A stretch of 34,434 bases of DNA, taken from assembly GCA_016875435.1 (NCBI GenBank), contig VGRE01000011.1:1-34434 (forward strand). Reading direction: 5' to 3'. The notes under the pieces were generated by a model. The model was not told the DNA's origin. It saw only the letters and a list, made by a program, of their open reading frames with translations, and searched no databases. Origin of the DNA: Deltaproteobacteria bacterium. Lineage in GTDB: Bacteria; Myxococcota_A; UBA796; SXON01. Position numbers and translations under genes: made by a program. Of this stretch, positions 1 through 34,434 are shown one piece after another; positions within the stretch are counted from its first letter, which is position 1; every line of letters starts with the position of its first letter.

Positions 1-2
1 CG

Positions 3-512
3 GGCGGCGATGCCTCCGCCACGGCTTGCGCCCTCGACCTGGACACCGGCCCCTCGGTGCTCGCCAACGTCGATGGCGTGTACCGCTACGGCTTCGACCC
101 CGACTCGCCGGCCCCCAGCTTCGAGGCCGACGAGGCCTACCCCTACGACGCGAGCGACCTCGACTCATGGGCCGACGACAGCGGCACCACCACGGTGATC
201 GCCGACGCGGCGCTCCGCCGCGTGATCATCGTGGAGGGCGACGGCAACGAGGTGCAGCTCGGCACCGCTCTCGACAGCCCCACCATCGCCAGCGCCTCGC
301 GCACGGGGGACGGGAGCTACCTCGTGGCGTGGGTCAACAGCGACGCCAGCGTCCGCGTGGCCTGGGGCTCGGAGGTCGACGGCTGGACCTACCAGGACGT
401 GGCCATCAGCGCCGGTACCCCAACGGGCGTGGCGGCGTGGTCCAACGGCGACGAGGGCCTCATCGCCGTGACCACCGAGTCGTCGCTGCTGGTCGGCACC
501 TATGATTTCTAG
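3..512 (+). CDS. 3' end of an unknown, probably exported protein (partial)
   Basis: The reading frame is open to the left edge of the window, so only the last 169 codons are present and the true start lies outside. The visible part is rich in Asp, Gly, Ser, Thr, Val and Trp, with short alternating hydrophobic strands such as SYLVAWVN and GWTYQDVAI. That pattern fits a beta-rich, perhaps propeller-like, extracellular domain. No catalytic motif is recognisable. The start of the visible part contains acidic spacers (FDPDSPAPSFEADEAYPYDASDLD). The TAG stop at 510-512 lies in the first copy of a short direct repeat, 28 bp from the convergent stop of the S41 protease gene. Function unknown; that it is coding is supported by composition and frame. 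Confidence 0.6.
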   Translation, partial: GGDASATACALDLDTGPSVLANVDGVYRYGFDPDSPAPSFEADEAYPYDASDLDSWADDSGTTTVIADAALRRVIIVEGDGNEVQLGTALDSPTIASASRTGDGSYLVAWVNSDASVRVAWGSEVDGWTYQDVAISAGTPTGVAAWSNGDEGLIAVTTESSLLVGTYDF

Positions 513-540
513 GCGACCGGGCGCGTTCTAGGCGACCGGG
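507..540. repeat. 15-bp direct repeat between convergent genes
   Basis: TTCTAGGCGACCGGG occurs at 507-521 and again at 526-540 with a 4-bp spacer. The first copy contains the stop codon of the left gene, and the second abuts the stop of the S41 protease gene on the other strand. It looks like a 19-bp tandem duplication. There is no obvious hairpin or T-run, so it is not a good terminator candidate. Confidence 0.7.
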
Positions 541-3087
541 TCAGGGCGTCGAGAAGGCCACGCCGTCGTCGCTGGGGGGCTCGCCGTCGCCGTACACGTA
601 CACCGTGCGAACCGTGCGCAAGCCTGACTTGTTCTCGGCGATCACCGTGAAGCGGTTGGTGCCCGGTCCCACCGGCACCTCCACCGCGTGCGCCACTCGC
701 TTGCCCCCCTTGGCCGACCAGAAGAGCTTCTCGTCGTCCCAGTCCACCGAGGCGTCCCAGCGCGTGCGGTCGACGCGCTCGGTGCCGCCGAAGATCACCA
801 CGTGGTCGATGCCCTGGACGTCGGCGAGGCGCACGCTCAGGGTCGTGGTCCCGGGATGCTGTCGCGACCTCGTCGCGCGCGCGACGACCTCCGGCGCGTC
901 CCGTTGGATGGCGCTGCCGTCTCGAGGCACCGGCACCGACCAGCGGGCGATGCGCCCGTGGCCGTCTGCCCGCACGTCGACCTCCAGCGGGAGCGTAGTC
1001 TCGTTGAACGCCGCGGCGATCTGGACCGGGAGGCGGTAGGCGTGTGACTCACCCGGCGCGAGGGTGGCGAGGTCACGCGCCGACTCGCCGAGCTCGAGCC
1101 CGTCCACGCCGGGGAAGGCGAGAGTGGCGCGCACCCCGGCGAGGGTTCGGCCGTCCTCGTTCCTCACCTCCACCACGACGTCGTTGCCGTCGAGGTGGGC
1201 GCGCACCGAGACCTCCGGGGGCCCGAGCCCTTCGATGGCCAGGGTGCCGTCCCAAGCCACCCCGGGAACGCAGCCCTGGCACTCCAGCACGCCCACCACG
1301 CGGTCCTCGCGCCCCGGCGTGTCGGCGTCGATGCGCACGCGAGCGCGCCCCTGGCCGGTTACCCCGGCGCCGAGCCGCCCGATGGGCAGCAGCAGGTCGT
1401 CCCAGGCGGGGCTGGTGGAGCGCAGGCGGATCGCGGCACGCGCGAGCGGGGGGCCGAGGTTCTCCACCGATACGCTGAGCTCGACCGTCTCGCCGGCGCG
1501 AGGCGTGGTGAGCGTGCCGAGCATCGCCGTGACGCGCGGCTCCGGCGCGGGCGCGCCACCGATCCAGTCCAGGCCCACGCCGTGGAGCACGTCCTGCACC
1601 CGTCCCTCCTGCTGAGCGACCAGCGTGGGCAGGAGCGCGTCGCGAGTGCGGAGAAGGTCGGTCCGCGTGGTGCCGCTTCCGGCGGTGAGGATCGATGTCG
1701 CGACATCCAGAGGATCGTCGCGGCTGGAGATGCCTTCTCTCGCGGGCGCGTCGGGCCAGTGCAGGAGCGGCGTGCGCTCGCCGAGCCTGGCGCGCACCCG
1801 CTGGGCGTCGGCGTACCACGCGCTGCCGTCCTCCACGTTCACCGGGTACAGCGCCAGGTCGGGCACCAGGCCCACGCCGGCAACGTGGGCGTCGTTGTCG
1901 AGGATGTACTCGGCCACGGTGAGCTTGAGCTTGAGGCCCTCGGCGAGTGGATACAGGGTTTGAACCGTGCCCTTGCCGAAGCTTGTCTCGCCAAGGAGTA
2001 GGGCCCGGTCGAGGTGGAGCAGGGCGCCGGCGAGGATCTCGGCGCCCGACGCGGTCTCGTGGTCGACCAGCACGACCATCGGGCCGTCGTAGGCCAGGAC
2101 CTCGGAGCGGGCGTCGATCTGGCGCACCAGCCCAGGCACCTTGTCGCCGTTGCGCCCGGCGGTGGTGACCAGCAAGCCCTCGTCCACGAACATGTCAGCC
2201 GACTTCGCCGACTGGACGAGCGAGCCGCCGGTGTTGCCCCGGAGGTCGATCACCAGCCCCTTTTCAAGGGCGCCCGCGGCGCGCAGCGCGTCGATCGCCT
2301 GCTGGAGGTTCGCTGTCGTCTGCTCCGAGAAGTGCTCGATCTTCACGACCCCGACGCCCCGGGGACCCACTTCGTGCGTGACGTTGGGGATGGACAGCTC
2401 GCGCCGCACCAGGTCCAGCTCCATGGCGGTGGCGCCGCGCTGGACGTCGATGCGCACCGTGGTGCCGGCGCGGCCGCGGATTCGCTCGGTGGCGTCGGCG
2501 GGCGTCATGCCCACCGTGCTCACGCCGTCGATGCGGATGATGCGGTCGTTCACGCGAATGCCCGCGAGCGCGGCGGGCGCGCCGGCGAAGGTCTCGATGA
2601 CGGTGAGGTGGCCGTCGAGGTCGCGCAGGGTGACGCCGATGCCGGTGAGCGTGCCCGAGAGGCGCTCGTCGAAGCGCTCCAGCGAGTCGCCGCTGAGCAC
2701 CACGCTGTGACGGTCGAGCGTGGACAGGGCCCCGCGCAGGATCTCCGCCCGGAGATCGAGGTCGTCGTCGAGGGGGAGCCCGGCGGCGTAGACCGCGTCT
2801 TCCAGGTCGGCGAGGGCGCTTGCAAGGTCGTCGCCGAGGCGCACGGTGGTGGTCCACCGGCCGCCGCGGAGCTTCGCCGTGCGACCGTCCTCCACGGATT
2901 GTAACCATTCCACCTCGGACTCGAGGCGGTCGGCTGCGGCACGGAACATCGCCTCCGGCACGATGCGCTCGGGCCAGAGGTAGCGCTCGTCGACGAGGCG
3001 CAGCGCGCCGCGGTACACCCCGAGGTCGGCGGCGAGCGCAGCGGCGGCGAGCAGGAGCACCACCACACAGGGTATAGGACCGGCCAT
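541..3087 (-). CDS. S41 family C-terminal processing peptidase with PDZ domain and long C-terminal beta extension
   Basis: Tail-specific protease of the CtpA/Prc group, expected to act in the cell envelope. The N-terminus (residues 1-20) is a hydrophobic signal-like segment without a clear positive n-region. A PDZ domain spans about 145-225 (GIGVTLRDLDGHLTVIE, then AALAGIRVNDRIIRIDG). The S41 core follows. The likely catalytic Ser347 sits in ETASGAEILAGAL and Lys372 in GETSFGKGTVQ, with Gln376 in the usual Ser-Lys-Gln arrangement. DLRGNTGGSL at 281-290 is the conserved strand-loop before the active site. At 848 residues it is about twice a typical CtpA. The extra ~400 residues look like Ig/CARDB-type beta domains, perhaps for substrate or envelope binding (inference). 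The ATG overlaps the larB ATG on the other strand; the GTG codons 8-10 are alternative starts. Confidence 0.9.
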   Translation of the reverse strand: MAGPIPCVVVLLLAAAALAADLGVYRGALRLVDERYLWPERIVPEAMFRAAADRLESEVEWLQSVEDGRTAKLRGGRWTTTVRLGDDLASALADLEDAVYAAGLPLDDDLDLRAEILRGALSTLDRHSVVLSGDSLERFDERLSGTLTGIGVTLRDLDGHLTVIETFAGAPAALAGIRVNDRIIRIDGVSTVGMTPADATERIRGRAGTTVRIDVQRGATAMELDLVRRELSIPNVTHEVGPRGVGVVKIEHFSEQTTANLQQAIDALRAAGALEKGLVIDLRGNTGGSLVQSAKSADMFVDEGLLVTTAGRNGDKVPGLVRQIDARSEVLAYDGPMVVLVDHETASGAEILAGALLHLDRALLLGETSFGKGTVQTLYPLAEGLKLKLTVAEYILDNDAHVAGVGLVPDLALYPVNVEDGSAWYADAQRVRARLGERTPLLHWPDAPAREGISSRDDPLDVATSILTAGSGTTRTDLLRTRDALLPTLVAQQEGRVQDVLHGVGLDWIGGAPAPEPRVTAMLGTLTTPRAGETVELSVSVENLGPPLARAAIRLRSTSPAWDDLLLPIGRLGAGVTGQGRARVRIDADTPGREDRVVGVLECQGCVPGVAWDGTLAIEGLGPPEVSVRAHLDGNDVVVEVRNEDGRTLAGVRATLAFPGVDGLELGESARDLATLAPGESHAYRLPVQIAAAFNETTLPLEVDVRADGHGRIARWSVPVPRDGSAIQRDAPEVVARATRSRQHPGTTTLSVRLADVQGIDHVVIFGGTERVDRTRWDASVDWDDEKLFWSAKGGKRVAHAVEVPVGPGTNRFTVIAENKSGLRTVRTVYVYGDGEPPSDDGVAFSTP

Positions 3088-3784
3088 GCCAGGCGCCAGC
3101 GATCATTCTGACGGCGAGCTTCCTTTCGCGACGGTGGATCTCGATCGGCACGCGCGGACGGGCTTTCCCGAGGTGGTGTACGGGGAGGGGAAGTCCGCCG
3201 AGCAAGTGGCGGCGGTGCTGGGCCTGCTCCGTGCGAGGGGGCAAGTGGGCCTCGCGACGCGGGTCAGCCGGGACAAGGGGCGTGCCGTCGTGAGCACCCT
3301 CGGCGAGGGCGCCCGCTACGATGACGAGGCCCGCGCGGTGATCGTCGGCGAGCCGGGGCCGGGTGTGGGCCGCATCGGCGTGGTGAGCGCGGGCACCAGC
3401 GACGGCGCCGTGGCGGCGGAGGCGGCGCTGGTGGCGCGGGTTCTTGGCAACCAGGTGGAGTGCTTCGTCGACGTGGGCGTGGCCGGTGTGCACCGGGTGC
3501 TCCGGCGCGTCGACGAGCTCCGCCGCTGCAATGTCCTGGTCGTCGTGGCGGGCATGGACGGCGCCTTGCCCTCGGTGGTGGGCGGCCTGGTGCGCGTGCC
3601 GGTGATCGCGGTGCCCACCAGCGTGGGCTACGGCGCCTCGTTCGGCGGCGTGGCTGCGCTCCTCTCGATGCTCAACTCCTGCGCGCCGGGCGTGGTGGTG
3701 GTGAACATCGACAATGGCTTCGGCGCCGCCTTCGCGGCCTCTCGCATCAACCGCGCGGTGGCCCTCCGCGAGGAGCCCGCGTGA
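3086..3784 (+). CDS. larB: LarB, nickel-pincer cofactor biosynthesis carboxylase
   Basis: LarB carboxylates and hydrolyses nicotinic acid adenine dinucleotide, the first step to the nickel-pincer nucleotide cofactor of lactate racemase-type enzymes (family knowledge). The 232-residue length fits. The N-terminus has the LarB hallmark RTGFPEVVYGEGKS. The C-terminal half is a PurE-like AIR carboxylase fold with SAGTSDGAVAAEAA, VVVAGMDGALPSVVGGL and PTSVGYGASFGGVAALLSMLNSC (quoted in pieces). The start at 3086 has AGGA about 10 bp upstream and agrees with the family N-terminus. The gene overlaps larC by four bases (GTGA), so the two are probably translationally coupled. LarE, the sulfur-inserting partner, and a LarA enzyme are not in this window. 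Confidence 0.93.
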   Translation: MPGASDHSDGELPFATVDLDRHARTGFPEVVYGEGKSAEQVAAVLGLLRARGQVGLATRVSRDKGRAVVSTLGEGARYDDEARAVIVGEPGPGVGRIGVVSAGTSDGAVAAEAALVARVLGNQVECFVDVGVAGVHRVLRRVDELRRCNVLVVVAGMDGALPSVVGGLVRVPVIAVPTSVGYGASFGGVAALLSMLNSCAPGVVVVNIDNGFGAAFAASRINRAVALREEPA

Positions 3785-5004
3785 GAGCCTTCGTCGATCC
3801 CGTCGGGGGGATCGCCGGCGACATGCTGGTGGCGGCTCTGGTCGACGCCGGGGCGCCGCTCGACGCCGTGCTCGCCGAGGTCCGCAAGCTCGGCGTCGCG
3901 GGCTGGTCGGCGCGGGTGGAACCGGCCTGGCGCGGTCCCTTTGCCGCCACCCGGTTCGTGGTGGAGCTCGACGTCCACGGGCACGACCACGGGCACGGGC
4001 ACGACCACGACCACGGGCACGACACGCACTGTCGCCGCTGGGCCGACATCCGCGCGCTCATAGAAGGATCCTCGCTCGGCGAGGGTGTAAGACGTCGATC
4101 CCTCGCGACCTTCTCGTTGCTCGCCGAGGCGGAAGGCCGGGTGCATGGCATTCCGGCCGAGCAGGTGGGATTCCACGAGGTGGGCGCTGTCGACTCCCTG
4201 GTCGACATCGTCGCGGCCGCGGCGGCGCTCGATCTGCTGGGAATAGACGACATCGTCGTCGGCCCCTTGCCGCTGGGGGGTGGGAGCGTGGTGGGCGCCC
4301 ACGGGCGCATTCCCCTGCCGGCCCCGGCCACGGTCGAGTGCCTGCGCGGCTTCGTCGTGGAGGGCATCGCGGCGCGTGGCGAGACGGTGACCCCCACGGG
4401 GGCGGCGCTGGTCGCGGCACTGATGCGCCCGGGGACGATGCCCGCGATGCGCGTGCTGCGAACCGGTGTCGGCGCGGGAACCTGGGACCCCGCCAGCCAC
4501 CCGAACGTCGTGAGGGTGATCCTCGGCGAGGGCGAGGCCGGCGCCGCCGCCGAGGTGATGGAACTGCGGGCCGAGGTGGACGGGCTGACCGGGGAGGCGG
4601 TGCCACCCCTGCTCGAGGCGCTGTTCGCCGCCGGGGCGATCGACGCCTACGTCACGCCCGTTCTCATGAAGAAGGGACGCCCCGGCCTCCTGTTGACAGC
4701 GCTCTGCGCGCAGGCGGAGGCACGCGTCGTGGGCGACGCGCTCCTGCGCCACGGTTGCACCCTCGGCTACCGCGCCACGCGCTGCGCGCGCGAGGTGCTG
4801 GCTCGTCGCCATGAGCGTGTCGCGACGCCATTCGGAGAGGTACGCATGAAAATTGGTGAGCGCGACGGCGCGATCCTGCACCTTGCACCGGAGTACGAGG
4901 ACTGCGCGCGGCTAGCTGTCGCAGGGGGCGCGCCGGTCGTGGAGGTGATGGCAGCGGCGCTGCTCGCTTGGTCTGCGGGCCGTGCTGGTTCATACTCCAC
5001 CTGA
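3781..5004 (+). CDS. larC: LarC, nickel insertion protein for the pincer cofactor (undivided LarC1-LarC2)
   Basis: LarC inserts nickel into the pincer nucleotide in a CTP-dependent reaction (family knowledge). The GTG start within the larB stop gives 407 residues beginning MRAFVDPVGGIAGDML, the typical LarC N-terminus. Residues 66-83 form a His-rich stretch with nine histidines, likely a metal-binding loop. GFHEVGAVDSLVDIV and GETVTPTGAALVAAL are conserved family blocks. The C-terminal LarC2-like part (MKKGRPG, then LGYRATRC) follows in the same frame. In Lactobacillus plantarum LarC1 and LarC2 are joined by programmed frameshifting; here the frame is continuous. The TGA stop overlaps the ATG of the next gene by one base (TGATG). 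Confidence 0.92.
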   Translation: MRAFVDPVGGIAGDMLVAALVDAGAPLDAVLAEVRKLGVAGWSARVEPAWRGPFAATRFVVELDVHGHDHGHGHDHDHGHDTHCRRWADIRALIEGSSLGEGVRRRSLATFSLLAEAEGRVHGIPAEQVGFHEVGAVDSLVDIVAAAAALDLLGIDDIVVGPLPLGGGSVVGAHGRIPLPAPATVECLRGFVVEGIAARGETVTPTGAALVAALMRPGTMPAMRVLRTGVGAGTWDPASHPNVVRVILGEGEAGAAAEVMELRAEVDGLTGEAVPPLLEALFAAGAIDAYVTPVLMKKGRPGLLLTALCAQAEARVVGDALLRHGCTLGYRATRCAREVLARRHERVATPFGEVRMKIGERDGAILHLAPEYEDCARLAVAGGAPVVEVMAAALLAWSAGRAGSYST

Positions 5005-5627
5005 TGTTTGAACACCCCGAGACGGTGCTCGCCGCGCTGCTCGACGCCGTGCCACTGGCCGTCGTGGTCACCGACGCCCGGGGGCGCATCCTGTTTGCCA
5101 ACGGCGCCGCGTCGCGGCTGTTCTCGTACTCGGTCCCCGAGATGCGACACCTTCTCCACGTCTCCGACCTGTACCATTCGCCTGCCGACGCGCGCGGCGC
5201 GCTCCGGGCCGCCCGCGACGGCGGGGGCGCGGCTGCGAGCCAAGTGATGCTCCGGAGCCGAGGCGGAGAGATCATCCCCGCGCGCGTGCACGTTTGCATC
5301 CTCGGCGACGCGGGCAGCGTCGGCAGCCTCGGCCTCATCGAAGACCTCCGCGAGGTCCAGGACCTTTCGCGACGCCTAGAAGACGCCACGCGCCAGATCG
5401 TGGCGAGTGAGAAGCGCGCGGCGGTGGTGGCCCTGGCAGGGCAGGCGGCCCACGAGCTGTCGCAGCCGCTGATGGCCGCGATGGGCAACGTCGAGCTCGC
5501 GCTCATGGCCCCGGGCGTCGATGCCAAGCTCGCCGCGCGCCTCGACAAGACCTACGAGCAGCTCGAGCGCATGCGCGGCATCGTGTCGGACCTGGTGCGG
5601 ATGACAGGCACGCGCTCGGCCTCGTAG
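5004..5627 (+). CDS. PAS-HisKA protein lacking the kinase ATPase domain
   Basis: A 207-residue cytoplasmic protein. Residues about 5-115 are a PAS sensor domain (VVVTDARGRILFANGAASRLF near residues 20-40). After a short helix comes a HisKA dimerisation/phosphoacceptor segment with His150 in AAHELSQPL. The protein ends at residue 207 with no N, G1 or G2 boxes, so there is no HATPase domain. It therefore cannot autophosphorylate by itself. It could be a phosphotransfer partner, an inhibitor of a full kinase, or a truncated kinase. The ATG at 5004 overlaps the larC stop, so it is probably co-translated with larBC. An in-frame start at 4968 would lie inside larC and is less likely. Downstream DNA does not encode a displaced ATPase domain: the next gene is a VOC protein. 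Confidence 0.8.
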   Translation: MFEHPETVLAALLDAVPLAVVVTDARGRILFANGAASRLFSYSVPEMRHLLHVSDLYHSPADARGALRAARDGGGAAASQVMLRSRGGEIIPARVHVCILGDAGSVGSLGLIEDLREVQDLSRRLEDATRQIVASEKRAAVVALAGQAAHELSQPLMAAMGNVELALMAPGVDAKLAARLDKTYEQLERMRGIVSDLVRMTGTRSAS

Positions 5628-5672
5628 CGCCTAACAAGTGGCGCATGATATGAACATGCGTACAGGTATGAA

Positions 5673-6071
5673 ATGGAACCAGGACGGCTCGTCCACGTGC
5701 GCATCGCCGCGCGCGACCCGGCGCGGGCCGCGCGCTTCTACGCCGATTGTTTCGGGTGGACCGTGGGCGAGCTCGACGATCGCGCCGTTCGCTTCCTCAC
5801 CCCGGGCGGCGTAGCGGGCAGCTTCTGGGCCGGCGGCGAGCCATCGAGTGCTGGGCCCGAGCTCTACGTGGGCGTGCCCGACGTGGTGCGGGCCGTCGCC
5901 CGCGCCGTGCAGCTCGGGGCGATGCGGATCGCCCGTCCCGGCCCCGGGCCCGACGGGGCCACCGTGGCGAGCCTGCTCGACCCGGAGGGCAACCGCGTGT
6001 GCGTGTGGGAGGCCCCCGGCAGTGGGAAGGAACGCGCACGGGCTGATGGGAAGGACGGTGCCCACGAGTAG
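5673..6071 (+). CDS. VOC (glyoxalase/bleomycin-resistance fold) protein
   Basis: A 132-residue single-module VOC protein. It has the characteristic opening VHVRIAARDPARAARFYADCFGW, interrupted here for brevity, and the closing SLLDPEGNRVCVWEAP. VOC proteins bind divalent metals and act as dioxygenases, isomerases, resistance proteins or antitoxin-like binders, and the substrate cannot be told from sequence. The His in VHVRIA and the Glu in CVWEAP are at usual metal-ligand positions. The ATG at 5673 has AGG seven bases upstream. The stop codon (6069-6071) is inside the left arm of a 9-bp inverted repeat that precedes the sigma-54 promoter. Confidence 0.82.
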   Translation: MEPGRLVHVRIAARDPARAARFYADCFGWTVGELDDRAVRFLTPGGVAGSFWAGGEPSSAGPELYVGVPDVVRAVARAVQLGAMRIARPGPGPDGATVASLLDPEGNRVCVWEAPGSGKERARADGKDGAHE

Positions 6072-6110
6072 CCTGCTTGCTAGGATAATTGTTGTGCTTT
6101 CCAGGCTACT
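6067..6110. promoter_or_regulatory. 9-bp inverted repeat upstream of the sigma-54 promoter
   Basis: AGTAGCCTG at 6067-6075 is the exact reverse complement of CAGGCTACT at 6102-6110, separated by a 26-bp AT-richer segment. It spans the end of the VOC gene. The long spacer and lack of a T-run argue against a terminator. Its centre is about 120 bp before the predicted start of the RNA, a usual distance for an activator (enhancer-binding protein) site of a sigma-54 promoter. That role is an inference. Confidence 0.45.
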
Positions 6111-6121
6111 TCCGTTTCATT

Positions 6122-6141
6122 ATGGGAACTTGCCTTCCCAT
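6122..6141. promoter_or_regulatory. 7-bp inverted repeat, possible activator site
   Basis: ATGGGAA at 6122-6128 and TTCCCAT at 6135-6141 form a perfect dyad with a 6-bp spacer. The centre is about 75 bp before the predicted RNA start. Dyads at this distance are typical of upstream activating sequences, but the binding protein is unknown. Confidence 0.45.
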
Positions 6142-6180
6142 TACACGCGACGAAAAGGCGCTTCTGACCATGCGGCAGGC

Positions 6181-6197
6181 TTGGCACGCCGCTTGCT
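6181..6197 (+). promoter_or_regulatory. Sigma-54 (RpoN) promoter, -24/-12 type
   Basis: TTGGCACGCCGCTTGCT matches the sigma-54 consensus YTGGCACG-N4-TTGCW at all specified positions, with the invariant GG at 6183-6184 and GC at 6195-6196 in the required spacing. Transcription should start about 12 bases after the GC, near 6207. There is no gene for at least 1.6 kb downstream in the plus direction, so its product appears to be the structured RNA at 6207-7703. A sigma-54 promoter needs an ATP-dependent activator; candidate sites lie at 6067-6110 and 6122-6141. Confidence 0.85.
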
Positions 6198-6206
6198 CTA
6201 GTGGAG

Positions 6207-7703
6207 CGCGACGCCGGGGCGACCCGGGAGTCCGGACCGAGAAGCCGTTCTTCTCGAACGGTCTTTGACGTTCTTCCGTTTCTAGCGACGCAGTCGGCAA
6301 GTCGGCTGCTCGCCCCGGGGTCTCGCACCTCGGTACCCAAGCTCCGGTTCGCCGGGGGGCGGGCACCAGCGTCGAGCCCGCGCTCGAATCCCCCTCGGGG
6401 GAGTTGGGTGTCTTCTCGGAGATGACCGCTGGCAGCGATGCCCGCGCGAAGCTCCGCCGCGGGGATGAGCGTGGATCTGTGCGGGCGGCGTTGGAGCGGG
6501 CAAGCCCATGGGAGCATCGGCCGGGCGTAGAGGGCAACCTCGAAACTCGGAACGGCTCTGTCGGTGGAGCAAGGCCCTGGGGTTCCGGTCCCCGCGGCGC
6601 GCGGCGAGCAATCGCGGCGTGTTCGCGAGGAAGAAAGAACGAGAGGGCAAGGTTGGCGGTGTACGCGGCGTCCCGAACGGGAACCACGTCGCGGTGACGC
6701 CAGCCGGGTGCGCGCGAGGCTCATGCAACGCGCACATCGTCGCTACCGGCGGAGAGCAAGGCTTCGGAGGGCAGAGCGGCACCACGGGGATCCTCGCCTC
6801 GCAAGCGAGAAGAAACGTGGTGAACCCCATGGTCGTCAGCCAGGTGCAATACCCTGGCCCGCGCGGGGAGGAGCAAACCGTCGAGGTGGTGAGAAACCAC
6901 GAGGGCGGAACGCGGCGAGATCCTGGCTGGATCGAGCCCGAAGGTGCTGGCAACGGCACCGGGAGTGGACTCCTCGAGCGTGTGCGACGGAGGGGCGATC
7001 TTTGGACAACCCCATGAGAGGCAGTTCGAGGGCACGGTGGCAACGCCGGGCCCGAGAACAGCGAGAGAGAGCGACCCCAGCAATGGCAGCATCGAGCTAG
7101 CCGGCGCGAAGGTCAGGAGGGTGCAGTGAACGGCGACTTTCGTCCCTGTTCGCGGCCCAACCGGAGGTCCTCGAAGGCCCCCATACGCAGCGCGCGAGCG
7201 AGGCGATGGAAGGCCAAGGAGGGCGGTGACAAACGCCAGCGAGTCACGACATCGGTTGGGTATCTCCCCCGTCTCCCCCACCTTGCCCGTCTTGAGCGCG
7301 CTTGCGTAGCGCGCAGCCGCCGCGAGGCGGTCCGAGGCCATCGCCACGAGGAAACTCGAGGGTGTTGAGCGCGGAAGGCGTGTGGCAAGAGGGCGAGCGC
7401 CCCCGCGGCGGTCACGCGAGTGACGGTCCGATGGCGGCGCGGCGCGTGGTGGAACGGCGTGCGGAGAGAGGCTCCGGCGAGGAAGTCGGCGAGACGACGG
7501 GCAACCGTCGAGCAACCGGCCGACGAGCAGGAATCACCTCGGGCCCTGTAGACCAGCGAACGGCATACTTGGTGCTCGCGACGGCCTTGGCCGGCGCGAC
7601 GCTCGATCTCGACTGAATCCTCTGGAGGGGATCCACTTCCGGAACATCATCCCGGCGTCGACGGGCCCCCCAGGTGGCAACACCTGGGGGGTTCCGTGTT
7701 TTT
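6207..7703 (+). ncRNA. Candidate large structured noncoding RNA (~1.5 kb)
   Basis: No frame on either strand here gives a recognisable protein. The ORFs are Arg/Pro/Ser-rich shadows, and bases are not periodic as in neighbouring genes. Instead there are many perfect short hairpins, several capped by GNRA loops: 6530-6541 (GCAA), 6943-6960 (GCAA), 7035-7048 (GCAA), 7317-7330 (GCGA), 7347-7358 (GAAA), 7495-7510 (GCAA) and the terminator (GCAA). Others are 6245-6261, 6290-6309, 6372-6387, 6708-6735, 6886-6900, 6919-6933 and 7296-7314. CGACGCCGGG at 6209-6218 pairs perfectly with CCCGGCGTCG at 7651-7660, closing the whole molecule. The start is set by the sigma-54 promoter and the end by an intrinsic terminator. 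I do not recognise it as OLE, GOLLD, ROOL, HEARO, RNase P RNA, tmRNA or a group II intron. Function unknown. Confidence 0.75.
7666..7703 (+). terminator. Intrinsic terminator with GCAA loop
   Basis: The left arm at 7666-7676 and the right arm at 7681-7691 form a perfect 11-bp stem, with six C-G pairs at its base, around a GCAA tetraloop (7677-7680). A U-rich tail (TTCCGTGTTTTT, 7692-7703) follows. It lies directly after the 3' arm of the end-to-end helix of the structured RNA. The run of U is slightly displaced from the stem, but the hairpin is very strong. Confidence 0.88.
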
Positions 7704-7810
7704 GTCCTCCCGCCCGGGCCGAGCGAGGGCTTTTCATTCTCGTGGATGATCTTACATGTGCAGCGACGCGGTCGAACCACTTCCTCGCCCCGCGCTCTGA
7801 GGTCGTTCCG

Positions 7811-8953
7811 ATGTCCCTCTGGTCTACGCTAACGCAGCACGCCAAGGCCCAGTTCCTCGACGTCATCCAGTGGCTAGACGACACGCCCAACACGCTCGTC
7901 TACCGCTTCCCCGTGTTCCAGCAGGCCATCCAGGACGGCGGCAAGCTGGTGGTGCGCGAGGGGCAGGCGGCGGTGTTCGTGGCCGAGGGCCGCCTCTCCG
8001 ACGTGTTCGGCCCGGGCACCTACGAGATCAGCACGAAGAACACGCCCATCGCGTCGTTCTTCTCGAGCATCCAGTACGCGCTCAACTACCCCTACAAGGG
8101 CGACATCTACTTCATCTCCACGCGCCAGTTCACCGACCAGAAGTGGGGCACGTCCAACCCCATCCCCATGCGCGACGCCGATCTCGGCGTGGTGCGGATC
8201 CGGGCCTTCGGTGCCTTCGCCTTCCGCATCACCGATCCCGCCGTGTTCATGCGCGAGATCGTGGGCACCGCCGGCCTGTTCACCACCGACGAGATCACCG
8301 GCCAGCTCCGTCGTAAGCTGGTGAGCGCTCTGGCCGACACCATCGGCGAGTCGAAGATCCCCGTGCTCGACCTCGTGGCCCAGTACATGGATCTCGGCGA
8401 CGCGCTGCGCCAGCGCCTCACTGGCTGGTTCCAGGCCAACTACGGCATCACGCTGACCGACTTCGTGGTCGAGAACGTGTCGGTGCCGCCCGAGGTCGAG
8501 AAGATGATGGACACGCACGCGCGCATGAAGCTCGCGGGCAACCAGCAGGACTACCTCGCGTTCCAGGCCGCGGAGAACATCGGCGGCGCCATGCGAAGTG
8601 GGGGTGGAGGGGGCGGTGGCGGCGGCGGCAACGCGATGATGGACGCCGGCATCGGACTCGCCATGGGCCAGGCCCTCGGCGCGCGCCTCGGGCAGGCAAT
8701 GAACCCGGCGGCCCCCGCGGCGGCGCCCGCGATGCCGCCCCCCTTGCCGCCGGCGATGATCTTCCACTACGCCGGGCCCGACAACGTGCCCCACAACCTC
8801 GGCCCCGCCGACATCGCTGCCCGCGTGCGCGCCAACCCGGCGGGGCGCCACCTCGCGTGGCGCGAGGGCATGGCCGGCTGGACCAACGCGTCCGACGTGC
8901 CCGAGATCCGGGCACACCTCGGCGCGCCGCCGCCGCCGTTGCCACCCGGCTAG
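7811..8953 (+). CDS. SPFH-domain protein with C-terminal GYF_2 domain ('virion core protein'-like)
   Basis: 380 residues. The first ~250 form an SPFH/band-7-like domain of the YdjI type, with GQAAVFVAEGRLSDVFGPGTY and VRIRAFGAFAFRITDP. Such proteins form membrane-associated scaffolds, though no transmembrane segment is seen here. An almost pure glycine run (about residues 263-273) and an Ala/Pro-rich linker lead to a GYF_2 domain at about 316-370 (IFHYAGPDNVPHNLGP, then WREGMAGWTNASDVPE). The ATG at 7811 follows a GAGG ribosome site. An upstream in-frame start at 7742 would add 23 residues that do not resemble the family. The gene starts 108 bp after the terminator of the structured RNA, so it is probably transcribed separately, although its proximity may be meaningful. 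Confidence 0.85.
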   Translation: MSLWSTLTQHAKAQFLDVIQWLDDTPNTLVYRFPVFQQAIQDGGKLVVREGQAAVFVAEGRLSDVFGPGTYEISTKNTPIASFFSSIQYALNYPYKGDIYFISTRQFTDQKWGTSNPIPMRDADLGVVRIRAFGAFAFRITDPAVFMREIVGTAGLFTTDEITGQLRRKLVSALADTIGESKIPVLDLVAQYMDLGDALRQRLTGWFQANYGITLTDFVVENVSVPPEVEKMMDTHARMKLAGNQQDYLAFQAAENIGGAMRSGGGGGGGGGGNAMMDAGIGLAMGQALGARLGQAMNPAAPAAAPAMPPPLPPAMIFHYAGPDNVPHNLGPADIAARVRANPAGRHLAWREGMAGWTNASDVPEIRAHLGAPPPPLPPG

Positions 8954-9011
8954 CGTCATCGGTCGCCGATCCGACGCAGGGGGGGGGCGTATTGCATGCG
9001 CGAGCCGCCCC

Positions 9012-9194
9012 GGCCTGGGCGAGGGCACGATCGACTGCGAGGACGGCAGCTTCGGCGTCGACCTGAAAACCGACGCTGGCGAGCTGCTCGGCGATCTCGA
9101 GGGCTCGCTGGCCTAGGGCGCCGGCGCCGGCACCTGCGAGTTCACCGAGACCGACCTCGCTGGGATGTCCGGCACGCGGAAAATGGGCGGGTAG
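9012..9194 (+). pseudogene. Decayed 3' fragment of a small exported protein
   Basis: The frame reads GLGEGTIDCEDGSFGVDLK and continues to a TAG at 9114-9116, then in the same frame to GTCEFTETDLAGMSGT and a second TAG at 9192-9194. The two halves look like one Cys-containing beta-rich secreted protein, with matching codon bias on both sides of the internal stop. No start codon or upstream part is present, because a G-run and the SPFH gene precede it. It is best read as the truncated, stop-interrupted remnant of a lipoprotein paralogue. Sequencing error is a less likely alternative. Confidence 0.4.
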
Positions 9195-9203
9195 TCCACG
9201 CCG

Positions 9204-10961
9204 CTACTTCGTATTCACCACGTACAACTCACCGAGTTGCCGCTCGTCCACCGGTGACGGCGCCCCGGACATGAGGTCCTGGGCGCTCGTCGTCTTGGGG
9301 AAGGCGATCACCTCGCGGATGTTCTCGGTGCCGCAGAGCAGCATGATGATGCGGTCGAAGCCGAAGGCCAAGCCGCCGTGCGGGGGCGCGCCGTAGCCGA
9401 GCGCGTCGAGCAGGAAGCCGAACTTCTGCTGGGCCTCCTCCGGCGCCAGCCCGATGGTGGCGAACACCTTCGACTGCACGGCCGGGTCGTGGATGCGGAT
9501 GCTGCCGCCCCCGATCTCGTAGCCGTTGCACACGATGTCGTAGGCGTTGGCGAGCATCTCGCCCTCGCGACCGTCGTCCATCATCTCGATGCACTCGGGG
9601 CGCGGCGAGGTGAAGGGATGGTGCACCGCCATCCAGCGGCCGCTCTCCGGGTCTTTCTCGAAGCTCGGGAAGTCGACCACCCACACGAACGCGAAGCCCG
9701 GCGGTACCAGCCCCAGCTCCTTGGCCACCGCCACGCGCAGCCGCCCCATGCCGGGGTGTACCGTCTCCGGGCTGCCCACGCCGAGGAGCACGAGGTCGCC
9801 CGTTGCCGCGCCGCAGGCGGAGGACAGGGCCTCGAGCCGCTCGGGCTCGATCTTCGACATCGGGCCGGTCCAGGGCGCGCCCACCTTGCCGTAGAGCAGC
9901 CCGCCCATGCCGTACTTCTTCACGAACAGCGTGTAGGCGTCGAGCTGCTTGCGGCTCACCCTCTCGCCGCCGCCCTTCACCACGAAGGCCTTGGCGATGC
10001 CGCCCTGGTCGAGCGCCCCGCCCACCACGGCGAAGCCGGTGCCCCGGAGCGTGGTCGCGACATCCACGTGTTCCATGCCGTAGCGGGTGTCGGGCGCGTC
10101 GAGGCCGAAGCGCCGGATCGACTCGGCGTAGGAGATCACCGGGATGGGTGGCACCTCGTGGCCGCCGATCTCCTTCCACATCGTGCGCACCACGCCCTCG
10201 GCCAGCTCCATCACCAGCTCGCGGGTGGCGAAGCTCATCTCGATGTCGATCTGGGTGAACTCGGGCTGGCGATCGGCGCGGAGGTCCTCGTCGCGGAAAC
10301 ACTTCACGATCTGGAAGTACCGGTCCATCCCGGCGACCATGAGGATCTGCTTGAAGATCTGCGGGCTCTGGGGGAGCGCGTACCACTGTCCCGGGTGAAC
10401 GCGGCTGGGGACGAGGTAGTCGCGCGCGCCCTCGGGCGTGGCCTTGGTCAACACGGGCGTTTCCACCTCGACGAAGCCCTCGGCATCCATGAAGCGGCGC
10501 ACGGTCATCGCCGCGCGGTGCCGGGTGACGAGGTTCTTCTGGACCTCGGGACGGCGCAGGTCGAGGTAGCGGTACTGGAGGCGTAGATCCTCGTTGACCG
10601 CCACGTGACCGTCGATGTTGAAGGGCAGCGCCGGGGTGCGCGACAGCACGGTGACGGTCTCGGCCACCACCTCCACCAGCCCCGTCGGCAGCTTCGGGTT
10701 GGGCGAGGCGCGCAACTGCACCCTGCCCTCGACCTCCACCACGTACTCCAGGTGCACGCCCGCGGCGGCCCCGCGTGCGGCGGCGGGGGATCGCTCGTCG
10801 GCCACCACCTGCACCACGCCGTGGCGGTCGCGCAGGTTGACGAACACCACGCCGCCCATGTCGCGCGCGTTGGCGGCCCAGCCCTGCACCACCACGCGCT
10901 GCCCGGCGTGGTCGGGGCGGAGCTCGCCACAGGTGTGGGTACGACGGGCGGTGGTCAGCAT
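9204..10961 (-). CDS. aspS: Aspartyl-tRNA synthetase
   Basis: Class II synthetase charging tRNA-Asp. At 585 residues it has the full bacterial layout: an N-terminal OB-fold anticodon-binding domain (GWAANARDMGGVVFVNLRD), catalytic core, inserted GAD domain and C-terminal catalytic part. Motif 2 is seen as FRDEDLRADRQPEFTQIDIE, and motif 3 as GGLAFGFDRIIMLL at about residue 529. The flipping-loop/active-site block YALPQSPQIFKQ is intact. At the position that is Leu30 in the discriminating E. coli enzyme and His31 in the non-discriminating Pseudomonas enzyme, this protein has Met35, so tRNA-Asn mischarging cannot be judged. The ATG at 10961 follows a GGAG site. It is the last gene of a leftward run. 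Confidence 0.97.
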   Translation of the reverse strand: MLTTARRTHTCGELRPDHAGQRVVVQGWAANARDMGGVVFVNLRDRHGVVQVVADERSPAAARGAAAGVHLEYVVEVEGRVQLRASPNPKLPTGLVEVVAETVTVLSRTPALPFNIDGHVAVNEDLRLQYRYLDLRRPEVQKNLVTRHRAAMTVRRFMDAEGFVEVETPVLTKATPEGARDYLVPSRVHPGQWYALPQSPQIFKQILMVAGMDRYFQIVKCFRDEDLRADRQPEFTQIDIEMSFATRELVMELAEGVVRTMWKEIGGHEVPPIPVISYAESIRRFGLDAPDTRYGMEHVDVATTLRGTGFAVVGGALDQGGIAKAFVVKGGGERVSRKQLDAYTLFVKKYGMGGLLYGKVGAPWTGPMSKIEPERLEALSSACGAATGDLVLLGVGSPETVHPGMGRLRVAVAKELGLVPPGFAFVWVVDFPSFEKDPESGRWMAVHHPFTSPRPECIEMMDDGREGEMLANAYDIVCNGYEIGGGSIRIHDPAVQSKVFATIGLAPEEAQQKFGFLLDALGYGAPPHGGLAFGFDRIIMLLCGTENIREVIAFPKTTSAQDLMSGAPSPVDERQLGELYVVNTK

Positions 10962-11001
10962 GGGCGTCTCCGGGGGCGCGCGGGCCTAACCGATGCGACC
11001 G

Positions 11002-13491
11002 CTACTCCCCGGCGTCGAGGGCGCTGTCGCACTCGGCGTCGCTCGCGTCGCTGTTGCCGTCGCTGTCGTCGTCTTCCCCGTCGTTGCACGCGAAGTCGCT
11101 CTCGAGGCCGGCCTCGTAGCCGAGCCAGGCGCAGTCGGGGTCGTCGCCGTCGATCCAGCCGTCGCCGTCGCCGTCGGCCCCGTCGTGGCAGTCCACGCCG
11201 TCGCTGCCGGTGGTGTTCTCGGCGTTGTCCCAGGCGCTCGCACAGTCCGGGTCGCTGGCATCGGTGAGCCCGTCGCCGTCGTTGTCCACGCCGTCGTGGC
11301 AGGCCGCCGGGCCCACCGCGCCGCGCTCGGCGGTGGCCACCACGCAGTCGGGATCGGCCTCGTCGGCCCAGCCGTCGGCGTCGTTGTCGAGCGCGTCGGC
11401 GCAGGTGGCGGCGGGGTCGGTCTCGGTGGGGTCGGCGGCGTCGAGGCAGCCGGGATCGTCGAGGTCGGCGAGGCCGTCGCCGTCGTTGTCGCCGCCGTCG
11501 TCGCAGCCGGCGCTGCCGTCGGCCGCGGTGCCAGCGTCGAGGCAGTCGGCGTCGGCGCCGTCGACGAGGCCGTCGCCGTCGCCGTCGTTGCCGTCGTTGC
11601 AAGGGGCCCCGGTGAATCCGGTCTCGCTGCCGTCGCTCGCGCAGTCGGGGTCGTCGCTGTCGGCCCAGCCGTCGCCGTCGTCGTCGACGCCGTTGGTACA
11701 CGCGGTGGCGACGGCAGACTCGTCGTCGTCCCAGCCCACGGCGCAGTCGGGGTCGCTGGCGTCGGCGAGGCCGTCGCCGTCGTCGTCGCTGCCGTTGTCG
11801 CAGGCGCGCGTGCCGGTCGACACCTCGTTGCCCTCGATGGCGCAGTCGGCATCGTCGCTGTCGGTCCAGCCGTCGGCGTCGTTGTCGGCGCCGTCCTGGC
11901 AGTCGTCGGGCGTGCCCTCGCTGTCGACGCTGCCGCTGGTGCAGTCGGCGTCGTCGCTGTCCACGCTGCCGTCGCCGTCGTTGTCGAGGGTGTCGTTGCA
12001 GGCGGTGGTGCCCGTCCCCAGCTCGTCGCCCCCGGCGTCGCAGTCGGGGTCGTCGGCGTCGGTCCAGCCGTCGCCGTCGTCGTCGGCCTCGTTCTCGCAA
12101 CCGCCCAGTTCCACGTCCCAGGCGTCGGCGCAGTCGCCGTCGTAGATGTCGATGGCGCGATCGCTGTCGTTGTCGTAGTCGTCGTTGCACTCGGTGCTGC
12201 CGAAGCCCACCTCGGCGCTGCCGCTCTCGCAGTCGGGGTCGTCGGCGTCGGTCCACCCGTCGCTGTCGCCGTCGAGGCCGTCGTTACAGTCGGGCAACTC
12301 CGAGGGGTCGCTGGCCGAGCTGCAGTCGGGGTCGAGCCCGTCGGGGAGGCCGTCGGCGTCGTTGTCGGCGCCGTCGGAGCAGGCGCCCTCGTCCTCGAAG
12401 CTGCCCTCGTCGTCGTCGATGCCGTTGCTGCAGCCCGGGTCGTCGATGTCGGTCCACGTGTCGCCGTCGTTGTCGAGGCCGTCGTTGCAGCGGTTCTGTT
12501 CGCTGTCGTCGAGGCCGTCGCTGCAGTCGGGGTCGTCGGCGTCGGCCAGGTTGTCGCCGTCGTTGTCGGCGCCGTCGTTGCAGGCGAAGTCGCTCGTGCC
12601 CACCTCGGTGCTGCCGCTGAGGCAGTCGGGGTCGTCGCTGTCGATCCAGCCGTCGCCGTCGTTGTCCTCGCCGTCGTCGCAAGGAGGCGTGAGCTCGTCG
12701 TCGTCGAGGGCGCTGTCGCAGTCGGGGTCGTCGCTGTCGGCCGCCTCGTCGCCGTCGTTGTCCTCCCCGTCGTTGCACTCGGTGGAGCCCGGGCCCACCT
12801 CGGTGCCGAGGTCGGCGCAGTCGGGGTCGTCGCCGTCGAGCCAGCCGTCGCCGTCGTTGTCGATGGCGTCGGCGCAGGGGCCCGCCTCGGAGCTGTCGTC
12901 GGCGCCGTCGCAATCGGGGTCGTCGCTGTCGACCAGCCCGTCGCTGTCGTCGTCGCCGCCGTTGTTGCAGGCGGCGCTCCCGGTGCCCACCTCGCTGGTG
13001 CCGGTGGCGCAGTCGGGGTCGTCGGCGTCGTGCCAGCCGTCGCCGTCGTTGTCGGCGAGGTCGTGGCAGCCGTCGATGGCCGACTCCAGCGGCGCCAGGG
13101 GCAGTTCCACGTGTTGCACCTCGCCCTTGGCGAACTCCACCGGGCCGTAGGTGGCGGAGGTGACGGTCTGGACGTCGCCCGACCAGCCAGCGGCGGAGAA
13201 GGTGAAGCCCTGCCCATTGTAGCCGGGTTGCACCTCCACTTCCTCGAAACCCGCGTCGGTGGCGGCAAAGAAGACGCGGCACTCGAGGTCGGCGTCGTCG
13301 AGCACCCAGTCGCCGAGGCAGGCGTTGTCGCTGGCGGTGAGCGCCACGCCGTCGGCATCGACGTAGGGCGACACCGGGTCGATGTACACCGCGAAGCTCG
13401 AGGCCAGGGAGGCGATGCCCTCGCCCGTGGGCCCGATGACCACGGCGGTGCGATCGTCGCCGGTGCACGCAAGGAAGAAGAGCGCGATCAT
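11002..13491 (-). CDS. Lipoprotein with 21 Cys/Asp-rich calcium-type repeats
   Basis: 829 residues. The N-terminus MIALFFLAC is a very short signal with a lipobox, so the protein is probably lipid-anchored at Cys9. A beta-rich head of ~130 residues follows. The rest is 21 repeats of the form C-x-D-G-x-D-N-D-G-D-G-W-x-D-x-D-D-P-D-C, joined by linkers. These resemble thrombospondin type 3 or MopE-like metal-binding repeats: acidic loops that should bind calcium, with two conserved Cys per repeat. Linkers alternate between an EVG-type and a DDxE-type, so the true unit is a pair of about 50 residues. The start overlaps the stop of the upstream PEGA gene (ATGA). The long open frame on the opposite strand is a shadow of the repeat. 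Confidence 0.85.
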   Translation of the reverse strand: MIALFFLACTGDDRTAVVIGPTGEGIASLASSFAVYIDPVSPYVDADGVALTASDNACLGDWVLDDADLECRVFFAATDAGFEEVEVQPGYNGQGFTFSAAGWSGDVQTVTSATYGPVEFAKGEVQHVELPLAPLESAIDGCHDLADNDGDGWHDADDPDCATGTSEVGTGSAACNNGGDDDSDGLVDSDDPDCDGADDSSEAGPCADAIDNDGDGWLDGDDPDCADLGTEVGPGSTECNDGEDNDGDEAADSDDPDCDSALDDDELTPPCDDGEDNDGDGWIDSDDPDCLSGSTEVGTSDFACNDGADNDGDNLADADDPDCSDGLDDSEQNRCNDGLDNDGDTWTDIDDPGCSNGIDDDEGSFEDEGACSDGADNDADGLPDGLDPDCSSASDPSELPDCNDGLDGDSDGWTDADDPDCESGSAEVGFGSTECNDDYDNDSDRAIDIYDGDCADAWDVELGGCENEADDDGDGWTDADDPDCDAGGDELGTGTTACNDTLDNDGDGSVDSDDADCTSGSVDSEGTPDDCQDGADNDADGWTDSDDADCAIEGNEVSTGTRACDNGSDDDGDGLADASDPDCAVGWDDDESAVATACTNGVDDDGDGWADSDDPDCASDGSETGFTGAPCNDGNDGDGDGLVDGADADCLDAGTAADGSAGCDDGGDNDGDGLADLDDPGCLDAADPTETDPAATCADALDNDADGWADEADPDCVVATAERGAVGPAACHDGVDNDGDGLTDASDPDCASAWDNAENTTGSDGVDCHDGADGDGDGWIDGDDPDCAWLGYEAGLESDFACNDGEDDDSDGNSDASDAECDSALDAGE
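11030..13070 (-). repeat. Tandem repeat array (21 units of ~75-100 bp)
   Basis: DNA encoding the 21 acidic repeats of the lipoprotein gene. Units share a GATCCG/GACGGCGACGG-like core on the minus strand (seen on the plus strand as gtcgccgtcgttgtc and gcagtcggggtcgtcg). The units have diverged between neighbours, so the array is old rather than a recent expansion. Read assembly could collapse or expand it. Confidence 0.8.
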
Positions 13492-14528
13492 GGCAGCACC
13501 ATCACCACGTCGCCGGTGGCAGGCTCGGGTGGGGCCGTGGCCATCGCCACGCTCACCACGCCGCCGGTCACGATGGCTGCGCCGCCGCCCACCGCCGCCC
13601 AGAAAGCCCAGCTCTCGGTCAGCGGTTTCGAGGCCACCACCGTGTGGCCCTGCACCCTCGCCAGCACCGCGCCGCTGCTGGGAAACTCCAGGAGGCCGGT
13701 GGCGACGTGCGCTCCGTCGGTGACCGTGATGGTGTGCTTGCCGCGCTCCACCAGCGCCACCTTGACCGTCTCGCCCTTGCCCACGAGGGCCCCGTTGACC
13801 GAGACCGACGAGTCGCTGCCGAGGCCGCTCAGGGTGAGCGAGGCGCCGCCCTTGGCGAGCTTCGCCTCGATGCCCACGCGGTCTGTGCCGTTGTTGTCGG
13901 CGGGACGGAAGCTGCTCGCGTAGCCCTCGGCGCGCACCTCGACGCCGTGCGGGCCCGGCGGGAGGCCCTTCATCTTGAACGGGGTGACGCCCACCTCGGC
14001 GCCGTCGACGAACACCTTGGCGCCGGCCGGGGTGCTGTTGACGGCGAGCACGTTGGCGCTCGACTCCAGTACCAGGTCGACGAGGTGGTTGCGGCCCTTG
14101 ACGACGTCGAGCGCCAGCTCGGCGGTCTCGAAGCCGGGGGCCTCGCCGCGGTAGGCCAGCTTCCCGGGACCGGGGGAGGGGATGCGCGCCGGCACCGCGT
14201 AGCGCTGCCCGCCGATCCACACGGCGGCGCCCTTGGGACCGGTGAATTCCACGCTCCCCGGGCCGGGCACGAGCGCGGCCTCGAGCTCCGTCGTGCGGTC
14301 GGCGGTGATCTCGATGGTGCGCACGAAGGGCTCGAAGTTATCGGCCACGACGCGGAGCTTGTGGCTGCCGGCGGCGATGTACTTGGTGACCGGCGCGGCG
14401 CCCACGAGCGCGCCATCGATCCACACCTCGGCGCCGCTGGCGCTTGCACGCACCTTGAGCACGCCGGTGGCATCGACCGCGTGGGCTAGCGCGCACCACA
14501 GCGCCAGGAAGAAGGCCAGGAACGACAT
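13488..14528 (-). CDS. PEGA-domain protein with C-terminal membrane segment
   Basis: 346 residues from the ATG at 14528 (MSFLAFFLALWCALAHA, a signal peptide). A start 60 bp upstream would only add Arg/Pro-rich residues before the signal. At least three PEGA modules are visible: ASASGAEVWIDGALVGAAPV near residues 10-35, GPKGAAVWIGGQRYAVP near 95-110, and STPAGAKVFVDGAEVGVTPF near 165-185. A fourth, looser one is SDSSVSVNGALVGKGETVKV. Near the C-terminus, WAFWAAVGGGAAIVTGGVVS is a likely transmembrane helix. PEGA modules are surface-layer/envelope beta domains common in this kind of genome; the specific role is unknown. It is translationally coupled to the repeat lipoprotein gene downstream, so the two may act together. 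Confidence 0.85.
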   Translation of the reverse strand: MSFLAFFLALWCALAHAVDATGVLKVRASASGAEVWIDGALVGAAPVTKYIAAGSHKLRVVADNFEPFVRTIEITADRTTELEAALVPGPGSVEFTGPKGAAVWIGGQRYAVPARIPSPGPGKLAYRGEAPGFETAELALDVVKGRNHLVDLVLESSANVLAVNSTPAGAKVFVDGAEVGVTPFKMKGLPPGPHGVEVRAEGYASSFRPADNNGTDRVGIEAKLAKGGASLTLSGLGSDSSVSVNGALVGKGETVKVALVERGKHTITVTDGAHVATGLLEFPSSGAVLARVQGHTVVASKPLTESWAFWAAVGGGAAIVTGGVVSVAMATAPPEPATGDVVMVLP

Positions 14529-14634
14529 CGGCCCGGAAAGTAGCACGGGCGCGCGGGGGTGGCGGACCCCATCTCTGGGCGGCTTCACCTAGGGGCGCTC
14601 AAGTGGTGTAGTCTCTGCCGGAGCACGGTCGGCC

Positions 14635-15945
14635 ATGCACTTCGTCGTCGTCGGAAACAGCATCGCTGGCATCGAGGCGGCGATCGCACTGCGCAACCGC
14701 GATGCCCACGCGAAAATCACCGTCGTCTCCTACGAGCACGACCATCCCTTCGCGCGCGTGGCGCTCATGTACATCTTCTGCGGCCAGATGCGGTTGCAGG
14801 ACACCGAGTTCTACGACCGCGAGCTGTACGCGCGCATGCGCTTCGAGCGAGTGCGCGACCTGGTCACCGGAGTGGACCCGGTCGCGAAACGTCTCAGCTT
14901 GAAGTCTGGAAGTTACCTCCATTACGACCGGCTGCTCCTGGCCGTCGGGAGCGTAGGCCGCCGGCTGCCGTGGCCCGGCGCCTATGACCAGCCGGGGATG
15001 CATCACTTCGTCACCCTTCCCGACCTCGAGGGGGTGAACGCCATGGCGAAGCCGGGGATGACCTGCGCGGTGGTGGGCGGCGGGCTCATCGGGGTGGAGA
15101 GCGCCGAGGTGCTTCACCTGCGTGGCTTGAAGGTGCATTTCCTCATCCGAGAACCATGGTATTTCCCGGTCGCCCTCGACAACGCGGAGGCCGAGGTGGT
15201 GGCCGCGCACATCCGGCATCACGGGCTCGACTGCCGCACCGCTACCCCGATCGACGGAATGGAGCGAAAAGGCGGGAAGATGGTCCTGAAGATGCCCGAC
15301 GAGGAGTTGCCGGTCGACTTCGTGGTGGGCGCCATCGGCGTCGTGCCGAACACGAAGTTCCTGGAGGGCAGCGGCATCGCGCTCACGCCGGGCGGCGCGA
15401 TCGACACCGCGGACAACCTCGAGTCGGTTTCGACCCCGGACGTCTTTGCCGCCGGCGACTGCGCGAACGTCACCTGGCCCGACGGCTCTCGGCGCCCCGA
15501 GCAGATCTGGTACACCTCGCGCGACCAGGGACGCGCCGCCGCGCGCGCCATGCTGGGCGACGACGTGAAGTACCGGCGGGGCACCTGGTACAACTCGGCG
15601 AAGTTCTTCGACATCGAGTACACCACCGCCGGCTTCATCCCCTTCGCCGCCAAGCCCCACAAGCACCAGGGGGTGGGCGCGCCTGGCGAGGAGGCCCACT
15701 GGCAAACGTGGTACCAGCAGGTGCCCGGCCAGGCGATCACGCAGCGAATCGTCTGCAAGGACGGGCGTTTCGTCGGCTTCAACGGCCTCGGCACCCGCTG
15801 GGATCACCAGGTGTTCATGCGCTGGATTCACGAGCGCCGGGCGCTCGACTGGGTGCTCGCCCACATGAACGAGGCGCGCTTCGACGAGGAGTTCGTCGAG
15901 CCCTTCCGCGTGTTGCCCAGCGCCACCCTCGTGGACGGAGCCTAA
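14635..15945 (+). CDS. FAD/NAD(P)-dependent pyridine nucleotide-disulfide-type oxidoreductase
   Basis: 436 residues. FVVVGNSIAGIEAA at the N-terminus is the FAD Rossmann motif. CAVVGGGLIGVESAEVLHLRG near 145 is the NAD(P)-binding one. STPDVFAAGDCANV near residue 270 is the second FAD-contact motif. The architecture matches NADH oxidase/ferredoxin reductase-like proteins of the class I disulfide reductase superfamily, without the CxxxxC active-site pair. The first third has one Cys in IFCGQM, so a CoA-disulfide-type Cys is possible. The C-terminal ~130 residues are a specific extension. The next gene starts 3 bp downstream and encodes a membrane Fe-S protein, so the pair is probably an NAD(P)H-to-iron-sulfur electron transfer unit (inference). 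Confidence 0.85.
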   Translation: MHFVVVGNSIAGIEAAIALRNRDAHAKITVVSYEHDHPFARVALMYIFCGQMRLQDTEFYDRELYARMRFERVRDLVTGVDPVAKRLSLKSGSYLHYDRLLLAVGSVGRRLPWPGAYDQPGMHHFVTLPDLEGVNAMAKPGMTCAVVGGGLIGVESAEVLHLRGLKVHFLIREPWYFPVALDNAEAEVVAAHIRHHGLDCRTATPIDGMERKGGKMVLKMPDEELPVDFVVGAIGVVPNTKFLEGSGIALTPGGAIDTADNLESVSTPDVFAAGDCANVTWPDGSRRPEQIWYTSRDQGRAAARAMLGDDVKYRRGTWYNSAKFFDIEYTTAGFIPFAAKPHKHQGVGAPGEEAHWQTWYQQVPGQAITQRIVCKDGRFVGFNGLGTRWDHQVFMRWIHERRALDWVLAHMNEARFDEEFVEPFRVLPSATLVDGA

Positions 15946-15948
15946 GCC

Positions 15949-17088
15949 ATGCAAGCCGGCCTGCTCGACACCCACCACAACGCCGTGTCTACCCGCCGCA
16001 GCCCGGCCTGGGTGGTCACTGGACTGCTCGTGGCCTTCTACCTGCTTCTCTACTTCGGGAAGGAGGACTACAACGCCACCGACGCGGCCGTTCGCTACGC
16101 GCGCGACCCGCTCAACCTGATGCTGGTGAAGCTCGGCTGGAAGCTCAACGACAACGGCAGCCTCTGGGTGTTCAACAAGTGGTACCTCTACGCCGGGCTC
16201 TACACGCTGGGCATGGCGGTGGGCGGCTACTTCATGCTGCGAAAGCATGGAAACTCGACGTACCACCGCTACCGCACCTACAGCCTCGTGGCGGTACAGG
16301 CGGTGCTGGGCCTCATGCTGCCGCTGGTGCTCGACTTCCTCGGGCGGCCCGCCTGGTACTTCAGCTACTTCTTCCCGCTGAAGTACGACCTGTTCTTCCC
16401 CTACAACATGGACCACATGCAGCCCACGGTGATGGCCTGGTTCATCGTGATGAGCTTCGTGGGCCTGCCCTTGCTCGTGTATTTCAAGGGCAAGCGCGTG
16501 TACTGCTCCTGGATCTGCGGCTGCGGCGGCCTGGCGGAGACCTTCGGCGACCCCTGGCGCCACCTCTCCGACAAGTCCTCTCGCGCCTGGCGCATCGAGC
16601 AAGTGAGCATTCACAGCGTGCTGTTCGCGGCCTTCGCGATGCTGGGCCTGGTGATCGCCGACGGGCTGGCGCCCGAGGGGCACGCCATCCACAACTTCGC
16701 CAACAGCTACAAGGGCATGTACTCCCTGGCCATTGGCTCGATCTTCTCCGGCGTGCTCGGGACGGGCCTGTACCCGGTGGGTGGCACCCGCGTGTGGTGC
16801 CGCTTCGGCTGCCCGATGGCGGCGATGCTGGGCCTCATCCAGAAGTTCGGCCGCTTTCGCATCGCGGTGAAGAAGGACATGTGCATCAGCTGCGGCAACT
16901 GCTCGACCTACTGCGAGATGGGGATCGACGTGCGCAGCTACGCCATGCAGAACCGTGACATCAAGCGGGCGAGCTGTGTGGGCTGCGGGATGTGTGCCCA
17001 CGTGTGCCCGCGCGGGGTGTTGCAGCTGGTCACGCGGCGCGACGCGGGGCCGGGGCAGCACACCCAGGAGTGGACGGTCGATCTCTAG
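15949..17088 (+). CDS. Membrane 4Fe-4S protein, NapH/NosR/CcoG-like
   Basis: 379 residues. About six hydrophobic helices are visible (WVVTGLLVAFYLLLYF near 20-36, WYLYAGLYTLGMAVGGYFML, VQAVLGLMLPLVLDFL, AWFIVMSFVGLPLLVYF, VLFAAFAMLGLVIADGL and MYSLAIGSIFSGVLGTG). Two Cys clusters typical of the NapH/NosR family lie at the membrane surface: CSWICGCGGLAE and CRFGCPMAA. Two ferredoxin-type 4Fe-4S motifs follow near the C-terminus: CISCGNCSTYC and CVGCGMCAHVCP. It should pass electrons between a quinone or periplasmic partner and the co-transcribed FAD oxidoreductase. The closeness of the two genes and the lack of nitrate or nitrous-oxide reductase genes suggest a different acceptor. The substrate is not inferable. 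Confidence 0.85.
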   Translation: MQAGLLDTHHNAVSTRRSPAWVVTGLLVAFYLLLYFGKEDYNATDAAVRYARDPLNLMLVKLGWKLNDNGSLWVFNKWYLYAGLYTLGMAVGGYFMLRKHGNSTYHRYRTYSLVAVQAVLGLMLPLVLDFLGRPAWYFSYFFPLKYDLFFPYNMDHMQPTVMAWFIVMSFVGLPLLVYFKGKRVYCSWICGCGGLAETFGDPWRHLSDKSSRAWRIEQVSIHSVLFAAFAMLGLVIADGLAPEGHAIHNFANSYKGMYSLAIGSIFSGVLGTGLYPVGGTRVWCRFGCPMAAMLGLIQKFGRFRIAVKKDMCISCGNCSTYCEMGIDVRSYAMQNRDIKRASCVGCGMCAHVCPRGVLQLVTRRDAGPGQHTQEWTVDL

Positions 17089-17362
17089 GTGTCGGGCCTT
17101 GGGGGCTCCTACACGGAGTCGCCTTCGCTCCCCCCGCCGGCCACCCTCCTGGCCGACTCGGCGACCGCCGCGATTTTCCGGCTGCCGCTGACCAGGCAGC
17201 CGGCCAGCGGCTCGGCGCTGCCGTCATCGAGGCGCATGTGCGCCAGATCGGGACACGAGGGCCCCGGCGCAGGGGCGCGTCCTGATCGAACAAAATCGTG
17301 GCGGCAGGGGTTCGAACGATCCCGCGGGTCCCTTCCGTCGTACCCCGCAGCACGGAGAGTTC
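17089..17362. other. Intergenic segment with hairpins, possible interspersed repeat or gene remnant
   Basis: 274 bp between the Fe-S protein and the Ser/Thr kinase. It contains GGCCA at 17139-17143 paired with TGGCC at 17150-17154, and a G5/C5-flanked segment at 17101-17133 that could fold. There is no T-run, so it is not a typical terminator. On the minus strand a short frame ending at 17109 reads protein-like (MRLDDGSAEPLAG, then RKIAAVAESARRV). This could be a remnant, but no full gene is supported. The kinase promoter must lie here; I see no clear -35/-10. Confidence 0.3.
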
Positions 17363-18568
17363 ATGCCCCCTTCGCCGCAACGCGCCGTCCCCCTCCCCCA
17401 TGGCAGTTCGTTCGGCCACCCGGCCGCCGTCGGCGTTCTGACTGACGAGAACGATGCGCTGGGTCAGGTGATCGATGGGCGCTACCGGATCACTGGCCTC
17501 ATCGCGAAGGGAGGCATGGCCAGGGTCTTCTGCGCCGAGCAGTTCGCGATGTGTCGTCGCGTGGCGATCAAGGTGATGGACGCCAGCGGCGCCCGCGACG
17601 TGGACCGGGAGGTCCACAGGCGCTTCCAGCGCGAGGTCGACGCGTGCAGCCGCCTGTCGCACCCCAACATCGTGCGGGTGTACGACCACGGCACCTGGGG
17701 GCCCGACAAGCTCTACCTGGTGATGGAGTACCTCCCGGGCCGGACCCTGCACGACGCGCTACGCGCCGGGCCGATGCCGGGCGCGCGCCTGCTCAGCATC
17801 GTGCGGCAGGTGGCGATGGCCCTTCGCGAGGCGCACGCTCACGGGCTGGTGCATCGCGACATCAAGCCGGCCAACGTGATGCTCGTCGACGAGGGTGACG
17901 GGACCGACTTCGTGAAGGTGGTCGACTTCGGGCTGGTGAGGAACGTGGATCTCGACGACGGGTTCACGAGCGTCGGGAGCGTGGCCGGCTCGCCGTCGTA
18001 CATGTCGCCGGAGCAGATCTGCGGCGAGGCAGTCGACCACCGCAGTGACATCTACAGCCTGGGCGTCGTGCTCTATCGCGGCGTCCGGGGGCAGCCGCCG
18101 TTCGCGGGGAGCGACGCGGACGCCGTGCTCTGGGGCCACATCAACGAGCCGGTACCGCCGTTGTCGCCGACGCTCCCGGCGCTGGTCGACTACCCCGGCC
18201 TCGACGCGGTGATCGCGCGCTGCCTCAACAAGTCGCCGGCCGACCGCTTCCAGAGCATGGACGAGCTGCTCCGGGCGCTGCTCGAGTTGGAGCGGGTCGA
18301 CCAGGGCGCCGCCCCGTCGCCGGGTGAGATCGAGACCGTCGAGCTCCCGATCAGGGCGGCCACGCCGCCCCTGCCGGTGCGCCGCCCGGCCCGCGGCGAG
18401 ACCCTCTCTGGGTGGGTGCTCCTCCTGGCGCTGACCGCGTCGCTCGGCGCCGTGGCGAGCGCGATGGCGGTGTTCGGTTTCCTCGTTGGCCTCGGCCTGT
18501 GCGCCAGCGCCGACCTGGCTCATAGGCCGCTGGAGCTTCTCCCGCTGTCGAACAGCGTCGTCTGGTAG
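17363..18568 (+). CDS. Hanks-type Ser/Thr protein kinase with C-terminal membrane helices
   Basis: 401 residues, PknB-like. The kinase domain spans about 40-310: glycine loop LIAKGGMARVF (47-57), catalytic Lys70 in VAIKVMD, HRDIKPANVML with Asp166, DFGLVR with Asp188, and activation/APE-like segment GSPSYMSPEQ. All catalytic residues are present, so it should be active. A Pro-rich linker is followed by a hydrophobic region at about 351-383 and a short tail. The kinase domain is therefore cytoplasmic and membrane-anchored with almost no external sensor. The ATG at 17363 has GGAG upstream. The last 49 bp overlap the 3' end of the convergent ABC1-kinase gene. Substrates are unknown. Confidence 0.93.
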   Translation: MPPSPQRAVPLPHGSSFGHPAAVGVLTDENDALGQVIDGRYRITGLIAKGGMARVFCAEQFAMCRRVAIKVMDASGARDVDREVHRRFQREVDACSRLSHPNIVRVYDHGTWGPDKLYLVMEYLPGRTLHDALRAGPMPGARLLSIVRQVAMALREAHAHGLVHRDIKPANVMLVDEGDGTDFVKVVDFGLVRNVDLDDGFTSVGSVAGSPSYMSPEQICGEAVDHRSDIYSLGVVLYRGVRGQPPFAGSDADAVLWGHINEPVPPLSPTLPALVDYPGLDAVIARCLNKSPADRFQSMDELLRALLELERVDQGAAPSPGEIETVELPIRAATPPLPVRRPARGETLSGWVLLLALTASLGAVASAMAVFGFLVGLGLCASADLAHRPLELLPLSNSVVW

Positions 18569-19845
18569 CTCTCGCGCAACAGTTCCCCCCAGTCGTAGCT
18601 GGGCTTGAGTTGCTTGTTGATCGAGTAGATGCCGCCCAGCGCGCGGTGCAGGAACACCAGTTCCTGCGGGGCGCGTAGGGTTGGGTTGACCATCACCCGC
18701 GGCATGGCGCGGGTGATCTGCTCGTGGGCGTCGTCCTCGGGGCCACCCACGGTGTAGTCGCCGCCGCGGAAGGGCACCCCGATGGCACGACAGAGCGTCC
18801 ACAGGGCGTCTTCCGCGTTGGCGTCACGGCGAGCGAGCGCGCCCATGCCGAGCGCGTGCTCCATGACGCGCTCCTTGTCGCCCACCTTCGTGTACCAGGC
18901 GCAGCCGCCGTAGTGAGCCACCCACTCCAGGTCGAAGTACCGGACGCAGCCGAAGTCGATCAGGCCGATCCGCCCGTCGGGCATGAACAGGTAGTTCCCC
19001 GGGTGGGGATCGGCGTGGCAGGCGCGGTGCCAATAGAACAAGTGGAAGAAGGTACGCGCGAGGCGGACCCCGGCCGCCTGCCGTGCCGCCGCCGTGGAGG
19101 TGGCGATGAATTGCGACAGAGGGCGACCGGAGAGCCGCTCCAGGGTGAGCACCCGGCCGGTACACCAGCCCTCGTGGACCCGGGGGACGATCACGCCCTC
19201 CTCGCCCGCCAGCAGGCGACGGAAGGCGATGGTGTTCTCCGCCTCCTTCCGGTAGTCGATCTCCTCGGCGAGGCGGGCGTCGATCTCGTCGAACCAGGCG
19301 TCGATCTCTTCCTTCGGTCGCCTCAGGAAGCGCCCGCCCACCAGCATCGCCTTGAGCGCCGCGAGGTCGCTGTGGATGGCCTCCTCCACGCCCGCGTGGA
19401 GCACCTTGACCACCACCTCCTGCCCGTCCTTGAGCTGGGCGGCGTGGACCTGGCCGAGGGAGGCGGTGCCGAGCGGCTCGGGGTCGAGGCGGGCGAAGAG
19501 GCTCTCGGTGGCGCCCCCGAGCTCGGCCTCGATGCGCGACTTCACCTGCTCGAAGGGAACAGGCACCGCCTTGTCGTGCAGGCGCCCCAGCACGGCGCGG
19601 GCGTCGGCGGGCAGGTCGAGGCTGTCGGCCACCTGGGCCACCGCCTGCCCCACCTTCATCGCCGCGCCCTTGAGCGCGCCGAGGTTGTCGACGATGCGCT
19701 CGGCGTTCTCGAGGTGCAACTTGCGCATCGAGGACTTGCGCGACTCCTCGCCCTGGAACAGGCCCGCCACCTGCTGGCCGAGGTAGCTGCCGCTCACCCG
19801 GGTGGTGAGGGTGCCGAGTTTGGCGATGCGGCCGAGCTTGCTCAT
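18520..19845 (-). CDS. ABC1/AarF/UbiB-family atypical kinase
   Basis: 441 residues. Family landmarks: the KxGQ motif MKVGQAVAQ at residues 63-71, the Ala-rich nucleotide loop GTASLGQVHAAQL, EEIDYRKEAENTI (conserved ExD), HADPHPGNYLF and LIDFGCV. UbiB/ADCK proteins are atypical ATPases/kinases that support isoprenoid quinone synthesis or lipid transport. The C-terminal membrane helices of classical UbiB are not evident, so this is probably one of the broader ABC1 clade members seen in such genomes. Its ATG is 16 bp from the stop of the IPT/TIG lipoprotein gene upstream on the same strand, suggesting one transcript. Confidence 0.9.
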   Translation of the reverse strand: MSKLGRIAKLGTLTTRVSGSYLGQQVAGLFQGEESRKSSMRKLHLENAERIVDNLGALKGAAMKVGQAVAQVADSLDLPADARAVLGRLHDKAVPVPFEQVKSRIEAELGGATESLFARLDPEPLGTASLGQVHAAQLKDGQEVVVKVLHAGVEEAIHSDLAALKAMLVGGRFLRRPKEEIDAWFDEIDARLAEEIDYRKEAENTIAFRRLLAGEEGVIVPRVHEGWCTGRVLTLERLSGRPLSQFIATSTAAARQAAGVRLARTFFHLFYWHRACHADPHPGNYLFMPDGRIGLIDFGCVRYFDLEWVAHYGGCAWYTKVGDKERVMEHALGMGALARRDANAEDALWTLCRAIGVPFRGGDYTVGGPEDDAHEQITRAMPRVMVNPTLRAPQELVFLHRALGGIYSINKQLKPSYDWGELLRESYQTTLFDSGRSSSGL

Positions 19846-19863
19846 GGGCCGCCGCGCCTAACC

Positions 19864-21030
19864 TCACTCCACGGTGCAGATGCCCGGATCGTCGTAGCCG
19901 TCGCCGCTGCCGCCGTAGTTACAGGCGTCGCCGCCGAGATCGCACACCGTGAACGACAGCTCGTAGTCGGCCGAGGCGCGCACCGCGTAGTCGTAGGTGC
20001 CCGCGGCTGCCGGGGCGAGGAAGTTGCCCATGTACTCGTCGTTGGCGAGGTCGCCCTGGCTCAGGCCGTCGGTATCCACGTTGTAGTCCATGGGGTACCA
20101 GGCCCAGGAGGCGTCGGTCTCCGGGTCGGTGCCGGCCTTGCCCACGCCCACGTACATCGTCACCCCCTCGCCCTGGCCCTCGCCCTGGGTCACGCCGTAC
20201 TGGTAGATCCACGCGTAGATCGGCTCTGACTCGGTCCCAGCGGCTGCGGTGGTGCTGCACGGCCACTGCACGTGGCAGTAGTCCACGTCGATCTCGATGT
20301 CGGCGGGCGATACCTCGATGCTGCCGTAGGTGCCGCTGGAGGTGGTGCAGGTGGTCCACTCGCCGTAGTCCACGCGGAAGCGGAAGCTGAACTCGCTCTG
20401 GCCCACGTCTTCCATGTAGAAGCTGTCGGTGTACACGTCGGCGTTGCCGTCGGAACTTGCGTAGTACACGGTTTCCCAGATCCAGCTGTCGGGATCGGTC
20501 CCCGCGTCGCCGTGGCCCACCTGGCCGTCGATGCCGGGGCCCTCGCCGTCGCCATCGGTGCGGCCCAGGACCGTCACCGACGCGCTCAGGTCCTCGGTGT
20601 AGTCGTAGGCTTCCATGGCGAGCGAGGTGGGCTCCAGGAGCAGGCAGCCGTCGATGACGGCGGGCGGGTCGCCGGTGTCTTCCGGGGCGGTGTCCACCAC
20701 CTCGGGGAGGTAGGTGAAGGCGGCGGTGGCCTGCCCGGCCGGGTCGTCGACCGTCAACTGCACCTCGCCGGTGCCCGGCGGCGTGACGCACAGCATCTCG
20801 GTGGACGACAAGAACGTGGTGCTGGCGCAGCTCGTGCCGCCCACGGCGACGCTCGACCCGGTGGTGAAGGACTGGCCGGTCACCCGGACCAGCGTGCCGC
20901 CGGCCTCGGGGCCCTCGGCGGGGTCGAGGTTGTCGATGGCGAGGCCCTGGTCGACTGGCTCGCCGCTGTCGACGGGCGGGTTGACGATGTCGCCGCCGCA
21001 GGCAGCAAGGGCGAACAGGAGCACGCGCAT
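19864..21030 (-). CDS. IPT/TIG-domain lipoprotein
   Basis: 388 residues from the ATG at 21030 (an in-frame ATG at 21042 is an alternative). MRVLLFALAAC is a short lipoprotein signal with lipobox LAAC. Residues about 30-105 are an IPT/TIG immunoglobulin-like domain: IDNLDPAEGPEAGGTLVRVTG, given in part, then VQLTVDDPAGQATAAFTY. The rest is a beta-rich, Asp/Tyr/Trp-rich domain of unknown type with several Cys pairs (WTTCTTSSG, YCHVQWPC, VCDLGGDACNY). It is likely displayed on the outer membrane or secreted. It lies upstream of the ABC1-kinase gene on the same strand with an 18-bp gap. No enzymatic motif is seen. Confidence 0.8.
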   Translation of the reverse strand: MRVLLFALAACGGDIVNPPVDSGEPVDQGLAIDNLDPAEGPEAGGTLVRVTGQSFTTGSSVAVGGTSCASTTFLSSTEMLCVTPPGTGEVQLTVDDPAGQATAAFTYLPEVVDTAPEDTGDPPAVIDGCLLLEPTSLAMEAYDYTEDLSASVTVLGRTDGDGEGPGIDGQVGHGDAGTDPDSWIWETVYYASSDGNADVYTDSFYMEDVGQSEFSFRFRVDYGEWTTCTTSSGTYGSIEVSPADIEIDVDYCHVQWPCSTTAAAGTESEPIYAWIYQYGVTQGEGQGEGVTMYVGVGKAGTDPETDASWAWYPMDYNVDTDGLSQGDLANDEYMGNFLAPAAAGTYDYAVRASADYELSFTVCDLGGDACNYGGSGDGYDDPGICTVE

Positions 21031-21250
21031 GGGGGCGAGCATAGCCGGAGGGCGCGGCGGGGGCGCGGGGCGCCCCCCGCGGTCGTTTCGACTCGGGGAC
21101 ACCGGTGCCGAGCCGGGGGCGCCGACGACCTGGACGCCACCTGCAACCTCGACGGCGTGGCCTCCTTCACCTGCGACGTGACCACCGCCGCCTGCGAGTG
21201 ACGGCGGTGCGACCTGCGGCCCACCCGCCCTCGGCGGCATACTTGGCGCC

Positions 21251-23065
21251 GTGCTCACCTTCCTCCTCCTCGGCTGCCCCCCGCCCGGCGACACCGGCGT
21301 CACGCCCGCGCCGAGCTTGCCCGAGGGCATCACCGCCACCTTCACCTGCGACGGCGCCGCGCTGGACTACAGCGAGAGCGCGCCCGCTCACGTCGAGGCC
21401 ACCGAGCTGTGGGGCCTCTCCGAGGTGCGGGGCGTGGTGTACATCGCTCCCGACCTCGACGGCGACGGCTACGCCGACCTGATCGCGAGCGAGAGCCCCA
21501 CCGACGCCCGCGACGACGTGGACGAGGGCATCTACTACCACCGGGTGATGATGAACCGCGAGCAAGACGGCCGCCGCGTGTTCGTCGATGCCACCGTGGA
21601 GAGCGGGCTCATCACCAACCGCGAGGGCGGCGTCGGCACCGCGCACGACTGGTACATCGCCGGCGACGTCGACAACGACGGCGACCTCGACATCTACGCC
21701 GGCCGCTACCACGACGAGTCCGAGGCCGACACCACCGGCGACCGCAACGCGCTCTACCTCAACGACGGCACCGGCCACTTCACCATGGCCACGGCGAGCG
21801 GCCTCGAGATGGAAGACGCCTACCCCTCGGCCGGCGGCTCCTTCGCCGACGTGGACGGCGACGGCCACGCCGACCTGTGGCTGGTGGGCTGGTACAAGGA
21901 CTACGGCGGCAGCTACGACAGCGCCCAGCCCCAACTCTACATGGGCAACGGCGACGGCACCTTCACCAATGTCACCGAAGACAGCGGCCTGGAACTCAAG
22001 TCCTCGGCGCAGACCGGAAACTACCTCGAGCGGGGGCGGCGCCGCCCCGGCTTTGGCGCCACCGCGTGCGACGTGACCGGCGACGGGCTCGCCGAGCTGA
22101 TCCAGAGCAGCTACGGTCGCGCCTGGAACCTGATCTGGACGCACGACGGCAACGACTGGGTGGAGTACGGCGAGGCGGCTGGCGTCGACATGGACGACAA
22201 TCGCGACTACACCGACAACCTCTGGTACGCCTGCTACTGCGACACCCATAGCTGCGACCCCGCGCCGACTGCCAGTTGCGGGGGCGCCTTTCCCGACGAC
22301 TACTGGACGCCCGGCTTCGACGACCAGGACGCCCGCCTCGGCGGCAACACCTTCACCACCATGTGTGGCGACATCGACAACGACGGCGATCTCGACCTGA
22401 TGCACACCGAGATCGCGCACATGTGGGCGGGCCAGTCGAGCGACCCGTCGGAGCTGCTCGTCAACGACGGCACCGGGATGTTCACCCGCCTCGACCGCGC
22501 AGTCAGCGGCATCGCCCGCGATCGTCCCACCCGTCGCGACTGGAACGAGGGCGATCTCTACGGCGCCTTCTGGGACTACGACAACGACGGGTGGAAAGAC
22601 GTGCTCATCGTCACCACCGACTACGAGGACACCCAGCTCTACGCCTTTCGCAACCTGGGCGACAACCAGTTCGAGGACGTGTCGACCGCCGCAGGCCTCG
22701 ACCAGGAGTGGCCCAACGGGGCGGCCATCGCCGACTTCGACCGCGACGGCGACCTCGATCTCGTCACCGGCAGCAGCAACGCGCGCAGCGGCTCGCCCTG
22801 GGATGCGCACTACGCGCACTTCCACGAGAACCGCCTCGGGGGCAGCGCCCTGCGCATCGAGGGCGCCGCCATCGGCACCCGCGTGGAGGTCGACGCTGCC
22901 GGAGTCACGCAGACCTTCGAGGTGTCGGGCGGCTATGGCCACTGGGGCATGTTCCACGACCAGGCCGTGCACGTGGGCCTCGACGGCGAGTGCGCCGTCG
23001 ACGCGATTCGATTCACCCCCGCGGGGGGACAAACCACAACCGTCGGCCCGCTCTCGGGCTCCTGA
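21251..23065 (+). CDS. CRTAC1-like lipoprotein with FG-GAP/VCBS repeats and ASPIC/UnbV C-terminus
   Basis: 604 residues from a GTG start. MLTFLLLGC is a minimal lipoprotein signal (Cys9). Several FG-GAP-like calcium loops follow: DLDGDGYADLI, DVDNDGDLDIYAG, DVDGDGHADLWLV, DIDNDGDLDLMHT, DYDNDGWKDVLIV and DFDRDGDLDLVTG. These form a beta-propeller of the integrin-alpha/CRTAC1 type. Between them is the LYLNDGTGHFT-like 'note' segment usual in CRTAC1 proteins. The C-terminal ~70 residues (GTRVEVDAAGVTQTFEVSGG, then VHVGLDGECAVDAIRF) match the ASPIC/UnbV domain. The role is probably surface binding or adhesion. It heads a plus-strand set with the next two genes. Confidence 0.88.
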   Translation: MLTFLLLGCPPPGDTGVTPAPSLPEGITATFTCDGAALDYSESAPAHVEATELWGLSEVRGVVYIAPDLDGDGYADLIASESPTDARDDVDEGIYYHRVMMNREQDGRRVFVDATVESGLITNREGGVGTAHDWYIAGDVDNDGDLDIYAGRYHDESEADTTGDRNALYLNDGTGHFTMATASGLEMEDAYPSAGGSFADVDGDGHADLWLVGWYKDYGGSYDSAQPQLYMGNGDGTFTNVTEDSGLELKSSAQTGNYLERGRRRPGFGATACDVTGDGLAELIQSSYGRAWNLIWTHDGNDWVEYGEAAGVDMDDNRDYTDNLWYACYCDTHSCDPAPTASCGGAFPDDYWTPGFDDQDARLGGNTFTTMCGDIDNDGDLDLMHTEIAHMWAGQSSDPSELLVNDGTGMFTRLDRAVSGIARDRPTRRDWNEGDLYGAFWDYDNDGWKDVLIVTTDYEDTQLYAFRNLGDNQFEDVSTAAGLDQEWPNGAAIADFDRDGDLDLVTGSSNARSGSPWDAHYAHFHENRLGGSALRIEGAAIGTRVEVDAAGVTQTFEVSGGYGHWGMFHDQAVHVGLDGECAVDAIRFTPAGGQTTTVGPLSGS

Positions 23066-23071
23066 GGAAGA

Positions 23072-23947
23072 ATGCTGCTACTCGTCGCACTGGCACTGGC
23101 CGGCACCCTCGTCATCGGGCCCGGTACCATCGTGGTGGTGGCCGACATCAAGTCGAGCGACCCCAACGCCGCCACGCGAACGCTGGTGGGTGAGGTGTGC
23201 CAGGTCGGCATGGATGGCCTGGCCTCCACCGGCGACGGCTGGTGGGCGGGCGGCCTCGACTGCGCCAATGGGAGCGCGTACGGCTTCACGGCGGTGAGCG
23301 TGGCGGTGGTGGGCGACGCGGCGCTGCCCCGCTCGGTGTCGGCCGGCGCCGTGGCGGCCGAGCTGGGGAGCAGCATCACTTTCCCCGCGAGGCTCGAGGG
23401 CGCCACCGGCCTCGCCGTACCCATTCCGCCGGCCGCGCTGCCGTTGGCCCCGGCTGGGCCGTCCACCCCCGCCGGGGCCATCGACCGCGCGCTCGTGGTG
23501 GGCGAGCCGGTGACGATCCTCGCCGTCCACCCGGAAGACGCCTTCTACAACGATCGCGCCGCGATCGTCGGCAAGACCTGCTACCCCACCGACGCGATGA
23601 CCCTCTACGACGGCGGCTGGCACGGCGGCCCCCTCGCGTGCTGGGACGGCGCGACCTACTACTTCTACAAGGCGGCGATGGGCGCGGATCCCTCGCACGT
23701 GCCAGTCGACCCGGCCATGCTCGGCGGCGGGGTCGACGTGATCCAGCATGGCACCCGGGTGAAGATCCTCGACGTCTCGCCCGAGGATGCCTTCTACGAC
23801 GACCGCAAGAAGCTCGTCGGCAAGTCATGCCAGGTCGATGGCGATCTCCACCAGCAAGACATGGCCGGCATCTGGTACGGCGGCGGGGTGCTCTGCAAGA
23901 AGGACAGCTACTACTTCTACAAGGTGTCGGTGGAGGTGAAGCCGTGA
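23072..23947 (+). CDS. Exported protein with three internal ~65-residue repeats, unknown function
   Basis: 291 residues with a signal peptide (MLLLVALALAG). Three repeats are visible at about residues 13-80, 140-207 and 226-290. The best conserved pattern is V-x-I-L-x-V-x-PEDAFY-x-DR-x-x-(I/L)-VGK-x-C, then W-x-GG-x-L-x-C-x-x-x-x-YYFYK. Each repeat keeps two Cys, which may form a disulfide. The first repeat is the most diverged and lacks PEDAFY and YYFYK. I know no family with this signature; an SH3-like small barrel is a guess from length and strand pattern. It lies 6 bp after the CRTAC1 gene and overlaps the next gene by GTGA, so all three are probably one operon. Confidence 0.75.
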   Translation: MLLLVALALAGTLVIGPGTIVVVADIKSSDPNAATRTLVGEVCQVGMDGLASTGDGWWAGGLDCANGSAYGFTAVSVAVVGDAALPRSVSAGAVAAELGSSITFPARLEGATGLAVPIPPAALPLAPAGPSTPAGAIDRALVVGEPVTILAVHPEDAFYNDRAAIVGKTCYPTDAMTLYDGGWHGGPLACWDGATYYFYKAAMGADPSHVPVDPAMLGGGVDVIQHGTRVKILDVSPEDAFYDDRKKLVGKSCQVDGDLHQQDMAGIWYGGGVLCKKDSYYFYKVSVEVKP

Positions 23948-24816
23948 TCGCCGTCTTGCTGGCGTGTGTCAAGCCAGCGGACCCGGTGCCCGCCGAGACC
24001 GCGGCCGCGACCGGGGCGAAGGTGGCCACCTCGGTGGCGGTGGTGCTGGTCGGCGACGCCGGCAAGGGCAACCAGGGACAGCGCGACGTGGCGGTGGCCG
24101 TGCGTGACTGGTGCGCGTCACGCCCGTGCGACTTCGTGGCCTACCTCGGCGACAACCTGTACCCGGACGGCGCCAAGTCGGCGGACGACCCCATCTTCGT
24201 CGATAAGTTCGAACAGCCCTGGGCCGACGTGAACCTCCCCTTCTACGTGGCCCTCGGCAATCACGATCACTACGGCGATCCCGACGCCGAGCTGGCCTAT
24301 GCCAAGACATCGACCAAGTGGATCCAGCCCGCGCGCTACTACAACTTCCGCAAGGGACCGGCCGAGTTCTTCGTGATCGACACCGGCAAGGGAGAAGACG
24401 GCGAGGTGCCCGAGGAGCAACGCGCCTGGCTCGCGGCCGGCCTCGCCGCGTCGACCGGCACCTGGCGCGTGGTGTACGGTCACCACCCCATCCACAGCGG
24501 CGGCTTGCACGGCGACGGCAAGCTGATGATCGAGACGGTGGAGCCGGTGCTACAGGCGGGAAAGGCGGACTTCTACTTCTGCGGGCACGACCACGACCTG
24601 GAGCTGATCGACGACGGGTCCGCCCCGGTGGAGATCGTGTCGGGCGGCGGCGCCTCGCTGCGCGAGGTGAAGGGCCCGGGCCCCGGCTCGCGTTATCTCG
24701 CGTCGACCCTCGGCTTCGGCTACCTGACGCTCGACGCGAACAACGCGGCGCTGGCGATGGTGGAGGTGAGCAGCGCCGGGGCCAAGGTGGGCCACGAGGC
24801 GAGCTGGGCGAGGTAG
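23944..24816 (+). CDS. Metallophosphoesterase lipoprotein, purple acid phosphatase-like
   Basis: 290 residues from a GTG start overlapping the previous stop. MIAVLLAC is a lipoprotein signal. The calcineurin-like metal site is complete: GDAG (Asp38), GDNLYPDG (Asp70, Asn71), GNHDHYGD (Asn106, His107), a YGHHPIHSGG block, and GHDHDLELI. The order and short spacing match the ACP5/purple acid phosphatase group. It should be a periplasmic or surface phosphatase or phosphodiesterase with a two-metal centre; the natural substrate is not inferable. It ends one base from the stop of the convergent beta-solenoid lipoprotein gene. Confidence 0.9.
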   Translation: MIAVLLACVKPADPVPAETAAATGAKVATSVAVVLVGDAGKGNQGQRDVAVAVRDWCASRPCDFVAYLGDNLYPDGAKSADDPIFVDKFEQPWADVNLPFYVALGNHDHYGDPDAELAYAKTSTKWIQPARYYNFRKGPAEFFVIDTGKGEDGEVPEEQRAWLAAGLAASTGTWRVVYGHHPIHSGGLHGDGKLMIETVEPVLQAGKADFYFCGHDHDLELIDDGSAPVEIVSGGGASLREVKGPGPGSRYLASTLGFGYLTLDANNAALAMVEVSSAGAKVGHEASWAR

Positions 24817-24817
24817 C

Positions 24818-26992
24818 TCAGAAGCCCGTCGCCCCGTCGCCGTCCACGGCGCCGCCGTGCTCGTCGCTGGTGCCGTTCCACTCGATGCCGAAGCTCGAGT
24901 CGTCGGCCGGGGTGCGCGTGTCGCCCTCGGTCCAGAGGTAGGTGTCGGCGTCGCCCCCGCCGTCGATGAAGATGCCGATGCTGTCGTCGGCGGTGCGGCT
25001 CTCGCACTCGCCGGAGTGGTTGCCGAGGCCGGTGGAGTAGTTGGAGCGGGCGTCGTAGGTGTCGCGGCCGTCCTTGTCGACGAGGATGCCCACGCCCTGG
25101 CAGTTGCTCGCCCCGGCGGCGAGGCCGCCGTACCCGTACACGTCGTCGCCGCCCTCGTCGACGAGCAGGCCCAGCGAGTAGTCGTGCCCCGCGCCGGTCT
25201 GCATGTGGTAGCTGTCGTAGCCCTGGTTGTACTGGTCGTTGCCGCCCTGCTCCAGGAAGAGCCCGGTGGCGAAGTGCGCCGCGCCGCCCTGCACGTAGTA
25301 GAGCGCGTCGTAGCTGTCGTCGCCGGCGCCGTCGGCCAGGAGCCCGGTGCCTTCCCAGTAGCCGGTGCCCTGGCCGAACACGCCCACGCTGTACTGGTCG
25401 TTGCCCGCGCTGTCACGAAGCACGCCGAGGCCGCCGGCAAACCACTGGCTGTAGGCGTCGCCCCGGAGGCCGAAGCCGGCGCCCTGCGAGAAGGAGCTGT
25501 TGCCCTCGCCCCCCGGCAACTGGGGCGAGCCGTAGAGCGTGACACCCCCGAAGCTGTTGCCCGGGTCGGACCAGTACACGTCGTCGCCCTCGCTGTCGAC
25601 GGCCACGCCCACGCTCCCGGCGTAGCCGAAGCCCTGGGAATAGGCCCAGGCCGTGTGCTGGTCGTTGCCGCCGCCGTCGAGGAAGAGCCCGTAGCCGAAC
25701 ACCGCCGCGCCCTGCACGCCCGCCTCGCCGAGGTAGCTGTCGTCGCCCCCTTCGTCGTGGAGCACGCCCACGCCCAGCGTTCCGAAGCCCTGGCCGCCGC
25801 GCAGCGTGCGGTAACTGTCAGTCCCCGCGCCCCAGTCGTAGAGCTGGCCCACGCCGAGGCGACCGGCCCCCTGTCGCGCCGTGCTCGAGGCGGAGATGTA
25901 GTAGCCGCCCGAGTTCTGTCGCCCGTCCTCGTCGCTGGGCAGCACGCCGTCGACGTCGTGACTGTCGGCCACCTCGGCGTAGCCGTAGCTGTCGTTGCCC
26001 CCGAGGTCGACGGTCACCGCCACCGGGTGGTCGTCGTTCATGTTGGCGCCCGCGCCGTCGATGTAGGTGTCGTCGCCGCCGAGCTCCAGGTGGAACAACA
26101 GGGCGGTTTCTGACAGCTCGTGCGTGTCGCTCGTCGCCGGGCTCACGAGGATGGTGCCGGCGCCGGTGGCGAAGCTCCAGCTCGTGTCGCCCCCGGCGAA
26201 GCGAGACAGCTCCGCGTTCTCGATGGCGAAGGCCAGCCGTCGCGAGGGGTCGAGCAGCGTGCGCGGGCCGGTGGTGGTGAACCAGGTCTCGAACGCGGTC
26301 ACCTCCTCGGCGTCGGAGATGCTGGGCACGTAGGTGCTCCCCGGCAGCACCAGCCCCGGTCCCCCGGCGTAGAGCACGCGCGTTTTCCCCGCGCCCAGCG
26401 CCTCGGCCTCGGCCGCCATCAGCGCGCGGGCGTCGAGCGCCTCGCCGAGCGCGAGCACCACCGGCACCAGGGCCTCGGCGAGGTCGGAGGGCAGGCTGGC
26501 CGCTGCGGAGGGGTCGTCGCCCCCACCGGCGGCATCGACGAGGGCCGCCAGGGCCTCTGCCAGCGTGGTGTCGCCCGGGTCGATGGGGTCGGCCTCGGAA
26601 GCCACCCCGGCCTGGGCCATCATCGCGGCCAGCGCGCTCGCCACGGGGTGGGCGCTCTGGCCGGCGTGGTCGAGGTCGGCGGCCACCTGGCGCGAGTAGC
26701 AGGCGGCGTGCTCGGGCGAGTGGTGCACGGCCTCGAAGAAGGGCATCTGGAAGGCGCCGCCCACGTAGGGCTCCCACTTGTCCCAGGTGCGCTCGCTGAA
26801 GCCCACGTCGGCCCGGTCGATCTCCGCGTCGGCCAGCGCGGCGTCGTAGAGCGGGGCGTCGTCGCCCTCGTTGCAGTCGAGGGGATCGGCGGGGGTGTCC
26901 CACTGGGGCGGCTCGGACTCGGGCTCGGCGGAGTCGGCGGGCTCGGCGCCGCTGTCGGCGGGCGGGTTGCAGGCGAGGAGCAAGAGCCACAT
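24818..26992 (-). CDS. Large lipoprotein with beta-solenoid-like GGDDxY repeats
   Basis: 724 residues. MWLLLLAC is a minimal lipoprotein signal. Residues ~20-260 are a mostly alpha/Ala-rich domain with an acidic start. Residues ~280-700 carry about ten repeats of roughly 35-40 residues with the pattern G-(V/L)-G-(V/L)-x-D-x-GGDD-x-Y, followed by QG-x-G-(F/Y). Examples are GVGVLHDEGGDDSY, GYGLFLDGGGNDQH, GTGLLADGAGDDSY and GLLVDEGGDDVYGYG. The regular Gly/Asp/Tyr spacing suggests a right-handed beta-solenoid with stacked Asp residues, possibly binding calcium. No enzyme motif is seen. A surface structural or adhesive role is likely. Confidence 0.78.
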   Translation of the reverse strand: MWLLLLACNPPADSGAEPADSAEPESEPPQWDTPADPLDCNEGDDAPLYDAALADAEIDRADVGFSERTWDKWEPYVGGAFQMPFFEAVHHSPEHAACYSRQVAADLDHAGQSAHPVASALAAMMAQAGVASEADPIDPGDTTLAEALAALVDAAGGGDDPSAAASLPSDLAEALVPVVLALGEALDARALMAAEAEALGAGKTRVLYAGGPGLVLPGSTYVPSISDAEEVTAFETWFTTTGPRTLLDPSRRLAFAIENAELSRFAGGDTSWSFATGAGTILVSPATSDTHELSETALLFHLELGGDDTYIDGAGANMNDDHPVAVTVDLGGNDSYGYAEVADSHDVDGVLPSDEDGRQNSGGYYISASSTARQGAGRLGVGQLYDWGAGTDSYRTLRGGQGFGTLGVGVLHDEGGDDSYLGEAGVQGAAVFGYGLFLDGGGNDQHTAWAYSQGFGYAGSVGVAVDSEGDDVYWSDPGNSFGGVTLYGSPQLPGGEGNSSFSQGAGFGLRGDAYSQWFAGGLGVLRDSAGNDQYSVGVFGQGTGYWEGTGLLADGAGDDSYDALYYVQGGAAHFATGLFLEQGGNDQYNQGYDSYHMQTGAGHDYSLGLLVDEGGDDVYGYGGLAAGASNCQGVGILVDKDGRDTYDARSNYSTGLGNHSGECESRTADDSIGIFIDGGGDADTYLWTEGDTRTPADDSSFGIEWNGTSDEHGGAVDGDGATGF

Positions 26993-27022
26993 GCGGGCCT
27001 CCTCCGCGCCAAGTAGCGCGCT

Positions 27023-27520
27023 TCAGCGCCCGGCGATGTGGATGTCGCCCGCCCGCAGCGTGATGTCGATCCGGTTCGGCGCCTCCGCGTCGTGCGCCAC
27101 GCCGTCGAGGGTCAAGCTGCCCACCCCGGCGCGGAAGGCGAGGTCGTAGTCGCCCGTGGGGAGCACGATCTCCACCGACCCGTGGTCGAGGTCAACGAGC
27201 ACGTCGCTGGGCTCGGCGAGCTCGAGTTTCACCGCGCCCTCGCCGAGTGTCACGTCGAGCGGTGTCCCGGCCGGCACCTCGATGTCGAGGCTGCCCCCGC
27301 AGGCACGACACTCGGCGCCCACCAGCAGCACGGCGTCGAGCACGCCCACGTGGGGGATGGTCCCCAGCGACGCTCCTTCCCAGAGCACCGAGGCGCCATC
27401 GGTCTCGGTGGTGAGCACGTTCACCTCGCCATTGCCGAAGGTGGCCACCACCGCGTCCGGGCTCTCGTCGAAGGTCCACTCGCGGGAACCGGCCGCGCAG
27501 GCGAGGAGGAGGAGAATCAT
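27023..27520 (-). CDS. DUF4097-like beta-helical lipoprotein
   Basis: 165 residues from the ATG at 27520 (MILLLLACAAG, lipobox LLAC). The 27-bp longer start adds MSVRRHGAT before the signal and is less likely. The body is a repeating hydrophobic/Gly/Asp pattern: VVATFGNGEVNVLTTE, GSLDIEVPAGTPLDVTLGEG (20 residues), VKLELAEPSDVLVDLDHGS, VEIVLPTGDYDLAFRAGVGS and ITLRAGDIHIAGR. This resembles the DUF4097 putative adhesin solenoid. A single CRACGG pair may form a disulfide. It lies 30 bp upstream of the GGDDxY lipoprotein on the same strand. Function unknown. Confidence 0.75.
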   Translation of the reverse strand: MILLLLACAAGSREWTFDESPDAVVATFGNGEVNVLTTETDGASVLWEGASLGTIPHVGVLDAVLLVGAECRACGGSLDIEVPAGTPLDVTLGEGAVKLELAEPSDVLVDLDHGSVEIVLPTGDYDLAFRAGVGSLTLDGVAHDAEAPNRIDITLRAGDIHIAGR

Positions 27521-27565
27521 GGTCGCTCCGTGTCGCCGTACCGACACCGGGGGCGGGCAAGGGCG

Positions 27566-28846
27566 CTACACCGACTGGAAGCCTAGCTTCCGGCGCCACA
27601 CCAGCCCCGCGCAGAACGCGGCGGAGAGCGCGGCGCTGCCGAACAGCAGCACGAACACCGGGGTGAGGTCGCCGTTGGCGCTGTCGTAGAGCTTGCCGAT
27701 CACCAGCTCCTGCACGATCGGGCCGAGCGAGCCGAAGCCGGAGATGATCCCCGCGGCGAGCACCGCACTCTTGCGACTGCCGATGTCCATCGCCCCGGCG
27801 CCGGTGAGCAGCGCGTCGGGACCGTAGAGCGAGAAGCCCACCACCCCGAGCAGGATGGCGAAGACCACCACGCTGGTGGAGCCGAGCACCATGAGCGCGC
27901 CGCAGGCGGCGGTCATGAGGAGCATCATCAACAGCGCCACGTCGGCACGTCGCGACTTGAAGTAGCGGTCGGAGAGCCATCCCGTCACCCACACGCCGGG
28001 AATGCCCATGATGTCGAAGGCGGTGGAGTAGTAGCCGGCGGCGTCCTTGTCGAGGCCGTAGTTCAGGTCGAGAAAGTAGGGCACCCACGACCAGATCGCG
28101 TAGCGAATGAGCTTGGCGAAGAAGTAGAAGCCGGCGACGAGCATGATGTTGGTCCACGCGGTGCGCGACAGCCCGAGCCAGCCGTCGTTCACGACGCCGC
28201 TCGCCTTCTTCGACTCGTCCACCTCGGTCACCGGGTCGTCCACCGGCGCGAGCCCCACGTCCTCCGGCTTGTTGCGTTGCAGGAAGTAGAACTGCACCCA
28301 GATCGCGGCGAGGAAGGCGGCGCCGGCGTAGAAGGTGGCGCGCCAGGCGCCGAGGCCGAGCACCCACGACAGCACCCAGGTCGAGGCGAGCGAGCCCACG
28401 GTGAAGTTGGTGGCCCAGGCCCCCATCACCTTGCCGCGCTCGTGCTGGTGAAACCACGCTGCCATCGTGCCCACGTTGCCCGACCAGCCGGTGGCCTGCG
28501 CGAGCCCGTTGACCGCCACCAGCCCAGCCAGCACGTAGGCGTCGAGGGTGATCCCCATCATCAGGGTGACGACGATGGAGAGCCCCATCCCCAGGAGCAC
28601 GTTGACCCGCGGCCCGAGCCTGGTGCCCATCCCGCCCGCGAGGAACTGCCCGATGGCGTAGGCGATCAGGTACGCCGCGCCGATCTGCCCCAGCGTCGTG
28701 GCGTCGAACCCCGCTTCCTGGCCGATGCTCGACTTCGCCACGCTCCAGGGCTTGCGACAGAAGTAGAAGCCCACGTAGCTGAGCCACGTCGCGACAAAAA
28801 CCTTGGTGCGCCAGTCGCGATGCGCGGCGGACAGGGAAGTGGACAT
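27566..28846 (-). CDS. OPA-family MFS organophosphate/phosphate antiporter (GlpT/UhpT-like)
   Basis: 426 residues with 12 predicted transmembrane helices and a central acidic loop (PVDDPVTEVDESKKASG, about residues 207-225). The helix-1 segment YVGFYFCRKPWSVAKSSI carries the OPA signature with the substrate-binding Arg after an aromatic-rich helix. Helix 2-3 has the MFS loop GGMGTRLGPRVNVLLG. These transporters exchange sugar- or glycerol-phosphates for phosphate. The exact substrate cannot be read from sequence; UhpC-like sensors are also in the family, but no uhpAB is nearby. The start is the ATG at 28846. It is the most upstream member of the leftward set at 24.8-28.8 kb, though co-transcription is uncertain. 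Confidence 0.9.
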   Translation of the reverse strand: MSTSLSAAHRDWRTKVFVATWLSYVGFYFCRKPWSVAKSSIGQEAGFDATTLGQIGAAYLIAYAIGQFLAGGMGTRLGPRVNVLLGMGLSIVVTLMMGITLDAYVLAGLVAVNGLAQATGWSGNVGTMAAWFHQHERGKVMGAWATNFTVGSLASTWVLSWVLGLGAWRATFYAGAAFLAAIWVQFYFLQRNKPEDVGLAPVDDPVTEVDESKKASGVVNDGWLGLSRTAWTNIMLVAGFYFFAKLIRYAIWSWVPYFLDLNYGLDKDAAGYYSTAFDIMGIPGVWVTGWLSDRYFKSRRADVALLMMLLMTAACGALMVLGSTSVVVFAILLGVVGFSLYGPDALLTGAGAMDIGSRKSAVLAAGIISGFGSLGPIVQELVIGKLYDSANGDLTPVFVLLFGSAALSAAFCAGLVWRRKLGFQSV

Positions 28847-28976
28847 CGGGGGAGCTTAGCGCGGGGCCAGTCCCTTCTGGGCGGCCGCCGCTCCGCGGCG
28901 CCGGGCTCTCGCTGCGTGCCTTCGGCACTCCGCTCCATCCCTGCCGCGCGCCGAGCCTGGATCTCCCGCCGGCCGC
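28847..28976. other. Intergenic hairpin-rich segment
   Basis: A 130-bp GC-rich gap with short dyads. GTGCC at 28916-28920 pairs with GGCAC at 28924-28928, and CCGC/GCGG flank a TCC loop near 28889-28899. The composition and short palindromes resemble interspersed repetitive extragenic elements, but no second copy is visible in this window. It may act as a weak terminator for the lipoprotein gene reading leftward, or carry the promoter of the transporter gene. Confidence 0.3.
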
Positions 28977-29384
28977 TCAGTCCCCGCTGTCGCCGAGCGG
29001 CACCATCGGCGCGTCGAGGCTCAGCGGCCGGTCGAGACACTCGTCGGGGCCGCGAGACTCGATGGTCAGTTTGTAGGGCTCGTAGCCGTCCGCCGTGACC
29101 TCCATCACCACGGTCTCGTCGACCGTCCACTCGGCGAAGTACCACATCGTGCACTTCTTCATCTCGGGCCAGTCCAGGTACTCCCAGCACAGCGCGTGGA
29201 GCGTCGTCGGGCTCACCACCTCCACCTGGACGTTGAGCGCGGACAGCGTCTCGGCGTCGTAGGATAGGACGACCGGCGTGCCGAAGGGGCAGAGACAAGT
29301 GCCCGTAGACGAGTCTTCATCGGGCGTGCAGCCCGCGAGTGCAGTCGTGAGGCCGACTGCGAGGTGGCGGTTGTGCCTTAGCAT
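28977..29384 (-). CDS. Small lipoprotein with carboxypeptidase-regulatory-like fold
   Basis: 135 residues. MLRHNRHLAVGLTTALAGC is a clear lipoprotein signal (Cys19). The mature part has several Cys (GTCLCPFG, LCWEYLD, MKKCTMW, DECLDRP). It ends with VVMEVTADGYEPYKLTIES, the pattern of small CarboxypepD_reg/Ig-like beta-sandwiches found in many myxobacterial-type lipoproteins. Binding partner and function are unknown. Its start codon overlaps the stop of a short upstream frame (ATGCTAA at 29378-29384), suggesting it was once translated with an upstream gene that has since been lost or shortened. Confidence 0.7.
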   Translation of the reverse strand: MLRHNRHLAVGLTTALAGCTPDEDSSTGTCLCPFGTPVVLSYDAETLSALNVQVEVVSPTTLHALCWEYLDWPEMKKCTMWYFAEWTVDETVVMEVTADGYEPYKLTIESRGPDECLDRPLSLDAPMVPLGDSGD

Positions 29385-29572
29385 GGCGGACTCGCGTTCA
29401 CGGTGAGTTGCACCGCCTTGGCGCGCACCGGCGTGCTGTCCTCGTTGTCACTCACGATGTACCCAGCGCGATCCCGCCACCCACGGCCCCCATCGCCGCT
29501 AGCGCCAAGATGCCGAAATATCGTATATATAGGTTCTTTTCGAGCATGACCGGACGGGGCACGCATCAGCAC
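29378..29572 (-). pseudogene. Possible 3' remnant of a gene upstream of the small lipoprotein
   Basis: A 64-codon frame whose last part, GYIVSDNEDSTPVRAKAVQ followed by LTVNASPPC, reads like the end of an Ig-like extracellular domain. The first part, over the AT-rich region, does not look coding. A neighbouring frame reads ILALAAMGAVGGGIALG, hinting at a frameshift within an old gene. The stop overlaps the ATG of the small lipoprotein gene. I treat it as a decayed fragment; it could also be a short leader or pure chance. Confidence 0.3.
29510..29548. promoter_or_regulatory. AT-rich element upstream of eutBCL
   Basis: GAAATATCGTATATATAGG with the following TTCTTTTCG is the most AT-rich stretch in a window that is otherwise very GC-rich, 119-157 bp before the eutB start. 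TATATA could serve as a -10, but no convincing -35 is placed before it. It probably belongs to the promoter or an activator site of the ethanolamine operon. The assignment rests on composition and position only. Confidence 0.35.
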
Positions 29573-29666
29573 GTCTCGGATGGGAGCATAGCAGCAGCGG
29601 GCGTTCGTCGTGTCAACCCCTCGTTGGCTCTACGCCCGTCACGGCCGCGTTAGAGCGCCGCCCCGC

Positions 29667-31028
29667 ATGAAACTCTCCGCCACCATCCGCGGCTCCACCT
29701 TCGGCTTCGGCAGCGTGAAGGAGGTGCTCGCGCGGGCCAACCCGCCGAAGTCGGGCGACGACCTCGCCGGGGTGAGCGCGCGCAGCCCGGTGGAGCGCGT
29801 GGCCGCCCGCGCGGTGCTGAGCCAACTCACGATGGCCGAGCTGCGCGCCCACCCGGTGATCCCCTACGAGGTCGACGAGATCACAAGGCTGGTGGAAGAC
29901 AACCTCGACGAGTCGGCCTACAACGCGGTGAAACACCTCTCGGTGGGGCAGTTTCGCGAGTGGCTGCTCGACAGCAAGACAACGGGCGCCACCATTCGCA
30001 GCGTGGCGCCGGGCCTCACGCCGGAGATGGCGGCGGCCACCGCCAAGCTGATGTCCAACATGGACTTGCTGGTGGCGGGCCAGAAGTGCGAGGTGGTGGT
30101 CCGCTGCAACACGACACTCGGCTTGCCCGGGCGCTTTTCCTCGCGCCTGCAACCGAACCACCCCACCGACGACGTGCTCGGCATCCTCTACAGCACCCGC
30201 GAGGGGCTCAGCTACGGCTGCGGCGACGCGGTGATCGGCGTGAACCCGGCCACCGACACCCCGGAGAGCACCGCCGAGATCCTCCGCGAGCTGCACGCGC
30301 TCAACACCCGCAACGGGGTGCCCACGCAGAACTGCGTGCTCTCCCACGTCACCGTCCAGATGAAGGCGCTCGACCTCGATTGTCCCATGGACCTGATGTT
30401 CCAGTCCTTCGCGGGATCGGAGTCCGGCAACAAGGCCTTCGGCATCAGCGTGCGACTGATGGACGAGGCCCACGACAAGATGCAACGCCTGCGCTCGTCG
30501 AAGGGCCCCAACTTCATGTACTTCGAGACGGGGCAAGGCAACGCCCTGTCGAGCGACGCGCACCACGGCGCCGATCAAGTCACCCTCGAAGCCCGTTGCT
30601 ACGGCTTTGCCCGGCGTTACAAGCCCTTCCTCGTCAACACGGTGGTGGGCTTCATCGGTCCCGAGTACCTCGAGAACGGCCCGCAGATCACCCGCGCTGC
30701 GTTGGAAGATCACTTCATGGGCAAGCTGCTCGGCATCCCCATGGGTTGCGACGCCTGCTTCACCTACCACGCGGCGATGTCGCAAGACGAGCTGGAGTCG
30801 CTCAAAGTGCTGCTCGGCGCGGCCGGTTGTACCTACCTGATGTCGCTCCCGGTGGGCGACGACATCATGCTCAACTACCAGTCGTCGAGCTTCCACGACA
30901 TCCCGAGCGTCCGTGGCCTTCTCGACAAGCGGCCCACCCCCGAGTTCGACGCCTGGCTCCACGCCCGGGAGATCATGGTCGGGAGCAAACCTGGCCCCCG
31001 TTTCGGCGACGTGACGGTGCTGCGATGA
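29667..31028 (+). CDS. eutB: Ethanolamine ammonia-lyase large subunit
   Basis: EutB is the catalytic, adenosylcobalamin-dependent subunit that converts ethanolamine to acetaldehyde and ammonia. 453 residues, normal family length, beginning MKLSATIRGSTFGFGSVKEV. Family blocks seen: QKCEVVVRCNTTLGLPGRFS, LQPNHPTDD, SYGCGDAVIGVNPATD, FQSFAGSESGNKAFGI, YFETGQGNALSSDAHHGADQ, and MGCDACFTYHA. All belong to the TIM-barrel core. The upstream GTG-started extension is not conserved, so the ATG at 29667 is chosen. It overlaps eutC by four bases (ATGA), giving coupled synthesis of the two subunits. No eutA reactivase or eutE/eutG enzymes are adjacent. Confidence 0.97.
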   Translation: MKLSATIRGSTFGFGSVKEVLARANPPKSGDDLAGVSARSPVERVAARAVLSQLTMAELRAHPVIPYEVDEITRLVEDNLDESAYNAVKHLSVGQFREWLLDSKTTGATIRSVAPGLTPEMAAATAKLMSNMDLLVAGQKCEVVVRCNTTLGLPGRFSSRLQPNHPTDDVLGILYSTREGLSYGCGDAVIGVNPATDTPESTAEILRELHALNTRNGVPTQNCVLSHVTVQMKALDLDCPMDLMFQSFAGSESGNKAFGISVRLMDEAHDKMQRLRSSKGPNFMYFETGQGNALSSDAHHGADQVTLEARCYGFARRYKPFLVNTVVGFIGPEYLENGPQITRAALEDHFMGKLLGIPMGCDACFTYHAAMSQDELESLKVLLGAAGCTYLMSLPVGDDIMLNYQSSSFHDIPSVRGLLDKRPTPEFDAWLHAREIMVGSKPGPRFGDVTVLR

Positions 31029-31942
31029 ACGAGCTGTCCCGCACTCGCGATCTGGTCGCGCAGCTTCGCCGCCAGCTCGGCGAGAACGACCCGCTCCCGC
31101 CTCGCCCGCGCCCGCAGGAGATCCCATTCCCGCCGGTGCGCGTGTTCCCCACGCCGGCCCGGCGATCCGCCTTCGCCGAGCAAGCCGCCGCGCACACCAC
31201 CGCGCTGGTGGGCATCGGCCACGTGGGCACCCGCTACGCCACAGACGTGGTGCTGCAATTCCAGGCCGAGCTCGCGGTGGCCCACGGCGCGGTGGCCGCC
31301 GAGCTGCCCGGCGACTGGGCCCAGTCCAAGGGCTACGTGCCGCTCGTCTCCCGGGTTTCTTCGCATCGGGAGTTCTTGCTCCGTCCCGACCTCGGGCGGC
31401 GCCTGTCGCCCGAGTCGCTGCAACTCTGGACCGAGCAGTCCAGGAAAGACATCGACGTGCAACCCATCCTCGCCGACGGGCTCTCCGCCGTGGCCTGCAT
31501 GGGCGCCGGCCCGGAGCTGCTCGAGGCCTTTTCCGCCGAGTGCCAGAAACGCGGATTCACCGTCGGCACCCCGGCCTGCGCCAAGTTCGCCCGGGTGTGG
31601 CTGCAAGACGAGATCGGCCAGGTGGCGCGGGCCAGGGTGGCGGTGATCCTCCTCGGCGAGCGCCCCGGCCTCGGCACCGGCGACGGGCTCAGCGCCTACC
31701 TGGTCCACGGTCCCCGGGTGGGCAACACCGACGGCAACCGCAACATGATGTCCAACATCCACGCCCGCGGCATCGTGCCGGCCGACGCGGCGAAGCGACT
31801 GGCGGTGCTGGTGCAACTGATGCTCGAACAAACCACGAGCGGCGTGGGCCTCGACCTTGCGCCCCGCGCCGCCGAGCTCGGCGAGGCCGCCCGAGGCGGC
31901 TACCGCGCCCCGCAAGCCCGCTCCCGACTGGTGGAGGTCTGA
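31025..31942 (+). CDS. eutC: Ethanolamine ammonia-lyase small subunit
   Basis: EutC binds the cobalamin cofactor together with EutB. 305 residues. The N-terminal 50 residues are Pro/Arg-rich and variable, as usual for EutC; in microcompartment systems such extensions can direct encapsulation (family knowledge). Conserved blocks: LVSRVSSHREFLLRPDLGRR (20 residues), VQPILADGLSAVA, KFARVWLQDEIG, VILLGERPGLGTGDGLSAY and GNTDGNRNMMSNIHARG. It starts inside the eutB stop and ends with a one-base overlap to eutL (TGATG), so the three genes form one translationally coupled unit. Confidence 0.96.
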   Translation: MNELSRTRDLVAQLRRQLGENDPLPPRPRPQEIPFPPVRVFPTPARRSAFAEQAAAHTTALVGIGHVGTRYATDVVLQFQAELAVAHGAVAAELPGDWAQSKGYVPLVSRVSSHREFLLRPDLGRRLSPESLQLWTEQSRKDIDVQPILADGLSAVACMGAGPELLEAFSAECQKRGFTVGTPACAKFARVWLQDEIGQVARARVAVILLGERPGLGTGDGLSAYLVHGPRVGNTDGNRNMMSNIHARGIVPADAAKRLAVLVQLMLEQTTSGVGLDLAPRAAELGEAARGGYRAPQARSRLVEV

Positions 31943-32601
31943 TGCCGATTCTCGAGCCACTCCTCCCGAAGATCCTCTCGGTGAAGCGCATCCCCGGGGC
32001 CGACCCGGCGCTGCTGCGCGCCTACGGGGCCGACCCCGACCGGCACACCTCGCTGGGGCTGGTCACCGTCGACCAGGACGATCCCACCTACGTGGCCCTC
32101 GACGAGTGTACCAAGCACGCCCGCGTCGACGTGGTGTACGCGCGGAGCTTCTACGCCGGGTCGCGACACGGTAGCGGCCCGCTCTCCGGGGAGATCCTCG
32201 GCGTGATCGCGAGCGACGATCCCGACGAGATCGAGAGCGGCCTCGCCGCCATCGTCAACACGCTGGAGCACGACGCCTGTTTCTACGCGGCCAACGACGA
32301 CGGCAGCATCGCGGTTTTCCCCCACGTCATCGCCTCGCTCGGCACGTACTTGTCGGCGATCGCCGGGGCGTCGCCCGGCGAGTCGATGGCCTACCTGGTG
32401 GCGCCGCCGATCGAGGCCACGGTGGCCCTCGACTTCGCGCTCAAGGCGGCCGACGTGCGCCTGCTCAAGGCCTTCCCGCCGCCCACCGAAACGAACTTCG
32501 CCGCCGCCTACCTCGGTGGCTCGCTGGAGGCCTGCGAGGCGGCGGCGATGGCCTTCGCCGAGGCGGTGGTGGCGGTGGGGCGCGAGCCGAGAGACCGGTA
32601 G
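31942..32601 (+). CDS. eutL: Bacterial microcompartment shell protein EutL (tandem BMC, trimeric)
   Basis: 219 residues, the full EutL length with two fused permuted BMC domains. Family landmarks: SLGLVTVDQDDPTYVALDE, given in part, TKHARVDVVYARSFYAGSRH (20 residues), SGPLSGEILGVI, MAYLVAPPIEATVALDFALK (20 residues) and PPPTETNFAAAYLGGS. EutL trimers have a gated central pore and a site that can bind ethanolamine or cobalamin (family knowledge). It is the only shell protein visible here; hexameric EutM/EutS/EutK and the EutN vertex are not in this window. It ends 3 bp from the convergent FG-GAP gene. It may work with shell proteins encoded elsewhere, or have been kept as a lyase partner. Confidence 0.95.
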   Translation: MPILEPLLPKILSVKRIPGADPALLRAYGADPDRHTSLGLVTVDQDDPTYVALDECTKHARVDVVYARSFYAGSRHGSGPLSGEILGVIASDDPDEIESGLAAIVNTLEHDACFYAANDDGSIAVFPHVIASLGTYLSAIAGASPGESMAYLVAPPIEATVALDFALKAADVRLLKAFPPPTETNFAAAYLGGSLEACEAAAMAFAEAVVAVGREPRDR

Positions 32602-32604
32602 GCG

Positions 32605-34434
32605 CTACCAGCCCGGGATGATCCACACCGACCCGGCCTCGCTCGCCGCCGTGTCGTCGCTGGTGGCGCCGATGGCGATGTCTTCCCGGCCGTCGCCGTC
32701 GAGGTCGGCCCCGCCGGCGCCGCCGCTGCCGAAGTAACTCTCGCTGCTCGGGCCGTAGATCGTCGCCACCGCGTAGCTGTCGTCCATGGCGCGCGCCCAG
32801 CCGGCGCTCTCGGAGAACACCCAGGCCACGCCGTAGTTGCTGCCGGCGCTGTCGTCGCCGTCGCCGCCGAGAACCAGCTCGTCGGCGCCGTCGCCGTCGA
32901 GGTCGCTGTCCATCACCAGCATCGAGCCGAGGTCGCCCGCCGTGCCGGAGATCTGGTGGTCGGCGTCGCCGAGGCTCGCCACCCCGCCCATGCCGGGGTC
33001 GATGAACACCCAGGCCGCGCCCTCGTTCTCGTTGTTGAGCCCGAGGTCGAGGGTGCCGCTGCCGTCCACGTCGCCGGGGTGAGCGAGCGCGTCTTCCCCG
33101 AGGTTGAGGTCGTCGTCGTCGCCCTGGATCTCGAGGCCGGCCGCGTCGTCGGCCTCGGTGTCCCACGCCATCGAGGCGTTGCCGGCGAACACGAAGATGC
33201 CGCCGCCGTCGTCGGCGTCCCCGTCGTAACCGGAAGCGCCGACGATGGCATCGACGTAGCCGTCGCCATCGAGGTCGGCGAGCACCAGATTGCGCCCGAG
33301 GTAGTCGTAGTCGTCCATCGCGTACACGCGGTCGGTGGCGTCGGCGAGGTCGAGCTCGGCGCCGCTGAAGGCATCGCCCGAGAAAAAGGACACGCTGCCG
33401 CAGTAGCTGTCGTAGCCGTAGCTGTCGTAGTAGCTGCCCACCACCACGTCGGCCTGGCCGTCGCCGTCGACGTCGCCGAGGGCCGACATGCGGGGCATGT
33501 CGCTGCTGTAGCTGCTGCCGTCGGTGGCGAAGCGAACGTCGAAGGAAGAAGCGGCGATGTTGCCGCTCAGCCCGCTGCCACCGTAGAAGAGGTAGCTGCG
33601 CGCGTAGCTGTAGTAGCTGTAGTAGGTGAAGTCGGCGCCAAACACCAGGTCGCCGGTGCCGTCGCCATCCACGTCGGCCATCGGGCCGTTGAGCCAGCCG
33701 GGGTAGTAGTAGTAGCCCGAACCGGCGCTTTCCCCGGTGATGTAGGCGGTATCGTAGTCCGAGACCGGCCCGTTCGCGGCGGCCGCGACCGCGCCGTCGA
33801 TCACCCAGAGATTGCCGTAGCTCGACACCGGGGCGCCGATCAGCAGGTCGGTGGCGCCGTCGCCGGTGACGTCGCTGCCCATCGCGATGCGCCCGTAGTT
33901 GCCGAGGCCCATCGAGGCGGCGGTGCCGTAGAGCACGCCCGAGGCGGCGTCGGAGACCGACACGTTGTCGATGGCGCCGTCGCAGTCGTCGTCGTTGCCG
34001 TTGAGCGTTTCCGTGGTGGGGCCGGTGACGGCGGCGTCGGTGTCGTCGCAGTCGCTGTCGACCGCGTAGCCGTCGCCGTCCTGGTCGTTGTCGTTGGCGC
34101 CGTCGCAGTTGCTGTCCACGCCGTCGTACCACTCGTCGGCCGCGCCCGGGTTCACGGTGGCGTCGGTGTCGTCGCAGTCGCTGTCGACCGCGTAGCCGTC
34201 GCCGTCCTGGTCGTTGTCGTCGGCGCCGTCGCAGTTGCTGTCCACCCCGTCGTACCAGGTCTCCGCGGCGGCAGGGTTGATGGTGGCGTCGGTGTCGTTG
34301 CAGTCGGTGGTGTTGTCGTAGCCGTCGGCGTCTTGATCGTAGTCGTCGGCGCCGTCGCAATTGCTGTCGATGCCGTCGTACCAGGTCTCGGTGGCGCCGG
34401 GGTTCACCGCGGCGTCGGTGTCGTCGCAGTCGCT
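32605..34434 (-). CDS. Surface protein with MopE-type repeats and FG-GAP propeller (5' end outside window)
   Basis: The frame is open to the right edge, so the N-terminus is missing and 609 codons are visible. The first ~150 visible residues hold MopE-like metal-binding repeats of the form DQDGDGYAVDSDCDDTDATV-NPGA-x-E-WYDGVDSNCDGA. These have a 44-residue period and near-identical neighbouring copies, one of which ends GPTTETLNGNDDDCDGA. After that come six or more FG-GAP calcium loops: DVTGDGATDLLIG, DVDGDGTGDLVFG, DVDGDGQADVVVG, DLDGDGYVDAIVG, DLDGDGADELVLG and DLDGDGREDIAIG. Together they suggest an integrin-alpha-like propeller, probably secreted or on the cell surface. The DNA repeats at the right edge could complicate assembly. 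Confidence 0.85.
   Translation of the reverse strand, partial: SDCDDTDAAVNPGATETWYDGIDSNCDGADDYDQDADGYDNTTDCNDTDATINPAAAETWYDGVDSNCDGADDNDQDGDGYAVDSDCDDTDATVNPGAADEWYDGVDSNCDGANDNDQDGDGYAVDSDCDDTDAAVTGPTTETLNGNDDDCDGAIDNVSVSDAASGVLYGTAASMGLGNYGRIAMGSDVTGDGATDLLIGAPVSSYGNLWVIDGAVAAAANGPVSDYDTAYITGESAGSGYYYYPGWLNGPMADVDGDGTGDLVFGADFTYYSYYSYARSYLFYGGSGLSGNIAASSFDVRFATDGSSYSSDMPRMSALGDVDGDGQADVVVGSYYDSYGYDSYCGSVSFFSGDAFSGAELDLADATDRVYAMDDYDYLGRNLVLADLDGDGYVDAIVGASGYDGDADDGGGIFVFAGNASMAWDTEADDAAGLEIQGDDDDLNLGEDALAHPGDVDGSGTLDLGLNNENEGAAWVFIDPGMGGVASLGDADHQISGTAGDLGSMLVMDSDLDGDGADELVLGGDGDDSAGSNYGVAWVFSESAGWARAMDDSYAVATIYGPSSESYFGSGGAGGADLDGDGREDIAIGATSDDTAASEAGSVWIIPGW

Follow-up and report, generated by a model that had tools for sequence, protein, structure and literature searches.

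A candidate class of large structured noncoding RNA in Myxococcota with a predicted sigma-54 promoter and a boxA-like decamer

Introduction

To our knowledge, only a few classes of very large and intricate bacterial RNA have been described, and for most of them the function is still debated. GOLLD, ROOL and OLE are large, elaborate noncoding RNAs, and in GOLLD a conserved core is joined to a variable remainder, as set out in sections of PMC12286853. For boxA, a passage of PMC5725501 gives the gamma-proteobacterial consensus GYTCTTTAANA. CRISPR arrays with an upstream boxA were described by Stringer et al. 2020, as cited in a passage of PMC7862264. An RNA repair operon controlled by RtcR and sigma-54 is treated in part of PMC7790460, and the Pxr RNA of Myxococcus is named in PMC8963815.

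Here we analyse a stretch of 34,434 nucleotides (the window) from a Deltaproteobacteria bacterium, in which a first-pass annotation had proposed a large structured noncoding RNA driven by a sigma-54 promoter. The reading as a large structured RNA is supported by covariation, by the absence of a coding signal and by the presence of homologues, and the locus very probably contains, as far as sequence comparison can tell, a gene for a structured RNA that acts in trans. This RNA is set apart by its description from Pxr, which is also a noncoding RNA of Myxococcota, but a small one, linked to sigma-54.

Results

The locus and its bounds

An intergenic gap occupies positions 6072-7810 of the window, between a glyoxalase-like gene on its 5' side (5673-6071) and an SPFH-domain gene on its 3' side (7811-8953, with the start codon picked by hand). 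The gap had been described as opening with a consensus sigma-54 promoter and closing with a strong intrinsic terminator, and both were found. The predicted -24/-12 element, TGGCACGCCGCTTGCT, lies at 6182-6197 on the plus strand and is the only perfect match in the window to TGGCAC-N5-TTGCW, a consensus that follows the relevant part of PMC12316311. Nine more sites match with two mismatches, compared with an average of 10.02 in shuffled sequences. The element is also present in the two syntenic orthologues and in the second copy described below, and its position would place the start of transcription at about 6207-6208. At the other end, a terminator search returned a 14-pair stem with a 4-nt loop and a T run at 7663-7703 on the plus strand. 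The predicted RNA, its 5' end deduced from the promoter and its 3' end from the terminator, would extend over 6208-7703 on the plus strand, or about 1.5 kb. Among the 28 copies tabulated below, a terminator candidate was reported in 15; the candidate of G023a is implausibly distant, and several contigs stop before the terminator.

Coding potential and known families

Substitutions in the RNA unit are distributed over the three codon positions as 31/40/45 in the comparison with one syntenic orthologue, G008 (45 of 116 at the third position), and as 13/13/19 with the other, G010 (19 of 45). The corresponding values for the two flanking genes are 11/7/47 and 15/6/74 against G008 (47 of 65 and 74 of 95 at the third position) and 5/3/21 and 7/2/32 against G010 (21 of 29 and 32 of 41). 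All four indels in the RNA unit, three with respect to G008 and one with respect to G010, have lengths that are not multiples of three and so break the frame; two of them occupy adjacent positions and are perhaps a single event. Ten open reading frames from the gap were compared with protein families. None matched NCBIfam at an E value of 0.1 or better, and none was significant in Pfam, where the best match had an E value of 0.097 and 12.9 bits against a cut-off of 32. On the codon-position and indel test and these scans we reject a protein gene in the gap, in keeping with the annotation's view that no plausible protein is encoded there.

The annotation had also recognised no known RNA class. 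Rfam 15 returned no family at gathering scores in the window, and none in 20 distant loci. A permissive scan of 6000-7850 gave four chance-level matches, to families other than GOLLD, ROOL and OLE, all under the gathering scores, with a best E value of 1.8; further permissive scans gave none. On these scans a known RNA family was rejected. No tRNA gene was found within the window. A search of the literature, mostly without subscription journals and extending to sections of PMC11109978 and PMC12286853, yielded no published account of this RNA.

Homologues across the phylum

The existence of conserved homologues was borne out at several distances. A DNA search of 58 genomes, including the window's own, found a match somewhere in 29, and the two syntenic orthologues G010 (97%) and G008 (92%) match across the whole unit. 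Some of the weakest DNA matches are probably due to chance, for example those in G004, G017 and G019, genomes in which the covariance model described below finds nothing. The window's own genome, a draft of 544 contigs, contains a second, diverged copy at C34:17777-18411, which agrees with the first at 73% in the core and at 82% at the promoter.

The first 26 aligned sequences, which were chosen for having the sigma-54 box, mostly contain this box and the decamer UCUUUGACGU; they also have in common a segment resembling CAAGCCCANGGGAGCA and a core roughly 200 nt long. A covariance model built from the 26 core sequences (R1) matches 33 of 63 genomes of the order and 64 of 377 in a sample of the phylum, the own genome being counted. 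Of these 64 genomes, 31 lie outside the order, and none of the 31 contributed to the model. For a second model (R2) we combined 38 sequences from close and remote copies; at an E value of 1e-4 it matches 71 of the 377 Myxococcota genomes and 48 of 234 genera, source genomes and the own genome included, a broad yet patchy spread. Searches of more than 40 genomes were run with stricter filters. R2 matched none of 345 genomes from a second phylum, that of G377, among whose records is one of Desulfobacteraceae, and none of 12 genomes reached through chance loci; both results carry little weight without a known positive. Draft genomes lose copies at contig ends, as is seen in G002, G003, G012, G016 and G021, where the promoter and the start of the RNA run off the contig. 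The model does not match in these five genomes, and in G003 only about 70 nt of the RNA are left.

When named genomes were scanned for the combination of promoter and decamer, 60 loci were obtained, and viral contigs added one more. By profile, 42 of the 61 carry the RNA and 19, the viral locus among them, do not. The records of the 42 are titled Deltaproteobacteria, Proteobacteria, uncultured proteobacterium, Myxococcota, Myxococcales or Oligoflexia. At L081, L114 and L122 the RNA occurs in records that bear the titles Bifidobacterium breve and Klebsiella pneumoniae, apparently in error; L122 seems to be identical with contig G012:C102 of the window's family, hence its title looks wrong.

Covariation and folding

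The first-pass annotation had reported at least fourteen perfect local hairpins, a count that we did not confirm. Defining a hairpin as an uninterrupted Watson-Crick stem of 6 bp or more with a loop of 3-8 nt (the annotation gave no definition), we counted 6. The mean in shuffled sequences is 3.66, and 14 of 100 shuffles reach 6; four other stretches of the window contain 2.0-6.7 per equal length. The number of hairpins is thus not above chance and is no evidence for an RNA. Covariation among homologues is such evidence.

It was judged by the number of pairs that change on both sides and by the number of compensated cells, each compared with 500 shuffles and with slid controls. In the core alignment (A1), two-sided changes occur in 21 of 31 pairs, and there are 113 compensated cells as against 35.4 in shuffled and at most 19 in slid alignments. 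When distant copies are included (A4), these values become 32 of 35 pairs and 347 cells, compared with 103.2 shuffled and at most 101 slid. For domain 1 (A2) they are 14 of 25 pairs and 85 cells, compared with 25.9 and at most 18. No shuffle in 500 equalled the observed value on any measure but one: the number of pairs changing on both sides within domain 1 was equalled by 7. The two-sided changes are far above the slid controls, over which the structures have an advantage in having been derived from the tested alignments themselves.

The pairs define two domains on the plus strand, each predicted from both covariation and folding. Domain 1 (6500-6780) is closed by a long-range helix that pairs GCCC...GGAGC with GCUUC...GGGC. 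Domain 2 (6822-7020) is the most conserved core and the source of models R1 and R2. Folding of the single sequence is more stable than that of shuffles in both (z = -3.13 for domain 1 and -2.81 for domain 2), and the minimum-energy fold of the window sequence itself reproduces both conserved domains. Two end pieces fold weakly (z = -1.98 and -1.43, the latter for 7400-7699). The 3' part on the plus strand (7021-7662) is marked by pieces that are conserved in the alignment of copies from the window's family. The structure of the 3' third and of the 5' end is less certain. A 5' hairpin, CGAGAAGCCGTTCTTCTCG, was picked up by the perfect-stem count at 6238-6256 (plus strand), immediately before the boxA-like decamer; covariation does not support a hairpin at this place, the prediction having given two pairs only, located elsewhere.

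Four helices in 6500-6780 and 6822-7020 are broken by purine-rich internal loops with three nucleotides on each strand, for example A-N-G facing G-A-A and G-A-R facing R-A-G, and these loops are perhaps one repeated three-dimensional motif. In L049 and L050 (G023), insertions in domain 1 leave about 1 kb between core motifs that are common to the other copies.

Invariant unpaired stretches lie between helices, as would be expected of a regulatory RNA whose exposed conserved stretches chiefly pair with mRNAs or sequester a protein; control of an activator type would also suit a regulator. We consider this reading unlikely, since much of the conserved length lies in compensated long-range structure, beyond what a base-pairing regulator should need.

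Copies and neighbourhood

Several genomes contain 2-6 copies, with the maximum of six in G065. Seven pairs of copies, each pair from contigs of one assembly, were compared over the 124-159 nt between the promoter and the end of the contig; in 6 of the 7 there is at most one base of difference. Both of these observations could be explained if the RNA were a ribozyme or belonged to a mobile element, for instance a protein-less group II intron, the near-identical 5' stretches being what recent duplication would leave. Three lines of evidence make this reading decidedly improbable. Rfam families include group II introns, and no Rfam family matched. Among 65 loci with flanks of up to 4 kb (shorter at contig ends), no cluster of similar open reading frames occurs across more than three loci, and hence no recurrent reverse transcriptase or transposase lies beside the copies. 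Finally, both copies hold their positions in G000, G008 and G010. A phage or plasmid element was also considered and rejected: phage records, plasmids and viral contigs gave no true match by DNA or by pattern, and the sole viral candidate, L135, lacks the RNA. The sensitivity of the pattern search is limited, given that the core pattern recovers only 23 of 253 fetched loci.

The flanking genes were also searched for a partner, and this candidate was set aside because no flanking cluster reaches beyond three of the 65 loci; some of the clusters are orthologous sites. A reading of the RNA as a lengthy leader or precursor acting in cis on the SPFH-domain gene, which lies on the same strand with its start taken as 7811, about 107 bp past the terminator, is most improbable given this strong intervening terminator and the same want of a recurrent neighbour. 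The combination of no recurrent neighbours and a terminator of its own favours an RNA that acts in trans.

Sigma-54 control and the upstream inverted repeat

An inverted repeat, TGGGAA-N6-TTCCCA, is located at 6123-6140, 41 bp before the -24 box, and is probably the site of an activator (an enhancer-binding protein, bEBP). A second one, TGGGAAGGACGGTGCCCA, at 6047-6064, is 117 bp before the box and overlaps the end of the glyoxalase-like gene; a second repeat at 116-118 bp from the box is found in several, not all, copies of the window's family. Promoter and decamer together define 70 distinct sites, from which 16 were dropped as non-RNA by profile, leaving 54 copies. With up to 3 mismatches in 12 allowed, the repeat is present in 44 of the 54 and missing in 10, and in 42 of these 44 it stands 40-43 bp before the -24 box. 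It is present in none of the 16 sites without the RNA and in 71 of 3000 random windows. These counts do not change when loci that were fetched with the repeat itself are removed. In the window's own genome the strict repeat occurs in two places only, each before a copy of the RNA, and a sigma-54 gene is present. A promoter box with a repeat upstream is the layout expected, from sequence, of sigma-54 promoters with an enhancer-binding protein. RtcR was considered as the activator and rejected, as no match to it was found in the own genome.

A looser pattern of repeat plus promoter finds 45 places in 28 of 60 genomes of the order, 30 of which were inspected. Most of the inspected places of the TGGGA type enter an RNA copy or leave the contig; at three, L212, L234 and L238, the profile finds no RNA. 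Eight of a TGGGG type (L220, L221, L222, L228, L229, L230, L233 and L235) appear by eye to precede protein genes with short leaders. These eight sites probably belong to another regulator, and a second enhancer-binding protein may have them as its regulon.

The proposal that the RNA is driven by sigma-54 is supported in the window's lineage by the box and the inverted repeat, and was not found to extend to the whole family. We looked at another 44 copies, the majority of them belonging to other orders: a full sigma-54 box is present within 1.5 kb upstream in 10, whereas the control strand gave none for any of the 44. In L036, L037 and L038, which have no box within this distance, promoter and decamer lie about 2.1 kb upstream of the core, and for this reason the promoters of other copies may have been missed too. 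In L047 no promoter was found. It is probable that many of the distant copies are transcribed from a different promoter. The 28 tabulated copies have no bearing on this question, as they were picked from 44 loci for the promoter box, so that their promoter rate means nothing; they include one locus, G044d (L069), that is not an RNA copy.

A DnaA-box-like 9-mer, TTATNCACA, is located 83-84 bp before the -24 box in four distant copies (L170, L173, L176 and L183). Within 250 bp, such a 9-mer is found in 6 of 49 upstream regions and in 11 of 4000 control windows.

The boxA-like decamer

At 6262-6271 on the plus strand the window contains TCTTTGACGT, a decamer whose conservation and likeness to rRNA boxA make it a presumed NusB/NusE antitermination site. 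In the 28 tabulated copies the decamer UCUUUGACGU follows the -12 box by 60-108 nt in 26, 24 times exactly, and one of the two exceptions is G044d, the non-RNA locus. The own genome gave no 16S match and the comparison with rRNA operons therefore rests on relatives, in which boxA was sought with one mismatch allowed; extra matches in L243 and L247 were taken as chance. The rRNA leaders of genomes of the order contain GGTCTTTGAA or GATCTTTGAA in seven of eight cases and GCTCCTTGAC in the eighth. Three rRNA spacers were of sufficient length to be read: GGTCTTTGAC and GCTCTTTGAC occur in two of them, and GTTCTTTTAC in the third. The core TCTTTGA is common to the decamer and to the rRNA boxA of these relatives, and the letters that follow are GACGT here and GAAAA in the leaders. 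This core, held in common with the rRNA operons of related genomes, suggests that UCUUUGACGU is a putative antitermination site of the rRNA type.

Beyond the tabulated copies, 11 of another 40 copies have [GTC]TCTTTGA at 250-900 nt ahead of the core, with 0 of 40 and 2 of 80 in the controls, and the boxA-like motif is missing from 8 distant copies that were aligned. In the f16 group a similar motif seemingly lies inside the body of the RNA, so that part of the conservation may be structural.

Discussion

As a whole, these results lead us to a model in which an enhancer-binding activator on the inverted repeat would allow the sigma-54 polymerase to transcribe the RNA under a stress or developmental condition. 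The boxA-like decamer near the start would load the rRNA antitermination complex (NusB/NusE), and this would let the untranslated 1.5-kb transcript evade Rho and fold while it is being transcribed. The finished RNA might then serve, alone or with proteins, as a scaffold, as has been proposed for OLE, ROOL and GOLLD. The model in its entirety (a stand-alone RNA acting in trans, under sigma-54 activator control, with boxA antitermination and a scaffold role) is on balance probable. The scaffold role taken by itself, which is drawn by analogy, is perhaps correct and is offered tentatively. A wider version would be a phylum-wide class of Myxococcota RNA that is made in the manner of rRNA (with boxA and up to six copies), in which one large branch is activated through sigma-54 and which forms an RNA or RNA-protein particle in starvation or multicellular development; we regard this as doubtful.

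By sequence and predicted structure this is a new RNA class of a kind, the large intricate noncoding RNA, that is already known. We call it new because it matches no known family and because its control is unlike that of the large RNAs with which we compared it; on a stricter reading, it may instead be a new member of a loose kind of ornate RNAs. What is new here is the inverted repeat at a fixed spacing, the boxA-like decamer and the second, diverged copy. The RNA has no Rfam match and occurs in numerous families of Myxococcota, a phylum noted for its multicellular members. The predicted activator site and promoter offer a strong handle on when the RNA is made, and the boxA-like element makes it testable whether antitermination of the rRNA type serves other long untranslated RNAs. 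In a cultured carrier, the regulator, the condition and the phenotype would be open to ordinary genetics.

Comparison with known systems shows several partial likenesses. As described in part of PMC7790460, the RtcR system has in common with the model for our locus an enhancer-binding protein engaged in RNA matters. The CRISPR arrays with boxA, in the citing passage of PMC7862264, offer another example of a long noncoding transcript other than rRNA; unlike them, the present locus would produce a single structured RNA, with no repeat array, and no cas gene was found among the ten window genes scanned. The leaders of rRNA operons, treated in part of PMC5725501, likewise carry a boxA-type element close to the start of a long RNA that is not translated, and in the leaders and spacers of related genomes its core letters are those of our decamer. 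Our locus differs from them in its sigma-54 promoter, in specifying a single RNA that does not match rRNA and in the letters that follow the core. Group II introns differ in that neither an intron model nor a recurrent neighbouring gene matched here.

From GOLLD, ROOL and OLE the RNA differs in that it gives no match to their covariance models, has a sigma-54 promoter and, among the genomes searched, occurs in Myxococcota only. Carriage by phages or prophages, often near tRNA genes, is a trait of GOLLD and ROOL that we did not find, the window having no tRNA gene and the phage records and viral contigs searched no true match. Homo-oligomeric particles are a trait of GOLLD, ROOL and OLE, and the RNA described here is known from sequence alone. 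Its size is about 1.5 kb in the window, while in G044 some 2.1 kb separate the promoter from the core alone. Like GOLLD, ROOL and OLE, it is large, elaborate and noncoding, with a structure supported by covariation, a conserved core joined to a variable rest and a function that is not settled.
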